A program made the position numbers and the translations under genes. This document shows, one piece after another, positions 1 through 64,000 of a stretch of 64,000 nt of DNA (its first letter is position 1; every line of letters starts with the position of its first letter). Below the pieces are notes generated by a model. It searched no databases. It saw nothing but the letters and a program-made list of their open reading frames with translations, and was not told the origin of the DNA. The stretch covers positions 2,232,001 to 2,296,000 of the forward strand of contig NZ_CP129992.1 of assembly GCF_030505615.1 (NCBI RefSeq), in the 5' to 3' direction. This DNA comes from Salinibaculum rarum. GTDB taxonomy: Archaea; Halobacteriota; Halobacteria; Halobacteriales; Haloarculaceae.

Positions 1-179
1 GCAGCTTGCTGGCGGTCGACGACCTCAGACCGCGCTCGGTCGTAGGCCGCAGTTATCTCGTTGCTCTCGTCCCCACTGATGAGGTCGTCTTTCTGGTGGC
101 CCTTCAGATCCGATAGCTCCTCTTTTGCCCAGTCGGGCAACGGAAACAGGCCGGGTGTCGTGGCTACTACCCGTGTCAT
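1..179 (-). CDS. metE: MetE-type methionine synthase, N-terminal fragment
   Basis: Only the first 59 codons lie inside the window; the gene continues past position 1. The start (MTRVVATTPGLFPLPDW) is characteristic of the haloarchaeal MetE-like methyltransferases, which transfer a methyl group to homocysteine to make methionine without cobalamin. The segment after it (LKGHQKDDLISGDE) also fits that family. The catalytic zinc site lies in the missing C-terminal part, so activity cannot be judged. The ATG at 177-179 sits 24-33 nt after a TATA box at 203-212, which supports this start and a leaderless transcript. Family recognition is from memory of N-terminal sequences, so a related short MetE paralogue is possible. 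Confidence 0.7.
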   Translation of the reverse strand, partial: MTRVVATTPGLFPLPDWAKEELSDLKGHQKDDLISGDESNEITAAYDRARSEVVDRQQA

Positions 180-202
180 TACACCGACGTAGGAAATGAC
201 GG

Positions 203-212
203 CCTTTAATAT
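203..212 (-). promoter_or_regulatory. TATA box for metE
   Basis: On the minus strand the sequence reads ATATTAAAGG, 24-33 nt before the metE ATG. That is the usual spacing for a haloarchaeal leaderless promoter. Confidence 0.55.
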
Positions 213-242
213 TTCCTGTTTGGTTTAATGCTTCGTAGTTAT

Positions 243-851
243 TCACCGCGTGTCAGGTGCGCCCGTCGGCCGGAGGTGCAGAACGACCAGTTTCTCGTAG
301 GGATGGGATTCGGTGGCCGCTTCCATCGTGGTCAGCCCGTTCCCGCGAGCGTAGTCACGCACTGCGTCGATACCGGTCAGCGACGAGACGAGCAAGAACG
401 CATCACCGTCCGGCGCGAGCACGCGGTACAGGTCATCGAGGAACGGTTCGATGACCTCCCGGCCGCTTTCGCCACCCGACAGCGCCGTCTCCATCCAATC
501 GTCCCACTCGCGGTCCGGTTCCGTCGGGAGATAGGGGGGATTGAACACCACAACGTCGAACGCGCCGTCACGAAACGGCGTCAACTGGTCTGCGCGCACG
601 ACGGAGACGCCGGCGTCGCGCGCCTGCCGGCAGGCGTTTGGATTCAGGTCGGACCCGACGACGCGCGCGGCCGTCTCCTCGCCGAACCGGTGAGCGATAT
701 ACCCCGACCCAGTACCGACGTCGAGTACCCAGTCACCGCTCTCGGTGTACGCGACGGCTGTATCGGCGAGTAGTTTCGAGTCCTCCGCTGGCTGGTAGAC
801 CGTCTCCGTGTCACGCTGGTCGGCCAGCGACGGGCGGTCGCCGTCTCCCAT
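243..851 (-). CDS. HemK2/Mtq2-type protein-glutamine N5-methyltransferase
   Basis: A 202-residue class I SAM-dependent methyltransferase. The SAM-binding region is VLDVGTGSGYIAHR (about residues 43-56), and the catalytic motif NPPY (about residue 104, in FNPPYLPTEPD) is diagnostic of glutamine or adenine N-methyltransferases. The short length, lacking the N-terminal helical domain of bacterial PrmC, matches the archaeal/eukaryotic HemK2 group. By family knowledge this group methylates the GGQ glutamine of the release factor aRF1. It is the last gene of an operon with ksgA; its start overlaps the ksgA stop by one base. The operon context (ribosome biogenesis, transcription) fits a translation role. 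Confidence 0.85.
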   Translation of the reverse strand: MGDGDRPSLADQRDTETVYQPAEDSKLLADTAVAYTESGDWVLDVGTGSGYIAHRFGEETAARVVGSDLNPNACRQARDAGVSVVRADQLTPFRDGAFDVVVFNPPYLPTEPDREWDDWMETALSGGESGREVIEPFLDDLYRVLAPDGDAFLLVSSLTGIDAVRDYARGNGLTTMEAATESHPYEKLVVLHLRPTGAPDTR

Positions 852-1708
852 CAGTACCCACCGGGGTCGCCCACGTCGTAGGCCAGCGTCGCCAGCTGTG
901 CGAACTCCGCGGGTGTGACCGTCCCCGCGCGACGACTCATCAGGTCCTCGTCGGCCGCTTTGACCACCGCGTCGGGCTCGCCCAGCCCGGAGATGTGGGC
1001 CGTGTTCCGGACGGCGTTGCGCATCGTCTTCCGGCGCTGGGTGAACACCGCCTTCAGGAACGACATGAAAAACTCGTCGTCCGGGACCGAGTAGTCGGGG
1101 TCGCGGGGCGTCGTCTGCACGACGGCACTCTCGACGCGTGGCTGTGGGTCGAAGGCTTCCCTTGGCACGGTTTCGGCAACCTCGATGTCCGCGTAGTGGC
1201 CCGCCGTCACCGAGAGGCGGCCGTACTCGTCCTCGCCGGCGTCGGCGGCCATCCGCTCGCCAAACTCCTGCTGGAACATCAACACCAGCGGCCGGCCCGT
1301 CGGCAGCAGCCGGAAGGCAATCTCGCTGGAGATGCCGTACGGCAGGTTCGATACTGAGGCCGTAAACGCCGGAAGGTCGACATCGAGGGCGTCACCCTCG
1401 ACGATTGTGAGCTGTCCTTCGTCGATAGCATCGGCGAACTCCTCCCGGAGGAACGCGGCCAGTTCGGGGTCGCGCTCGATTGCAGTCACGCGGTCGGCGA
1501 CGGCGAGCAGCCGGTCGGTCAGCGCGCCCGTTCCGGCGCCGACTTCGAGGACGTGACTGGTGTCTGCGTCCGCGGGGAGATACCCCGGCAGACGGTCGAG
1601 GACGCGGTCGTCGACCAGGAAGTGCTGGTCGAAGTCCGGATTCCCCCGGACCCCTGCTCGTCGAATCAGTGCGTCCGGGTCGCGGGCGTTCGTCTCTGAC
1701 CCTGCCAT
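851..1708 (-). CDS. rsmA: 16S rRNA dimethyladenosine transferase KsgA/Dim1
   Basis: 285 residues. It has the KsgA/Dim1 plan: an N-terminal QHFLVDDRVLDRL motif (about residue 28), the SAM motif VLEVGAGTGALTDRLL (about 53-68) and the catalytic NLPYGISSEI (about 119), followed by a helical C-terminal domain. The enzyme dimethylates two adjacent adenines near the 3' end of 16S rRNA late in small-subunit assembly. Its ATG at 1706-1708 overlaps the stop of the upstream DUF655 gene, and its stop overlaps the hemK2 start, so translation is probably coupled. Nothing is unusual in length or key motifs. Confidence 0.95.
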   Translation of the reverse strand: MAGSETNARDPDALIRRAGVRGNPDFDQHFLVDDRVLDRLPGYLPADADTSHVLEVGAGTGALTDRLLAVADRVTAIERDPELAAFLREEFADAIDEGQLTIVEGDALDVDLPAFTASVSNLPYGISSEIAFRLLPTGRPLVLMFQQEFGERMAADAGEDEYGRLSVTAGHYADIEVAETVPREAFDPQPRVESAVVQTTPRDPDYSVPDDEFFMSFLKAVFTQRRKTMRNAVRNTAHISGLGEPDAVVKAADEDLMSRRAGTVTPAEFAQLATLAYDVGDPGGY

Positions 1709-2292
1709 TACTCCTGGTCGTCCTGACCGACGAACGTCCGGTATTTCAGGTCCTCTTCTTGCAGTTCTTCGAGGATTCGCTCGACAAGCGTCTCTCTGGG
1801 GTTGTGGAGGCCGCTGACGCGCGACTCGACGTCCTCGAAGCTCTGGAACGGCTGGCGCTTGCGCTCGTCCAGGATGGTGTTTCTGAGTTTCTTTCCGATT
1901 CCCGGGAGGAGGTTCAGCTGGTGCAACCGGAGGGTGATGGGCTGGGCTTCGTTGTAGAAGTCGACGAAGCGCTGTTCCTGTTCATCGACGAGGTCCTCGA
2001 CGGCGTAGTCGAGTTCGGATTGGGCGCCGCCGGGAAGGTCCTCGTAGTCGATTTCGTTGACCCGCTCTGCCAGCGACGAGTCGTACACGTCGACGTGGTC
2101 GCCAATCGTGATGTCCGCGTCGGAGTCGACGACGAGTTCGTAGAGTCGGAAGTCCTCGACGCCGAACGCGTAGGCGAGTGGATGTTTCTGGTATTGCGGC
2201 CGGTCGTCTTCGGTGCGGCCGTGTGGGAGAAAGTCGAGTACGATAACCTGTCCGCGCTGACCTGCCGAGTCCTCGCGCTCGTCGTCACTCAT
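1708..2292 (-). CDS. DUF655 nucleic-acid-binding protein
   Basis: 194 residues of the archaeal DUF655 family, whose function is not established. The N-terminal half (from about residue 14, GQVIVLDFLPHG) is likely a small beta domain. The C-terminal half contains a helix-hairpin-helix segment (LLPGIGKKLRNTILDERK, about residues 127-144), a fold that binds DNA or RNA backbone. The neighbours rpoF and ksgA are conserved partners of this family in archaea, which suggests a role near RNA processing or ribosome assembly. It starts 65 nt after rpoF and overlaps ksgA by one base. Confidence 0.85.
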   Translation of the reverse strand: MSDDEREDSAGQRGQVIVLDFLPHGRTEDDRPQYQKHPLAYAFGVEDFRLYELVVDSDADITIGDHVDVYDSSLAERVNEIDYEDLPGGAQSELDYAVEDLVDEQEQRFVDFYNEAQPITLRLHQLNLLPGIGKKLRNTILDERKRQPFQSFEDVESRVSGLHNPRETLVERILEELQEEDLKYRTFVGQDDQE

Positions 2293-2357
2293 ATTCGTGT
2301 CGTAAGGGGACCGCTCACTTAAACCTGAGCGGGAGCGGACTGTGACCCCACCGAAGA

Positions 2358-2714
2358 TTACGCGTACTGCTTGACGACGTTGAGGATGTCGTCGAGTTCG
2401 TCACCGGACAGAGAGAACCGCTCCTGGGCGTAGATGGCGCGAAGCTCGTCCCGGTCGAGGGGCTTGGTGTCGGCGATCTTGTACGCGGTCGGTTCGTCGA
2501 CTTTCTCGAGTTCGAGCAGGTCCGCGACGAACTCGCGGGACTCCTCGGCATCGAGGACGGCAAACCGGTTGACGTGCTCGATGGCGCGCGCGAGTTCGTA
2601 GCGCATCTCGCGGTCCTCGTCGGCCGCGCGCTCGACTTCGATGTCTTCGAGTACCTCTTTGGCCTCCGCGACCGTGAGATACTCCTCGTCGACTTTCTCT
2701 TTGAATATCGTCAT
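2358..2714 (-). CDS. rpoF: RNA polymerase subunit F (Rpb4)
   Basis: 118 residues matching archaeal RpoF/Rpb4 in length and sequence (start [21 protein letters not shown]-terminal HRDC-like helices with [13 protein letters not shown]). RpoF pairs with RpoE (Rpb7) to form the stalk of RNA polymerase that contacts nascent RNA and TFE. Its ATG overlaps the stop of rpl21e by 4 nt (ATGA), the classic archaeal L21e-RpoF-DUF655-KsgA arrangement, so the gene is translated from the rpl21e mRNA. Confidence 0.92.
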
Positions 2715-3001
2715 TCCTGCCGGGTCAGGTGGGCGGGCTTGACGATGATGGTCTTGTCTTTGCCGCCGTCGTTGATCTGTACCTTGTACGCAGTTCCCTG
2801 TTTCCCGATGACGACGCCGGTGTGACCGTCGAAGCGCGGGTTGTACCGACCATCGGAAACGCTCGGGTCGATTTTCAGGTGGACCGAGTCACCGTCCTCG
2901 AACTCTTGGACGGCTCGCTGTGGCGGCGACGTGCCGCTCTCTCGTGGTTCGTTCTTGAGCTTGTTCCGCGTTCCCTGGAGTGGTCCGTTCGAGTTGGGCA
3001 T
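2711..3001 (-). CDS. rpl21e: 50S ribosomal protein L21e
   Basis: 96 residues, full length for L21e. The start [20 protein letters not shown] and the KOW-like core ([17 protein letters not shown]) are typical. It is the first gene of the operon leading into rpoF, DUF655, ksgA and hemK2. The ATG at 2999-3001 was chosen because a TATA box (TTTTATATGG on the minus strand, 3028-3037) lies 27-36 nt upstream. A longer in-frame extension upstream would run through that promoter and is rich in Arg and Ser, unlike haloarchaeal proteins. Confidence 0.95.
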
Positions 3002-3027
3002 TCGTGCGGTTCCGTTATCCGGTCGGC

Positions 3028-3037
3028 CATATAAAAC
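3028..3037 (-). promoter_or_regulatory. TATA box for the rpl21e-rpoF-DUF655-ksgA-hemK2 operon
   Basis: TTTTATATGG on the minus strand, 27-36 nt before the rpl21e ATG. No other comparable promoter is seen before hemK2. Confidence 0.6.
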
Positions 3038-3073
3038 GTGCGTTCCACATGCGCGCCGCTCCTCGAAAAGGTG

Positions 3074-3092
3074 ACAGCGAAAAAACCGGACC
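3074..3092 (-). terminator. T-rich terminator after aEF1-beta
   Basis: On the minus strand a run of six T (opposite 3080-3085) lies about 10 nt after the aEF1-beta stop. Intrinsic archaeal termination uses such U-tracts. Confidence 0.45.
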
Positions 3093-3095
3093 GGC

Positions 3096-3362
3096 TCAGA
3101 GACGGCCGACGTTTTCGACGGAGACCGACTCGACGCCCTCGACGTCGACGAACGCCTCTTCGACGGCTTCGGTACCGCCGGTGTCGTCGGGGACGACGAC
3201 GGTCGGCAGGAGTGCGACGAGGCCGAACGCGACTTCGTCACGCTCGAAGCCGTTGATTTTCGCTCCTTCGGGAAGTGCGGCCTCAAGACGCTCCTGGAGC
3301 GCGTCGAGGTCGACTTCCGGACTCTGCGGCATGACTTTGATTGCGGCTGCGACTTTTCCCAT
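3096..3362 (-). CDS. ef1b: Translation elongation factor aEF1-beta
   Basis: 88 residues, the usual size of the archaeal guanine nucleotide exchange factor for aEF1A. The start [19 protein letters not shown] and the ending with [11 protein letters not shown] are typical of the ferredoxin-like EF1B domain. It exchanges GDP for GTP on aEF1A during elongation. It lies 2 nt downstream of the zinc-finger gene at 3365-3544 and shares its promoter. A T-rich terminator follows. Confidence 0.93.
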
Positions 3363-3364
3363 AG

Positions 3365-3544
3365 TTACGGACCCATGAACCCACAGTCGGGGCACTCGTA
3401 GAGGTTGCTCTGCTTGCGACACTTCGCACAGCGGTAAATCTGGTGTCCACAGTCGGGACACTTGAACGCGGCCGCACTCGTGCCGGCGATGTTGATGCCA
3501 CACGAGATGCACTTTTGCGTTCGTTTCTGCTCGCTCTCGCTCAT
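3365..3544 (-). CDS. Small two-zinc-finger protein (HVO_2753 type)
   Basis: 59 residues with four CxxC knuckles: CISC, CPDC, CAKC and CPDC, which can form two zinc sites. Length and pattern match the haloarchaeal HVO_2753 family of very small zinc-finger proteins, which by family knowledge are found next to the aEF1-beta gene. The ATG at 3542-3544 is supported by a TATA box at 3566-3575 (minus strand, GGTTAAAAGC). Transcriptional linkage to aEF1-beta suggests a role around translation, but the biochemical function is unknown. Confidence 0.88.
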
Positions 3545-3565
3545 ACCCTCTCTTATCGCGTGCCC

Positions 3566-3575
3566 GCTTTTAACC
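3566..3575 (-). promoter_or_regulatory. TATA box for zinc-finger/aEF1-beta operon
   Basis: GGTTAAAAGC on the minus strand, 22-31 nt before the ATG at 3544; it defines the short start of the zinc-finger protein. Confidence 0.55.
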
Positions 3576-3615
3576 GTTGTCAAATGTGCCGGGCGACCAC
3601 GGACGGAGTTTGCCG

Positions 3616-4200
3616 TCACGACCCCGGGAGGATGTCCCCGAGTGCTGCGCCAATCGCCATCGGCACGAACGCCACGCTGACCGTACAGACAGCCAGCCAC
3701 GGGTCCGACCACGAGACACGCCCCCATCCCGTCATCATCACGACTGCCATCACAAAGGAGACGGTCATCACGCCGACCAACCGACGGGGGACGAGGCCGA
3801 ACAGTGGGCGGTGGACGCGCACGTCCTGGATGTCGGCGACGTAGATGATGCTGATGACGATACTGAGTGCGAGGACGTGGGTTCCGGCGAAGTACAGCGG
3901 GTTGCCCGCGATGAACGCGCCGACTTCGTTCGTGCCGCCCTCGACGAACATCGGAATGCCAAACAGCAGGGCACCGAGGACCGCTTCTGCGACGTCTGCG
4001 CGGTCGTACCCGCGGATTATCCGCCCGAATGCGGCCGTACTGCCTATATCGACCGCCATCCGCATCGTTTCGCGAACGTGTTCACGAACCTCCTGGGAGT
4101 CGACCATCTCTTCTAGGTCCTCTAACTGTTCGTAGAGGTCCGCCATCTCCGGCTGGTCGTCCGGCGCGACAGCGTCGTCGTCGGCCAGGTCGCTGCTCAT
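3616..4200 (-). CDS. DUF2391 integral membrane protein
   Basis: 194 residues. The first 45 residues are acidic and hydrophilic ([23 protein letters not shown]), then about four to five hydrophobic segments follow (for example [19 protein letters not shown] and [18 protein letters not shown]). The pattern fits the TIGR02587/DUF2391 family of integral membrane proteins of unknown function. It starts within the stop of the hydroxyacyl-CoA dehydrogenase gene (4-nt overlap), so the two are co-transcribed, although no functional tie is evident. Confidence 0.75.
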
Positions 4201-5084
4201 TCGTTGGCTGGGTCGTCAGGCGTTCGGTCCCCACGCGGAATCTCCGGGGCCGGAAGCGCTGGTTCGGTCGGTTCGCCGTTCTCCCAGACGTAGAATCCCG
4301 CTCCGCTCGGGCCGCCAGTGTTGCCCGCGGCCACAAGGTCACGGAGTATCTCCGGCGGCGCGAACCGGTCGCCGAGCTCCGCGTGTAGCGTCTCCAGCGT
4401 CTCCAGCCGGTTGTCGAGTCCGGCCCGGTCGGCCTGCACCAGCGGTCCACTGGCGTGGTCGAAACCACGTTCCAGGACCTCGTCGACGGCCTCGACGCCT
4501 GCCACCTCGTCGTCGACGAGCCGCATCGCCTCGGCTTCCAGCGCGAGCGCGACACGCGTCGAGACCACGCCCGGCGCATCGCGGACGACGACGGGTACAC
4601 GCTCCAGTCCCTCGACGAAGGAGCGCGCGCGGTCACAGCTCTCCTGGCTGGTCTGCTCAGCGACGACCACCTCTACCAGTGCGGCATCGGGTGGGTCACA
4701 GAATCGGAGGCCGACAGCACGGTCGGGATGGCGAAGACCGGCAGCCGCGGCGGTGACGGATACCCCCGACGCGGCCGGAACGACCAGCGTCTCGCGGTCG
4801 ATGTCCGACTCGATGTCGGCAAACTCCGCCTGGAGGGCCGTCGCGTCCGTTGTCGTCGTCTCGACGACGATGTCGGCCCCGCTGATGGCTCCCTCTCGTC
4901 CGGTCGTTCCGGAGAGACGGTCGCCAGTGTCCACGTCGGCGGGGAGCCGGCGCTCTATCGCGTCGATGGCGTCCATCACGTCGTTGGCCTCGTCGCCGTA
5001 GAACCGCACGTCGTGGCCCGCGATGGCACACACCTGCGCGATTGCCCGGCCCAACTGCTCCGCTCCGAGCACAGCAACATCCAT
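4197..5084 (-). CDS. hbd: 3-hydroxyacyl-CoA dehydrogenase
   Basis: 295 residues with an N-terminal NAD-binding Rossmann fold (VAVLGAEQLGRAIAQVCAIAGHD, residues 3-25) and a C-terminal 3HCDH dimerisation domain (about 180-280, including PSGAGFYVWENGE). The glycine motif reads GAEQLG rather than the usual GxGxxG, so the second glycine is replaced by Glu, which may weaken cofactor binding. The expected role is oxidation of 3-hydroxyacyl-CoA in beta-oxidation or polyester metabolism. A TATA-like GCTTAACC lies about 30 nt upstream. Confidence 0.85.
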   Translation of the reverse strand: MDVAVLGAEQLGRAIAQVCAIAGHDVRFYGDEANDVMDAIDAIERRLPADVDTGDRLSGTTGREGAISGADIVVETTTTDATALQAEFADIESDIDRETLVVPAASGVSVTAAAAGLRHPDRAVGLRFCDPPDAALVEVVVAEQTSQESCDRARSFVEGLERVPVVVRDAPGVVSTRVALALEAEAMRLVDDEVAGVEAVDEVLERGFDHASGPLVQADRAGLDNRLETLETLHAELGDRFAPPEILRDLVAAGNTGGPSGAGFYVWENGEPTEPALPAPEIPRGDRTPDDPANE

Positions 5085-5151
5085 GCCAATGTGAGCGGTT
5101 CCCGGGAGGTTAAGCGTTTGCCGTCAGGTGGTGGGACTGCTGGCTCTCCGC

Positions 5152-5511
5152 CTACGGAAGTTTCAGATAGGCGCTCCCCCGCTGTTGGAGACGCACGGCC
5201 TGAGCGACCCCCGACTGGACGGTTTCGACGCCCTCGACCACCTCGTCTGTCGCGTACCCGAACCGCTCGAGTGAGTTGCTACAGGCGCGTATCTGTACAC
5301 CTGCCTCGACCATTCTGGCGATTCGGGACGCTTCGGGAGCCCCCGCCAGCAAGAACCGAACGGCCGGGCCGTTGACGACGACACGAATCAGTTCGGGCGG
5401 CGTCGAGACCGAGTTGTCCTGGGCCAGGTTCCGGAGGTTCCGGAGGGCGGTCTGCCAGTCCTCGCTTTCACCGCTCGTAACGTGGATGACAATCCCGTCC
5501 GGGTTACTCAT
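5152..5511 (-). CDS. DsrE/DsrF-like small protein
   Basis: 119 residues with a DsrE-like Rossmann-type fold pattern: an opening beta strand (GIVIHVTSGESED), the strand LIRVVVNGPAVRFLLAG and a later cysteine (VQIRACSNSLERFG) at the position where this family carries its conserved Cys. DsrE relatives take part in sulfur relay, but many archaeal members have unknown roles. The ATG at 5509-5511 is preferred over one seven codons upstream because a TATA box (CTTTATCG, 5535-5542) sits about 25-31 nt before it. Confidence 0.75.
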   Translation of the reverse strand: MSNPDGIVIHVTSGESEDWQTALRNLRNLAQDNSVSTPPELIRVVVNGPAVRFLLAGAPEASRIARMVEAGVQIRACSNSLERFGYATDEVVEGVETVQSGVAQAVRLQQRGSAYLKLP

Positions 5512-5534
5512 AGGCACAGTCTCTGCGGTCAACC

Positions 5535-5542
5535 CGATAAAG
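5535..5542 (-). promoter_or_regulatory. TATA box for the DsrE-like gene
   Basis: CTTTATCG on the minus strand, spaced for a leaderless start at 5511. Confidence 0.5.
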
Positions 5543-5571
5543 TCTGCGGGTGTGCTGACAAGCCAGTCCGG

Positions 5572-5919
5572 CTAAACTAAGGGCAAGACCACGAACCGGA
5601 CGAGCCACAGCCCGCCCATTCCGGCTGCCATCGTCGCGAAGACGTTCTCCGTTCGCCAGGCGACAACTGTCGCAAGGATACCCCCGGCGAGTCTGTCAGC
5701 CGCGATTCCCCCGGCACCGGGGTCGAGCGTGACGAACGAGGGAACCACGAGCGCCGCCAGGACCGCGGCAGGGACATACCGGAGTGCCCGTTCGAGACCG
5801 GTCGGGATGTCGTCGAGGTAGCCAAACAGGGCGATAAACGACACCCGAATCAGGTACGTCGCGACGCCGATAACGACGATGAGAGCCCAGAGTTCGGGGC
5901 TGGCGTGGCTAGTGACCAT
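5572..5919 (-). CDS. azlD: AzlD-type branched-chain amino acid export subunit
   Basis: 115 residues with four hydrophobic helices (ALIVVIGVATYLIRVSFIAL, YVPAAVLAALVVPSFV and two more). The LIRVSFIAL-type segment and small size are typical of AzlD, the small partner of AzlC in branched-chain amino acid exporters. The start at 5919 overlaps the end of azlC by 11 nt, so the pair is translationally linked. A longer upstream reading would lie wholly inside azlC. Confidence 0.88.
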   Translation of the reverse strand: MVTSHASPELWALIVVIGVATYLIRVSFIALFGYLDDIPTGLERALRYVPAAVLAALVVPSFVTLDPGAGGIAADRLAGGILATVVAWRTENVFATMAAGMGGLWLVRFVVLPLV

Positions 5920-6607
5920 CTGTGTGGTGCACCTCCAGCCGTCTCTCCGCGAGCAGTCCAGCGACGATGCCGACAGTGGCACCGACGAGGAGACCGAGAT
6001 TCAGCGGGAGCACGGACGCGAGGACGGCAACGCCGCCACCGACGAGTCCGGCAACCGTCGTCGGGCCGTCCTCCATCGCCGGGACGAGCAGGGCCAGGAA
6101 CACGAGCGGCACCGCAAACTCCAGTCCGAGTGCGTCGGGGATACCCGCCTGCGCGACGGCCCCGGCGACGGTCGTAATCTGCCAGACAACCCAGAGTGTG
6201 ACCCCGGCCCCGAGATAGTACGCCGCCCGGTCGACTGCCTCGTCGGACCGGTATCGCGATATCGACAGCGCGTACGCCTGGTCGGTCAAGAGATACGCGA
6301 GCCCAGTCTTGGCGCGCGTGGAAAACGACTGAAAGTACGGTGCGATAGAGGCCGAGTACATCAACATTCGGAGGTTGATGACGATAGCCGTCACCGCGAC
6401 GACCGTGAGGGGTGCGTTCTGGCCGATGAGGTCGAGCGCCGCCAGTTGCGACGCGCCGGCAAAGACGATGACGGACATCCCCACAGTCTGTGGGAGCGAC
6501 AGGCCGGCTTCGATTGCTGCGATGCCGGCGACGAGTCCAAAGGGAGCCACCCCCAACAGCAGCGGCGACACGTCGCGAACACCACGACGAAAGGCAGCGG
6601 AGTCCAT
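5909..6607 (-). CDS. azlC: AzlC-type branched-chain amino acid export permease
   Basis: 232 residues, multi-pass membrane protein with the AzlC start pattern (RRGVRDVSPLLLGVAPFGLVAG) and the conserved SMxASQL-like segment (VIVFAGASQLAALDLIG). AzlC and AzlD together form an exporter of branched-chain amino acids. A TATA-like GCGTAAAC (6630-6637, minus strand) precedes the ATG by about 25 nt. The operon ends after azlD at 5572. Confidence 0.9.
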   Translation of the reverse strand: MDSAAFRRGVRDVSPLLLGVAPFGLVAGIAAIEAGLSLPQTVGMSVIVFAGASQLAALDLIGQNAPLTVVAVTAIVINLRMLMYSASIAPYFQSFSTRAKTGLAYLLTDQAYALSISRYRSDEAVDRAAYYLGAGVTLWVVWQITTVAGAVAQAGIPDALGLEFAVPLVFLALLVPAMEDGPTTVAGLVGGGVAVLASVLPLNLGLLVGATVGIVAGLLAERRLEVHHTDGH

Positions 6608-6738
6608 GTCCCGGGCCTAGCCGTCCCGAAGTTTACGCGTATCCATTCGGTCGGCCGGGAACCGAAAGTGCGACTCGGATGTCTGCTCCCGGACTCTCTT
6701 TTCTCCGTCGCTCGAACTGGCGCCGTCGCTATCGGAGC

Positions 6739-6757
6739 GAAAAAACAAACCCAAAAG
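6739..6757 (-). terminator. T-rich terminator after sopII
   Basis: The minus strand reads CTTTTGGGTTTGTTTTTTC, 18-36 nt after the sensory rhodopsin stop, a U-tract of the type that ends archaeal transcripts. Confidence 0.5.
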
Positions 6758-6774
6758 CGATGTCTGCTGGTCGG

Positions 6775-7476
6775 TCAGTCGTCCGCGGGCACGCCCTCGA
6801 CCGATGGCGCGTCGGTGTGTGCGAGGTGGCCGTTCAGCGCGATGAGGCCGAGCCCCACCTTCGAGACGATGTCGATGTACGCGACGACGAGTGCCGTCGT
6901 CTCGATGTCCATCAGCCCGATGGCGTTCGGTCCCGTCACCCAGATGAGCGGGTAGATGAGCCAGAGCACGACCAGGAAGGCTCGAAGCTTGCTGTACAGT
7001 GCGGCAGTGGTGCCGCCCTGTTCGTTCGCGGCCTTGTCGAAGTCGACGTACGTGTAGTAGACGACGCCGGCGAAGGCAGCCAGCCCGGCGAGGTACAGCA
7101 GCCACTTCAGGGGCGATGCGACCAGCGCACCGACCATCCCGAAGACGATAGTCGCGGCCTGGAGCACCGATGCACGGGCGATGACGCTCCGTGCGGCCCC
7201 TGCAAACAGGCCAAGGTAGATGATGTGCAGTGGCGTGGTCAACAGCCAGTCGACGTACCGTGGGATGAAGGCGACTTCACCGGTCGACGACTCGATGCCG
7301 CCGATGCCAAGCGCCATCAGCGCGTACGCGACCACTGCGATACCCGGCACTGCAATCAGGATGGCGTAGCGACGCCAGTCCGCGCGCGGGACATATTGGA
7401 GTCCCGCGGCAAGCAGCAACGTTCCCAGAGCCATACCGCCCGTTCCAAGTGTAAACCAGAGTGTAATCGATGCCAT
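6775..7476 (-). CDS. sopII: Sensory rhodopsin II (phoborhodopsin)
   Basis: 233 residues with seven transmembrane helices. Helix C carries RYVDWLLTTP, where Asp is the Schiff-base counterion, and helix G carries AYIDIVSKVG, where Lys binds retinal. The residue at the proton-donor position of bacteriorhodopsin (Asp96) is Tyr, as in sensory rhodopsins, which argues against a proton pump. The N-terminus (MASITLWFTLGTGGMALGTL) resembles the SRII group. The residue just before the retinal Lys is Ser, as I recall for Halobacterium SRII; Natronomonas SRII has Thr there. The gene begins 2 nt after htrII, so receptor and transducer are made together. Expected role: blue-light avoidance. Confidence 0.92.
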   Translation of the reverse strand: MASITLWFTLGTGGMALGTLLLAAGLQYVPRADWRRYAILIAVPGIAVVAYALMALGIGGIESSTGEVAFIPRYVDWLLTTPLHIIYLGLFAGAARSVIARASVLQAATIVFGMVGALVASPLKWLLYLAGLAAFAGVVYYTYVDFDKAANEQGGTTAALYSKLRAFLVVLWLIYPLIWVTGPNAIGLMDIETTALVVAYIDIVSKVGLGLIALNGHLAHTDAPSVEGVPADD

Positions 7477-7478
7477 GG

Positions 7479-9806
7479 TTAGTCGTCCACGCTCGCTTGT
7501 GAACCGCCGCTTTGTCCGGTCGACGTGGCCGCGTCGACGCTAAACCTGTCGAGCAACGTCTCCAATTCCTCGGCGCGTGCGCGCAGGTCCTGCGCGGAGG
7601 CCGAAACCTCCGAGATGGAGTCCGTCTGGTCTTCGGCCGCGTCGGCGACGGTGTCTGCCTCCTGGGCAGTCTGTTCGCTGATTTCGGTCAGGTCGTCTAT
7701 CATGCCCATCAACTGCTGTGTCGTCTGTGCCTGCTCTTCGGTCGCATCGTCGATTTCCTGGATGCCGACGTCGACTTCCTCCGTGTACTCGACGATGCGC
7801 TCGAGAGCCTCGATAGCCTCCTCGACCGTCTCGGCACCGGTCGTGATGCGCTCGCTGGTCGACTCCATCGTCGCGACAGTGTCGCCAGCCTGGTCCTGAA
7901 TGGTCCCGATGCGTTTCTCGATGTCGTCGGCAGCGTCTTTGGTGTCTTCGGCCAGCGACTTGACCTCGTCTGCCACCACGGCAAAGCCGTCGCCGGCGCC
8001 GTCGCCACCACCGCCACCGGCGCGGGCGGCCTCGATAGAGGCGTTCAGTGCCAGCATGTTGGTCTGCTCTGCAATGTCGCTGATGAGGTCGACGATGTCG
8101 CCGATCTCTTCGAGGTCTGCCGCCAGCGCGCTGATTTCATCGACTGTCTCGTCGGTCTCGGCATCGATGGCGTTCATCTCCTCGATTGCTTCCTGGGCGG
8201 CCTCTCGCCCTTCCTCACCGACCTCTGCGGCGGCCTGTGAGGTGTCTGCGACTTCCTGTGCGGATGCGGCCACCTCTTCGGCGGTCGCCGACAGTCCCTC
8301 CATCTCGGAGGAGGCGTCCTGGAGTCGCTGGCTTTGCTCTGTCGTTCCCTCGAAGATTTCCCCGATGGAACTCCGAACCTGCTGGCTGGCCTCGTCGACG
8401 CGCTCGGCGTTGTCGTCGACGCGGCTGGTCGCTTCGAGAACGTTGCGCGCGAACGACTGCATGTCGCCGATCGTCTCTTCCAGTGCGGCCAGCGTGTTGT
8501 TGATTTCCTCACCGACCGACGCCATGGCGTCGTTCTCGCTCTGCGGGTCGACTCGGGCGGTCAGGTCGCCGTCAGCGGCGTTACCCAGCACGCGCCGGTA
8601 CTCCGTGGCCTTCGCTTCGAGGTGGTCGTTTACCTGTTGCATCACCTCGCTTTCCTCGATTGCTTCTTCGCGAGCTTGTTCTGCCTCCTTGCGGGCACTT
8701 TCGGCCTCTTTACGCGCCTGTTCGGTCTCCGATATCTTCTCGCGTATGGAGGTCCGCATCTGTTCGAAGGAACTGTAGAGCGTCCCGAATTCGTCTTCAC
8801 GGGTGGTCGACAGTTCCACGTCGAGGTCTCCCTCGCCCATCGCGCGGGCTTTCGAGGACAGCGACCGGAGCGAGACGATGGTGCTGGTCCCGATAGTCAC
8901 ACCGACGAGGCCGAGGTTGATAATCGAGAACAGTAAGAGTCCGATGAGGTCCGAATTTATCTGGTTGCTCAGCGCGTACGCCTGGTCCTTGTCGGCATGA
9001 ACCATCACGGTCCAGTCCGTCGAACGCAGTTGCGTACTCGCCATGAGCATCTCGTCCATCTCGACGAATTCGCTTTCTCCACCCTCGAGTTGCGTGGAGC
9101 CAGCGGCCCCGTCGTGGTCGGAGAGAATCAAACTGCTGTTGGGGTGTGAGACGTATTGACCGTCGCTGTTGACGACGAGAGTGGCGGAATCGTCGCGGCG
9201 GTCAGAGATAGACTGGGACTGAGCCTGAAGATCAGTCATGTAGACGAGAACGTGGTCGGGATTGTTCTCGACAGGCGAGATAACCGCAATTATCGGGTGG
9301 TCGACGAGTGATACTGAGAACGGGCCGGAAACGTAGGTGTCAGTCGGTCCGTCGAATTCGAGTGGGTCCTGTGCGAAGGCCGCGCCCTGCTCGCGCGGAT
9401 TGACGCCCACGAACTCCTCGTTCGAACTCGCCTCGAAAGTCATCGACGTGGTGTTCAGGTAGTGAACGGCCACGACGTTCTCCGGGACGGCCTTTTGTTC
9501 GACGAGGCGGTCGAGATACTGATTTGCCTCTCCAGAGTCCCCGCTCTGGAGGGCCGGATTCGAAGACGTGCCCCTGACGCTTCGCTGCGTGTTGTTCAGC
9601 CAGGAATCGAGCTGTGCGCCCTGTGACTCTGAGAGTGCTGTCAGGTCGCCCCTGACGTCCTCGTTGAGCGTCGCCGACGCCTGTGAGCTGATGACCAGGC
9701 CGAAAGCGACCATCAGCACGATTGCAAGCGCCAGCGCGATACCTAACTGTGTCGCGTAACTCTTCCGCAGAGAGTCAGGGAGAAGTGAACCACTGTTCGA
9801 TGCCAT
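7479..9806 (-). CDS. htrII: Sensory rhodopsin II transducer HtrII
   Basis: 775-residue methyl-accepting protein. TM1 is about residues 19-40 ([20 protein letters not shown]). A large extracellular sensor domain spans about 41-285, TM2 about 285-312, a HAMP domain about 312-365, a coiled coil rich in Arg/Lys/Glu about 360-395, a second HAMP-like segment about 400-450, and the MCP signalling domain follows. The signalling tip has [20 protein letters not shown]. The big extracellular domain makes it like Halobacterium HtrII, which also senses serine, and unlike the short Natronomonas HtrII. A glycine-rich stretch follows the tip. Promoter TATA at 9831-9840. Confidence 0.92.
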
Positions 9807-9830
9807 CGGTCCAAAGGTGGGTATAGACCC

Positions 9831-9840
9831 TCTTAAAAGA
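9831..9840 (-). promoter_or_regulatory. TATA box for htrII-sopII
   Basis: TCTTTTAAGA on the minus strand, 25-34 nt before the htrII ATG at 9806; consistent with a leaderless mRNA. Confidence 0.6.
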
Positions 9841-9912
9841 CAGTCCCTATCTGTTAGGAATGATAATCAGCCGTCGGCACCGTCTCGAATACATTCGTTT
9901 GAATCGAGGCCT

Positions 9913-10437
9913 TCAGAGGAGGTTATACGCCTGGATATACTCTTTGGCGTACTCGTGAGCAGACTCCTCCAGCGAGTGAACGAGTCGCCACTCGTCGTGT
10001 TGACAATCGAGTGTCACGTCGAACTCGTCTGTCGGCGTGACCAGAAAGACGACGTTGACGGTGTGACGCGAGTCGACGCCCTCGACGGAAGCGGTGTCCC
10101 AGAAGTGACTGTGAACGCCGAGGCGCCGCTCGATAGCGACCGCAAGGCCGAGTTCTTCGCGTGCGATACGTCTGGCAGCCACAGGCAGGCGCTCGCCTTT
10201 GTAGAGGCGGCCGCCGGGCCAGAACCACTCGCCAGCGGCGGGTTCGTTGGTCCGGCGCGCGAGAACGACCCCGCCGTCGTGTGCGACGACGACTTCGACA
10301 CAGACCTGTGGCAGGTGCGCGAGACAGTCACCGAACGTCTCCTCGGGAACAAACTCGTCGTGAACGTCCATGTCGGCTGGCAGGACTTGTCGGCCAAAGA
10401 GTGTCCCGGACAGCGCCCGACCTACCACAACAGTCAT
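9913..10437 (-). CDS. Nudix hydrolase, GDP-mannose mannosyl hydrolase-like
   Basis: 174 residues. The Nudix region (GGRLYKGERLPVAARRIARE then ELGL, about residues 75-98) departs from the consensus: the usual RE pair reads RI. As I recall, Escherichia coli GDP-mannose mannosyl hydrolase has the same kind of change. Other stretches (RRTNEPAAGEWFWPGG, HTVNVVFLV, QHDEWRLV) also resemble that enzyme, which hydrolyses GDP-sugars with inversion. The ATG at 10437 fits a TATA at 10456-10464; an internal ATG at 10371 is an alternative. No sugar-nucleotide gene is adjacent, so substrate is inferred only. Confidence 0.8.
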   Translation of the reverse strand: MTVVVGRALSGTLFGRQVLPADMDVHDEFVPEETFGDCLAHLPQVCVEVVVAHDGGVVLARRTNEPAAGEWFWPGGRLYKGERLPVAARRIAREELGLAVAIERRLGVHSHFWDTASVEGVDSRHTVNVVFLVTPTDEFDVTLDCQHDEWRLVHSLEESAHEYAKEYIQAYNLL

Positions 10438-10451
10438 TAGAGAGTGTCGTC

Positions 10452-10464
10452 ATATCTAGATAAA
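10452..10464. promoter_or_regulatory. Shared divergent TATA element
   Basis: ATATCTAGATAAA is nearly palindromic around TCTAGA. Read on the minus strand it gives TTTATCTAGA, 19-27 nt before the Nudix ATG; read on the plus strand it lies 10-22 nt before the ATG at 10474. The two genes appear to share a very compact divergent promoter. Confidence 0.45.
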
Positions 10465-10473
10465 GCGGCTCAT

Positions 10474-11982
10474 ATGGCATCCTCGGACCCTGACGAACTC
10501 GACGACCCGTTCTCGGTACTCGTGTCCGTTCTCCAAGAGCCCGAGCAGATGCGAAGCCAACTGCCGCGTATCGTCAGCCTGTTCGAGGACGACGACCGCC
10601 GCGTGCGCCTCTCGGCGGCGTGGGCCTGTACAGCCATCGCCAACGAACTCGAAGACGAGGACACGATAGCCTATCTCATCCGGCGATTGAGCGACCGACT
10701 GGACGAGGAACACGTCTCGCTGGAACTGACGACGACACTCGATTACCTCTCGACGCGGTATTCCAAACAGGTCGAGCAGGTGCTTTCACAACTCCACGAA
10801 GAAGAGCGCGAACGTGGGTCGATACCGCTCCCACAGGTCGGAAACTTCACCCGCAGCAGCTACTACAGTACCGAACCCTCACGGGACGGGATGGGACGGA
10901 CGAAAATCGCCGGCAGCGACACCGACGACGACCCGAGAAGTGCCTACACCAACTCCCAGCGCGAGGACACCGACCAGACCCGGCGCGTGAGCGAAGACGA
11001 CACGGAAGAGACAGAAGACGGCAGGGAACGTGACGAGCAATCGACGGACGACAGCGAGGAGGGGGGTGGACCGTCGACTGACGACGACCAGGAGGAGGCG
11101 TTCGGCGCGATGGGCGAACAGCGAACCGCCATCACCGGCATCGCCACGGCGAGTCGCTTCGACAAGTTACACCTGCTGGCGTCCCGTCGACGACAGCGGT
11201 ACGCAGACGTCTACGACGCGCTCGTCGGCCGGGGCAGCGAGGAGGAAGCGGTCGCTCTCCGTCTCTTTCACGACCCGCCGGACGCGTCCGACCGGGTTGA
11301 GTTCGTCGCTCGAATGCGAACACAACTCACCAGATGGGAAGCCGTCTCAGACCATCCCCACGTCGTCACGGTTCTCGACTGGGGAATCGACCCAAAGCCG
11401 TGGCTGGCGACGCGCTTTGCGGGCGAGCCACTCGCGGAATCCGAATCCATACCCGCGGGCCGGGTCTTCGACGACGCAATCGGCCTCGCCGCCGCAGTGT
11501 CGCATCTCCACGCCAGCGGTGTCGTCCACGGCGGTATCGACCCGGGGAACGTCGCGTATCCCGACGACGTCATGGGCAGTGACACACAACAACAGCCGTT
11601 GCTGGACAACGTCGGACTGATGAACGCGTTCCGCTATCACTTCGAACCGGCGCTGCATCTCGACCCCCGCTATGCCGCGCCGGAGTATTTCGACAGTCAG
11701 TACGGTGGCATCGACCACAGGACCGACATCTATCAGCTGGGCGCAGTCCTCTATTACCTGTTTACCGGGCAGCCACCGTACACCGGGGAGTTCGAACAAG
11801 TCAGAGAGGGTGTCCTGACAGAGGAGCCGACAGCTCCAAGCACTATTCGAGAGGACGTCCCAGCGACAGTCGACGAGATAATCAAGAAATCGATGGCGCG
11901 GGACAAACTCACGCGATACGAAACTGTCGAACATCTCGAGCAGGACCTCGTAGGCATCCGGAGGAGGGGCGAAGATGGTTAG
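10474..11982 (+). CDS. HEAT-repeat protein kinase-fold protein, probable pseudokinase
   Basis: 502 residues. The N-terminal ~115 residues look like HEAT/ARM-type helices (RIVSLFEDDDRRVRLSAAWA). A long acidic low-complexity linker (about 125-215) follows, then a kinase-like domain (about 215-500). Key residues differ from active kinases: the beta3 Lys is Arg (VALRLF), the catalytic loop reads HGGIDPGNV where HRDLKPEN is expected, and the DFG region reads LLDNVG. APEYFDSQYGGIDHRTDIYQLGAVLYYLFTG matches the APE to helix F region well. The gene overlaps the next by 8 nt. ATG at 10474 is chosen over a GTG at 10444 that would overlap the promoter. Confidence 0.8.
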   Translation: MASSDPDELDDPFSVLVSVLQEPEQMRSQLPRIVSLFEDDDRRVRLSAAWACTAIANELEDEDTIAYLIRRLSDRLDEEHVSLELTTTLDYLSTRYSKQVEQVLSQLHEEERERGSIPLPQVGNFTRSSYYSTEPSRDGMGRTKIAGSDTDDDPRSAYTNSQREDTDQTRRVSEDDTEETEDGRERDEQSTDDSEEGGGPSTDDDQEEAFGAMGEQRTAITGIATASRFDKLHLLASRRRQRYADVYDALVGRGSEEEAVALRLFHDPPDASDRVEFVARMRTQLTRWEAVSDHPHVVTVLDWGIDPKPWLATRFAGEPLAESESIPAGRVFDDAIGLAAAVSHLHASGVVHGGIDPGNVAYPDDVMGSDTQQQPLLDNVGLMNAFRYHFEPALHLDPRYAAPEYFDSQYGGIDHRTDIYQLGAVLYYLFTGQPPYTGEFEQVREGVLTEEPTAPSTIREDVPATVDEIIKKSMARDKLTRYETVEHLEQDLVGIRRRGEDG

Positions 11983-12700
11983 CTTCGGCCTCTACAACAT
12001 CGAGGGGAACCCCAACCTGACGTTTATCTTCTTTATCGCGTTGACGATACTCACCGTCATCGGCCTGCGGTTTGCCTACTACGCCTACCGGAACCGGACG
12101 GCGACATCGATTGGCACGCAGGTACCCATCTGGAATCACCTGCTATACGCCGGTGCATTGACGACCGTCTTCGGCGTCGCCGGCATTCTCGAAATCGTCA
12201 GCTCCCTCCAGTTCCCGTACAAGCGCGTCGCACTGTTGGGCGCGACGCTGTGGTTCGCGTTTGCAATCAGGCAAATCCACGCCACAGCGACGAGTGCCGA
12301 CGGCGGCGGGTCCCGTGCACGTCCCCTCGAACGCGTCGCGAGAGTGGCATTTGTCGTGGTTGTCGTCGTCCTGGCTGCGTTGCTGGTGCAGTCCGGGCAG
12401 TCGACTCTCACCGCCGCTGTCGAGAGCATCAGTGCGATTGCGTTCCTGGGGTATGGTGTCGTGTTCTATCAGGGCCAGGTGTCAAACACCAGGCTCCAGG
12501 GCACGATGCTCGACTCGCTGTTGCGCCACTTGCTCCCGGTTCTTATGTTCGCCGCGCTGACGAGTATCGTCAACCTCGCAATTCCGTTCGGTCTGGACCG
12601 TATCGTCGTGTTGCACGTCGAGGTGGTCTTTATCATCATGACCGCGACGGCGTTGATGACTGGGACGATCAAACTCCGGCAGAACCTCGCCAGCCTCTGA
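11975..12700 (+). CDS. Multi-pass membrane protein
   Basis: 241 residues with about seven hydrophobic segments (for example TFIFFIALTILTVIGLRFAY, VAFVVVVVVLAALLVQSG, and VVFIIMTATALMTGTIKL near the end). I do not recognise a family with confidence. Its start lies inside the last codons of the kinase-like gene (8-nt overlap), so the two are almost certainly co-translated, and a membrane partner for the pseudokinase is the obvious inference. Confidence 0.75.
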   Translation: MVSFGLYNIEGNPNLTFIFFIALTILTVIGLRFAYYAYRNRTATSIGTQVPIWNHLLYAGALTTVFGVAGILEIVSSLQFPYKRVALLGATLWFAFAIRQIHATATSADGGGSRARPLERVARVAFVVVVVVLAALLVQSGQSTLTAAVESISAIAFLGYGVVFYQGQVSNTRLQGTMLDSLLRHLLPVLMFAALTSIVNLAIPFGLDRIVVLHVEVVFIIMTATALMTGTIKLRQNLASL

Positions 12701-12770
12701 GTGTCGGTGTGGGACGAATCTCTAGCTGCGACGAGACAGAACTATTGGGGTCGCAATCACAGACAAACGT

Positions 12771-13727
12771 ATGCAGGCAGTCCGCTATCACGAACACGGT
12801 GGCTCCGACGTGTTGCAGGTCGACGACGTCGACCGACCAGAACCAGCCGACGACGACGTCCTCATCGAGGTAGAGGCAGCGGGTGTCAACCCCGTCGACA
12901 CCTACTTTCGCGAAGGGGCCTACGAACCGGCCAGCCTGCCCTGGATTCCTGGCTCCGACGTGGCTGGCACTGTCGCGGCGGTCGGCGAAGACGTGACCGA
13001 CTTTGCTGTCGGCGACCGCGTGTTCGGGACCGGGCTCGGGAACTCGAGACAGGGAACCTGTGCCGAATACGTCGCCGCGCCGACGGACCTGCTAGCCCAT
13101 CTGCCCGACGGGGTCGACTTCGTCACGGGCGCCGCGACGGCGCTGGTCGGTGTCACGGCCTGGCAGACGCTCGTCGACGCGTGTTCGATTCGTCCGGCTA
13201 ACACCTGTCTGATCCACGGCGGGAGCGGCGGCGTCGGCCACGTCGCCGTCCAGTTGGCCGCGGCGTCGGGCGCGACGGTTACGACGACGGCATCGACAGG
13301 GTATCACGACCGCCTCCGGGAACTCGGTGCGGACACTGTCCTCGACTACCGTCGCGACGACCTCGACGAAGCGGTCGTCGACGCCGGGCGGCCGGACGTC
13401 ATCCTGGACCACCGGCTCGACGAGTACCTCTCGTTCGACACCGACGTGGCCGCCCACGGCGGCAACATCGGCGCAATCGGCAACGAGTCGCTCTCGGCGA
13501 CCTTCGAGAACGTCCCGCAGTGTCGCAGCAAGGCGCTCTCGGTCCACCACGTCAGCATGTTCAACACGCCCGACATCAGCTACGTCCTCTCGAAGCTCGC
13601 GACGCTGATGGCTGACGGCAACCTCTCGAGTGTCGTCGCGCGGCGCTACGCACTCGAAAACGTCGACGAGGCCCACCGCGCCGTCCTCGAAGATAGCTAC
13701 CTCGGGAAACTCGTCGTCGAACTCTGA
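12771..13727 (+). CDS. NADPH:quinone reductase-type zinc-free dehydrogenase
   Basis: 318 residues of the MDR superfamily. The N-terminal GroES-like domain includes GVNPVDTYFREG (about residue 42) and lacks the zinc ligands of alcohol dehydrogenases. The nucleotide-binding domain has GGSGGVGHVAVQLA (about residue 150). This pattern matches quinone oxidoreductases (Qor) and related enoyl reductases. The gene stands alone on the plus strand with about 70 nt before it and no obvious functional neighbour. Confidence 0.88.
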   Translation: MQAVRYHEHGGSDVLQVDDVDRPEPADDDVLIEVEAAGVNPVDTYFREGAYEPASLPWIPGSDVAGTVAAVGEDVTDFAVGDRVFGTGLGNSRQGTCAEYVAAPTDLLAHLPDGVDFVTGAATALVGVTAWQTLVDACSIRPANTCLIHGGSGGVGHVAVQLAAASGATVTTTASTGYHDRLRELGADTVLDYRRDDLDEAVVDAGRPDVILDHRLDEYLSFDTDVAAHGGNIGAIGNESLSATFENVPQCRSKALSVHHVSMFNTPDISYVLSKLATLMADGNLSSVVARRYALENVDEAHRAVLEDSYLGKLVVEL

Positions 13728-13821
13728 GCGGGCGTCGTCGTTGTTCGCCGTCACTACCAACGTTCGGATAGTTCCCGAATCCGGCCAACGTTTTATCTTC
13801 TCTGCGAGCGACATGACAGGT

Positions 13822-14532
13822 ATGACAGTCTCGTTTGACTTCAGCGGCGACGTGGTACTCGTGACCGGCGTCGGCGGCGCGCTCGGGAGCGCCGTCGCGG
13901 AGGCGTTTCTCGACAGTGATGCGACCGTCTGTGGGGCCGACCTCGTTGACAGCGAAAGCGAGGACTTCCTACTCGATGACCCCGAGCGAATCGATTTCTA
14001 CCAGGGCGATTTCACCGACGAAGCGGAGGTCAAAGCAGCTATCGAGAATATCGTCGACGCACACGGCGGACTCGATTATCTGTGCAACATCGCCGGGACG
14101 TGGCGCGGCGGCAGTCCCGTCGACGAGACCGACGTCGAGACGTTCGATTTCCTGTTCGACGTGAATCTCAAGACGATGTTCCTGGCGACGAAACACGCCC
14201 TGCCACATCTTCGGGCGCGCGAGGGGGCGGTCGTCAGCGTCTCCGCCCGGTCCTCGCTGGAAGGTGGGGAGGGTGACGCCATCTACCGGGCGACGAAAGC
14301 CGGCGTACGCATCCTGACCGACTCCGTCGCCGAGGAGAATCTCGGGTCCGTCCGCGCAAACGCCGTCATGCCGAGTGTCATCGACACGCCGATGAACCGC
14401 GAGATGATGCCCGATTCAGACTTCGATACGTGGGTCGACCCTGCCGACATCGCCGACGTGATGCGGTTTCTCTGTAGCGACGCCGCGAGTGTCACCAGCG
14501 GCGCGGCCGTGCCGGTCTATGGTGAAGCCTAG
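13822..14532 (+). CDS. Short-chain dehydrogenase/reductase
   Basis: 236 residues. Classic SDR features: cofactor motif VTGVGGALG (about residue 14), CNIAG (the NAG motif, about residue 90), the catalytic serine in VVSVSA and YRATK (YxxxK, about residue 155). Substrate unknown. Two in-frame ATGs exist (13813 and 13822); a TATA-like TTTTATC at 13790-13796 fits either. Encoded proteins differ by three residues only. Confidence 0.88.
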   Translation: MTVSFDFSGDVVLVTGVGGALGSAVAEAFLDSDATVCGADLVDSESEDFLLDDPERIDFYQGDFTDEAEVKAAIENIVDAHGGLDYLCNIAGTWRGGSPVDETDVETFDFLFDVNLKTMFLATKHALPHLRAREGAVVSVSARSSLEGGEGDAIYRATKAGVRILTDSVAEENLGSVRANAVMPSVIDTPMNREMMPDSDFDTWVDPADIADVMRFLCSDAASVTSGAAVPVYGEA

Positions 14533-14590
14533 TTGACTGCTACCGGCAGAAATCACCACGTTTTAATCGGTCTTTATAGTAACCAGCGGT

Positions 14591-15952
14591 ATGAGCGAGC
14601 GTGAAACGTGGGCGACTCGAATAGGCTTCCTCCTCGCTGCCATCGGCAGCGCGGTTGGACTGGGAAACATCTGGCAGTTCCCGTTCAAGACGGCGACCAA
14701 CGGGGGCGCAATCTTCGTTCTGGTCTACCTCGTGGCCGTCCTCGTCATCGGGCTCCCGACACTGCTGGCGGAGTTCGTCGTCGGGAGGCGGACCCGCGCG
14801 AACGCCGTCGACGCATTCGAGAAACTGGGATACAGAAACTGGCGTATCGTCGGCGCGCTCGGCGCATTCATCGGCTTCTGGATTGTCAGCTACTACAGCG
14901 TCGTTGGCGGGTGGGTCGGCCGCTACATCATCGGGAGTGCCCGTGGCGCGTACTTCGATGCGCCGGCCGAGTACTTCGGCGCCGTCTCGGCCGGCCCCGA
15001 CGCCATCCTCTTTCACGCACTCTTTATGGCTATCACCGTCGCTGTCGTCGCTTTCGGTATCGAGGACGGCATCGAGAAAGCCACGAAAGTGATGGTCCCC
15101 AGCATCGTCGTGTTGATGATTGGGCTGGCAATCTGGGCGGCGACGCTCGGCGGTGCGGCTGACGGATACTCCTACTTCCTCAACCCCGACTTCAGTCAGT
15201 TGGCCGGCAACGCCGGTGAAATCATTCCGTTTGCCGTCTCGCAGGCGTTCTTCACCCTCTCGCTCGGGATGGCCATCATGATAACGTACTCCTCGTACGT
15301 CGACGAGGACACGAGCCTCTTCGTCGACGGTGGGGCGATTGTCGTGACGAACACGCTGGTCGGCATCCTCGCCGGCCTGGTCGTGTTCCCGATTCTGTTT
15401 GCGAACAACATCGAGGCGAGTACCAGCGGCCCGGCGGCTATCTTCGTGGCGATGGCAAGCGCGTTCAGCCAGGTGCCGGGCGGGCGCATCCTCGGTGTCG
15501 CCTTCTTCGCAGTGGTTCTCATCGCGGCACTGTCCTCGGCAATCTCGCTAATGGAAGTCATCGTCTCCTGGGCGACAGACCACTTCGCCGTCTCGCGACC
15601 GGTGGTGGCCGGCGGTATCGGCACCGCGCTGTTCGTCCTCGGGCTCCCGTCTGCCTGGGACACCGCCTGGCTTACCTGGTTCGACAATCTGGCGTACAAA
15701 CTGCTGCTTCCGACCTCTGTTCTCCTCCTGCTGATTTTCGTCGGCTACATCCTCGGCCAAAACGCCATCTCGGAGCTGGCGAAGGGAAGCTCTCTCAGGA
15801 GCGTCGGGCCGATCTGGCTGTGGACGATTCGAACCATCGTCATCCTCTCTGTGATCGTCACGCTCGTGCTGGGTATCGAAACGCTGCTCGCAGGTGATTT
15901 CCTGGGACTGGAATTCATCGGCGAGGACCCACCACTCGTGCCCCCGTTCTGA
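14591..15952 (+). CDS. Sodium-dependent SNF-family transporter
   Basis: 453 residues, about eleven to twelve transmembrane helices. The N-terminus ATRIGFLLAAIGSAVGLGNI followed by WQFPF is the signature of the neurotransmitter:sodium symporter family, where the first helix holds sodium and substrate sites. Prokaryotic members carry amino acids such as leucine, tryptophan or tyrosine; substrate here is open. The gene has its own promoter (TTTATAGT about 13-20 nt and TTTTAATC about 24-31 nt upstream). Confidence 0.92.
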   Translation: MSERETWATRIGFLLAAIGSAVGLGNIWQFPFKTATNGGAIFVLVYLVAVLVIGLPTLLAEFVVGRRTRANAVDAFEKLGYRNWRIVGALGAFIGFWIVSYYSVVGGWVGRYIIGSARGAYFDAPAEYFGAVSAGPDAILFHALFMAITVAVVAFGIEDGIEKATKVMVPSIVVLMIGLAIWAATLGGAADGYSYFLNPDFSQLAGNAGEIIPFAVSQAFFTLSLGMAIMITYSSYVDEDTSLFVDGGAIVVTNTLVGILAGLVVFPILFANNIEASTSGPAAIFVAMASAFSQVPGGRILGVAFFAVVLIAALSSAISLMEVIVSWATDHFAVSRPVVAGGIGTALFVLGLPSAWDTAWLTWFDNLAYKLLLPTSVLLLLIFVGYILGQNAISELAKGSSLRSVGPIWLWTIRTIVILSVIVTLVLGIETLLAGDFLGLEFIGEDPPLVPPF

Positions 15953-16213
15953 CTGGCTAACTCGGCTTTCCCACCCGCGCTGTCGGGACCGACTGTGAAC
16001 TTCCATGACATTCGATTATCGTCGTAGCGTCGGCTGGTCTCACGATTGACATGCCATGGATAGTCGACTCGATTCAAAGACCAGTGTCGAGTATCCGGAA
16101 TCATCTATGCGGAGCCGGGTGCAAACAGGCGAGAGAGGACCAATCTTGTCCTGGCGGGTTCTTCCCCGCGCTTTTCGACAGCTAACGATGCCGAGTGTCT
16201 CGATTACAGAATC
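15953..16213. other. Non-coding stretch before pcc operon
   Basis: About 260 nt between the SNF transporter and the pccB promoter. I see no convincing ORF, tRNA or repeat; it should hold the 3' end of the transporter mRNA and upstream control sequences for pccB. Confidence 0.4.
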
Positions 16214-16221
16214 CTTTTTAG
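16214..16221 (+). promoter_or_regulatory. TATA box for pccB-pccX-pccA
   Basis: CTTTTTAG lies 24-31 nt before an ATG at 16245 and 47-54 nt before the pccB ATG, so the transcript probably begins near 16245 and has a short leader. Confidence 0.5.
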
Positions 16222-16244
16222 CTCGGTACTGCTTGCATCTGCCA

Positions 16245-16271
16245 ATGAGCGTCGGGAGGAAGCACCAATGA
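16245..16271 (+). promoter_or_regulatory. pccB leader with 8-codon upstream ORF and Shine-Dalgarno
   Basis: An ATG at 16245 opens eight codons (MSVGRKHQ) whose TGA overlaps the pccB ATG (caATGA). Inside it, GGGAGG at 16254-16259 is a strong Shine-Dalgarno 8 nt before the pccB start. Leadered mRNAs with SD sites are a minority in haloarchaea, so this decides the pccB start and may give translational coupling. Confidence 0.5.
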
Positions 16272-17818
16272 CGATGGACGAACGTATCGAGGAGTTGCGC
16301 GAAATGCGCCGCGAAGCCGAACTCGGCGGCGGCCAGGACCGCATCGACTCCCAACACGAGAAGGGGAAGATGACTGCGCGCGAGCGCATCGACTACTTCC
16401 TCGACGACGGCACCTTCACGGAGTTCGACCAGTTCCGGACTCACCGGTGTCACAACTTCGATATGGAGGAAAAAGAAGTCAAAGGCGACGGCGTCGTCAC
16501 CGGCTACGGTGACGTCAACGGCCGGACGGTCTTCGTGTTCGCCCACGACTTCACCGTCTTTGGTGGCTCGCTTGGCGAGGTCTTCGCCGAGAAAGTCACC
16601 AAGGTGATGGACAAAGCCATGGAGACCGGCGCGCCCGTCATCGGCCTCAACGATTCGGCCGGGGCACGCATCCAGGAAGGCATCGACTCGCTTGCCGGCT
16701 ACGCGGAAATCTTCCACCGCAACCAGCAGGCAAGCGGCGTCATCCCACAGATTTCGGCCATCATGGGGCCGTGTGCCGGCGGTGCGGTCTACTCACCCGC
16801 CATCACGGACTTCATCATGATGGTCCAGGACACCAGCCACATGTTCATCACGGGGCCGGACGTCATCGAGACGGTCACCGGCGAACAGGTCGGCTTCGAC
16901 GAGCTCGGCGGGGCCAGCACCCACGCCTCCGAATCCGGCGTCTCTCACTTTACGGCCGCCGACGAGAAGGAGGCACTCGACGACATCCGGCACCTGCTCT
17001 CGTATCTCCCACAGAACAACGTCGAGGACCCACCGCGGGTCGACCCGTGGGACGACCCCGAACGGGAGTCGGCCAAATGTGCCGACATCGTCCCCGACCA
17101 GCCACAGAAGCCCTACGACATGACCAACGTCATCGACGACGTGGTCGACGAGGGCTCCTTCTTCGAAGTGGCTGAGGCGTTCGCTCGGAATCTCGCCATC
17201 GGCTTTGCGCGACTGGACGGTCACGCCATCGGCGTGGTCGCCAACCAGCCGCGTGTCAACGCTGGCACGCTGAACATCGAGGCATCCATCAAGGGCGCTC
17301 GATTCGTGCGCTTCTGTGACGCCTTCAACATCCCCATCCTGACCTTCGTGGACGTGCCCGGCTTCATGCCCGGCACCGACCAGGAACACAACGGCATCAT
17401 CAACCACGGCGCGAAGCTACTCTACGCCTTCTCCGAGGCCACTGTGCCGCTGATGACTGTCATCACGCGCAAAGCCTACGGCGGGGCCTACGACGTGATG
17501 TCCTCGAAACACATCGGCGCAGACGTCAACTACGCGTGGCCGAGTGCAGAAATCGCCGTGATGGGACCACAGGGCGCAGTCAACGTCCTCTACAGCGACG
17601 AACTGGAAGCGGCCGAGGACGCAGAACAGCGTCGGCAAGAACTCATCGACGAGTACCGCGAGGAGTTTGCCAACCCCTACACCGCCGCCGACCGCGGCTT
17701 TGTCGATGACGTACTCGAACCCAAGGAGACGCGCGCGCAGTTGATTCAGGACCTCGAGATGCTGCGCTCGAAACGCAAATCACAGCCAGACAAGAAACAT
17801 GGCAACATCCCACTCTGA
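16268..17818 (+). CDS. pccB: Propionyl-CoA carboxylase carboxyltransferase (beta) subunit
   Basis: 516 residues, full length for biotin-dependent carboxyltransferase beta subunits. It has the crotonase-like N and C halves with [20 protein letters not shown] (about 124-143) and the C-terminal [20 protein letters not shown]. Asp409 in GGAYDVM aligns with the residue that favours propionyl-CoA in Streptomyces PccB. It transfers CO2 from carboxybiotin to propionyl-CoA, giving methylmalonyl-CoA. It is followed 1 nt later by pccX and then pccA; this order matches the three-subunit enzyme of Haloferax mediterranei. Confidence 0.93.
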
Positions 17819-17819
17819 G

Positions 17820-18106
17820 ATGGCCGACGACTCGACACTCTCGCTGTCGACCGAGGGCGGGACGCTCTCGATTCCACCGACGGCGACACCGGCCGAAGCC
17901 GCTGCGATTGCCGCGGCCATCGGCGCACACATGCGTGACCAGCGGATGGCTGCGGCGGCCGCCGCGGCCGAGGAACCGGTCACCTGGGACGGCACACGCT
18001 GGGAGTTTGCCGGCCGTATCGAGGGGCTGTCTGGCGTCTCGCGACGGGTTCCACGAGAGGCACCGACCGACGAATGGACTGCAGCAGGACGCATGGAGGG
18101 ACTCTA

Positions 18107-18107
<1 letters not shown>
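17820..18107 (+). CDS. pccX: Small PccX-like (epsilon-type) subunit of propionyl-CoA carboxylase
   Basis: 95 residues between pccB and pccA. The first half has a conserved-type segment [21 protein letters not shown], as in acyl-CoA carboxylase epsilon subunits; the end has [12 protein letters not shown] and [11 protein letters not shown], a short repeated W/GR-EGL pattern. In Haloferax mediterranei an equivalent small protein (PccX) is needed for enzyme function. The ATG at 17820 is 1 nt after the pccB stop; another ATG at 17799 lies inside pccB. Its TAA overlaps the pccA ATG by one base. Confidence 0.85.
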
Positions 18108-19960
<1,853 letters not shown>

Positions 19961-19969
19961 CGCGAACAG

Positions 19970-19983
19970 TCGGGCTTTTTTGC
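19970..19983 (+). terminator. T-run after pccA
   Basis: Six T at 19976-19981 lie 16 nt after the pccA stop and 23 nt before birA. It could end the pcc mRNA or act as the TATA region of birA. Confidence 0.35.
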
Positions 19984-20004
19984 TGTCGCCGACAGTCGAG
20001 GAGT

Positions 20005-20994
20005 ATGCAACAGACGCGCTGTGCCGTCCTCGATGCGATTGCTGACGGTCCGGTCGCGGGCCCCACTCTGGCCGAGCAACTCGACGTGTCTCGCGCCGCA
20101 ATCTGGAAACACATCGAGACGCTCCGCGAGGAGGGCTTCGAGATAGCCAGCAACGACGACGGCTACGAACTCGTCTCTGTCTCCGAATTCGGCGCCACAG
20201 CAGTCGAGTTCGGCCTGGCTGCCCCGTTCGAAATCGAGTACCACGATGCCATTCCGAGCACGAACGAGCGCGCCCGCGAACTCGGGAGTGCGGGCGACTC
20301 GGACGTGGCCGTCGTTGCCGACGAGCAGACCGGCGGGAAGGGCCGTCTGGACCGCGCCTGGTCCTCACCGAGCGGCGGCATCTGGCTCTCGATTCTGCTT
20401 CGGCCGGACGTCCCGCCTGCACACGCCCCTGCGTTCACGCTCGCAGCGGCCGTCGCGACGACGCGTGCCGCTCGTGAGGCTGGCGTCGACGCCCAGATCA
20501 AGTGGCCCAACGACGTCCTCGTTCCTGCCGGTGACACAGGTGAGACCGACAAAAAGCTCGCCGGCATCCTCACCGAGATGGAGGGAGAGGCCGACCGCAT
20601 CTCGTGGCTGGTCGTCGGTATCGGAATCAACGCGAACGTCGAGGTGGACGACCTGCCGGCGGAGACAGCGGCGACGAGCATCCGTGCCGAGGTCGGCGAC
20701 GTCGACCGGCGGGTGTTCGTCCAGCGGCTCCTAGAGGAGTTCGACGCCCTTCGGGCGGACCTCGACAGTGTCGTCCCAGCGTGGCGCGAGTACGCCGCGA
20801 CGCTCGGACAGCGCGTCCGTATCGACACGCCCGGCGGGGAGGTAATCGGAGAGGCTGTCGACGTTACGTTCCCGGGGACCCTCGTCGTCGACACCGACGA
20901 CGGGCGCATCGAGGTCACTGCCGGTGACTGTGAACACCTGCGTCCGGCAAGCGACGGGAGCGAAGCGTCGACTGACGGCGACCAGGCGAATTAA
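20005..20994 (+). CDS. birA: Biotin-protein ligase BirA with N-terminal HTH
   Basis: 329 residues. Residues 1-65 form a winged helix (LAEQLDVSRAAIWKHIETLR), then the ligase domain with TGGKGRLDRAWSSPSGGIWL (biotin-binding loop, about residues 110-129) and IKWPNDVL (about 166), then a C-terminal SH3-like domain. It joins biotin to the PccA lysine, and the winged helix suggests it also represses biotin or carboxylase genes. It directly follows pccBXA, so enzyme and activator are genetically linked. It ends within the stop of the convergent UspA gene. Confidence 0.93.
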   Translation: MQQTRCAVLDAIADGPVAGPTLAEQLDVSRAAIWKHIETLREEGFEIASNDDGYELVSVSEFGATAVEFGLAAPFEIEYHDAIPSTNERARELGSAGDSDVAVVADEQTGGKGRLDRAWSSPSGGIWLSILLRPDVPPAHAPAFTLAAAVATTRAAREAGVDAQIKWPNDVLVPAGDTGETDKKLAGILTEMEGEADRISWLVVGIGINANVEVDDLPAETAATSIRAEVGDVDRRVFVQRLLEEFDALRADLDSVVPAWREYAATLGQRVRIDTPGGEVIGEAVDVTFPGTLVVDTDDGRIEVTAGDCEHLRPASDGSEASTDGDQAN

Positions 20995-21425
20995 TCTGCG
21001 GCGTCGACGCGAACCGTCATCACTGGGACCGGCGCTGAGCGAACGACGCGCTCGGCGACGCTGCCAAGGAGGATGCGGTCCATCCCCGACCGGCCGTGGG
21101 TCCCCATCACGATGAGGTCACACGGATGCTCCTCGGCGTAGGAGGTGATTTGGCGGGCGGGTGACCCTTCCACGAGGTCCGTCTCGATGGTGGCTTCGTC
21201 GGCCCGGCGTTCGATTTGCTCTAGTGCCGTCTGTCCCTCCTGTGTGAGCGCCTGGCTGACCCCTTCCATCGAGGCCTCCATCGGGACGTCCCGCAACGAC
21301 GCCGTGTCGGCGACGTAGAGTCCGTGCACAGTCGCATCGTGTTCGGCTGCGAGCCCGGTCGCGTGGTCGATGACTGCGTCCATCCCGGCACCACCGTCTG
21401 TCGGCAGGAGAATATCGTCGTACAT
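20991..21425 (-). CDS. Universal stress protein, UspA family
   Basis: 144 residues with the ATP-binding type Usp motif near the C-terminus (MGTHGRSGMDRILLGSVAER, about 111-130), which has the GxxG...GS spacing of nucleotide-binding members. The N-terminus MYDDILLPTDGG is typical. Role likely in stress adaptation, specific function unknown. It is convergent with birA (4-nt overlap of the ends). Confidence 0.9.
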   Translation of the reverse strand: MYDDILLPTDGGAGMDAVIDHATGLAAEHDATVHGLYVADTASLRDVPMEASMEGVSQALTQEGQTALEQIERRADEATIETDLVEGSPARQITSYAEEHPCDLIVMGTHGRSGMDRILLGSVAERVVRSAPVPVMTVRVDAAD

Positions 21426-21472
21426 GTCAGATAATTCAACCCCTCCCCACTTAGTAGTCCGGCACCGGGGGG

Positions 21473-22495
21473 TCAGGTTGCCGGGGTGAGCAGGTCTTTG
21501 ACGTCGCCGATGCCGGCCCGGCGAACGACTGCTCGGACGATGTCTTCGGCACCCGAAAGATTGTTCGACCCACCGTCGAGGACGAGCAAGCGAGCGTCAC
21601 GGCCTTCGGCGACCAGTCCACAGTCGAGTCCACCGACCGCTGCCCCGTTGACCGTCGCCATCCGGAGCACCTCGGTGGCAGTCACGTCGAACAGTTTTGC
21701 GGTAAACTCCATCTCGCGGAACATCGAGGGGCTGTTTGTCATCACGTTGTCAGTCCCGAGCGCGACGGTCGTCCGGTCGAGAAGTTCTCGAATCGGAGGA
21801 CGGCCGACGTCCGTGACGATGTTCGAGCGCGGGCAGACGACGACCGGCATCTCGTTGTCGGCCAGTCGTTCCAGGTGCACGTCACCCGCGTGAACCATGT
21901 GGACCAGAAAGTCCGGGTCGAGGTCCATCGCGGGATTGATGTCGCCGCTGTCGACTTCGCCGGCGTGGATGCCGAAGAGTTTGCCCGCGTCAGCGGTGGC
22001 GCTGCGCTCTGCCGAGAACTCCCCGTCTTCAGCACCGCTTGCGCCAAAGCCGTCGCTTCGCTCCATCGCGTCGATAGACTCCCGGCCGAGAACGACCGAT
22101 TCGATGTCGACATCTGTACTCGCGGCTTCGAACTGCGCGACGCCCTCGACACCGCCCTCGCGGAACTCGATGCAGGCACCGGTTCCGGTCTCGCGCATAA
22201 AGCGGAGCGAGCGAGCCATCCCGTCGACAAGTTCCTCGCGGTCGGCCGCATCGAGCAGTCGGTGTTTCAGCCCGTCCGGTGGCGCGACGAGGGCTTCGAG
22301 TGAGAGGCCGCCGCCGGCTTCCTTCGCGATAGAATCGCCGATGTGCGTGTGGGCGTTGACGAACGCGGGGAGGATGATGTCGTCGCCGCGAACGTCGGCT
22401 TCTTCGACGGCCGTGATTTCACCGTCCTCGACGACGACCCGTCCGCGAATCGGGTCGAACTCGCGCCCGCGGAGGACGGTCCCTTCGAGAATCAT
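21473..22495 (-). CDS. Amidohydrolase family protein
   Basis: 340 residues of the metal-dependent amidohydrolase superfamily (cytosine deaminase/atrazine hydrolase branch). Metal-ligand motifs: NAHTHIGDS (HxH, about residue 47), GIHAGEVD (His, about 178), HMVHAGDVHLE (His, about 199), and LGTDNVMTN (Asp, about 249). It is short for the family (often 380-450). The start at 22495 gives a normal N-terminal beta domain (ILEGTVLRGREFDPIRGRVV); a longer upstream reading would overlap the HD gene. Substrate unknown. Confidence 0.85.
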   Translation of the reverse strand: MILEGTVLRGREFDPIRGRVVVEDGEITAVEEADVRGDDIILPAFVNAHTHIGDSIAKEAGGGLSLEALVAPPDGLKHRLLDAADREELVDGMARSLRFMRETGTGACIEFREGGVEGVAQFEAASTDVDIESVVLGRESIDAMERSDGFGASGAEDGEFSAERSATADAGKLFGIHAGEVDSGDINPAMDLDPDFLVHMVHAGDVHLERLADNEMPVVVCPRSNIVTDVGRPPIRELLDRTTVALGTDNVMTNSPSMFREMEFTAKLFDVTATEVLRMATVNGAAVGGLDCGLVAEGRDARLLVLDGGSNNLSGAEDIVRAVVRRAGIGDVKDLLTPAT

Positions 22496-22550
22496 ATCCC
22501 GATTCACACGCCCGAGGAAGTTGAAATCACCGTTTGTCACCCCCGCGCCA

Positions 22551-23774
22551 TCAGTCGAACTCGTCGAGCGTCGCGTTGATGCCCGGCCGAACGTCACGGA
22601 CGAGCGCCCCATCGAGGTCGAGGCCGAGCGTGCGAATCGTCTGGTTGCCGACCCGCTCGCTGTGGTCGGCAGGTGCGTACACGCCGAAACGCCACTGGTC
22701 ACGCTGGGCTGTCCTGAGTGCGCCAACCAGAGTCGACTGCTGGCCGAGTTCGCGTATCTCGCCGTTGACGAGCACGCGGGAACTGGATTCGGTCATCTCC
22801 GGCCGGCTCGGAACATCGAGGATGACCTCGTCGGGGTCGAGGTCCGCGCTGTCGGCGATGTCCCGCTCGAAATCCCGGATCGTCTCGTGGTCCGCGATGA
22901 TGATGTCCTCCGGAACGGCGTCCATCTCCGCCCAGACCGCCCGCTTGTAGAGATTCCGGCGTTCGAGCCGGCGGGCATACTCCGCCGTGGCTTCACAGTC
23001 CCGTATCGCTACGTGGAGTGCGTGGTCGTCCATCCGGCGAAGCTTTTCGGCCGTCGTCGCGCCGGTTGCAAGCAATCCTTCCGCGGCGCGCCGGAGCATC
23101 GACTTGGCAATGCGAGCGACGTGGTGGGAGTAGACGGTGGGATTCATCAGCGCACGAGCGAGCAGGAGACTCTCGGCAGCCTGGACGTTCCCCTCGTCGA
23201 AAACGAGTTCGCCATCGACAAAGCGGAGTTCCCGGACGAGTCGGCCGTGGTCGATGGTGCCGTATGGAACGCCGGTGTGGTGGGCGTCCCGCACGAGATA
23301 GTCCATCCGGTCGACGTCGAGTTCGCCCGACACCAGTTGACCGAGTTGGCCGTCACCGGCGACGAGGTCGGCGATGCGGTCCGGATTGAGGCCGTGGTCG
23401 CTGAGAACGCTCGCCACTGCCCCGGAGCCGACGAGGTCGCCGATATCGTCGTGGTACTTCCCGGTGTGTCGGTAGATGAGACGCTCGATGTTGTGGCTGT
23501 ACGGGCCGTGGCCGATGTCGTGGAGGAGCGCGGCCGCGCGGACGCGCTCGGCCTGCTGGCCTTCGATACCGAGATGCGAGAGCGCGCGGTCGGCAAGGTG
23601 AAAGACGCCGAGGCTGTGTTCGAAGCGGGTGTGGTTGGCGGAGGGGTAGACGAGGTCCACCGTGCCGAGTTGGCGGATGCGACGGAGCCGCTGGACGGGC
23701 GGCGTATCGAGCAGGTCACCTGCCACACCGGTCACCTCGATGTGGTCGTGGACGCTGTCCTTGATGGTAGGCAT
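22551..23774 (-). CDS. HD-domain phosphohydrolase (dGTPase/SAMHD1-like)
   Basis: 407 residues. The HD metal site is built from FEHSLGVFHLADRAL (about 50-64) and LLHDIGHGPYSHNIE (about 83-97). Together with DTPPVQRLRRIRQLG at the N-terminus, this is the COG1078 group related to dNTP triphosphohydrolases. It may hydrolyse nucleotides, but activity in archaea is not established. The ATG at 23774 (MPTIKDSVHDHIEV) gives the usual family start. Confidence 0.87.
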   Translation of the reverse strand: MPTIKDSVHDHIEVTGVAGDLLDTPPVQRLRRIRQLGTVDLVYPSANHTRFEHSLGVFHLADRALSHLGIEGQQAERVRAAALLHDIGHGPYSHNIERLIYRHTGKYHDDIGDLVGSGAVASVLSDHGLNPDRIADLVAGDGQLGQLVSGELDVDRMDYLVRDAHHTGVPYGTIDHGRLVRELRFVDGELVFDEGNVQAAESLLLARALMNPTVYSHHVARIAKSMLRRAAEGLLATGATTAEKLRRMDDHALHVAIRDCEATAEYARRLERRNLYKRAVWAEMDAVPEDIIIADHETIRDFERDIADSADLDPDEVILDVPSRPEMTESSSRVLVNGEIRELGQQSTLVGALRTAQRDQWRFGVYAPADHSERVGNQTIRTLGLDLDGALVRDVRPGINATLDEFD

Positions 23775-23819
23775 CACCGTGTGCTTGGGCGCCACCTGAT
23801 AAAAGAGTCAGTGCGTGTG

Positions 23820-24350
23820 TCAGTCGAGGCTGCCAAGGAGGGCCAACACGTCGCCTTTCGTCGCGTTGCCATGGTCGACAGACTCCAACGGGTCCCGGCC
23901 CAGCTCCTGGACTGTCTCGATTGCCCGCTGTGGCGTGTACTCCCGGGCGGCGACAAGCCAGGCGGCCAGAACCTGCCCGGTGCGACCGATGCCGGCCAGA
24001 CAGTGCACGACAACGGGCTCGTCGGCCGCGTCGGCATCTCTGAGGAACGGCAACACCTCCGTCTGGAGTGTGTCGGGCGAGAGCAGATGATGGTCTGGAA
24101 CCGGCGCATGCAGGACGCGTTGCGGGCCGAAGGCGTCCTCGTAGCGGCCGACGTTCGCGTCGCTTGCATCGAGTTGGCGGCCAGTCAGGAGACAGCAGAC
24201 GCGTTCGATGCCCGCGTCGTGCATGAACGCGAGCCACTCGTCGATAGCAACATCGTGGTCGGCAGCCGTGTGCCAGCCCGGAGCGCACGCGCCGTAGACG
24301 ACCGCCTCGTCCGCTGCTGCAGGGGCAAACCGATAGGCGTCCGCTACCAT
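23820..24350 (-). CDS. Dual-specificity phosphatase-like protein
   Basis: 176 residues with the cysteine phosphatase P-loop HCLAGIGRTG (HCx5R), preceded by a general-acid loop (APVPDHHLLSPD). Archaeal proteins of this type dephosphorylate tyrosine, serine or small substrates. A second ATG six codons upstream (24368) is an alternative start. It diverges from cofD about 140 nt away; both could share control sequences. Confidence 0.87.
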   Translation of the reverse strand: MVADAYRFAPAAADEAVVYGACAPGWHTAADHDVAIDEWLAFMHDAGIERVCCLLTGRQLDASDANVGRYEDAFGPQRVLHAPVPDHHLLSPDTLQTEVLPFLRDADAADEPVVVHCLAGIGRTGQVLAAWLVAAREYTPQRAIETVQELGRDPLESVDHGNATKGDVLALLGSLD

Positions 24351-24487
24351 CGGGCCGGAAGTCCTCATCGAGATGAGAGAAACGGCCGACGAACTTCAGT
24401 GTATAGGCGCGGTTCTCACATTTGAAACTATCACTGACACTGGCTCCGAGACGATGGTTTATCAGACCGGGTTCCCGTACGGTGTGT

Positions 24488-25480
24488 ATGGTGACGTTCC
24501 TGTCCGGCGGGACGGGCACGCCGAAACTCGTCGCCGGGGCCGACGCTGTCTTTCCCTCCGAAGAGACGACGGTCGTCGCAAACACGGGTGACGACGTCGA
24601 ACTCGGCGGCGTGCTGGTCTGTCCGGACCTCGATACGGTCCTCTTTCTCGGCGGCGACGTCCTCGACCGGGAGCTGTGGTGGGGCATCGCCGGCGACACG
24701 GCCGAGACACACGACGAACTGCTCGCACTTGCCGACTGCGCGGGACTCGACGGTGGCCCCCGTTATCTCCCCGCTGAGGCACAGACGAGCGGCCGCGAGA
24801 TAGCCCGCTGGCGGCGCTTCTCTGGCGTCGCGGAGTTTATGCACATCGGCGACCGCGACCGGGCCGTCCACGTCACACGAACCGGACTCATCGACGAGGG
24901 TGAGACGCTGACCGACGTAACCAAGACGCTCGCTGATGCATTCGACCTCGACGTGGACCTGCTACCGATGAGCGACGACCCGGTCGCGACGCTGGTCCAC
25001 ACGCCGGAGGGGCCGATGCACTTCCAGGAGTTCTGGGTCGCACACGACGGCGAGCCGACCGTCGAGGACGTGGAGTTTCGCGGGAGCGACGCTGCGGCCG
25101 CCACGGACGCGGTCCGGACCGCACTCTCAGAGCCGGTCGTCCTCGGTCCGTCGAACCCGGTGACGAGTATCGGCCCGATGCTGGCCGTCGACGGCATCGA
25201 ACAGGCACTCGCCGAGACGCCTGTCGTCGCTGTCTCGCCGTTCGTCGAGGACCAGGTGTTTTCGGGGCCGGCCGCGACGTTGATGGAGGCCGTCGGGCTG
25301 GACCCCTTGACGGCCGGTGTCGCCGACGCCTACCCGTTCGCGGACGCGTTCGTCCTGGATACAGAGGACGGGACCGACCTCGACCGTCCGGTCGTACGGA
25401 CCGACACGACGATGGACGACGAGGCGGACGCCGAGCGGGTCGCACGCGCTACAGACGAGGCTCTGGAGGTGGTATCCTGA
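24488..25480 (+). CDS. cofD: 2-phospho-L-lactate transferase CofD (coenzyme F420 synthesis)
   Basis: 330 residues. The start [16 protein letters not shown] is the CofD substrate loop, and [20 protein letters not shown] (about 36-55) contains the NTGDD motif with the metal-binding Asp residues. CofD transfers a lactyl phosphate from LPPG to the deazaflavin FO, forming F420-0. The start at 24488 follows a TTTATC about 31 nt upstream. The stop overlaps the next gene's ATG, opening a four-gene operon. Confidence 0.93.
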
Positions 25481-26265
25481 TGTTCGAGCCGCGCGTCGCG
25501 CTGGCGAGTCTGAGCGGCGAAGCCGACGCTGCATGGGCAACACAGGCGGCTGAGCACGCTGGCGCGGCCTTCCTCGGTGGTATCGCACTCGACGGCCCCA
25601 CTCGCGAGGCGGCCCGGCTGCTGGTCGAGCGCGACCGGACCGAGTTTCTGCCGGCCGACCCCGTCTCCTTCGTCGACGAGCAACTCTCCGCGCTCGAGGA
25701 CGTGCCGATACGCGCCGGGTTCAACGTCAGAACGACCACGCTGGGCCCACTCCGGGACGCCGCAGCAGTCTGTGCCGACCACGAAGCTATCCTCGAAATC
25801 AACGCCCACTGCCGGCAAGACGAGATGTGTGCCACCGGTGCCGGCCAGTTGTTGCTCGCAGACCCCGACCGACTCTGTGAACAGGTCCGTGCCGCTGCCG
25901 GGGCGGGTGCGACAGTCAGCGTCAAACTCCGGACCGAAGTGTCGGGCGTCGACCTGTCCGAGGTTGCAGCGGCGGCCGAGGACGCTGGCGCGGACGTGAT
26001 TCACGTCGACGCGATGGACTCGGAGTCGGTGGTCGGAGACGTTGTCGAGGCGACACGCGCGTTCGTCATCGCCAACAACGGCGTCCGTGACGAACGGTCG
26101 GTGCGTGAGTATCTCGATTACGGCGCGGACGCGGTCAGCGTCGGCCGACCGAGCGACGACCCGGCAGTGGTGGCCAGGGTCGAAGCGGCGACGACGGCGT
26201 ATCTCGAACGAACCGAATCGAGCGGACGGCCAGCGCGCTCACAGAAACAAGAGGGGCACTCGTGA
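25480..26265 (+). CDS. DUS-like FMN-binding TIM-barrel protein (MJ0144 type)
   Basis: 261 residues resembling the dihydrouridine-synthase barrel: the strand/loop ILEINAHCRQDEMCATGAG (about residues 104-122) sits where Dus enzymes have INxGCP, and VIANNGVRDERSVREYLD followed by GADAVSVGRP fits the phosphate-binding end. The altered cysteine loop makes tRNA dihydrouridylation doubtful; archaeal paralogues of this group have no proven reaction. The ATG overlaps the cofD stop by one base. Confidence 0.7.
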   Translation: MFEPRVALASLSGEADAAWATQAAEHAGAAFLGGIALDGPTREAARLLVERDRTEFLPADPVSFVDEQLSALEDVPIRAGFNVRTTTLGPLRDAAAVCADHEAILEINAHCRQDEMCATGAGQLLLADPDRLCEQVRAAAGAGATVSVKLRTEVSGVDLSEVAAAAEDAGADVIHVDAMDSESVVGDVVEATRAFVIANNGVRDERSVREYLDYGADAVSVGRPSDDPAVVARVEAATTAYLERTESSGRPARSQKQEGHS

Positions 26266-27095
26266 GAACGACGACGGAGAACGGAGAGCTTGCACTACTC
26301 CTGGAGGTGTCGGGGACGCCAAAGCCCGGCAACGTCGACCGACACCGGGAGTACGACGACCTGCGATTCGAGCACTTCGTGACGGGCGCGGTGTGTGCTC
26401 GCGAGGGCCTCCAACTCGCCGCGGACGGCACGGCAGTCGGCGAAGCGTTCCGGCGGGCCGTTGCCGGCATGAGCCAGCAGTCGGGTGGGAATACCCAGTT
26501 TGGCGCGCTGCTCGTGGTGACGCCCCTGGTGCGTGCTGCTGTCGCTGACGAGCTCACGCCTGCGGGGACGCGGACGATTCTCGAAGAGACCACCGTCGAA
26601 GACGCCGCGAAGTTCTACGAGGCCTTCGAGTACGTCGACGTGGCCGTCGATGACCCACCGGACGGGATGGAACCGCTCGACGTGCGACGAGGTGCCGACG
26701 CAGTCCCGACGCTCCGGGCGCAGGAGATTACGCTCGAAGACCTGATGGAACGCAGCGCAGACCGAGACGGCGTCGCCGCGGAGCTGGTCAACGGCTACCC
26801 CCGGACGTTCGAGGCGGCAGCGGCCATGCTCGACGGGACGGGACCGGTCACCGACCGTGCGGCGAGGGCGTATCTCGACTTGCTGGCCGACGAGGTAGAT
26901 ACGTTTGTCGTGACCAAACACGACCGCGAAACGGCCGAGAAAGTCCGCCAGCGAGCCCAGGCAGTCCGTGACGGGGAAGAAGACGTCGACACCTTCGCCG
27001 ACGACCTGGTCGAGCGAGGAATCAACCCGGGAACCACGGCCGACATCGTCGCCGGCGCGCTCTTTGTCGCCCTAGAGCGGGGGCTGGAGGTCTGA
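26262..27095 (+). CDS. CitG/MdcB-like triphosphoribosyl-dephospho-CoA synthase family protein
   Basis: 277 residues, all-helical family COG1767. The signature SGTPKPGNVDRHREYDDLRF (about residues 16-35) is the conserved ligand loop. In bacteria CitG makes the prosthetic-group precursor of citrate lyase, but there is no citrate lyase here. Archaeal and methylotroph relatives are tied to one-carbon cofactor synthesis by context. It starts with GTG overlapping the previous stop by 4 nt. Confidence 0.8.
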   Translation: MRTTTENGELALLLEVSGTPKPGNVDRHREYDDLRFEHFVTGAVCAREGLQLAADGTAVGEAFRRAVAGMSQQSGGNTQFGALLVVTPLVRAAVADELTPAGTRTILEETTVEDAAKFYEAFEYVDVAVDDPPDGMEPLDVRRGADAVPTLRAQEITLEDLMERSADRDGVAAELVNGYPRTFEAAAAMLDGTGPVTDRAARAYLDLLADEVDTFVVTKHDRETAEKVRQRAQAVRDGEEDVDTFADDLVERGINPGTTADIVAGALFVALERGLEV

Positions 27096-27097
27096 CC

Positions 27098-27673
27098 GTG
27101 GCCGAGTGGCCAGTCGACCGCGACGGCGTGGTCGAAACCGTCGTGACGACGCTCGGGCCGAACGACCGCTGGAACGTGGCCGCACTCGGTGTGAAGAGGC
27201 TGGAGACCGCCGGCCCCGCTCGCGCCCGAACCTGGGGACGGACGCGAACCTGGCGGAATTTCCGAGAACGGGCCAGTGGCTACGTCCAGTTCACCCGGGA
27301 CCCACTCGATTTCGTGGATGCCGCACTCGCCGTCCGCGAGGAAGACGAGCCGATTCTCGACAGCGCCGACGCCTGGGTCGAGGTTCGCGTCGAGGCCGTA
27401 GCAACGGGCGAGGACGGTGGGACGATGTGGACCGACTGGAATCTGACCCCAGCCGACAGCGGCATCGAGGAAGAAGTTGTCCCGACAACGAACCGCGGCC
27501 ATGCGGCCGTCATCGAGGCAACGGTCGCCGCCTCGCGACTCGACGTCGACGCGTACGACACCGACACTCTCCGAAGGCGGCTGGACTACTTCGAGCGCGT
27601 CGTCGAGCGTGCCGGTGGGGAACGCGAGCGGGCCGCAATCCAGCGAGTACGGGCGTTGACCGACGGCTGGTAG
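27098..27673 (+). CDS. DUF447 protein
   Basis: 191 residues of the DUF447 flavoprotein-like family (split-barrel style: VVETVVTTLGPNDRWNVAALGV near the start, NRGHAAVIEATVAASRLD about 130-147). A GTG start at 27098 follows the CitG-like stop by 2 nt. Together with cofD, the DUS-like gene and citG it forms one operon, suggesting a common cofactor pathway. Reaction unknown. Confidence 0.8.
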   Translation: MAEWPVDRDGVVETVVTTLGPNDRWNVAALGVKRLETAGPARARTWGRTRTWRNFRERASGYVQFTRDPLDFVDAALAVREEDEPILDSADAWVEVRVEAVATGEDGGTMWTDWNLTPADSGIEEEVVPTTNRGHAAVIEATVAASRLDVDAYDTDTLRRRLDYFERVVERAGGERERAAIQRVRALTDGW

Positions 27674-27738
27674 GTCCTCGCCGTCGCCGCGGACTATCGA
27701 ACCTTTTTAGAGGTGCCCTCGGCTACGTGCGTGCAACG

Positions 27739-27930
27739 ATGGCCATCAAACCCGCCTACGTCAAAAAGACCGGACGACTGCTGATGGAACGATACCCGAA
27801 GGCCTTCTCGACGGACTTCGAGCACAACAAGGACCTGGTCGATGAACTGACCAACATCGAATCGAAGGGTGTACGGAACCGCATCGCGGGCTATGTCACC
27901 CACAAGCAGGGCAGTACCGTCGAAGCCTGA
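27739..27930 (+). CDS. rps17e: 30S ribosomal protein S17e
   Basis: 63 residues, normal for archaeal S17e: MAIKPAYVKKTGRLLMERYP at the start and GVRNRIAGYVTHKQ near the end. The ATG is preceded by CTTTTTAG about 29-36 nt upstream. A longer in-frame extension across the DUF447 gene is not credible. Confidence 0.95.
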   Translation: MAIKPAYVKKTGRLLMERYPKAFSTDFEHNKDLVDELTNIESKGVRNRIAGYVTHKQGSTVEA

Positions 27931-27934
27931 TTTT

Positions 27935-28183
27935 CTAGTCGTTCTCCGCCTCGTACGCACAGGTGTCCAGCCCCAGCACCGCGTTGACACCACAGAACTG
28001 CGTGGCGGCGTTGAGGAGAAGGCCGGCGCTGGCAATCATGCCGAATACGGCGAATAACTGCCGGTCTGTCACCGCTGCACCGACAGCGATAGCGAACAGC
28101 ACCACGCCAAGCAGGACTCGGGCCAGTCGGTCGTAGCCGCCGACGTTGCGCATCTGTTCGGGGACGGGATTCAACGACGCCAT
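27935..28183 (-). CDS. DUF2892 small membrane protein
   Basis: 82 residues with two hydrophobic helices (YDRLARVLLGVVLFAIAVG and AVFGMIASAGLLLNAATQFC) and the ending CGVNAVLGLDTC. This is the DUF2892 domain (also seen as the membrane part of YgaP rhodanese). Conserved cysteines suggest sulfur or redox connection, but this protein lacks the rhodanese part. The start at 28183 is preferred; 28192 is also possible. Confidence 0.8.
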   Translation of the reverse strand: MASLNPVPEQMRNVGGYDRLARVLLGVVLFAIAVGAAVTDRQLFAVFGMIASAGLLLNAATQFCGVNAVLGLDTCAYEAEND

Positions 28184-28323
28184 ACCACGCATTGGGATTC
28201 CGCACAAAAACCGGTTTCGCGGCGTGCTGTGGGCGTTCGACCGTTCGAGACGACTGCGCGCCGAGTGCAACAGTGCGAGTTGTTTCCAAACAGTTTTGAC
28301 CGGGCCTCGCCCTACCACCGTCT

Positions 28324-29361
28324 ATGACAGTACAAGCAGGAATTCTCGGTGCGACAGGTGCCGTTGGACAGCGACTGATTCAGCTCCTCGAACCACACCC
28401 AGAGTTCGAAATCACCGCCCTGACCGCGAGCGGCGACAGTGCGGGCAAAACCTACCGCGAGGCCGCCAAGTGGCGCATCAACATCCCGATTCCGGAAAGC
28501 GTCGCTGAGATGACCGTCCGGGAGACGTCCCCCGACGACGTTCCCGACGACCTCGACATCATCTTCTCGTCGCTGCCATCGAGCGTGGGCGAGCGCGTCG
28601 AACCTGGCTTCTGTGAGGCCGGCTACGTGGTCTCCTCGAACTCCTCGAACGCGCGGGCAGACGACGACGTCCCACTTACCATCCCGGAGGTCAACGGCGA
28701 CCACATCGACCTCCTCGAAGTCCAGCGCGACGAGCGCGGCTGGGACGGCGCACTCGTCAAGAACCCCAACTGCTCGACGATTACGATGGTTCCGCCGCTC
28801 GCGGCGCTCGACGACGCCTTTGGCCTGGACCGAATTACCGTCTCGACGCTGCAGGCTGTCTCGGGTGCGGGCTACTCCGGTGTCACGTCGATGGAGATTA
28901 TCGACAACGCCATCCCGCACATCGGCGGCGAGGAAAAGAAGATGGAGACCGAATCCCGGAAACTGCTCGGGGAGTTCGACGGCGCAGAAGTCCAGTGGCA
29001 CGACGCCCGCGTCGATGCCTCCTGTAACCGGATTCCGACGCTCGACGGCCACCTCGAAAACGTCTGGACCGACACGGCCGAGGACGCCACCGTCGATGCC
29101 GCCATCGAGGCACTCGAATCGTACCCGACGATGGACCTCCACTCCTCGCCGGACCAGTTGGTCCACGTCTACGAGGAGCCCGACCGGCCACAGCCGCGCC
29201 TGGACCGCGACAAAGAGAACGGCATGGCAATCGCCACGGGCGGTGTCCAGTCGACCGACGGTGGCCTCCAGTTCAACTGCCTTGCCCACAACACGATGCG
29301 CGGCGCTGCGGGGGCGTCGATTCTCAACGGCGAACTCCTCCTCGAGAAAGGCTACATCTAG
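28324..29361 (+). CDS. asd: Aspartate-semialdehyde dehydrogenase
   Basis: 345 residues. N-terminal NADP fold ([17 protein letters not shown], residues 7-23), catalytic cysteine in [10 protein letters not shown] (about residue 153) and a following [14 protein letters not shown]. It converts aspartyl phosphate to aspartate semialdehyde for threonine, methionine and lysine. Residues match the archaeal/yeast-type Asd. The stop overlaps the convergent receiver-kinase gene by 4 nt. Confidence 0.94.
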
Positions 29362-30440
29362 TACTTGTTCAGCGTCACGGTAAACACACTCCCGTCCGGC
29401 TCGTTGTCTTCGAGGACCACCTCCCCATCGTACATGTCGACGAGCGTGTCGACGAGATAGAGCCCGATTCCAGACCCGGAACTCGCCAGCCCCATTTCGC
29501 CGCGGCCGAACACCTCGCGTTTCTGGCTATCGGGGATACCCGGGCCGTTGTCGGCAACTTCGACCGAAACGGTCGCCTCGTGTTCTTCGACGTGAACGAC
29601 GATTTCGGGGTCCGGTTTATCGTTGTGTGCCACCGCGTTGTTCAGGAGATTCCGAAACACCGACGAAAGGAGTTCCGTCGCGGCGACTTCGAGGCCGCTC
29701 GGAAGGTCACCAGTGAGCTCGATTGTTGCATGCTCGTGTGCCGACCGGGCCTTCTCGAGTTCGTTCGTGAGCACGCTCGAGAGGGTGATAGCGTGTAACT
29801 CCGGGTCGCTGTTGTCCTCGAGGACCGCGAGGAAATCGCCGACCGTCTCAGTGATGCTGGTGATGTGCTCGCCGGCCTCCAACATCCGGTCGAGGTGGTC
29901 AGCACCCGTCTCGTCGACGTGGTCTTTGAGTGAGTCCCCCCAGCCAAGAATGACAGCCACGTCGTTTCGGATGTCGTGGCGAACCACCTGGTTCAACAGA
30001 GCCAACTCCGCGTTCCGTTGCCGTAATTTCTGTTGCTGTTGTTCCCGCTGGCTCGCATAGCGGAGTGTCTGCTGGAGCAGTCGCGGGGTAATGTCGTCTT
30101 TGACGAGATAGTCCTGCGCGCCGTGTTCGACGGCTTCGACGCCGACCTGTTCGTCGTCGAGGCCGGTCAGGACCACGACCGGTACCAGTTCGCCGATTTC
30201 GAGCATCCGGTCGAGTGTCTCCAGTCCGGAACTGTCCGGCAAGCCGAGGTCGAGCAAGACGATGTCGATCTGTTCGTCGAATATCTCGATGGCGCTATCG
30301 AGGCGGTCGGCCTGTTCGATTGCTGGCGCAGTCCTGTCGATGTTCGGCCAGGACCGTTCGGTGATGTATTCTTCGATGAGGCGGGCGTCTGCTGGGTTGT
30401 CCTCGATCAGGAGGATTTCGGAGAGTGCTGTGTTATTCAT
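29358..30440 (-). CDS. Receiver-histidine kinase hybrid
   Basis: 360 residues. An N-terminal receiver (about 8-125) has the acidic pocket IEDNPAD, the phosphoacceptor Asp in LLDLGLP and Lys in YLVKDD. It is followed by a dimerisation/H box (VVRHDIRNDVAVILG) and an ATPase domain with NNAVAHND, DNGPGIP and GSGIGLYLV. This REC-first layout suggests that phosphorylation of the receiver controls the kinase. It overlaps the upstream receiver gene by 8 nt and is the last gene of the phosphorelay operon. Confidence 0.9.
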   Translation of the reverse strand: MNNTALSEILLIEDNPADARLIEEYITERSWPNIDRTAPAIEQADRLDSAIEIFDEQIDIVLLDLGLPDSSGLETLDRMLEIGELVPVVVLTGLDDEQVGVEAVEHGAQDYLVKDDITPRLLQQTLRYASQREQQQQKLRQRNAELALLNQVVRHDIRNDVAVILGWGDSLKDHVDETGADHLDRMLEAGEHITSITETVGDFLAVLEDNSDPELHAITLSSVLTNELEKARSAHEHATIELTGDLPSGLEVAATELLSSVFRNLLNNAVAHNDKPDPEIVVHVEEHEATVSVEVADNGPGIPDSQKREVFGRGEMGLASSGSGIGLYLVDTLVDMYDGEVVLEDNEPDGSVFTVTLNKY

Positions 30441-30885
30441 TGGTTGGGTGGGTGACGTGCCGTGTCCAGAACTCGACTGCGGCGGCGACCATCCGAATGT
30501 ACTCGTCGGGGTCTGGTGGCTTGGTTACGTAGGCATTTGCTGACGATTCGTAGGCGCGTTTGATGTCTTCGCGGTTCTCGGAACTCGAAACGATGACCAC
30601 GGGGACGGTCTGAAATGCCGTCTCGTTGCGCACCGTCGCGAGTACTTCGAAGCCCGACTTGCCTGGAAGATTCAGGTCCAGCAATATCAAATCTGGCTGA
30701 TCGTTCGGCGAGTCGGCACCGAGTGTCGTGAGCTGTTCGACTGCCTGCTGTCCGTTGCTGATAACTTCGAGGTCGAGGTCGGCGTCTGCTGTGTCGACGC
30801 CTTCTCTCAGCAGCCGGATGTCCGCAGGGTTGTCCTCGATAACGAACACACGAGGGAGCGAGACGTCTGCCGTTTGGTCAGTCAT
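30433..30885 (-). CDS. Single-domain response regulator (Rcp1-like)
   Basis: 150 residues, one receiver domain only. Acidic pair in VIEDNPADIRLL, phosphoacceptor Asp in ILLDLNLPGKSGFE, switch residues VSSSEN and Lys in YVTKPPDPDEY. The extended stretch before LILLDLNLP is typical of the Rcp1 group that partners phytochrome-like kinases. With no output domain it probably passes phosphate between the giant kinase upstream and the hybrid downstream; it overlaps both genes by 8 nt. Confidence 0.9.
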   Translation of the reverse strand: MTDQTADVSLPRVFVIEDNPADIRLLREGVDTADADLDLEVISNGQQAVEQLTTLGADSPNDQPDLILLDLNLPGKSGFEVLATVRNETAFQTVPVVIVSSSENREDIKRAYESSANAYVTKPPDPDEYIRMVAAAVEFWTRHVTHPTNE

Positions 30886-33800
30886 CTATATCAGTTCCTC
30901 CAGGGAGTGTCACGGTGAACGTCGAGCCCTCACCTGGTGCAGACTCGACAGAAATCTGGCCGCCGTGTCGGTCGACGACCTTCCGACAGATGGACAGGCC
31001 GATTCCCGTCCCGTCGAATTCTTCGCGGGTGTGGAGCCGCTGGAACACCTCGAATATCTCGTCCGTTTGGCCGTCTTCCATGCCGATTCCGTTGTCGGTT
31101 ACCTCGAAGGTGACCATCCCGTCGTCGTGGCTGGCCCGGATGTCGACCCGCGGGGTGTCCGTATTGTACTTGATGCCGTTCTCGACGAGATTCTGGAACA
31201 TCTGGACGAGCTGGCTGGGGTCACCGGTCACAGACAGGTCGGCCGTCGGCGTCGTGACGGTGGCATCCGTTTCCTCGATGGTCAGTTTCAGATTGTCGGT
31301 GACACGTTCAAACAGCGTCGGGACATCGACTGACTCGAACGACTGACCGCGCGTGTCGACTCGCGAATACGCCAGCAGTGCCTGAATCATCTTGCGCATC
31401 CGGTCGGCACCGTCGACGGCGAAGTCGATGAACTCGGTAGCGTCGTCGTCGAGTTCGTCCCCGTACCGCCGTTCCAGCAGCGTGAGGTAACTCGATACGG
31501 TCCGGAGCGGTTCCTGCAAGTCGTGAGAGGCTGCGTAGGCGAACTGCTCGAGTTCCTCGTTGGACTGTTTGAGTTTCCGCTGGGTCTCGCGCAGCACCGA
31601 CTCCCGCTCGGCACGGCCCAGTGCTGCCTCGACTGTTGCCGACAGCACCTCAAGCAGACTCTGGTCCGTCTCCGAAAAGGCCTGCTGATCCGTCGAGCCA
31701 GCACTTAGCAGACCGTACTCTCCGAACGGGACGATGACTTCGGCCTGGAGGTCGGTCTGCTCGTCGTACAGGCCGTCGGTCTCTCCCAGGTCATCGTACA
31801 CCCTGATTTCGCCGGCCTGGAATGCGTCGTAGGCCAGGGAGTTCCCCTGCTCGAGGGTCGGTTGCTCGGAAAAGAGCGCGTCGGCCTCGGCGGTCATACA
31901 CTCGGGAACGAGCGTATCGGTCGATTCGTCGTACCACCAGACGCCGTTTTCAGGCATGTCGAGAACCGACTTCGCGCTCTCGACGGTGATGGCGGCGATT
32001 TCTTCCCGCGATGGCGCCGCCATGAGCTGTCTTGCCGTGTCGTTCATCTCCTGTAACTTCGTCTCGAAAGCGTCGCTGGTGAGTTCGTAGCTGACCCACT
32101 GGACGAGCAATTCGACGAAGGCACGTTCCGTATCACTGAACGCGTGGTCTCGGCTCGCCTGGTCTGCGAAACAGAGCGTCCCGTACTGGTCGCCGTCGAC
32201 GACAACAGTTTCGCCGATGTAACAGCCGAGATCGAACCGTTCGTAGGCCGGGTCGCCGTCCCAGCCCTCGGCAGCGGCGTCCTGAATGTCGAGGACACTG
32301 TCCTGTTGGATTGTCTTTCGGCAGTACGACTCGGATTTCGGTGCCACTGCTCCGGTCTGGAGTTGCGGGTGAGAGCCGACAGCCTGGACCACTCGCTGTG
32401 TCTCGTCGTCGATTCGGGTCAGGAACCCGTACGGAAGTCCGAGCCGTTCGGTCCCGAGTTCGAGCAGCGCCGCGAGCTTTTCGTCGAACTCTCTCTCGGT
32501 CCCCGAGGCGATGTCCGTGAGTTCGCGAAGCGACCGCTCGCTCTCACGGAGTGTGGCTTCGAGGCGCTTTTGCTCTGTAATGTCGATGAGATAGCCGAGA
32601 TAGTGCGTAATCTCGCCGTCGGTCCGAACAATCTTGGTGTTGTCAGTGACCCACCGTGTCTCGCCGGATGCAGTAATCATCCGGTAGGGCTCGTGACTGA
32701 ACCGGTCGGTCGTTCCGTCGCTCTGTGTCTCGACTTCGTTTGCGACGCGCTCGATGTCGTCGTCGTGAACGAGGTCCGTGTATGGGACCTCGCCAGACTG
32801 GAGTTGCTCGGGCGTGTACCCGAACGTCTCGGTGACGTTCTCGGAGACGTACTCGACCGGCCAGCCCTCGCCGGTTTCCCATTTGAACACGACTGCCGGC
32901 CCCGATGCGAACATATCCCGTTCCTCTTCGAGCGCCAGTTCCGATTGCTTCTGGTCTGTGATGTCGAGGTGTATCCCGACGGCACGCGAGGGATTGCCCT
33001 CGCTGTCCCGTTCGACGACTTTGCCGACGTCCCGTATCCACTTCCAGTCGCCATCTTTGGTCTGCATCCGGTGTTCGCAGTCGTACAGCTCCGCCTCGCC
33101 GGCGATGTGTGCATCGAGTTTTTGTTCGACACGCTCCATGTCAGCCGGATGCACGCGCTGTTCCCACGTGTCGATATGGCCGTCGAGTTCCTCGAGTGAG
33201 AAGCCGAGCATCGCTGCCCACTGTTCGTTGAACGTGACGGCGTCTGTGTCCATATCCCAGTCCCAGATGCCGAGTTTCGCGCCTTCGACAGCCAGGTCGA
33301 GTCGCTCTTTGACATCGCGGAGTTCCTGTTCCCGTTGTCGGCGCTCGGTAATCTCCTGGAAGATGCCCCGGACACCGACGACCGCCCCGTCGTCGTCGAA
33401 CTGCGGGTCCCCGACCGCTCTGACCCATCGAACGCGGTCGTCAGCGGTTACAATCCGGAGTTCGAGGTCGTACGGCTCGCCGTCAGTCGTCAACCGATCG
33501 AACGCGTCCCGTATCGTTGCCCTGTCCTTTGGATGGTAGAACTCGAATCCATCGTCCAGACTCACATCAGCGTCCGTCGGAAGGTCGTGGATACGATACA
33601 CTTCGTCGGTCCAGGTCACCGTCTCTGCGGTCAAATCCACTTCCCAGCCGCCGATGGAGGCACTCTCCTGTGCTTTCTCGATGAAATCACGGCTTCGCTT
33701 GAGTTCCGCTTCGCGTGCCTTTCGGTCGGTAATGTCACGGTCGACGGCGATGAAACGCTCTGACCCGTTGACGTCTACCTTGTTGACCCAGACCTCGACG

Positions 33801-36049
33801 GGGAAGGTCTCGCCGTCTTTCCGCTCGTGTTCCCCCTCGATTTTGAGCGTGTCGCCCTCTTCGAGTTGGTTCCACACTGCTTTGAGTTCTGCCCGGTCGA
33901 TTCCGGACTCGAACTCCGAGACGTTCATCGAGAGGAGTGTCTCACGGCCGTACCCCAGTGTCTCGGTTACTGTTTCGTTCACGTCGAGGATGGTCCCTTC
34001 GGCGTCGTGGACGACAATTCCGTCGGGCGATTTGTCGAACAGGGCGCGGAGTCGCGTTCGCTGGCGTTCCAGTTCCTGTTCACGGCGTTTTTGCTCGGTA
34101 ATATCCCGGTTCGTGCAGATGAGCTTCCCATCGTCGAGCAGGGAGAGTGTTATTTCCTGGTTGACGGCGGTTCCGTCGCGTGTGTGTCCAACCGTCTCTC
34201 CCCGCCACTCTCCGTCTTCTGCAAGTACCGGGAACACCTCTTCTTCGAGTCGCTCGACTTCCTGTTCTCCGTAGAGCTGTTGCCACTCACTCCCGAGGAG
34301 TTCCTCGGGGTCGTACCCAAAGATGTCGGCGTGCGATTGGTTCATGTAGACGTACTCGCCGTCGTCGAGAACGGCGATGCCGTCCATCGAAGCCTCCATC
34401 GCCTCCGCCTGGAGTTCGATTTCGGCGTCGCGCTCTTTGAGGCTCGTGATGTCGGTTGCGACACCGAGGACTGCATCTTTTTCGTGGTCGACGGGGTCGT
34501 ATGGAATCTTCGTCGTCTGCAACACCAGTTCCTCACCATCGGCGGTCGTCAGTGGCTCCTCGGGAATCTGCTTGGGTTCCCCAGAGTCGATAACGGCGAT
34601 GTCGTCTTCCCGGAACTGTTTTGCCTCCTCTTTGGACTCGGCGAAGTCAGCATCGGTCGCCCCTTCGAGTTCCTCGACGGTGGTCCCGTAGGCATCGGCA
34701 ATCGCCTGGTTGGCCAGCAGAAACTCGCCGTCTCTATCCTTTGCGAACACCAGCTGTGGCAGCATATCGATGATCTGGCGCAAGCGCTCGCGATTCGCGG
34801 CCGCCCGCTCGCTGCTCCGCTGTCGGCTCAGTTCCTTCCCGACCCACTGTGCGAACACGCGCACGAGCGTCCGTTCGCTCTCGGAAAATGGCTTCTGGCG
34901 GGGTTGTTCCCCGGAGAAGTTTAGCGTTCCGTACAGTTCGCCCTCGACGACGACCGGTGCGCCGATGTAGGTGGGGGTCTGTTCGTGCAAGTTGGGGCCG
35001 TCGGGTTCGTCTTGACCACTACGCCCAGTGACGGCGAACAGTTCGCCCTCCTCGGCGATGCGGTCACAGTAATTCTCACTGACGGCGAAGCGGTCGCCCT
35101 GCTCGATTGTACCGTCGGACGCGCTGACGTGTTCGACAGCACACTCCTGACCCTGGTGGTTCGACAGCAGTCCCACATCGAGTCCAAAATGGGTGCGCCC
35201 CAGTTCGAGCAGTGCTTCGACCTGTTCATCGAAGCCGCGCTCCTCGTCGGTCGAGATCTCGTGGAACGTTCGGAGCGTGTCGTTGCGGGCTTCTATCGTC
35301 TGTTGGTATTCGACACGCGCGCTAATGTCTCTAATCGAACCGAGAAAGGCGAGGGTCTTGCCGTCGGGACCTTTGAGCGACGTGCCCAGCGTTTCGCCTT
35401 CGAACGTCGTGCCGTCGGCTCGAGCGTACTCCGTGATGTACGTCTCGTCGCGTTCTGGCGCGTTGACGTTGAATCGTTGCTCGCCCTGTCTCTCGTAGTC
35501 GTCGGGGTCCGCATAGAGGATTTCTGCCTTCTCACCGACCACTTCGCTGGCATCGTACCCGAACAGCCGTTCTGCGGCAGGATTGAACTCCGTTATCCGG
35601 CGGTCAGTGTCGGCGACCACGAGTGCATCTTCGGTTTCGTCGAAGACTGTTTCGAACAGCCGTCGCTTGCGCTGTAAATCGAGTTGGTCGCCGCGTTCGT
35701 CCGTAATATCGTAGAAACACGCCGTCAGACCGCCCTCTGTGGGATAGATGCGAACTTTGAACCAGCGCTCGGCTGTGTCGGCGTAGCTGTCAAACCTGAC
35801 CGGGCGCTGTGTCTCCATCGCGTGTCGGAGTTTTTCCCCGATTTGCTCGCCTTCGATGGCTGGGACCGTCTCCCAGAGATTCGCACCGAGAAGTTCCTCC
35901 GGCGTGTGCTCCAGCATTGCCGCGGCCTGGTCGTTGACAAAAGTGAACTGCCACTCGTCGTCGAGGGCACACACCGCTTCGTCGACCCGCTGTAAGGCCT
36001 TGGTTGCTGACTCGTCTCGTAATGAATGTGTCTCAGTATCCGTACTCAT
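30878..36049 (-). CDS. Giant multi-PAS/GAF sensor histidine kinase
   Basis: 1723 residues with no obvious transmembrane segment, so probably cytoplasmic. From the N-terminus I count two PAS, one GAF, six more PAS, two GAF, then HisKA and HATPase. PAS/PAC ends are marked by repeats such as DITERRQRE, DITDRKARE, DITEQKRRE. GAF domains carry SYC or NYC motifs. The phosphorylated His is His1509 in ASHDLQEPLRTVSSYL, the bacteriophytochrome-type H box; the ATPase has NGIKYN, DNGIGM and GTGIGLSI. Ligands are unknown; none of these PAS domains shows the LOV cysteine. Overlaps neighbours by 4 and 8 nt. Confidence 0.92.
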   Translation of the reverse strand: MSTDTETHSLRDESATKALQRVDEAVCALDDEWQFTFVNDQAAAMLEHTPEELLGANLWETVPAIEGEQIGEKLRHAMETQRPVRFDSYADTAERWFKVRIYPTEGGLTACFYDITDERGDQLDLQRKRRLFETVFDETEDALVVADTDRRITEFNPAAERLFGYDASEVVGEKAEILYADPDDYERQGEQRFNVNAPERDETYITEYARADGTTFEGETLGTSLKGPDGKTLAFLGSIRDISARVEYQQTIEARNDTLRTFHEISTDEERGFDEQVEALLELGRTHFGLDVGLLSNHQGQECAVEHVSASDGTIEQGDRFAVSENYCDRIAEEGELFAVTGRSGQDEPDGPNLHEQTPTYIGAPVVVEGELYGTLNFSGEQPRQKPFSESERTLVRVFAQWVGKELSRQRSSERAAANRERLRQIIDMLPQLVFAKDRDGEFLLANQAIADAYGTTVEELEGATDADFAESKEEAKQFREDDIAVIDSGEPKQIPEEPLTTADGEELVLQTTKIPYDPVDHEKDAVLGVATDITSLKERDAEIELQAEAMEASMDGIAVLDDGEYVYMNQSHADIFGYDPEELLGSEWQQLYGEQEVERLEEEVFPVLAEDGEWRGETVGHTRDGTAVNQEITLSLLDDGKLICTNRDITEQKRREQELERQRTRLRALFDKSPDGIVVHDAEGTILDVNETVTETLGYGRETLLSMNVSEFESGIDRAELKAVWNQLEEGDTLKIEGEHERKDGETFPVEVWVNKVDVNGSERFIAVDRDITDRKAREAELKRSRDFIEKAQESASIGGWEVDLTAETVTWTDEVYRIHDLPTDADVSLDDGFEFYHPKDRATIRDAFDRLTTDGEPYDLELRIVTADDRVRWVRAVGDPQFDDDGAVVGVRGIFQEITERRQREQELRDVKERLDLAVEGAKLGIWDWDMDTDAVTFNEQWAAMLGFSLEELDGHIDTWEQRVHPADMERVEQKLDAHIAGEAELYDCEHRMQTKDGDWKWIRDVGKVVERDSEGNPSRAVGIHLDITDQKQSELALEEERDMFASGPAVVFKWETGEGWPVEYVSENVTETFGYTPEQLQSGEVPYTDLVHDDDIERVANEVETQSDGTTDRFSHEPYRMITASGETRWVTDNTKIVRTDGEITHYLGYLIDITEQKRLEATLRESERSLRELTDIASGTEREFDEKLAALLELGTERLGLPYGFLTRIDDETQRVVQAVGSHPQLQTGAVAPKSESYCRKTIQQDSVLDIQDAAAEGWDGDPAYERFDLGCYIGETVVVDGDQYGTLCFADQASRDHAFSDTERAFVELLVQWVSYELTSDAFETKLQEMNDTARQLMAAPSREEIAAITVESAKSVLDMPENGVWWYDESTDTLVPECMTAEADALFSEQPTLEQGNSLAYDAFQAGEIRVYDDLGETDGLYDEQTDLQAEVIVPFGEYGLLSAGSTDQQAFSETDQSLLEVLSATVEAALGRAERESVLRETQRKLKQSNEELEQFAYAASHDLQEPLRTVSSYLTLLERRYGDELDDDATEFIDFAVDGADRMRKMIQALLAYSRVDTRGQSFESVDVPTLFERVTDNLKLTIEETDATVTTPTADLSVTGDPSQLVQMFQNLVENGIKYNTDTPRVDIRASHDDGMVTFEVTDNGIGMEDGQTDEIFEVFQRLHTREEFDGTGIGLSICRKVVDRHGGQISVESAPGEGSTFTVTLPGGTDIDD

Positions 36050-36939
36050 TGCTGTCTCTGTAGGGTGATTCGTTCGAGCGTTTCGGGGTCGGCCGCTTCG
36101 ATGTCCTCGCTGGTCGCATCGAGGTCATCGATACGTTCCTGAAGCCGCTGGTACTCTTCGCTCTCCTCGAGCGTCTGGGGCGAGCGTTCGGCTTCGAGTA
36201 GCGCCTGCTTCGACCTGAGCGCGAGGTACTCCTGTATCTGTGACCCGTACTCACGACGCTCGAACAGGTCGGCGACGACGTCCCGGAGTTCGTCTTTGAG
36301 GACGGGTTTGGTGAGATACTCGTCGAAGTTTATCTCGAGGACATCGAGGTTCGGTTCTTCGGCAGTGACCATGACGACGCGGATGTCGTACCCCTGTGTC
36401 CGAATCCAGTCGAGCACTTGCTCGCCGGAGAGCCCGGGCATCCGTCGGTCGAGGACGACGACACCGACGTCGGTGTCGAGACTCCCGAGTGCTTCCTCGC
36501 CATCGCTTGCCGTCCGAACAGTGTAGTCGTCCTCCAGCCAGGCTTCGTGCATTGTCAGGAATCGCTCGTCGTCGTCGGCAACGAGGACGACCTGTTCTGT
36601 GTCGGGGTTCCTGAGGTAGGTTTCGCCCCAGTCGGCAAGCGAGTCGATTATCCCGTCGAGTTCTTTGCCCCGTCCGGTCAGCGTGTAATTGACCCGCAAC
36701 GGGCTCTGGCTGAGTTCCTCCCGCTCGATGATTTCGTACTCTTGGAGTTCCTCCAGTGCGTCGGTGAGCACCTTCGCAGAGACGCCGTCAAGCCGGTCCT
36801 CGATGTCGCTGTATCCAAGTCCGTCACTATCTGCCAGGCAGCGGACGACCGCAGGATGCCACTTCTTCGAGAGAAGTGACACGCTATCGAGAAGATACTC
36901 GGGTGCACTCGGTTCGTCGGGTGAGTGCCGGTTAGACAT
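36046..36939 (-). CDS. HxlR-type winged helix fused to receiver and HalX domain
   Basis: 297 residues. Residues about 15-108 resemble the HxlR winged-helix DNA-binding domain (SLLSKKWHPAVVRCLADS, VLTDALEELQEYEIIER). Residues 115-225 are a receiver with ADDDE pocket, phosphoacceptor Asp164 (VVLDRRMPG), and Lys211 (YLTKPV). The C-terminal 65 residues look like HalX, a coiled helical domain seen after haloarchaeal receivers. A DNA-binding domain placed before REC-HalX is unusual. It is the likely transcriptional output of the phosphorelay operon. Confidence 0.88.
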   Translation of the reverse strand: MSNRHSPDEPSAPEYLLDSVSLLSKKWHPAVVRCLADSDGLGYSDIEDRLDGVSAKVLTDALEELQEYEIIEREELSQSPLRVNYTLTGRGKELDGIIDSLADWGETYLRNPDTEQVVLVADDDERFLTMHEAWLEDDYTVRTASDGEEALGSLDTDVGVVVLDRRMPGLSGEQVLDWIRTQGYDIRVVMVTAEEPNLDVLEINFDEYLTKPVLKDELRDVVADLFERREYGSQIQEYLALRSKQALLEAERSPQTLEESEEYQRLQERIDDLDATSEDIEAADPETLERITLQRQQ

Positions 36940-36946
36940 AAATTAC

Positions 36947-37444
36947 TTACAGGTTATCAGCAGATAAAGATTCTGACGGGAACTGCGCCCACTCGAACCA
37001 GAACCGGCTAAACGACCCGAGCAGGTCAGCGCACGCGTCCCGACACTCCGGTGCCGTGACGTGTGCATTGCCGCCATGCTCGGTGACTACGGTTGCGTCT
37101 GTCTCGTCTGCGGTGACCACGACGGTGGGAACGGGTTCGAGACGCGGACTCGATTTGATTGCATTGAGAAGCGTCGTCCAGTCCGGTGATTCGAAGCCAC
37201 CCCCCAGGACAATCAGGTCCGGAACGCCGTCGTCTGTCGATGCGGTCGTTTCGGTCAAGCGCTCGATTGCCTGCTCGCCATCGGTGACGACATCGACAGT
37301 GACTGGATAGTCTTCGAAGGAGTCGGAAACCGTATCAGGAGGTATCGGTTCCGTCCCGACGAACAGAACGGTGCGCTCTCTTGCACCTCGGATGGGTCCA
37401 CCGTCGACAGTCGATTGTTTCCCTGGTGTAGAGTCACCAAACAT
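36947..37444 (-). CDS. Degenerate receiver-like protein
   Basis: 165 residues that follow the receiver fold but lack the chemistry. The strand opening reads LFVGTEP where two acids are expected; the phosphoacceptor position is Gly81 (LIVLGGG) and the conserved Lys is Ala131 (VTAPE). The Thr/Ser switch is kept (VVVTAD). It cannot take phosphate on Asp and may act as a decoy or scaffold. First gene of the five-gene minus operon, 7 nt before the HxlR regulator. Confidence 0.78.
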   Translation of the reverse strand: MFGDSTPGKQSTVDGGPIRGARERTVLFVGTEPIPPDTVSDSFEDYPVTVDVVTDGEQAIERLTETTASTDDGVPDLIVLGGGFESPDWTTLLNAIKSSPRLEPVPTVVVTADETDATVVTEHGGNAHVTAPECRDACADLLGSFSRFWFEWAQFPSESLSADNL

Positions 37445-37534
37445 ATGTGCTATATGAGGATGAGATGACCAGAGGGCAAGTATTGTCGCACACCCTGAGA
37501 GTAGCTTCTACTTACTTCCCGGTTAGCGAATTCA

Positions 37535-37547
37535 TATATTATATATA
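37535..37547 (+). promoter_or_regulatory. Strong TATA element in divergent signalling promoter
   Basis: TATATTATATATA at 37535-37547 is the most AT-rich promoter in the core part of the window. Its centre is about 25 nt before the ATG at 37566, which predicts a leaderless transcript starting at the small ORF rather than at the kinase. Confidence 0.6.
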
Positions 37548-37565
37548 GCTCCTATCTACCCACGA

Positions 37566-37682
37566 ATGACTAAAACTGGGGCTTGTTACGACAACAACGA
37601 TGCAGTGGACGGGTTCTCTGACCACGTACAGTCGTACGACAACCAGATTTACGGCCCAGAAAGAGAAGTGACTGAATCGTAA
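37566..37682 (+). CDS. Small ORF, 38 residues
   Basis: ATG at 37566 opens 38 codons ending in TAA, 8 nt before the LOV kinase ATG. The peptide begins MTKTGACYDNNDAVDGF and is acidic and Tyr-rich, with no family I recognise. The TATA at 37535-37547 is placed exactly for a leaderless start here, so this ORF should be the first thing translated on the kinase mRNA. It may be a real small protein or a leader controlling the kinase. Confidence 0.55.
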   Translation: MTKTGACYDNNDAVDGFSDHVQSYDNQIYGPEREVTES

Positions 37683-37690
37683 CTCTGCTC

Positions 37691-40567
37691 ATGGATTCCT
37701 CAAAACCATCCGGAACCGACTCCGTGGGTTCGCTTCAAATTCGTTCCGACGCTCTGGAACGGGTTTCTGACGCCGTCCTGTCTTTCGATGAACACAACCG
37801 CTACACATACGTCAACGAACGGGCTGCGGAAATCCTCGATGTCGACGCCGACTCACTCCTCGGAGAGCACATCTGGGATGGGTTTGCAACTTCGCAGGGA
37901 AGCCAGCTCCAGGATGCCATCGAGCGAGCGACTCGACTCGACCGCGACATCGATATCGAATGGCACGATTCGGGGCTAGACTGTTGGTTCGAAGGTCAAA
38001 TCTATTCCGACGAAACAGGACTTTCGCTTTTCTTTGATGAAGCCACAGAGCAAGGAACGCGCCACCAAGACCTGGACCGAGCGGAAACGCTGTTCCAGAA
38101 CGCACAGGACGGGTTGTTCGTTATCGACGTCGAAAAGCAGGGCGAGCGATTCCGCGTCAATCGCGTCAATCAGGCCTACGAGGCGCTCACTGACACGTCA
38201 GTCGACGAGCTACAGGGGAAAACGATTCGTGACCTTGCTGATGAGCACGACAGCGCGGCTGTTCGCGAGAAATACGAGGAGTGCATGCGTCGGCGCGAAG
38301 AGCTACGGTACGAAGAACAACTGTCGATTTTTGGTGACACGTCACGGTGGGAAACGAGCATCTCACCAGTCATCATCGACGACGAAGTCGTGCAACTCGT
38401 TGGCTCCACGCGGAATATTACCGACCGAGTAGAGCGCGAGAGCCAACTGCGCAAGTACGAACAGATAGTGCAACAGACCGGTCACGCCGTGTTCTCGACG
38501 GACGCCGATGGCGAGATTCAGTACGTGAATCCGGCATTCGAGAAAATGACTGGCTATACGAGCGGTGAGGCGCTCGGGGAGACACCGTCGCTACTCAGTT
38601 CCGGTGAGCACGACGATGCGTTCATTGCCGACCTCTGGGAGACCGTTCTCGCAGGGAACGTCTGGCACGGCGAAATCGTAAACGAACGCAAAGACGGGAC
38701 ACAGTTCACCACTCGCCACACGATTGCACCAGTGACCGACGAATCAGGTGCAGTGACGAATTTCGTGGCAATTTACGATGATATCACTGAGCGGAAGGAA
38801 CGCGAAGAAGAACTCCGTGAAAAGACGCGGGCACTCGACAAGGCCCCCGTCGGAATCTCGATTGTCGACCCATCGCAGGACGATGAGCCACTGACCTACG
38901 TCAACGATGCGTACAGCGAGATAACTGGGTACGACGAAGACGAGGCCGTCGGGCAGAACTGCCGATTTCTCCAGGGCGAAAGAACCGACCCCGAACAGGT
39001 CGGACAAATCCGTGCGGCGGTCGACGACGCTACCTCGGCCGAGGTGACCTTGCGAAATTATCGGAAGGATGGGACCGAGTTCTGGAACCAGTTATTGGTC
39101 GCTCCTGTGAGAGACGACGACGGGACACTGGAGAGTTTCGTCGGGTTCCAGAAGGACGTCACCAAACGACGGGAGCGCGAAGCGGAAATTCAAACCCACC
39201 TCGTCCAGGCCCAGGAAGTCGGTCACGTCGGCAGTTGGTACCTGGAGATAGAGGAGGGCACGCTCTCATGGTCGGACGAATGCTACCGGATATTCGGGCT
39301 GGACCCGGACCAACCGATGACCTATGACCGGTTTCTGGAGTTCGTTCATCCCGACGACCGCGAAAATCTCGAGAACGCCTGGCACGCCGCACTGGACGGC
39401 GAGCCTTACAACGAGAAACACCGAATCGTGGTGGACGGAGAAATCAGGTGGTTACACGAAACGGCCGAAATCGAATTCGACGACGACGGCCACCCAGTGA
39501 ACGGTATCGGCGTCGTTCGAGACATCACTGACCAGATAGAGCGTGAACGGAAAATTAACGAGCAGAAGAGACGCTACGAGTCGTTGTTCAACAGCATCCA
39601 GGACCCCATTGTCGTAACAGACGAGACCGGCCGGATTACCAATGGAAATCCAGGGTTGACTGAACTCTTCGGGTACGAACTGGACGACCTCGAGGGGCAG
39701 TCGTTGCGGACACTGGTCGCAACCGAGGAAGACAGCCTGGAGCTACGAGACCAATCCGAAGAAACGAAAAGCGAACTCCGGAACACGGTCAGGGCCGGGT
39801 ATCAGAAAAAATGCGGGCAGGAGTTCACAGGCGAGACGACTATCTCCCAGGTTCAAAACTCCGGAGGCGATGCTGTCGGCTTCATCTATCAAATAAGGGA
39901 TGTTTCAGACCGAGAGCGGAACACCCAGCAGTTGAAAGTCATCGACCGAGTGCTTCGGCACAACATCAGGAACAACATGAATGCGCTCATGGGTCACGCC
40001 GAAATCGTCCAGTCCAAGGGTTCAGGCAATGTCCAGCCCCACGTCTCGAAGATTCTCGAGGTGAGCCAGGACTTTGTCAGGATGGCCGAAAAGCAGCGGA
40101 AAATCACGACAGTGCTAACGGACCCTCCAGCCGGCGGTGTGCGTGACATCGTTCCGACAGTAGAATCGGTCATCACGGAGATTGAACGGCAGCATCCAGC
40201 GGCCGACATTAGTGTGAGTCTTCCCGAGACGTGTCAGGTACTCGCAACGCCTGACCTCGACAAAGCGTTCCGCGAACTGCTCAAGAATGCAGTCGTCCAC
40301 TCGGACAGCGAGTATCCGAGCGTGACTGTCGATGTCTGGACCGAAGATGGCACCGCCACGGTCAGTATCTCCGATGATGGACCCGGAATTCCAGAGTCAG
40401 AATGGAAAATCATCACCCAGGACGCGGAGATAGACCAGCTGTACCACGGGAATGGGCTCGGTCTCTGGCTCGTCAGAGAGATTATCCGACAATCCAACGG
40501 GTGGTTAACGTTCGAACAGAACAGTTCGACGGGTAGTACCGTAACCGTTCATCTCCCGACCGAGTAA
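37691..40567 (+). CDS. LOV/multi-PAS sensor histidine kinase
   Basis: 958 residues, cytoplasmic. About six PAS-type domains: roughly 20-125, 130-250, 255-375, a LOV domain about 378-500, then about 505-620 and 630-740. The LOV domain has GQNCRFLQGE with Cys424, the flavin-adduct cysteine, then NYRKDGTEFWNQ and GFQKDVT, which supply the Asn and Gln contacting FMN. The kinase core has His757 (RVLRHNIRNNMNALMGHAE) and ATPase motifs NAVVHSD, DDGPGIPE and GNGLGLWLV. By family knowledge it should sense blue light. It diverges from the five-gene phosphorelay operon. Confidence 0.92.
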   Translation: MDSSKPSGTDSVGSLQIRSDALERVSDAVLSFDEHNRYTYVNERAAEILDVDADSLLGEHIWDGFATSQGSQLQDAIERATRLDRDIDIEWHDSGLDCWFEGQIYSDETGLSLFFDEATEQGTRHQDLDRAETLFQNAQDGLFVIDVEKQGERFRVNRVNQAYEALTDTSVDELQGKTIRDLADEHDSAAVREKYEECMRRREELRYEEQLSIFGDTSRWETSISPVIIDDEVVQLVGSTRNITDRVERESQLRKYEQIVQQTGHAVFSTDADGEIQYVNPAFEKMTGYTSGEALGETPSLLSSGEHDDAFIADLWETVLAGNVWHGEIVNERKDGTQFTTRHTIAPVTDESGAVTNFVAIYDDITERKEREEELREKTRALDKAPVGISIVDPSQDDEPLTYVNDAYSEITGYDEDEAVGQNCRFLQGERTDPEQVGQIRAAVDDATSAEVTLRNYRKDGTEFWNQLLVAPVRDDDGTLESFVGFQKDVTKRREREAEIQTHLVQAQEVGHVGSWYLEIEEGTLSWSDECYRIFGLDPDQPMTYDRFLEFVHPDDRENLENAWHAALDGEPYNEKHRIVVDGEIRWLHETAEIEFDDDGHPVNGIGVVRDITDQIERERKINEQKRRYESLFNSIQDPIVVTDETGRITNGNPGLTELFGYELDDLEGQSLRTLVATEEDSLELRDQSEETKSELRNTVRAGYQKKCGQEFTGETTISQVQNSGGDAVGFIYQIRDVSDRERNTQQLKVIDRVLRHNIRNNMNALMGHAEIVQSKGSGNVQPHVSKILEVSQDFVRMAEKQRKITTVLTDPPAGGVRDIVPTVESVITEIERQHPAADISVSLPETCQVLATPDLDKAFRELLKNAVVHSDSEYPSVTVDVWTEDGTATVSISDDGPGIPESEWKIITQDAEIDQLYHGNGLGLWLVREIIRQSNGWLTFEQNSSTGSTVTVHLPTE

Positions 40568-40785
40568 CCATCTCGGCAGACGATTCTGACTGACCGACGT
40601 TTTCACACTGGAACTCTCCGTGTGTCTCGGGGCTGGTTTGCGAACTTGTCCTACAGTTGAAACTCGAACTCGACTCAATCGGATGTCCTTCTCTGACCGA
40701 CGACGCACTTACCAGCAGGTAACTCCCTGGCTCACCTATCAGTTCGCTTTCGCTTAAGGGATGTGGTCGCCCATCGTAGTACGTA

Positions 40786-41397
40786 ATGACACAACTGACG
40801 AAGACGCTACTCGTGGCCGGCATCATCCTCGTTGCAGGGGTTTCTGTCGGGACGAGTGCATTTACGAGTGCGACGGTCGAAAGGCAGGCAGACGCGAACG
40901 TGGTCGCTGACGAGAACGGCCTGCTCGGACTCACCGACGGTAACTCGGGGAACCTGGTCTACCAGAATGCGGCAGACCAGCTCGCGATCAACTTCACGCA
41001 AGGCACTGCCACCGGTGCGAACACTGACGCGCTGTTCGAACTCGGGAACCCGGCGGCCCCTGGGACCTCCAAAGCATTCCAGGTCACGAACAACGACGCC
41101 GAGTCCCACCAGATAACTGCCGCGTACACGCTCGACGCTGACGATGGCAACACTGTGGCGAACCTCGAGTTCCAGGTGTACGACAACACCGGAGCGCTCG
41201 TCGGTACGGTCACCGAAGAGGGACAGACCGTCTCGATGGACGCTGCCGCCGCTGAAACCTACGACGTCGTCGTTGTCGTGGATACGGGCCACGGGACCGG
41301 GACTGATACGCTGACCTCGGCCAAAGACCTCTCCGGGACGCTCGCGCTGACCATCGACGACGTCGACGAGGGTGGAACGGTCTCCGACGGGTCGTAA
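40786..41397 (+). CDS. Secreted DUF1102-like envelope protein
   Basis: 203 residues. A signal peptide or N-terminal anchor (LLVAGIILVAGVSVGTSAF, residues 8-26) leads to the motif AFTSATVERQADANVVADEN, then a predicted beta-rich domain with few Lys and many Thr, Asp and Gly. The motif just after the hydrophobic stretch resembles that of TasA/camelysin proteins cut by SipW-type peptidases. A SipW-like gene follows 71 nt downstream. The protein at 42524 carries the same motif. Function inferred: subunit of an extracellular fibre or surface layer. Confidence 0.75.
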   Translation: MTQLTKTLLVAGIILVAGVSVGTSAFTSATVERQADANVVADENGLLGLTDGNSGNLVYQNAADQLAINFTQGTATGANTDALFELGNPAAPGTSKAFQVTNNDAESHQITAAYTLDADDGNTVANLEFQVYDNTGALVGTVTEEGQTVSMDAAAAETYDVVVVVDTGHGTGTDTLTSAKDLSGTLALTIDDVDEGGTVSDGS

Positions 41398-41468
41398 TCC
41401 TCTCGCTAACGACGGATAGACCGATTCTCGGTTCTCCCCTTTCGAACAACACCAAATTTCAGTAACAC

Positions 41469-42527
41469 ATGATACAGAAAGCCGGCATCGTCGTCTTCTT
41501 GCTCCTCGTGGTCGCGATAGCCGCGCCGGCCGCCTCACCCGCCGGCATTTCGTACGTCTCATCTGACAGCATGTCGCCGACGCTCGACACCAACGACGGA
41601 TACGTCCAGGTCCCGTCCGGAATCGTCGAACGCGGTGACATCATCACATTCTATTCCGAGGAGCGAGAGTCCTACGTGACCCATCGGGCGATGCAGGTCA
41701 CGCCGGACGGCATCGTAACCAAGGGCGATGGAAACCCCTCGACCGACCAGGCCGCCGGCTACCCGCTCGTTCAGCAGTCTGACGTGTCCGGGAAACTCCT
41801 GACTGTCGGTGACGGTCCTGTCGTCATCCCCCAACTTGGCACTGCACTCGGTGCGATTACGGATTACTGGTATCTCATCGTGGCGGCCCTCGGTGCGTAC
41901 CTCCTGACTGCTGGCCTCCGCTCTGACAGGCGACGGTCACGGGAGAATCTCCTGCGAAGCCGGCAAGTCGTCCTTCCGGTAACGGTACTCGTCATCGTCG
42001 CGGGCGTCGCGTTCGTCTCGCTGGGCGGCTTCCAGCAGACGCAAGTCTACACTGTCACTGACGAGCCAACAAACAGTTCGGCGACGCTGACAGTCGGCGA
42101 ACCGCGCACTGAAACGTTGACACTCGAGTTGACAGCATCGCCGCTTGCCCACGTCGTGACGGAGACTGACGGGATGGAAGTTGTCAACATCACGCCGACG
42201 GACGCGAGCGGCGGTGCGGTGACTTCGCCGTCGAATCGCCTGCCACAGGAACTGTTCGACACCTCCGAGCAGACGGTCGATATTCGGATTCCATCACAGC
42301 AGACGGCAGGCCCCCACCCGACCAGCATCCGTATCGTTACCTACCCAGCAGTCCTTCCGGGTGGAATCATCAACGCGCTCCACGGTGTCCACCCATTCGT
42401 TGCCGCAGTGACGACCGTCTTGCTGAGCATTGCTCCGCTGTATCTCCTGTACTGGTTGCTGACTGACCCGACGACGCCGCTTCGAGGAACGCGGCGTCGA
42501 CTGATGCGGAAACTGGGTGACCGATGA
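41469..42527 (+). CDS. SipW/ER-type signal peptidase I
   Basis: 352 residues. The N-terminal third is a type I signal peptidase: catalytic Ser34 in SDSMSPTL, and His72 in YVTHRAM replacing the bacterial Lys, as in archaeal, ER and SipW enzymes; TKGDGNPSTDQA holds the conserved Asp region. Hydrophobic segments lie at 5-22, about 130-150 and about 165-185. A large extra beta domain (about 195-300) and a C-terminal helix (about 310-330) are beyond the usual enzyme. Position between two proteins with matching N-terminal motifs suggests it is their dedicated peptidase. Overlaps the next gene by 4 nt. Confidence 0.87.
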   Translation: MIQKAGIVVFLLLVVAIAAPAASPAGISYVSSDSMSPTLDTNDGYVQVPSGIVERGDIITFYSEERESYVTHRAMQVTPDGIVTKGDGNPSTDQAAGYPLVQQSDVSGKLLTVGDGPVVIPQLGTALGAITDYWYLIVAALGAYLLTAGLRSDRRRSRENLLRSRQVVLPVTVLVIVAGVAFVSLGGFQQTQVYTVTDEPTNSSATLTVGEPRTETLTLELTASPLAHVVTETDGMEVVNITPTDASGGAVTSPSNRLPQELFDTSEQTVDIRIPSQQTAGPHPTSIRIVTYPAVLPGGIINALHGVHPFVAAVTTVLLSIAPLYLLYWLLTDPTTPLRGTRRRLMRKLGDR

Positions 42528-43486
42528 TGGGGCCGCCTCGTCGCTCCCGGTCACGCTCCCGCAGTCGACGCAGCCTCTGGCTGAGCGTCGTGGGTGCGGT
42601 TGTACTCGTCGCTATCGTCGGTCCGTTCGCTGGTGGCCCCTCGGACGCGTTCACCAGCGGGACGCTTGACCGTTCCTCGTCGGTCGGCGTCGCCGACGAT
42701 GCCAACGCGCTCGTGGGACTCGACGTCTCGTCGTCGGTGGCTGCCGGCAGTTCCTCCCGACTCGTCACCGTGACCAACCAGTTCGAGAACACGGTGACTG
42801 CGACGGTCTCACTCCAGGGATCGCCGGGGTCGCTGTCGAACGCCCAGGCCACGCTCGCACCCGGCGAGTCCCTGACGACGAGCGTCTCTGTCGACTGTGA
42901 CTCTCCGCCCGACACCGTCTCGTTTACCGTCTCTGCAACCGATCGTTCGCGGGTCACCGCGACAGCAACCCGGGAGACGGCTGTCGACACCTCGGACTGT
43001 CTGGCCACCACGGGACCATTCGTGTTCCGCTCCGGGTCGGCGACGACCGGTAGCTTCTCCGGGCCGGGCGGCACCTCGACTGGAAGTCTCGAATTCTCAA
43101 TGCAGAACACGGCGTCGACAGCCAACACGATTGTCGGCTTCGAGCTTGAGAAGGCGGGCACTGCGACAGCCCTCTCGTTTGACGGGCCACCGCCAGTGAA
43201 CGTCGAAGCCGGCAAAGACGAGGTGTACATCGACGCGAACGGAGGGCCAACGGACAGTGAAGGCGCGGCTGAAGCGAGCAAGAACGACCCCGGCTACGAC
43301 ATCGGAACTGGGACAACGTACACTCTCGACCAGTCGGTGACGGTCGACGCTGGCGAGACCGCATCCGTAGCGTTCTACCAGTTCGTTTCGAACGGACAGC
43401 CAGATGGGTTCACCACGGGTGACGAAGTGGTGGTTACCTTCTCCCTTCAGGATGGCTCAGAATCGACGGTGTTGGTCACTGTCTGA
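42524..43486 (+). CDS. Second secreted beta-rich envelope protein
   Basis: 320 residues. A basic start (Arg/Ser repeats) and hydrophobic segment (LWLSVVGAVVLVAIVG, residues 18-33) are followed by DAFTSGTLDRSSSVGVADD, the same motif as in the protein at 40786. The body is Ser/Thr-rich with many predicted beta strands and a pair of cysteines (VDCDS and TSDCLA). It resembles secreted haloarchaeal proteins of unknown role. It begins 4 nt inside the signal peptidase gene, so the two are co-translated. Role as a fibre or matrix subunit is inferred. Confidence 0.75.
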   Translation: MMGPPRRSRSRSRSRRSLWLSVVGAVVLVAIVGPFAGGPSDAFTSGTLDRSSSVGVADDANALVGLDVSSSVAAGSSSRLVTVTNQFENTVTATVSLQGSPGSLSNAQATLAPGESLTTSVSVDCDSPPDTVSFTVSATDRSRVTATATRETAVDTSDCLATTGPFVFRSGSATTGSFSGPGGTSTGSLEFSMQNTASTANTIVGFELEKAGTATALSFDGPPPVNVEAGKDEVYIDANGGPTDSEGAAEASKNDPGYDIGTGTTYTLDQSVTVDAGETASVAFYQFVSNGQPDGFTTGDEVVVTFSLQDGSESTVLVTV

Positions 43487-43609
43487 CCGGCTATCCCGGC
43501 TTTCCTCGCAGTAAGTCTCCCACCAACAGGAGCGTTAGCTCCTGCTTTTCTACCCATCTGGCATTTGTACTGGTATGAGCGAGGACACCACCAAGGGGGC
43601 CGACGTCGG

Positions 43610-44767
43610 ATGAGCTGGGACCTGCCACTCCGAGCGCGCTATCTCTGTGGCCGGTACGAGCGCGTACTCGTCGCGGCATTTATGGTAGTCAGTGCTATCG
43701 CATTCGCTGGTGGGGCCGCTGCGGCAGTCGCGCCGACCGAGACCCAGCAGGTCACAGCACAGACCGAGGCACAGAGTATCAACACTACACTCACGACGCA
43801 TGCGACGGTGACCGGCGATACGACGCTTTACGAGTCTGACGAGCGCCTCACTGATATGCCGGTGTATTTGCTCTCTGCGACGCCAAACGTGACCTTCCTG
43901 GCCACGACGACGGTTCCGTCCGTAGAGACGACGGTTAGCCAACAGCTCGTCCTCGAACTGACTGCAACCAGGAACGGGGAGATGTTCTGGCAGAACCAGA
44001 CGACATTAGCCTCGGAAACAAAGCGTGTTACTGACGGACAGGCACGAACGACTGCCACGCTGGATATCCAGGAACTCACTCGCGAACGACTGGCAGCAAC
44101 GACGGACGCCACCGACGGCGTCGGAACCATCCAAGCACGGGTGTTCGTCGATACCACCTACGATACCGGGAGCCACACCGGCTACACGAACGCGAGTACG
44201 GCACTGTCCATCACGGACCGGGCGTACGAACTCGACACGCCCCAGACATCCCAGCAGAGTCACGCGACGGCAGTGACGAAGACAGTGCCAGTTTCCGAAT
44301 CGACAATCGGTCTTGCGGGCCTCGAAATTCCCAGCCGAGCAGTCGGCTGGACCGTTGTCGGGCTCGTTGCTCTCGTGGTTGCTCTCGTGGTCTGGTTGAC
44401 CGCCAGTCGCATCGAGGACTTCGAGGCATTCGAGAAACAGTACGAGAAAGTCAGGTACGCGGAGTGGATCTCCCAGGGGAAAATCCCTGACTCTGGGTCC
44501 TATGTCCGTGTGCCGGTCGAATCGTTGCTCGACCTCGTCGACATCGCCATCGACTCGAAAAAGCGCGTCATTCACGACCAGTCCCGAGAGGTCTACGCCG
44601 TCGTCGATGGGAACATCCTGTTCGAGTTCCGCAACGACGCCAGCAATTCCGGGTGGATGAACGAGTTCGGTCTCGCACCGATGGACGAGATGGCACCACC
44701 ACAGGAGTTCACGGAAGCCAAGTCGACGATACCGGACGGCGGTGAACAGGAGCCTTTCGACTGGTAA
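43610..44767 (+). CDS. DUF5305 membrane-anchored protein
   Basis: 385 residues. It has an N-terminal helix (RVLVAAFMVVSAIAFAGGAA, about 20-39), a large extracellular domain (about 45-240) with several Asn-x-Thr sites, and a second helix (VGWTVVGLVALVVALVVWL, about 243-261). A cytoplasmic tail of about 120 residues follows (EAFEKQYEKVRYAEWISQG). The pattern fits DUF5305, found with signal peptidases in haloarchaea. A 12-codon ORF at 43575-43613 ends across this ATG (gATGA), a possible coupling leader. It closes the cluster beginning at 40786. Confidence 0.78.
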   Translation: MSWDLPLRARYLCGRYERVLVAAFMVVSAIAFAGGAAAAVAPTETQQVTAQTEAQSINTTLTTHATVTGDTTLYESDERLTDMPVYLLSATPNVTFLATTTVPSVETTVSQQLVLELTATRNGEMFWQNQTTLASETKRVTDGQARTTATLDIQELTRERLAATTDATDGVGTIQARVFVDTTYDTGSHTGYTNASTALSITDRAYELDTPQTSQQSHATAVTKTVPVSESTIGLAGLEIPSRAVGWTVVGLVALVVALVVWLTASRIEDFEAFEKQYEKVRYAEWISQGKIPDSGSYVRVPVESLLDLVDIAIDSKKRVIHDQSREVYAVVDGNILFEFRNDASNSGWMNEFGLAPMDEMAPPQEFTEAKSTIPDGGEQEPFDW

Positions 44768-44897
44768 CCACCGTTTGACACTCCACCGGCGATCCAGAGG
44801 TCCCACATTAGGAATTGGGCATTGACTGGCGACCCGTCAGCCGGTCACTCCCAGTCGATGACAGGGCATTTATGTCGAGGCGGGTCGGGCAATTGGT

Positions 44898-46268
44898 ATG
44901 GAACGCGTCGACGTCGCTATCGTCGGTGGCGGGCCTGCTGGCACCTCGGCTGCGTGGAAAGCCGCCGAACACGGTGCCAGCGCGCTCGTCATCGAGAAAG
45001 GGGTGCCACGAGCCGACCGGGACCATCTCGGTCCGGACTCGACAGATGCCGCTGGCATGCTCGATTACTGGGTCGACCTGATGGACTTCGACCCCGAAGA
45101 CATCCCTGAAGAGATTATTCTGCGCCGCCTCGACGGTGCCGACTTCATCGGCCCGTCAGAAACGCTCACTATCGAAGATACAAGCATCGATGCGTCGTAC
45201 CCGGACTTTGGCTTTGCTTTCCACCGGGCTCGCTTCGACGACTGGCTCCGCGAGGAGGCCGAAGCCGCCGGCGCGACCTATCGAGTCGGTGACTCAATTA
45301 CCGCCGTCGAGACGGACCGCTCCGGTGATGGAACCCGTGCCCAGACCCACCAGCTCACGCTCTCGAACGGTGACACAGTCGAATCCGAATATCTCGTCCT
45401 CGCAGACGGGCCACAGCGGACCGTCACGACGGATGTTCTCGACCAGTTTTTGCCGGGCAGTCGGTCGATAACTGACCACCTCAACCCCCGGACGGCAAAC
45501 CATATCGCCTACCAGGAACATCGCAGAGTCCCCGACGATATCTACGAGCCACACCGGCTCAAGTTCTGGTGGGGGTACATGCCTGGCCATACCGCTTATC
45601 CGTGGGTGTTCCCCAACGATGGCGACGTCGCCCGCATCGGGCTGACGATGCCAATCGGGCTCGACATCGACGATTTCGACCGCTCGGAGTGGGCGCTCCT
45701 TCGAGAAGATGACGACGGAATCCCCCGCGGTGGCGAGTACATTGAGCGGCTTCTCGAATTGGTCTATCCCGAGTACGACATCGAAGATTTCCCGCTCGTT
45801 GAGGACCGCGGCAAACAGGGAGGGACCGAAACGTACCCAATCTCTTCGACGCAACCGATAGAATCGCCGACTGCGGCGGGCATCGCTGTCGTCGGCGGCG
45901 CAATGGGCGGCACCTCTGCGTTTCACGAAGGCGGCGACCACGTCGCTGTCCGAACTGGCAAACTCGCAGGCGAACTCGCAGCGAAAGACTGCCTAGAGCG
46001 GTACAACAGCGCCTGGAAAGACGCCCTGGGGGACGAATTCACACGCAACGTGACGATGGCGGACGTCGTCCACGACTATGGGCCGGACGACTGGGACTGG
46101 GCGTTCGGGACCGCCGAGCGGCTGCTCAATCGCGGTGAGTACTCGTGGTGGAGCATTCTTCGGTCGGGACTCAGTGGCTATCGGATGGTCAGGCTGTACA
46201 ACTCGACCAAAGACACCTTCCGCGACGGTGGCTACGTCCAGTTGGCCGAAAGCGAGTACGAAACCTAA
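44898..46268 (+). CDS. Geranylgeranyl reductase family FAD oxidoreductase
   Basis: 456 residues. The N-terminal FAD-binding motif VAIVGGGPAGTSAAWKAAEH and the FHRARFDDWL segment match geranylgeranyl reductases, which saturate isoprenoid chains of archaeal lipids. The C-terminal part includes GIAVVGGAMGGTSAFHEGGD, the second FAD contact. Haloarchaea have several paralogues, so the exact substrate (archaeol precursor, menaquinone tail or other) is open. It has its own promoter (CATTTATG about 23-30 nt upstream). Confidence 0.88.
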   Translation: MERVDVAIVGGGPAGTSAAWKAAEHGASALVIEKGVPRADRDHLGPDSTDAAGMLDYWVDLMDFDPEDIPEEIILRRLDGADFIGPSETLTIEDTSIDASYPDFGFAFHRARFDDWLREEAEAAGATYRVGDSITAVETDRSGDGTRAQTHQLTLSNGDTVESEYLVLADGPQRTVTTDVLDQFLPGSRSITDHLNPRTANHIAYQEHRRVPDDIYEPHRLKFWWGYMPGHTAYPWVFPNDGDVARIGLTMPIGLDIDDFDRSEWALLREDDDGIPRGGEYIERLLELVYPEYDIEDFPLVEDRGKQGGTETYPISSTQPIESPTAAGIAVVGGAMGGTSAFHEGGDHVAVRTGKLAGELAAKDCLERYNSAWKDALGDEFTRNVTMADVVHDYGPDDWDWAFGTAERLLNRGEYSWWSILRSGLSGYRMVRLYNSTKDTFRDGGYVQLAESEYET

Positions 46269-46274
46269 GTTCGA

Positions 46275-47039
46275 TTATTCCTCTTCTGACTGGCGCTCTG
46301 TGCTGTCTTTCCCTCCCTCTTCCGTATCGTCTCCAGTATCAATCGAGGCCTCGCCGCTTGACCCATCTGGGAGATACGAAAACGGGGTGCCCTCGGACAC
46401 GCGGTCGTCGAGTGCGGTCAGGACCGCAAGCGACCGGCGAAGGTCGTCGAGGGAGTCATCGACTGTCACCTCGTCCCAGCCACCGAACGTGTAGAACAGT
46501 TCATCCCGCCGCTGGCGAAGCGCCTTCATTTCTGCTACAAGGTCGTCGGGCACGTCAGTACAGCGCTTGAGCAGTTGCTCCCGGTCGGATTGGGGCAGCG
46601 CCCACAACCACTTCTGCGTTCCAGTCCGCTGGCGGTGGTCCTCGACGACGAGTTCATCCTGTACCAACCGGAGCGTGTAACTCTCGACGAGCACCTGCGT
46701 GAGACTGAAAAACCAGACGCGGTAGGTCCGCAAGGTCGCCGCTGTTAGCTGTTCCGGCCCGAACGAAGTCGCTTCGAGGTCGAAGGCATCGAGATACTGC
46801 TTCCACGCACCGCCCGTAGCAGTCATTGATTCAGTCTCCGAGAGTGCCGCGAGCGCGCTGTAGAGCTGTTTGACGGCACGCTTTGTGCTCTCTTCGGGCG
46901 ACATCGGCGCTGTGTCGCCTGTCGGAATCGGGACTGGCGAGAGTGGCCATCCCAGCCCCGGCATCGAATTCGACCCAGTCGACTCGAACTGGTCAAACAA
47001 CTGTCGAAACGGCTGGAACGGGTCCGAATTGTCGCTCAT
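46275..47039 (-). CDS. Uncharacterised helical protein
   Basis: 254 residues, acidic, probably soluble and mainly helical, with an acidic low-complexity tail (GDDTEEGGKDSTERQSEEE). I recognise no domain. Residues about 55-215 are rich in Leu and charged residues (KRAVKQLYSALAALSETESM, LVAEMKALRQRRDELFYTF), suggesting a helical bundle. A superficial likeness to PhaE-type polyester synthase subunits exists but no synthase gene is adjacent, so I do not assign it. It is convergent with the geranylgeranyl reductase and marks the edge of the accessory region. Confidence 0.65.
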   Translation of the reverse strand: MSDNSDPFQPFRQLFDQFESTGSNSMPGLGWPLSPVPIPTGDTAPMSPEESTKRAVKQLYSALAALSETESMTATGGAWKQYLDAFDLEATSFGPEQLTAATLRTYRVWFFSLTQVLVESYTLRLVQDELVVEDHRQRTGTQKWLWALPQSDREQLLKRCTDVPDDLVAEMKALRQRRDELFYTFGGWDEVTVDDSLDDLRRSLAVLTALDDRVSEGTPFSYLPDGSSGEASIDTGDDTEEGGKDSTERQSEEE

Positions 47040-47089
47040 TTCCGGAATATTGCGTGGGAACCCCTATCAGTCTGTTCCCGCGAGGTTAA

Positions 47090-47300
47090 TGAGGGTCGAC
47101 GCGCTAGCGCGACTGCGTGCCTTTAGTCCCCGCCCGAGACCCCACACGGGAGCGATGACCGCGCGGCGAACCCGGGCACGCGACATTCACGGTTCGGAGG
47201 CGCTGACGCGTCTCCCAGCGCATGTGGCAATCGCCGCTCGCGCAACCGGCACTCGCACCGCGAGTGCCCGCCCGGCACGAGGGTTAGCCGGCTGACACGG
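47090..47300. other. GC-rich, structured non-coding stretch
   Basis: Between 47040 and 47427 there is no convincing gene. The stretch has a perfect 12-bp palindrome CGCGCTAGCGCG (47100-47111) and a perfect hairpin GGCACTCGC-ACC-GCGAGTGCC (47248-47268). The only ORF crossing it is basic and Arg-rich, unlike haloarchaeal proteins. It may encode a structured RNA; I could not match it to tRNA, RNase P or SRP RNA. Confidence 0.4.
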
Positions 47301-47326
47301 CACGCCGCCAGGAATGATGCCGGTCG

Positions 47327-47348
47327 TTAGTGTTCCGGGCGTACATTT
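47327..47348. repeat. Palindromic cassette repeat, copy 1 (partial)
   Basis: Carries the core TAGTGTTCCGGGCGTACAT (47328-47346) shared with copies at 48150, 49006 and (two mismatches) 53105, but lacks the upstream CTACTAGTAG palindrome and a complete left hairpin arm. It lies 80 nt before the DUF433 gene. Confidence 0.75.
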
Positions 47349-47427
47349 CACAGACACTATCTGAGAGGGAACTCTCGCCAGCCCAGTCAGCAGTATGTTT
47401 TTGCGGGAGTAGCAGCAACGTGTAGGT

Positions 47428-47721
47428 ATGTCTGAAGGAGAATCCCGGCGGATCGCGCACGAGCTGATGAGCGAGCCCCACATTCATGGCCGCCGGGTCA
47501 GCGTCCGTCAGGTGTACGCCCTGGTCGAAGGACGTGATGAAGACCCCGAGGCTGTTGCCGATCGGTACGATCTCGACGTAGCCGACGTGTACCACGCGCT
47601 GGCTTACTATCACGATCACCCGCGTGAGATGCATACCGTAGAGCAGGGGCGCGAAGGCGCCATGGAAGACTTCCGCGAGTCAATCGATCGTCCCGAAGGG
47701 GTCGATCCGGACGCCGCCTGA
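47428..47721 (+). CDS. DUF433 antitoxin
   Basis: 97 residues. DUF433 winged-helix-like pattern with HIHGRRVSVRQVYALVEGRD (about 18-37) and VADRYDLDVADVYHALAYYH (about 44-63). Such proteins pair with DUF5615 PIN-like toxins, and that gene follows with one intervening nucleotide. It should bind its own promoter and neutralise the toxin. The unit lies between repeat copies 1 and 2. Confidence 0.85.
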   Translation: MSEGESRRIAHELMSEPHIHGRRVSVRQVYALVEGRDEDPEAVADRYDLDVADVYHALAYYHDHPREMHTVEQGREGAMEDFRESIDRPEGVDPDAA

Positions 47722-47722
47722 G

Positions 47723-48067
47723 ATGAGCGGGTGGCGCTTTTTGTTGGATGAGAATATCGACCCGAAGACGGCAACGTATTTGCAGAAGGAAGGACTCCAC
47801 GCTGAGCACGTCCGTGATGCGCTCTGGCAGGGAGCCGATGACGAAGCGGATGTCCTTCCGTATGTCCGAGAACACGAACTGATTATCGTGACGAGTGATG
47901 TGAAAGATTTCGGTGGATTACCACCTGACGCCCACTCAGGTATTGTTCTCCTCTACGATGATACGCTGCCCGCGTACCAGGTTGCGGCTGGCCTTATTTC
48001 AATGACCGACGCGTACCAGAAGCGATATTCGTTTGGTGGGCGTGAAGAACTCGATCCATGGGTTTGA
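47723..48067 (+). CDS. DUF5615 PIN-like toxin
   Basis: 114 residues. PIN-like motifs: FLLDENIDP at the start (acidic residues of the active site), DEADVLPYVREHELIIVTSD, then DVKDFGGLPP, giving the third acidic set. Predicted to be a ribonuclease of the DUF433-DUF5615 toxin-antitoxin type. Its ATG follows the antitoxin stop with a 1-nt gap. The next repeat copy begins about 50 nt downstream. Confidence 0.85.
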   Translation: MSGWRFLLDENIDPKTATYLQKEGLHAEHVRDALWQGADDEADVLPYVREHELIIVTSDVKDFGGLPPDAHSGIVLLYDDTLPAYQVAAGLISMTDAYQKRYSFGGREELDPWV

Positions 48068-48114
48068 ACAGATGTGTTGATTTCGCGTATTTGAGTGCCT
48101 CAAGTCAGTTAATA

Positions 48115-48169
48115 CACTTTCACCAGGCCTACTAGTAGATTTTCGTCCGGTAGTGTTCCGGGCGTACAT
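48115..48169. repeat. Palindromic cassette repeat, copy 2
   Basis: Contains the perfect palindrome CTACTAGTAG (48129-48138), then an imperfect hairpin CGTCCGG-TAGTGTT-CCGGGCG (48144-48164) and TACAT. It separates the DUF433/DUF5615 unit from the Doc unit. Confidence 0.8.
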
Positions 48170-48271
48170 CCTTTCGACAGTATCGGTCATCACCCGAACT
48201 AATGTGTTACTCCGGGAATCGTTCATTCGTAGAGAGAAAACGATAGGGTAGTCGGATGCGAACCTCCGATA

Positions 48272-48760
48272 ATGACCGACTCGTTTTGGTATCCGTCGGT
48301 CGAAGACATCCTCGACATCCACGAGGATATTGTCTCGGAGTATCCCGACACCAGCCCGGGAGTCCAGCGCCGCGGCGACATTGAGTTCGCACTGGAGTAC
48401 GACAGAGAAGGTAGCTTCGGGTCGGTTCCGGAGACGATCCACGAGAAGGCGTTTTACCTGCTTCGGCTTCTCGTCGCTAACCATCCGTTCGTGGACGGAA
48501 ACAAGCGCACCGCACTCAACGTGGTGGTCGTATTCTACCTGCTCAATGGATATCGGTTCGAGTACGATGACGAAATCAGGAAGATACTGAAGCAGTTCGG
48601 AACGGACGAGAGAGCTGTCGATGAGGACGGCGTGCTTGAATATCTTCGAGCACACACGACCGAAGTCGCTCTGAACGAAGTGGTCGAACGATGGCGAGGC
48701 GACCTCGTCGAGTATGGACTTGAACAACTGTCCGACGAATCATCGGACCCGAACGATTAA
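48272..48760 (+). CDS. Doc/Fic-family toxin
   Basis: 162 residues with the Fic motif HPFVDGNKRT (His71 catalytic), in the form with NKR typical of Doc. Doc toxins phosphorylate elongation factor Tu; Fic relatives AMPylate targets. Length and the downstream helix LNVVVVFYLLNGYRF match Doc-type death-on-curing proteins. No Phd-type antitoxin lies upstream; instead a 46-residue ORF follows 25 nt later. Flanked by repeat copies 2 and 3. Confidence 0.85.
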   Translation: MTDSFWYPSVEDILDIHEDIVSEYPDTSPGVQRRGDIEFALEYDREGSFGSVPETIHEKAFYLLRLLVANHPFVDGNKRTALNVVVVFYLLNGYRFEYDDEIRKILKQFGTDERAVDEDGVLEYLRAHTTEVALNEVVERWRGDLVEYGLEQLSDESSDPND

Positions 48761-48785
48761 CCGGATTCGTGGTCAAGAGGTAAAC

Positions 48786-48926
48786 ATGGCGACGGAAGAG
48801 AAGACAGGCGAACGAACACCACTCGACGACGTGATGGATGACATCCGTCGAGAGCTCGTGTTGCGCGTCGCCAAGGCTGATCGGGACGAACACCGCGATA
48901 TCTACGACACCCTCGAAAACGAATAA
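48786..48926 (+). CDS. Small acidic protein, candidate antitoxin for Doc
   Basis: 46 residues starting at ATG 48786. It is very acidic and probably helical (LDDVMDDIRRELVLRVAKAD). No family recognised. Position 25 nt after the Doc toxin and before the next repeat copy makes it the only candidate antitoxin in this cassette. The order toxin then antitoxin is reversed compared with phd-doc. A longer in-frame reading overlaps doc and is less likely. Confidence 0.6.
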   Translation: MATEEKTGERTPLDDVMDDIRRELVLRVAKADRDEHRDIYDTLENE

Positions 48927-48969
48927 CGTTCTCAGGCCCGTCCCTTCTCGGTTCGTAGAAACGCGAGTT

Positions 48970-49058
48970 TCACTTCCGCCGATCCTACTAGTAGTTTCTC
49001 GCCCGGTAGTGTTCCGGGCGTACATTTCAGATATACTATCAGAATTATCTACAAATAA
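48970..49058. repeat. Palindromic cassette repeat, copy 3 (left part, interrupted by IS)
   Basis: Perfect palindrome CTACTAGTAG (48985-48994), perfect hairpin CGCCCGG-TAGTGTT-CCGGGCG (49000-49020), then TACATTT and an AT-rich tail that ends in the IS target duplication CAAATAA (49052-49058). The sequence resumes at 50349 and matches copy 4 again. Confidence 0.8.
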
Positions 49059-50341
49059 CTCGACTCTGCACGTTTATAAACTGCCCTCAGAATGGAGAAA
49101 GAGGTGGTCGATGTCTTCCATCAGTCCATCGAGATCGCGGTCTGGTTGATCGCGCACCCACGAAAACATGTTGTAGATCGTCTCCTTGAGACCGTGTTCG
49201 AGTTGTGATCGGAGCGACGAGGCTTTCGAGACAAGTCGCTCCGAGGCGCTCGGTTCCGGACCAAGCCGAAGAAGGCTGTAGGCCAGCATCTGAAGGTGCC
49301 AGTGACGACTGGCACCGTCAGAATCACGAACCTCGCAGTCTCCTAAGCCAAGATCCTCTTTCGAGTCCTCGAAGAATGTCTCTACTCGCCATCTGTACGA
49401 ATAACTCCGAATAATGTGTGCCGAAGGCGCGTCAATCTTGTTTGTTGCGAGGTACTTGACCGGATTCTCGTCGTCCTCATCGGTAACCTTCTCTGTGATT
49501 ACCAGCCGAACCTCACCTAATTTCGAGATAGGGACTGTCTTAGTCCAGATTTTACGTTTCACCGTCAACTTCTCGCTCTTCCTTGTCGATGCACTCTTCG
49601 AGCGCATCGACGCGTCTCTCTTTGTTCGCGTAGGTCACCTGTCGGTTGCCCCGTAGTGGTCCAATCCAGTCCTTGCCGTGTGATTCGACGTGTTCGATCA
49701 GACCGGAGTCATGAGCAAACCATGCATCGAAGAGGTAGGTGTCCGCAGGCACACCTACCTCTTCTTCTAATTCTGTGATTATCTCTCGTGCGAGGTCGTA
49801 TTTTGTCTCCTGTTCGTCTTCCTCGTCCTCGTCGTCGGCCTTCTCGTACTGGCGAAAAGCAAGTGGATAGGACGTTTTCTCATCGGTATAGAACGCGTAG
49901 ACGAGGTTCTGTCCCCAAACAGGCTCACCCTCAGAGTGATCGTAGAACTCTCCAGCACCGGGAAGAGACTTCCCGGTTCGCTGGATAACTGAATCGTCAA
50001 TAACGATGTAGCCGTCTTGTGACCAGCGTGTCTCTCCGTGTTTTTGCAGTTCCTCTAACCGCTCGTGATTGAGCTGATCCTCATCCCAATCGTATTCAGT
50101 GATGAACTTGTTGAGTGCTCGGTCACTTCCGGCGGGAAGGACCTCTCGTGCAATTCCGGTTACAGTCTTGCTGCGGCCCGCAGCAAGACCTGTCACGTAC
50201 GTTTTGGCGTGAGTCGTTTGATGATATGATAGCGAGTCGAATTCATCCAGCACGTCGGTGCACGAGAGGAAATCCGTAATCGGCAGCATCAGGTTTCAAT
50301 GCTGCCTACACCACGCCCCTACTTAAACGTGCAGAGCCGAG
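49059..50341 (-). mobile_element. IS4-superfamily insertion sequence, 1283 bp
   Basis: The ends carry near-perfect inverted repeats: CTCGACTCTGCACGTTTA (49059-49076) and, on the opposite strand, CTCGGCTCTGCACGTTTA (50324-50341). The element is flanked by identical 7-bp target duplications CAAATAA (49052-49058 and 50342-50348). One transposase gene fills it, with its stop codon inside the left repeat. Insertion split repeat copy 3. Confidence 0.9.
49074..50289 (-). pseudogene. IS4-superfamily transposase, frameshifted
   Basis: Two overlapping reading frames on the minus strand, 50289-49552 (245 residues) and about 49607-49074, together make one transposase of about 400 residues. The first has the catalytic Asp regions (IVIDDSVIQRTGK and LFDAWFAHDSG); the second has YSYRWRVETFFEDSK, which fits the IS4 Y(2)R(3)E(6)K signature exactly. 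The break is near 49573-49580, where one extra base (or two missing) shifts the frame. It could be mutation, sequencing error or a programmed shift. Confidence 0.85.
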
Positions 50342-50348
50342 CAAATAA

Positions 50349-50520
50349 TATAGATGGCTTCAGACACAGTCTCTTGTTGAATGATATTCACTCGTAGTAG
50401 CCTCTCTTTCTCGCTGGATCACGGAAACTGCCGATGACGACCAGCTTGGAATGAGGTCTGCCGGGAGTCCTGGCATCTGTCAGCGTCGGATGGCCGTGTT
50501 GTATACACCGCGCGAATCTT
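50349..50520. repeat. Repeat copy 3, right part
   Basis: About 170 nt with roughly 70-75% identity by eye to 53158-53335 (for example GTAGTAGCC and AAACTGCCGATG in both). On the minus strand both copies contain a short coding relic ending GSF-D-ARK-GYY-stop. 50521-50677 holds nothing recognisable. Confidence 0.65.
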
Positions 50521-50677
50521 GCACGGAATTCTTCCTCGCTTCCAGAGAAGTGAATCGGTCGAAACAGGGCGCGAGTCTTGGATAGAGTCATCCTTCGATT
50601 GCGAGTGGTTGGATTGGTCGATACAGTCCATAGAGAAACCTAGATGCCCCCCGTCCTGTCACGGACACAGGTCAGCC

Positions 50678-50971
50678 CTATAAGCCATAGCGGTCGTGGG
50701 CCTCGTCAATTGGAAGAATTTCGAGTACACGAACCTCTGACTTATCTTCTACTATTGTATAGAAGGCTGTGTACGTCCGGGAGATATGCATCCGGTAGCG
50801 GTCTCGGCGGCCATCAATTGGGAGTTTCTCCTTGTCTCCGCGGCCCCGGCCAGGATACGGATTTGTAGCGAGATAACCCAGTTTCTCTTTGCAAACACGT
50901 ATTGTCTTTTCGTCGGCGGCTTCGAGGAAGGCACGTGCATCGTCGCCCAACAGGACGTCGTATTCAGACAT
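50678..50971 (-). CDS. RelE/ParE-family toxin
   Basis: 97 residues. RelE fold with DDARAFLEAADEKTIRVCKE helix pair, then the basic core GDKEKLPIDGRRDRYRMHIS and TYTAFYTIVEDKSEVRVLEI, matching archaeal RelE. The role is cleavage of mRNA at the ribosome. Its start overlaps the antitoxin gene by 8 nt; an ATG two codons earlier is possible. Transcribed opposite to the other two toxin modules. Confidence 0.88.
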   Translation of the reverse strand: MSEYDVLLGDDARAFLEAADEKTIRVCKEKLGYLATNPYPGRGRGDKEKLPIDGRRDRYRMHISRTYTAFYTIVEDKSEVRVLEILPIDEAHDRYGL

Positions 50972-51158
50972 CTTCAAGAGCTGTCAGATCCTCAGTATCG
51001 GCTGCTTCGACATCTCGGAAGCGATTTTCGAGTTCTTCGCGGCGGCGCTGTCGGGCGAGTTCTTGGAGCAACTCGTCGTAAGTCTGTCCCGGTTCCTTGA
51101 GCTCGTGTAACTCCTTGTGGGTCTTTTCAGTGACTGGAATTCGTTTGTCGGCCGACAT
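50964..51158 (-). CDS. RelB-like antitoxin
   Basis: 64 residues. The N-terminal part (DKRIPVTEKTHKELHELKEP) has a strand-helix pattern like ribbon-helix-helix or related archaeal antitoxins, and the acidic C-terminus (ENRFRDVEAADTEDL) would wrap the RelE partner. The ATG at 51156-51158 gives the usual length; a GTG-type longer start is unlikely. It is the first gene of the pair and precedes relE as is normal. Confidence 0.82.
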   Translation of the reverse strand: MSADKRIPVTEKTHKELHELKEPGQTYDELLQELARQRRREELENRFRDVEAADTEDLTALEDV

Positions 51159-51466
51159 TGTCCTGTCAGTACTTACAGTCCTGGTAGTATTAACAGTGTC
51201 GATGACTACTTTCACATCGCTACCCGGTTTGTATGCACGCGCACTGACCAAGTGGTTCAGTGACGACTAGTTGGAAGAAACCACAATGCTGTGCTGACTT
51301 CACGCTCTGAGTCGGTCACCGCAATTCTGACAGAGGTCAAATAGGTGGCAAAAGAACTACTGTATACAGACCATCGGCTGAACAGGCAGCGTAGTAATCC
51401 ATGTCTTTGAGCAAGGCTAGTCTGAACTGTGTCCTCACCTGTCCGGATTGTCCGAAAACGGCTCCC
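51159..51466. other. Intergenic stretch, nothing recognised
   Basis: 308 nt between the antitoxin start and the end of the MEDS kinase. It holds the antitoxin promoter (GTTAATACT on the minus strand about 30 nt upstream) and otherwise no gene or repeat that I can support. Confidence 0.4.
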
Positions 51467-52867
51467 CTACGAGGGAACCCGGTATAATTCAATCAGTAGT
51501 CGTGCCTCGTCTCCGTTCGAGTCTGGGAACTCGATTGACCCGTGCGCGTTCTCGACGATCCACTTGATTAGCCAGAGGCCAAGCCCGCTCGAATGCTCTA
51601 GTGGGGTCTCCTCACCCTTATCCAACGTATACCGTTCCGCCTCCGGAATTGCCCCTTGATTCCGAATCTCTATCTGGGCCTTATCTTCGCGTGGCGTCGA
51701 GACAGAGACGACAACAGTTGGAGAGTCAGTGTCTTGATGGACAATCCCATTCTCGATGGCTTCACGCACCGCAATGTTGAGATTCTCATCAGCAAGCACG
51801 GTCACGCCGTTGGCACCGGAAAACTGTACGTCAGCAGTCGGATATTCGCCTATCACTTCTTCGACAGCAGTCTTGATTGGGGGGTCAAGGTTCTGTGGCT
51901 CGACAGCAGTATCGCCCGTCATTTGTTGAATGTAACGTGCTTTCTCCGCCATCTCGACGACCGACTCAGCATGCTCGATGGCGGTCGCAAGTTGCTGGTG
52001 ACTCTCGGCGGACAACGACTCCGTCTCGTCCAGCAATTCAAGCGTTCCCTTGACGATGTTGAGGTCGTTGCGGATGTTGTGTCGGAGGACGCGGTTGACG
52101 ATACCTAACCGCTGTTCGCGTTCGTTGATGTCGCGGCGGGCGCTCGTCAGCGAGTACGCTTGCTCCAGCATCAGTTGCGCGTTCAACTCCGGGCTATCGG
52201 TCGAGCGATAATCCTCAGGCCGGATGTAGAATGGGTTCTTGCAGACCTGGTTACGGTAGACGACCTGTTCGTGCGTCCGGAGGGCTTTTGCGGCCGACGT
52301 CCCGTTGAATCGGTCGAGGTCGTATTGGCAGAGTGCAGTGACCGGGAGGTCCGGGCAGGTGGCATCGAAGTCCGCTTCGAAGTCAAGGATGTGGTCGAAT
52401 GACTGCTCGGTGTGGAAACACCACGAATTCTCGCCGGCGAGCCACAACCCATCGTAGCCGTCCTCGACGCTGGCATTGGCTTCGGTTTCAAGTGTCGTAA
52501 TCATCTTGTTAGGGTCGAAACCGGATTCCAGGTAGACCTCTTCGGCGTCTCGAATGACGAGGTCGCCAGCGTCGATGCGTTGCTCGACGTCGATATTGGC
52601 TCTCCGAAGTGCCGATTTGATGTCAGCAGCGGTGTTGACGTCAAGCAGGTAGACACAGCGATGGCCGGACTGGAGGCCTTCAACGAGGAACGCTGTGGTA
52701 GCAGCCAACTGAGATTCGTTCGACCGGTAGAAGAGCGCGAGGTGGCGTGGCAGATTATGAGATCCGAGTTCTGCACGGAGGTCTGCGGCGGTCGCTTGGC
52801 GCGAGGTTTCTGCGGCCAACTGCGCCTCGGGTCGTTCCATCTGTATCGCCCTTTGTGATGAAGCCAT
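51467..52867 (-). CDS. MEDS-domain sensor histidine kinase
   Basis: 466 residues. An N-terminal MEDS domain (about 30-215; HLALFYRSNESQLAATTAFL, GHRCVYLLD, ENSWCFHTEQ, ALCQYDLDRF) is a sensory module first seen in DcmR. A kinase core follows: His in NRVLRHNIRNDLNIVKG (about residue 263), and ATPase motifs ENGIVHQD and SGLGLWLIKW; the G1 box reads RNQGAIPE rather than DxGxG, so ATP binding may be altered. No cognate receiver gene is adjacent. Stand-alone between the RelE pair and the repeat copy 4. Confidence 0.87.
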   Translation of the reverse strand: MASSQRAIQMERPEAQLAAETSRQATAADLRAELGSHNLPRHLALFYRSNESQLAATTAFLVEGLQSGHRCVYLLDVNTAADIKSALRRANIDVEQRIDAGDLVIRDAEEVYLESGFDPNKMITTLETEANASVEDGYDGLWLAGENSWCFHTEQSFDHILDFEADFDATCPDLPVTALCQYDLDRFNGTSAAKALRTHEQVVYRNQVCKNPFYIRPEDYRSTDSPELNAQLMLEQAYSLTSARRDINEREQRLGIVNRVLRHNIRNDLNIVKGTLELLDETESLSAESHQQLATAIEHAESVVEMAEKARYIQQMTGDTAVEPQNLDPPIKTAVEEVIGEYPTADVQFSGANGVTVLADENLNIAVREAIENGIVHQDTDSPTVVVSVSTPREDKAQIEIRNQGAIPEAERYTLDKGEETPLEHSSGLGLWLIKWIVENAHGSIEFPDSNGDEARLLIELYRVPS

Positions 52868-53070
52868 ATGAACTATGCTACTAAGTAACAGGCAATAAGA
52901 AACCGATGGTCTTCTTGATGGCTTTGCAGGTCCATTCCACCGGATGGTTCAGGGATAGATAAGAGAACCAAACTGTCATCCCCTGCTGACTGCACGCTTT
53001 ATATTCAGCACGCCATTCGAATCATCTGCTAGTGTTGTTCAGAAGAGCCCCCTCGAAATATGGCGTTTTT
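52868..53070. other. Intergenic stretch upstream of MEDS kinase
   Basis: About 200 nt without a gene or clear repeat; it should contain the promoter of the minus-strand kinase. Repeat copy 4 starts at its right end. Confidence 0.4.
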
Positions 53071-53335
53071 ACTTTCACTAGGCCTATTAGTAGATGTTCG
53101 CCCGGTAGTATTCCGAGCGTACATTTTAAATATACTATTAGAATTATCTGCAAAGAATATAGATTACTTCAGTCAGAGTCGGTCGTTGAATAAAATTCAC
53201 CCGTAGTAGCCATTCTTTCTCGCCAGATCGCAGAAACTGCCGATGCTGACGAGCCTGGAATGTGGTCTTCCGGAAGCACCTGCACCAGCCAGGTTTGGAT
53301 ATCTGTGCTGCATACATCCCGCGATCTGAGCCACA
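53071..53335. repeat. Palindromic cassette repeat, copy 4 (uninterrupted)
   Basis: Palindrome variant CTATTAGTAG (53084-53093), hairpin CGCCCGG-TAGTATT-CCGAGCG with one mismatch (53099-53119), TACATTTT, then the AT-rich tail and about 180 nt aligning with 50349-50520. It is the uninterrupted version of copy 3 and shows the empty IS target region (GCAAAGAATATAG, 53150-53162). Confidence 0.8.
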
Positions 53336-53463
53336 ATGAAACCACAGTTACAGTTGGTTTAACCGGCAGATACAGTGCTTATGCGTTGGTTCACTACTAT
53401 CTACGTCAATGTCAAAGGTGTCCCGCCACCGGATTTACATGGCTTGAGACGTAGCCACGGTGT

Positions 53464-53793
53464 ATGGTCCTTGACTCTGGAGTCAAGACCCCTGATTCGC
53501 TGCTCCCAAGTCTCACGACAGCAATCGAACGGGCACTCACACTGGAGACATGGGTTTCCAGTTCCCGCGAGCGGGTCACCTCGGAGTCGTTCATCAGTCG
53601 CCGCACGCAGTTTAATTCAGTTGACCGATTCTGTGCGGCTTGTCCGTGTGACGATGATACCACCATGGCCGTCCAACGGCTTTCGGCGGACAAACGAGAC
53701 GCTTTCGTGGCCCAGACAACTGATTTTGAGACGTGGGCGGAGATGAAGCAGAGCGCAGCGGTCGCAGATCTCGTCACGCTTCAAAACGTCTGA
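53464..53793 (+). CDS. Hypothetical protein, weakly supported
   Basis: 109 residues (MVLDSGVKTPDSLLPSLTTA at the start; a CAACPCDDD cluster in the middle; TTDFETWAEMKQSAAVADLV near the end). No family recognised. Codon third positions are only moderately GC-rich, and a competing minus frame exists, so it could be spurious. It ends exactly beside the convergent PiT gene. The cysteine pair might bind metal. Confidence 0.4.
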   Translation: MVLDSGVKTPDSLLPSLTTAIERALTLETWVSSSRERVTSESFISRRTQFNSVDRFCAACPCDDDTTMAVQRLSADKRDAFVAQTTDFETWAEMKQSAAVADLVTLQNV

Positions 53794-55002
53794 CTACCCC
53801 AATCCTGGGAGTTTAGCGAGTGCGTGATAGAGCGCGAAACTGATTACGCCACCGCCGATCATCGAGGCAATCCACGCCCCGACCGTGTATACCGTCTTCG
53901 TGGTTGACACCCCGTCAGATTTCGACGACCCGCCGACCAGTCCGGCTCCGACGATACTGGAAATCATCACCTTGTTGAACGAGATGGGATAGCCGAGCGT
54001 GATTGCGGCCTGAGCGATCAGGAAAGCGGGAATGAACGCGGCGATCGACCGCTTTGGACCGAGTGCGGCGTACTCGCGGGCTACGGCCTGAATGAGACGC
54101 GGCGACCGGAACCAGCCACCGAGGAGAATTCCGAGGCCCCCGAGCGCGAGCAGGTACACCGAAGGGAGACCGAGCGACGATTCAAAAACGGATTCCAGCG
54201 GCCCAGTGGCGAGTCCGACCTGCGACCCGCCGCTGGTGAACACGACGACAAGAGCAAGTCCGACCAGCATCCGGTTGATTCCAGTCGTTACGTCACGCCT
54301 GAGTTGCCAGTAGACCACGGTGACCGTAAGAAGGGCTATCACGACCCCGACGAGTGCGATGCCGGCCTCAGCGAGCCCCGCCGATGCGACGTTAATTTGG
54401 CGGGTGATGACGCCCGCGATCGACCCTTGGTCGCTTTGCGGGGCCGGAAGAAACGACAGTTGAATATTGGCGAGTGCGTAGCCGACGCCGCCTGCGAGCA
54501 GCGGAATACTCAGCGTGTCCGAGACCGTCTCGTCTAGCAACAGCCACGCGAGACCGTACGCGAGGACACCCTCGACGACCGGAATCGCAAACCAGAACCC
54601 CAGAATTTTGGCGTACGTCCCAGCCGCAAAGCCGCCGCCCAACGCGACGCCCGCACCGATTGCCGCTCCAGTCACCGTGAACGCTGAGGGGATGGGGTAG
54701 CCGCGTGAGTTTCCGATGGTGATGAGTGTGGCTGCCGTGAGCAGCGTGGCAGTGGCTGCCAGTGGGGTAATCGTCACGCCAGTCACCAGCCCGTGACCAA
54801 TCGTCTCAGAGATACTGCCGCCCTGCGCAATGGCACCAAGACCGGCGACGAGCCCGACCAGGAGTGCCCCCCGAAGGGTGGACAGCGCGTTCGCTCCGAC
54901 AGCCGGCGCTATCGGGGCGGAGTTGCTGTTTGCCCCGACGGTGAATGACATAAAAAGCGATGCAACGAGCGCGACAGAGACAATTCCGATTATTGAGGAC
55001 AT
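53794..55002 (-). CDS. PiT-family inorganic phosphate transporter
   Basis: 402 residues, about ten to eleven transmembrane helices. The duplicated PiT signature is present: SFTVGANSNSAPIAPAVGAN near the N-terminus and SFNKVMISSIVGAGLVGGSS in the second half. PiT proteins carry phosphate (often metal-phosphate) with H+ or Na+. A second, diverged PiT gene lies at 59805. No PhoU/DUF47 partner gene is nearby. Confidence 0.9.
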   Translation of the reverse strand: MSSIIGIVSVALVASLFMSFTVGANSNSAPIAPAVGANALSTLRGALLVGLVAGLGAIAQGGSISETIGHGLVTGVTITPLAATATLLTAATLITIGNSRGYPIPSAFTVTGAAIGAGVALGGGFAAGTYAKILGFWFAIPVVEGVLAYGLAWLLLDETVSDTLSIPLLAGGVGYALANIQLSFLPAPQSDQGSIAGVITRQINVASAGLAEAGIALVGVVIALLTVTVVYWQLRRDVTTGINRMLVGLALVVVFTSGGSQVGLATGPLESVFESSLGLPSVYLLALGGLGILLGGWFRSPRLIQAVAREYAALGPKRSIAAFIPAFLIAQAAITLGYPISFNKVMISSIVGAGLVGGSSKSDGVSTTKTVYTVGAWIASMIGGGVISFALYHALAKLPGLG

Positions 55003-55188
55003 AGATGTCCGGATTCAAACGGCGTTGTAACTCGGAGTACTGGCCCGATATGCCATGCTCCTGAACAGACGCGTATGACTCTGTTGGTAGCGTTCGAGTG
55101 TCTCGTGGAACTGATCACAGAGCAAGTTTAGTGAGCGGTTTGTTCAGCACTGAGGCGATGAAAGAAAGCAAAGTACTATGCTGACTCG
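55003..55188. other. Intergenic stretch upstream of the PiT gene
   Basis: About 185 nt with no gene recognised; promoter region of the PiT gene on the minus strand. Confidence 0.35.
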
Positions 55189-55503
55189 ATGGAAACGCTG
55201 CTATTCCAGGAGACTGTGAAGTAAGCATGGGACGCAAGAGGCCGACCTGTATTCCGTGCCATCGAGCACGTCGTGCTGACTGGTCCATGCGCGAAAGAAG
55301 CCGAGTCATGAGCGCTACAGCTCGGATGCCGCGCGCGGCTCTCAGTGGCTGGCTGAGACCCATTTTTAGCGACTGCTATAGCCAGACTCCGACCGCACCG
55401 ACGGGAGATACTGACCGCCTTTTGGCTGGGGGAGCAGCAGACACCGAGACGGCACAACTATCTTGTCGAAAACGGTGGTTTGTGTAGGTAGCAGCGTTTC
55501 CAT
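55189..55503. repeat. MITE-like element with 15-bp terminal inverted repeats
   Basis: ATGGAAACGCTGCTA at 55189-55203 is the exact reverse complement of 55489-55503, 315 bp end to end. The interior has no credible gene (Arg/Ser-rich frames on both strands). I see no clear target duplication. It looks like a non-autonomous insertion element. Confidence 0.6.
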
Positions 55504-55619
55504 AGGTGGATACAGGACGCGTATCGGTCATACAGTGGTGACAATACGGCACCCAGAATCTGCCGGTGTAGAGGACTTCCCCTGAAGAGTACCTGAAACG
55601 TTGTTTTCGGATACCGTGC

Positions 55620-57098
55620 TCAGATAATTAGCGGCACAAGAATGGGAATCGAATCCAACATTATGACACCCATTAGACTGCGCCGTTTGACCGGCCAGAC
55701 TGGCGCGCCTTGGAGTGATTCCCAGACTGGTGCATCCAGTTCGAGGTCTTCCATGTGGGTGTCGTTCGGCGGAGTCTCGTCCTCAACGTCCTCTCTAGCT
55801 TGCCGTTGCAGTTTTTGGATCTTTTCGCGTCGTCCCCGTCGCATCTGCCGGTGCATCCGCCAAAACGAGAAGTACACCCACAACACGACAACTGCGACAT
55901 AGACGACTACGGGTCCGAGAAAGCTGACCACCCACGTAGCGATCCAAAGGCCCGAGGCATTCGCAAACCCCTGCAGATGTGTCAGACCGCCGGTGACGAA
56001 GCGAAACGCGACGTAGCCACCGCCGACGGCCAGTATTAGATTTACACGCGTCGCAAACCGACCGAGTGCGCGGTAACCGCCGTGTTCATCGGGGTGGAAC
56101 GGCTTGTAGTCCATGAACTCTTTCGAGAGGAGTTTACTGAACTGCCAAAGAAGGACCACGAACTGGAATAGAACTGCAATGAGAAGGATCTGCAGCGCAA
56201 CAATGATGCTGTAAGAGAGACGTCCGAGAAGCGGATGACTTGTCTCGAAGGTTAGCAGGGGAAGCGGGATAGTTGGCACCAGTAGCACGAGTGCAAACAG
56301 GATGCCGGGTGACACTTTCAGAGGGCCGACAGTATACCCATCTCTGCCTATCGGTAGCGTATATTGCCCCAGTTCAATCGGCCCAAGGCTGTCCGTCAGT
56401 TGATTCCGAAAAGTCTCGTATCTCTCTGAATCGACGATTCTGCTATCTTTGAGGTTCCAAAAGAGGTTCTCACCACGTAGCACAAGGCCATCGTAGGCGA
56501 GATGACCCACGAGTAAGATGAACAGAAGATAGCCTGCCTTGAATGCGAGATGTTGTTGCGAACCAGTCACCTTGTTGGTCACAACAAGATAGAGCGAGTA
56601 TCCGACGCCAGCGACCAAGACCACTGTGGTTGCAAAGAACACGAGTGTGCGATGGATCTGGAACTTCTCCGTACTGACTGATTCACGGAAGATGCGGGCG
56701 AGGAGAGCAATCCAGACGATTCCGAGTGGCACTGCGAGCAGATATTCAACCTGTACCGACACCGAGAACACACCGAGCGGAAGGTACGTTCCGAGTGGAA
56801 GATAGAAATTGTTGATTTGTCCGATAATGAATGAAGTCGAAGCCGCAAGCAACAGTAGAACTGGAATGTGCCGCAATCCAAGCCGCAACAGTCCTGTGCA
56901 GAACCGTAATTCGGGTTTTTCAGTACCCTCTCGCCGGGGCACATTTGCTTCCGAGAAGTGATCAAACCCCAATATCGCACAAGACTGATAGAACGGTCCA
57001 GTATCCGATGTCCAGCGTTGCCAGAGCGTGTTAGCTTCCGCTGCTACCGATTCATTTGTAGATGACTGGTCAGGGGATGATTCCCCTTCACTAGACAT
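55620..57098 (-). CDS. Large uncharacterised membrane protein
   Basis: 492 residues with about nine to ten hydrophobic helices (for example GLRHIPVLLLLAASTSFIIG, ILFALVLLVPTIPLPLLTF, VVSFLGPVVVYVAVVVLWVY). A basic, coiled segment (RMHRQMRRGRREKIQKLQRQ, about 425-444) follows the last core helix, and a final hydrophobic stretch ends the protein. I do not recognise a family. The ATG at 57098 is supported by ATTTATT about 26-32 nt upstream; a longer reading is Arg-rich and spurious. Located between two phosphate transporter genes. Confidence 0.75.
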   Translation of the reverse strand: MSSEGESSPDQSSTNESVAAEANTLWQRWTSDTGPFYQSCAILGFDHFSEANVPRREGTEKPELRFCTGLLRLGLRHIPVLLLLAASTSFIIGQINNFYLPLGTYLPLGVFSVSVQVEYLLAVPLGIVWIALLARIFRESVSTEKFQIHRTLVFFATTVVLVAGVGYSLYLVVTNKVTGSQQHLAFKAGYLLFILLVGHLAYDGLVLRGENLFWNLKDSRIVDSERYETFRNQLTDSLGPIELGQYTLPIGRDGYTVGPLKVSPGILFALVLLVPTIPLPLLTFETSHPLLGRLSYSIIVALQILLIAVLFQFVVLLWQFSKLLSKEFMDYKPFHPDEHGGYRALGRFATRVNLILAVGGGYVAFRFVTGGLTHLQGFANASGLWIATWVVSFLGPVVVYVAVVVLWVYFSFWRMHRQMRRGRREKIQKLQRQAREDVEDETPPNDTHMEDLELDAPVWESLQGAPVWPVKRRSLMGVIMLDSIPILVPLII

Positions 57099-57304
57099 AA
57101 CTATTGCAAACTGTGTTGGGACAATAAATCTAGCTAACATTCGATTTGGGGAGAGAAATCGCAAGACTGCAGAACGGCTCTTTCGGTACAAACGGGCGGT
57201 GGAGTCATTCAGGAGTAATTGAAGTCTCACCACTCACTCCGCAGATGCACTGAGCAGTTGATTCAACGGCAGCGTTTAATCGGGGGGTAGCGACGGATCA
57301 CTTC

Positions 57305-58220
57305 GTGAAATCAAAGGAGTCGAAGCGGGAGAGCAGCGATTGTGTCAACCCTAATCTCTCGCTTCACAGAGCGGTGTGTCTGGCTTGCAAAGGAGTTGCT
57401 GATGATACGGATGAACCCGCCGCCCCGGAAGGTGGCGGCGGGTTCGCCGACTATGCGATGATACCGCTGCATTGTCTCCGGATTTACCTCGATACATCTT
57501 ACCGGATGACGAACGACTTGCTGACGGAAATGCCACGAATCTGCCGGGAGATCGGCCTTAATCGGCCGATCTCCCTCACTATTCGACGTTATGTCTGGCC
57601 TTTGGGAGACTGGAGATGAAGGTATGCCGGGTGCTCCTGCGCTATTCAGCGCAGCTGCACGACACTGGCGACATCGCCGCCATTGATGCTACGTACTTCG
57701 ACCGGTCTTCGGCAAGCCGCCACTACTGCCGGCCGATAAATTACCGCGTTCAGACGCTTGAAGCGACGAAGCTCGTCGATACAGAGACGCAAGCTGTCCC
57801 CGATCTGCACTGCACAACGACATGAGAGGGAAGTGACGCTGAAATCTGTGAACAACTCGCCCGCGTGCCGGCGGGCGAGTTGCGTGTCCCCACTGCCGAC
57901 AAGGGCTATGACTGCAACTGGCTCCGGGAGGATTTCCGTGAGTTGGGCATCAGACCGCTGATCAAGCACTGCCTCAACAAGTCTTCCGATCACGCACACA
58001 TCGCCCGCATTGACGATAATTTCTACGGGTAGCGATCGATGGCTGAAACGGTTTTCTCCAGCCTCAAGCGTTCGCTGGACTGCGCCCTGCGAGCGCGAAC
58101 CTGGTACCGTGAGTTCTGTGAGGTCGCTCTGATGTGTGCGGTTTACAACATCAAGAAGGCTGGAAATTCCGCTCCTTTCATGCGCTTAAACGCTACCCCT
58201 AATCACATGCACAACGAGAT
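57305..58220 (+). pseudogene. Decayed IS5-family transposase
   Basis: Fragments in order read as one transposase: 57305-57619 (ACKGVADDTDEPAAPEGGGG, FADYAMIPLHCLRIYLDTSY), 57616-57825 (AAIDATYFDRSSASRHYC), 57833-58030 (PTADKGYDCNWLRED, RELGIRPLIKH) and 58033-58170 (FSSLKRSLDCALRARTWYRE, CAVYNIKKA). These include the DDE regions of haloarchaeal IS5 elements. At least three lesions break it: a deletion near 57570-57616, a frameshift near 57825 and a stop at 58030. A 9-bp inverted pair AGCGTTTAA (57271-57279 and 58186-58194) may be remnant ends. Confidence 0.85.
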
Positions 58221-58283
58221 GTGCTGTAGCCAGTCATCAGGAAGCTGGGATTGAAATATCACCACGACCATTAATAATATGCG

Positions 58284-58448
58284 ATGACTGTCTCTTTAAC
58301 CGGACGTCTTTCACGGGTCTTCGACATGTGGAACGTCGACCTACTCATCTTTTCAATCTTTGCCAGCTCTCTCGTCCTTGGACTTGTCTTTATCCTCTGG
58401 TACGGCTATGCATCACGATACGCATACGAAGAAATCAGGTTTCCCTGA
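58284..58448 (+). CDS. Small single-span membrane protein
   Basis: 54 residues. It begins MTVSLTGRLSRVFDMWNVDL and has one clear hydrophobic helix (LLIFSIFASSLVLGLVFILW, about residues 20-39), then a short polar tail (GYASRYAYEEIRFP). No family recognised. The hydrophobic helix flanked by charged ends is not what random sequence usually gives. A TATA-like GAAATATC lies about 25-32 nt upstream. It sits just after the decayed IS5 element. Confidence 0.45.
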   Translation: MTVSLTGRLSRVFDMWNVDLLIFSIFASSLVLGLVFILWYGYASRYAYEEIRFP

Positions 58449-58740
58449 ACGAGGCGTTGATACACCAAATCAGGGACTGGTGGAGATAGAGGACAGAAGC
58501 TGTGTTTCCTTCCAATTTATCCATTATTAGCGGTGGTAAAGAAGTCTTCACACGCCCTGAGCTGCCCAATTTCGGTTTTTGAGTGGGACAAGCTTTTGCC
58601 CCGATATGAACCGTTATTGCCCTCCGAACATCGGTTCGGTTTATACAAGCCCGGTGAGCGAGATCCTCCGAGTTAGGCCTTGAGAACTATTCTGTATCAC
58701 CGCCCCATTATTTTGTGTCTGGGATTAATGTGGCCAAATA
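58449..58740. other. Intergenic stretch before CNNM gene
   Basis: About 290 nt, with the promoter of the next gene (CATTATTTTG, 58706-58715, about 26-35 nt before its ATG). Nothing else recognised. Confidence 0.4.
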
Positions 58741-59808
58741 ATGGAACCGCTTGAAATCGGGTTGCGGATACTCGGTGGGTTCATCCTCATCGGGGTGAAC
58801 GCGTATTTCGTCGCAATCGAATTCGCCCTGACTCGAGTCAGACAGTACCCCGAGTCGGAATTCGACACGCCTGGACTCGAACTCGCCTGGGAGATGACTA
58901 ACGACCTAGAGTTTTATCTGACGACGTGCCAGGTATGGATTTCGGGGACTAGTATTGCGCTGGGGATCATCGCCGAACCCGGACTCGCAGCCCTGTTTGA
59001 ACCGCTGTTCGAGAACACGACCCTCGCATCGATTGGTGCCGGTTCGCTCCTCGGGTTCTTCCTCATCAACTTGGTTCATCTCACCCACGGCGAACAGACA
59101 CCGACCTACCTCGGCGTCGAACGCTCCAAACAGGTCGCCCGGTATGGAGCACGACCACTGTACTGGTTCTCTAAGATACTCGCTCCGGCCATCTGGATCG
59201 GTGACTCGGTTGCAAAGGCGACACTCGGCCTGTTTGGCGTTGAGATGACCCAATCATGGACTGAGACTGGTGAGGAAGTCATCGAAAGTCGTGCAGACCT
59301 CCGAAACCAGCTTGGATCGGTGCTCAAGGATGGCGAGTTGGTTGAGGAACGCCGTGAGGAGATCATGAACGCCTTGGCCATCGGCGAGCAGTCGGTGGGA
59401 GAAGTCATGATTCCGCCCGAGGACATCGTGGCGCTGTCTACTGAGGATGATCCTGAATCGAACTTCCGGAAACTCGAAGAGTACCCGCATACGCGGTATC
59501 CACTGGTCGGTGAGGACCTCACCGAGTTCCGTGGCGTCGTCTACAGTCCAGCACTGTTCAACCACCGTGAGGAACTGTCTGACGGCAGCGGTGCGTTCAC
59601 TGAACTGGCAGCACCGACGATGACACTCTCACCGGATACCGACGTGAGCGATGCGATCGATCAATTCCAGACTGAACGGCAGGAGATTGCGCTCGTCATC
59701 GAAGATGGAGATGTGGTCGGGCTGGTAACCATCACTGACCTGCTGGAAACGATCATCGGTGATCTCGAAGACCCACTCGATCAGGACAATCCGGACATAC
59801 TCGATTAG
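58741..59808 (+). CDS. CNNM/DUF21 membrane protein with CBS pair
   Basis: 355 residues. The DUF21 membrane domain (about 1-165) starts LRILGGFILIGVNAYFVAIE and has LLGFFLINLVHLTHGEQTPT, then two CBS domains (about 205-345; VGEVMIPPEDIVAL and EIALVIEDGDVVGLVTITDL). The family transports or senses Mg2+ or other cations; the CBS pair binds adenine nucleotides. The C-terminal CorC/HlyC domain of longer relatives is missing. It is convergent with the second PiT gene, with 4 nt overlap. Confidence 0.88.
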   Translation: MEPLEIGLRILGGFILIGVNAYFVAIEFALTRVRQYPESEFDTPGLELAWEMTNDLEFYLTTCQVWISGTSIALGIIAEPGLAALFEPLFENTTLASIGAGSLLGFFLINLVHLTHGEQTPTYLGVERSKQVARYGARPLYWFSKILAPAIWIGDSVAKATLGLFGVEMTQSWTETGEEVIESRADLRNQLGSVLKDGELVEERREEIMNALAIGEQSVGEVMIPPEDIVALSTEDDPESNFRKLEEYPHTRYPLVGEDLTEFRGVVYSPALFNHREELSDGSGAFTELAAPTMTLSPDTDVSDAIDQFQTERQEIALVIEDGDVVGLVTITDLLETIIGDLEDPLDQDNPDILD

Positions 59809-61064
59809 CCGAGGAGTGAAAACAAGCCATAAGATCCCACGACCGCCATCGTCGGTGTGATGACCCAGAGCGCCATGATACGCGCCGTAGCTGCGGGGTC
59901 GAACAGACTTTCGGCGGACAGTTTCTCCGGATCTACCTCGCCAACGCTCGAGACGCCATCCCCGGATGCGTGCTGCCTGTCCGGGTGAGGAGACTCACCT
60001 TCAGCGAGTTCGCCCACAGTCGGGCCCGCAGTGACCTCCTTGTTGCCTTCAACTGGGTTAACTTTGAGTGCACCAGTTGTAAACTGTGGAGCGGATTCAT
60101 CGGCAGGGGACTGTGTGACTATTTCTGTAAGCGTCCGTGCTCGGCTTGCGCGGCCCCACCCGAGCCCAATGATGCAACTGGTCGTACTCACGGCAAGGCT
60201 GGCCGGAATTCCGAGCCATGAGAGGACGGTGATAATCGTCGCACCTACGGTCGAAACAATGAGCGCTGCCAGAATCGGCATCTCAGTGATATCGTTACCA
60301 ACGGTCGCCAGCGTTCGCCGGGCAATCGTGAGGCCGCCTACACTGATGGCCCCGACCGCGAGGAGAATCGCCGGGCTAGGGCCGAGGGAACCGTTGCCGA
60401 CAAGTGGAGCGACTGCGTTTGCCGCGTTCGAGGCCCCGGCGCTGAATCCCATGTAGCAGGCAATTGCCACCACAAGCGCCGACCCGATCAGATCCCGAGG
60501 CGAGACGGTATCGTTGACCGATAGCCGTGGGAGCCTCCCCTGGGTATCGATTGCGATCAACGGGTTCGTGAGGCGACCAAATTCGAATTTGGCGTCGAGA
60601 TGCGGGTACAGATATCTGCCGATAAACGCACCTGTGAAGACGGCAATCAGTGGAGCGACGATCCATGCCGAGAGGATAGTAAACATCAGCGCAGCGTTGA
60701 GCGTCCCCGTTGCCAGCCCCAGTCCAACGATAGCCCCGACGGCTGTCATCGAGGTTGACGCCGGGACACCGTAGAGGTTCGAGATCAAGAGTGCGAGACC
60801 GGTAAAAAAGAGAACACCCACGCTCGCTGCGGGTGTAAAGGCTGCCGCATCGACGATTTCGGTACTCATCGTCGTGATGACCTTCCTCCCGATTGTCCAC
60901 GCTCCGAGGAACGCGAACACAGTAAACAGTGCTCCAGCAGTGACTTTTCTGACAGCCCGGCTGCCGACTGCCGGACCGAAGGCAACACCAGTTGATGACC
61001 CGCCGATATTGTACCCTACGAAGACTGCGACCAGCAACCCCAAGAGAACCAGTAATTCTGCCAC
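59805..61064 (-). CDS. Second PiT-family phosphate transporter
   Basis: 419 residues, about ten helices. The PiT signature occurs twice: FVGYNIGGSSTGVAFGPAVG near the N-terminus (here NIGGS replaces the usual NxANxxA) and CYMGFSAGASNAANAVAPLV in the second half. A loop of about 75 residues (about 310-385) precedes the last helix. The GTG at 61064 is preferred because a TATA-like ATTATTTTTT sits about 25-34 nt upstream; an ATG at 61085 would fall too close to it. The two PiT copies in this region are not close relatives by eye. Confidence 0.85.
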   Translation of the reverse strand: MAELLVLLGLLVAVFVGYNIGGSSTGVAFGPAVGSRAVRKVTAGALFTVFAFLGAWTIGRKVITTMSTEIVDAAAFTPAASVGVLFFTGLALLISNLYGVPASTSMTAVGAIVGLGLATGTLNAALMFTILSAWIVAPLIAVFTGAFIGRYLYPHLDAKFEFGRLTNPLIAIDTQGRLPRLSVNDTVSPRDLIGSALVVAIACYMGFSAGASNAANAVAPLVGNGSLGPSPAILLAVGAISVGGLTIARRTLATVGNDITEMPILAALIVSTVGATIITVLSWLGIPASLAVSTTSCIIGLGWGRASRARTLTEIVTQSPADESAPQFTTGALKVNPVEGNKEVTAGPTVGELAEGESPHPDRQHASGDGVSSVGEVDPEKLSAESLFDPAATARIMALWVITPTMAVVGSYGLFSLLG

Positions 61065-61263
61065 ATGTCTGCATTCGAGTCGCACGCGAAAAAATAATGC
61101 TGTTTCACTACTGAAATGTTGATTACGACCGACAGACGCGGCGAAACGGAGATATAGTACTTCACAACTGAAGTTCCGCTAGTCTCTACCGATTCGTCTT
61201 CACACGAGTTGCCCAAAGATGAGTGACCGATAGGAGCCTTCTGTACAGCAGTGTCTTTGCCAC

Positions 61264-61962
61264 TTATTTCCCAGGTTCGCCGGTATCTGTCCAGATCCGC
61301 CGGTTTTGATTCGCTCGAACGATGAAGCCAGCGTTCTCTATCTCTTCGGTAACTTCTTCGTAGAACGCGAATGAATCTGCTCCTCGGTCATGAACGAACA
61401 GTGAATTGACATCGCCGGCAAGCCAGTCTCTGGCTTGCCTGTCTCCTCGGATCCACTTCTCTTGGTCACTTTCAAGTTGAATCGGCTCCCCTTTGCCATT
61501 TGTCTCGTGGAGTGTATCGGCCTGCTGGTCCTCGATCAGCACCTGCTGATCGATGACCCCCGTCATCTGATGCGTGTCAGGATCTAAGCCGATACTCGTG
61601 TGTAACTTGACGCCTTCAACGTCAATATCGCTGGAACTGATATCACCAAGATCATCCTTCGAGGGATGGCGAGGGAAAGTAAGGTACGTTGTATCGGAGA
61701 CAATCAACAGTTGCTCCGTTTCAGATAGCCGTGAGCGTTGTTCCTGCTTGTGAGCAGAGAGAATCTCGTTCGACTCCACACTCTCATTATCGCAAAATCG
61801 GTATGTAGCCTTTGTGGACGCCCAATCTTCGCAGGCACCAGGGATGGACTCGGCAGGCGAGCTGCCGAGTTCATCCCCAAGTTGGACCAGTCGATCGGTA
61901 AGCCGCTTATCTCCGAATTCGGCTGAGCGAAACTCTGTCCGAATCCACCCCGAGACATCCAT
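61264..61962 (-). pseudogene. Truncated IS4/Tn5-type transposase
   Basis: 232 residues remain of a protein that is normally 430-480 long. The N-terminal domain has WIRTEFRSAEFGDKRLTDRL and WASTKATYRFCDNESVESNE, as in Tn5-type transposases, and the first catalytic Asp region is LLIVSDTTYLTFPRH. Reading stops at 61264 soon after the second Asp region (FVHDRGADSFAFYEEV), so the catalytic Glu is lost. No matching right end of an element is recognised. Confidence 0.8.
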
Positions 61963-62352
61963 GTCACGCAGCTGTCCATCTTTATCAACTTCTGGCCGCC
62001 AACCCCGTGAACAGCGTTCCATCTTCCAGTCTCAGCTTGTCAACTCCGCGGTTTGTACTTGTGGGTAAGAGACAGCCGTAAACGGGTGGGCTTTCGCCTC
62101 GCTACCGCTGTAAGGCAGCGATCGGTCGGCGGCGATGAATATTGGCTAACACTCGAAATATTCAGTTATTGATTCTATAATCTTGGAATGAAATTAAATA
62201 TATCTATATCTTAATAACTGAGTGCCTTCTCCGTACCGAGTGTTATTCGGACAGGTATCACAACCGTTCTATGACACACTGATTATCAGATATGCCGTGG
62301 TCTGACAACGCGTCGCAGGATATAAAAACGCGAGTCCCGAGAGTTGCGCCTA
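61963..62352. other. Non-coding boundary of the accessory region
   Basis: 390 nt without a gene. 62150-62225 is very AT-rich and contains a 9-bp inverted repeat, TCAGTTATT (62162-62170) and AATAACTGA (62213-62221). The right end carries GATATAAAAACG (62319-62330), a good TATA box for the thioredoxin-like gene. Confidence 0.5.
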
Positions 62353-62823
62353 ATGGATACACGGAAGAGGCTGACAATTTCTTTCTTCGCTCTTGTGCTA
62401 GTGATTGGATACTACTCCATGGGAGCAGCTCCCGTCAAGAGCGACGACGCGTACTCATATCACGGCGACACCGAGTGGCACACCAACGTCACGGAAGCGA
62501 AGAAGATCGCCGCAGAGCAGGACAAGCCAGTGTTGGTCTACTACTGGACGACGTGGTGTACCTACTGTAAAGACTACAACGAGAAAGTGTACTCCTCGCA
62601 GGCGGTGCAAAACCGTCTGGACGAGTTCGTCCTCCTGGCAGTCAATCTTGACAGCGACCAGGAGGCTGCCGTCCGCATCCAGAACCGTTACGACGCGGAC
62701 TATCCGCCACAGCATGTCGTCATCACGCCCGACGGACAGCAGGTGAGCAAACTCCCCGGCTACGCCCCGAAAGACGACTTTATGACCTATCTCCAGCGAT
62801 CACAGCAACGGTACCAGCAATGA
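62353..62823 (+). CDS. Thioredoxin-fold lipoprotein-like or membrane-anchored protein
   Basis: 156 residues. An N-terminal hydrophobic anchor (LTISFFALVLVIGYYSMGAA, about 7-26) is followed by a thioredoxin domain with the redox motif YYWTTWCTYCKDYNEKVYSS (WCTYC). It resembles the soluble gamma domain of DsbD and CcmG-like proteins. It overlaps the ccmF start by 4 nt, so it probably keeps apocytochrome cysteines reduced for heme attachment. The ATG at 62353 is chosen over a TTG three codons earlier because of the TATA at 62319-62330. Confidence 0.88.
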   Translation: MDTRKRLTISFFALVLVIGYYSMGAAPVKSDDAYSYHGDTEWHTNVTEAKKIAAEQDKPVLVYYWTTWCTYCKDYNEKVYSSQAVQNRLDEFVLLAVNLDSDQEAAVRIQNRYDADYPPQHVVITPDGQQVSKLPGYAPKDDFMTYLQRSQQRYQQ

Positions 62824-64000
62824 ACGTCGGGACAGTCCTCCTCCTCGTCGCCTTCCTCGGTGGCGCGAGCGCGATGGCAACACTACTCGTCGACTACGCC
62901 CGTGACCGAAACGACTACGAGCGCGTCGCCAGGGTCGGCCTCGGGGCACTGAGCGTCGGACTCGTCGTCGCACTCGGCTATCTGACCTTTCAGTTCGCCA
63001 CGACCGACTATTCGAGCGCTTACGTCTGGGAGAACACTGCGGACTACCTCCCACTCATCTACCGACTCACGGGCGTGTATGCGGCCAACGAGGGATCGAT
63101 TCTGCTATGGGCGGCCATCGCCAGCCTCGTCGCGGTGTGGGCCGGATACACGCGCGGGTTCGCCGAGCGGTCGACGAAACTCGTCCAGTCGCTCGTCGTG
63201 GGCTTTGTCACCTACCTCACCGGGATGTTGCTCCTGCAGAACCCCTTCGCGTCGGTCTGGACCGTCGTCGAGCGGATTCCGCCGGGAGTGACGCCAGAGA
63301 CTGGCCGCGGCTTGAATCCGCTGCTCGTCGATCCGTTCATGGCCATTCATCCGCCGGTGATGTTCACCAGTTACGCACTGATCACGATGCCATTCGCCAT
63401 CGGCGTCGCCCACTTCGTCTCCTCGCTCCGGGGTGACGGTGGCATCTTCGAGGAGTGGGAACAAAGTCTCACCCGCTGGCTCCGCATCTCCTGGCTGTTC
63501 CTCACGGCCGCCGTCGCACTCGGTGCCTTCTGGTCGTACACCGTGTTAGGCTGGGGCGGCATCTGGGCGTGGGACCCCGTCGAGACAGCCATTCTCGTCC
63601 CGTGGCTGTTCGTGACCGGGACGTTACACGCGGTGACGAGCTATCGGTCAGGGCGACGCTACACGATTCTCGCGCCGGCGATGACGGCCACCTCGCTGGC
63701 CCTCGCCGTCTACACGACGTCGGTCGTCCGCAGCGACGTCTTCCGAAGCGTCCACTCGTTTGCCTCCGGCGGCATCGGGACCTCTCTGCTCGTGTTGATG
63801 GGTATCACGTTCGTCCTCGGCGTCGGCCTGCCCTTCTTCTACTGGCTCCGGCAGGAAGGAACCAGCGACTTGCCATCTGACGTGAGCGACTGGCTCGCCA
63901 GGCCAACGCTGATGCACGCCGCCGTGTTGCTGTTCGGCCTGCTGACGTTCGTCTCGCTGTGGGGACTCACCTTCCCCGTCCTCCGGCGAGCGACGACAGG
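62820..64000 (+). CDS. ccmF: Cytochrome c heme lyase subunit CcmF, partial
   Basis: The first 393 residues are in the window; the gene runs past the end. Multi-pass membrane protein with the heme-handling WWD motif WGGIWAWDPVETAILVPWLF (about residues 247-266) and conserved flanking segments (YAANEGSILLWA about 81-92, DPFMAIHPPVMFTSYAL about 171-187). CcmF ligates heme to apocytochrome c on the outer face of the membrane. The start codon overlaps the thioredoxin gene stop (ATGA). Other ccm genes are expected just downstream. Confidence 0.92.
   Translation, partial: MNVGTVLLLVAFLGGASAMATLLVDYARDRNDYERVARVGLGALSVGLVVALGYLTFQFATTDYSSAYVWENTADYLPLIYRLTGVYAANEGSILLWAAIASLVAVWAGYTRGFAERSTKLVQSLVVGFVTYLTGMLLLQNPFASVWTVVERIPPGVTPETGRGLNPLLVDPFMAIHPPVMFTSYALITMPFAIGVAHFVSSLRGDGGIFEEWEQSLTRWLRISWLFLTAAVALGAFWSYTVLGWGGIWAWDPVETAILVPWLFVTGTLHAVTSYRSGRRYTILAPAMTATSLALAVYTTSVVRSDVFRSVHSFASGGIGTSLLVLMGITFVLGVGLPFFYWLRQEGTSDLPSDVSDWLARPTLMHAAVLLFGLLTFVSLWGLTFPVLRRATT

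Follow-up and report, generated by a model that had tools for sequence, protein, structure and literature searches.

A Compact Haloarchaeal Operon with Features of a Donor-Strand Surface Fibre, a SipW-Type Signal Peptidase and a Tandem Palindromic Operator

Introduction

Donor strands join the subunits of archaeal threads, bundling pili, and bacterial TasA filaments (PMC9715654, PMC9674648). In the tapA-sipW-tasA operon of Bacillus, a dedicated ER-type signal peptidase stands between two secreted substrates that share an N-terminal motif, and the TapA and SipW genes overlap (PMC10151520). TasA carries a Phe at position P2′ of its cleavage site, a feature that SipW accepts and the general signal peptidase of E. 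coli handles poorly (PMC10269814). Closer to the haloarchaea studied here is the cluster of Natrinema gari (locus L132) encoding a protein identical to the PDB 'Pilin' chain 9P0A, together with the Taf families of NCBIfam; the biology of both is taken here from database names. The neighbours of the 9P0A gene encode an adapter-like protein, a SipW-type peptidase, and a DUF5305 protein. DUF1102-SipW-DUF5305 operons are also present in Thermococcus and Archaeoglobus, and no described function was found for them.

We analysed a stretch of 64,000 nucleotides of the Salinibaculum rarum genome (NZ_CP129992.1, positions 2,232,001 to 2,296,000; hereafter the window), in which four neighbouring genes encode a putative fimbrillin (P1), a signal peptidase, a second protein with the same N-terminal motif (P3), and a DUF5305 protein. 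The locus resembles each of the described systems in part. In the 9P0A cluster, genes for a SipW-type peptidase and DUF5305 accompany a fimbrillin whose entire mature core is homologous to P1. However, clusters of that type encode fimbrillins with Tat-like (RR) signals, DUF7344-like regulators, and adapters in genes of their own, whereas the window proteins have Sec-type signals and score far below the Taf cut-offs, and their genes have a four-gene layout and a different regulator and operator. The bundling pili (AbpA, Pyrobaculum) and threads (Saci_0406, Sulfolobus) are the top two fold matches of P1 and also have an N-terminal segment ahead of the beta-sandwich, but they show no sequence match to P1 and have a different gene neighbourhood according to the literature. 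As in Bacillus, an ER-type peptidase stands between two putative substrates with a shared motif and a predicted P2′ Phe, and the peptidase and accessory genes overlap; unlike in Bacillus, neither P1 nor P3 matches the TasA family, the peptidase has an extra TM-beta-TM domain, and a DUF5305 gene is present. The Thermococcus and Archaeoglobus operons show the same gene order and peptidase architecture, but usually encode two fimbrillins and have a DUF7344-like regulator upstream. We consider it quite likely that the four genes are a compact operon encoding a thin surface fibre, with donor-strand assembly, SipW-type processing, and shared control by a PAS kinase and an HxlR-receiver regulator.

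Operon Architecture and Distribution

All four ORFs lie on the plus strand, and their content and order are supported directly by the sequence. P1 (40786-41397, 203 aa) has a Sec-type signal, an AFTS motif at residue 25, and a predicted beta-sandwich. It is followed by the SipW-like peptidase (41469-42527, 352 aa) and by P3 (42524-43486, 320 aa), whose start overlaps the peptidase stop by 4 bp (ATGA); in most related operons, too, these two genes overlap or directly adjoin each other. The fourth gene encodes the DUF5305 membrane protein (43610-44767). The order P1-peptidase-P3-DUF5305 is found in about 20 haloarchaeal loci, with P3 not found in one compact-operon locus (G029), and the corresponding order of fimbrillin, SipW, P3, and DUF5305 is kept in Thermococcus and Archaeoglobus, preceded there by a DUF7344-like regulator and usually by two fimbrillins. 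The arrangement fimbrillin-SipW-P3-DUF5305 is a new, compact operon type.

The same genome contains one more fimbria-like cluster, which belongs to the other type (L017:3997-10434; C1:1040996-1047433) and encodes a fimbrillin with a Tat-like (RR) signal, two DUF7344-like regulators, a SipW with a beta domain, and a DUF5305 protein. RR signals are frequent on the fimbrillins of the common haloarchaeal clusters, and the P1 proteins of compact operons have Sec-type signals, so that one fimbrillin subunit family possibly uses two export routes. In two genomes, phage-integrase-like genes are located close to the compact operon (L054:439-1614 and L055:8355-9527), hinting at its mobility. Downstream of the operon, the window contains small genes that, judged by eye, look like a pair of antitoxin and PIN-like toxin and a gene for a Fic/Doc-like protein (47428-48760), followed by transposase-like ORFs (49074-50289). 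The start of the latter matches a longer single ORF of the same genome (L152:10534-11751; C1:2344533), and they probably represent an IS element that is split in the window.

P1 and Its Predicted Fold

When P1 and 80 relatives were combined into a profile, it matched the 'Pilin' chain 9P0A with E=9e-36, and the peptidase encoded beside 9P0A in N. gari has the same architecture as that of the window. Among the 81 aligned members, DUF1102, TafA, and TafE are matched by 39, 53, and 51 proteins, respectively; P1 itself has no PF06510 (DUF1102) match and scores below the curated Taf cut-offs (TafE, 18.5 vs 155; TafA, 16 vs 190). Comparisons were repeated without the first 45 residues, which contain the shared signal and motif region, and with reversed sequences as controls. 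The P1 core still matched the haloarchaeal fimbrillins (hhalign probability 98.2, E=4e-14, 127 columns), and P1-type cores matched the DUF1102 proteins of Archaeoglobus (93.6, 2e-7) and, weakly, those of Thermococcus (69, 4e-5), while reversed controls gave about 1%. Profile drift through the shared signal and motif can be ruled out as the source of P1 homology because the match persists without the first 45 residues. On sequence grounds, with mature-core homology and adjacent genes for a SipW-type peptidase and DUF5305, P1 is assigned to the archaeal DUF1102/Taf/9P0A fimbrillin superfamily, but not to the curated Taf equivalogs.

The AlphaFold2 model of P1, obtained with the 81-row alignment, is a beta-sandwich (pLDDT 86, pTM 0.78). 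A Foldseek search of the PDB placed the Sulfolobus thread 7PNB first (E=1.7e-5) and the Pyrobaculum bundling pilus 7UEG second (E=5e-5), and further matches include CS20, type 1, and Csu pili, all at modest TM-scores of about 0.4. The model shows no strand pairing for the presumed donor segment (residues 26-41). At these TM-scores, the model has the pilin beta-sandwich and the N-terminal segment expected of a donor-strand filament subunit.

The preliminary description had read the locus as a haloarchaeal extracellular fibre or matrix system following the logic of both TasA/SipW and bundling pili, with a TasA-like fold to be expected. The fibre reading and the bundling-pilus comparison are supported by the fold matches to 7PNB and 7UEG and by the kinship with the 9P0A pilin family, and the predicted P2′ Phe recalls TasA; the TasA part is not supported at the family level, since the nearest relatives of P1 are archaeal fimbrillins and TasA is absent among the 50 fold matches listed for it. 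It is extremely unlikely that the operon is a biofilm matrix system of the strict TasA/camelysin family, acquired from bacteria. The peptidase logic, the P2′ Phe, and a gene overlap like that of SipW and TapA would fit such an origin, but neither P1 nor P3 gave a sequence match to the TasA/camelysin family or to TasA structures in Pfam or the PDB, and the relatives found are archaeal. P1 and P3 also matched no Pfam fimbrial family, which counts against the fibre reading itself, and single-sequence PDB searches with P1, P3, and the peptidase returned nothing useful.

Signal Peptidase and Cleavage Site

The product of the middle gene exceeds the cut-off of TIGR02228 (53.4 bits), which identifies it as a signal peptidase of the archaeal/ER type, but it misses the cut-off of the NCBIfam SipW equivalog from Bacillus (25.5 vs 190 bits). 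Ser34 and His72 are invariant in 13 relatives, indicating Ser/His catalytic residues instead of Ser/Lys. Two C-terminal TM stretches (about residues 167-185 and 303-328) surround an extra extracytoplasmic segment of about 115 residues. These features agree with the earlier reading of the gene between P1 and P3 as an ER/SipW-type peptidase bearing an additional beta domain.

The motif common to P1 and P3, which had been noticed earlier after their hydrophobic stretches, proved to be specific. In its strict form, AFTS.T..R.{3,5}V.{0,2}[AD]D, it occurs in only two of the 375 window ORFs of at least 60 aa, namely P1 and P3, and in none of 200 shuffles of all those ORFs. BLASTP of P1 against P3 recovered it as a 45-residue match with E=2e-4.

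Across the aligned relatives, the column of P1 Phe26 holds Phe in 75 of 81 sequences. The residue two positions before this Phe is small (G/A/S) in 80 of 81, and the position immediately before it is occupied by A, N, D, T, or E. Signal peptidases generally refuse N, D, T, and E at cleavage position P1. Because the residue at -2 is small and that at -1 may be N, D, T, or E, the scissile bond most likely lies two residues before the conserved Phe, which would thereby occupy P2′ as in a SipW-type site; the assignment is a prediction from column statistics over the 81 relatives. The P3 protein of the window is atypical in that an Asp, a poor residue for cleavage position P1, precedes AF, so that its cut may fall one residue later. 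Cleavage had been expected at the shared motif, and the predicted bond does fall there.

P3 and Its Variable Domain

P3 is a TafC-like protein, putatively a minor subunit, in which the TafC profile, alignment, and model point to an Arg-rich N-terminal region, a TM segment, the AFTS motif, an Ig-like domain, and a swappable C-terminal domain. Residues 40-159 match the TafC profile with E=3.4e-10, at 39.6 bits and thus below the family cut-off of 410. Beyond the motif, the P3 core is only weakly related to P1, and its comparisons reached 71% at best. In sequence comparisons, P1-P3 homology is secure for the N-terminal region only, and drift driven by the signal and motif may still contribute for P3. 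The fold search with the P3 model gave generic multi-Ig matches only (sialidases, chaperones, and RbmA), which were set aside as a functional clue because they are not interpretable.

Only the N-terminal part of P3 is conserved across relatives. The window protein shares its C-terminal domain with L048, L070, and L072; L068, L069, and L071 carry a dissimilar one, and L073-L077 have no C-terminal domain. P3 is therefore modular, a new observation, with its N-terminal domain kept and its C-terminal domain swapped or lost, which in these alignments suggests a tip adhesin or a base/initiator subunit.

The confinement of secure P1-P3 sharing to the N-terminal region would also suit a different view, namely that P1 and P3 are non-polymerising beta-sandwich proteins, secreted or released from the membrane (for example, surface-coat or sensory proteins), which merely use a SipW-type peptidase. 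This is unlikely, given that the superfamily of P1 includes the pilin 9P0A, whose cluster has a similar set of genes, and that donor-strand pili stand at the top of the P1 fold search.

DUF5305, Operators and Regulators

The DUF5305 protein matches PF17231 with 126.7 bits (cut-off, 29) and has an N-terminal TM segment, an extracytoplasmic domain, a second TM segment, and a conserved cytosolic tail. Its proposed role as an anchor is a guess, as the two TM segments and the tail are equally compatible with an anchor, an assembly factor, or a sensor.

All eight A1 loci (the window, L048, L049, and L068-L072) carry paired 16-bp palindromes of the form STWAC-N6-GTWAS, one pair before P1 and another in the interval from P3 to DUF5305. 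Upstream of P1 in the window, palindrome 1 (CTTACCAGCAGGTAAC, 40708-40723) is exact, and palindrome 2 (CTCACCTATCAGTTCG, 40731-40746), at 23 bp from the first, is degenerate with two mismatches; its equivalent in L048, L068, and L069 reads CTAAC-N6-GTTAG. The two copies upstream of DUF5305 (43500-43515 and 43523-43538) form another 23-bp pair with one mismatch each, at the same positions as in relatives. The DUF5305 start is likely ATG 43610 (385 aa) rather than 43565, because only then do these operators sit at -102/-79, as in orthologues. A single exact palindrome lies at 37511-37526, in the gap that separates the divergent regulator genes from the gene of the upstream PAS kinase.

The spacing before P1 is 23 bp in the A1 loci, apart from 24 bp in L071. 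Overall, 16 pairs in these loci have the 23-bp spacing, compared with four for the next commonest, and no such pair was found in 924 kb of other loci. The pairs are absent from the more distant A2 operons (L073-L077). With up to two mismatches, the S. rarum genome (3.54 Mb) contains the pair at three places only: the P1 and DUF5305 promoters and a site (L152:6931-6969; C1:2340930) located 36 bp ahead of the gene for a 1120-aa PAS kinase, a paralogue of the window kinase at 37691. At up to three mismatches, the search was no better than a reversed-pattern control. In 146 genomes of relatives, with up to one mismatch, the pair occurs at nine places and the reversed control at none. Four of the nine belong to the operon neighbourhoods of G108 and G109, one lies upstream of the same HxlR-receiver/kinase module in G073 (L165:1-6139), a genome in which the compact operon was not detected, and four are near unrelated genes, with some such matches in G142, G143, and G039. 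The pairs seem to be a previously undescribed tandem operator that jointly switches on the operon genes.

Candidate regulators of the operon are encoded upstream of it. An HxlR-receiver-HalX regulator (36046-36939, minus strand), assigned by Pfam, is the candidate operator-binding protein. It is accompanied, in one conserved module, by a small protein of 165 aa with no Pfam match (36947-37444, minus strand) and by a large multi-PAS/GAF histidine kinase (30878-36049, minus strand), which has relatives in L048 (2357 bits), L049, L069, and L071. A multi-PAS histidine kinase identified by Pfam (37691-40567, plus strand) lies directly upstream of P1. Since relatives of the HxlR-receiver regulator, as of the small protein, stand beside the operon in L048, L049, and L069 as in the window, we infer that it binds the pairs. 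This link between operator and regulator is new and is one of gene neighbourhood alone.

The same neighbourhood evokes a surface-sensing circuit, in which the fibre would be mainly a sensory probe and the cytosolic tail of DUF5305 would report fibre attachment to the adjacent PAS kinases. DUF5305 has its own operator copy and a conserved tail, and kinase genes are near the operon in 6 of 10 type-A loci vs 3 of 34 other haloarchaeal loci. However, DUF5305 is also present in the other cluster type and in the Thermococcus and Archaeoglobus clusters, where these kinases are not seen, which makes such a circuit very unlikely.

Proposed Mechanism and Perspectives

The fibre model draws on the motif, the catalytic residues, the superfamily and predicted fold of P1, and the operator conservation, all supported by sequence; cleavage, polymerisation, and the subunit and regulator roles are what we infer. 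P1, in many copies, and P3, in few, would be exported with N-terminal signal anchors, and the ER-type peptidase of the operon would cleave them at the AFTS motif, either two residues ahead of the conserved Phe or directly beside it. The cut would free an N-terminal beta strand (F26...R33...V39 in P1), which would fill the groove left open in the following beta-sandwich subunit. P3 bears the same strand and could hence join the fibre; given its variable C-terminal domain, P3 is the likely tip adhesin or base/initiator. DUF5305 and the beta domain of the peptidase would remain in the membrane as a candidate anchor or assembly platform. The neighbouring PAS kinase and HxlR-receiver regulator would most likely co-control P1-peptidase-P3 and DUF5305 through the 23-bp-spaced palindrome pairs. 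A bolder version, which we regard as speculative and somewhat unlikely, is a minimal fibre machine in which the TM-anchored beta domain of the peptidase chaperones cut subunits onto the fibre base, P3 is an exchangeable tip adhesin, and a dedicated HxlR-receiver two-component switch acts on the tandem palindromes.

The fibre model would bring together two uncharacterised families, DUF1102 and DUF5305, and an unusual signal peptidase in a single fibre system that can be tested, extending from haloarchaea to Thermococcus and Archaeoglobus, with a four-gene minimal version available for reconstitution. In addition, the concrete operator/regulator pair would offer a handle on the expression of archaeal surface fibres, and the domain swapping of P3 suggests a route by which their adhesive ends may diversify.
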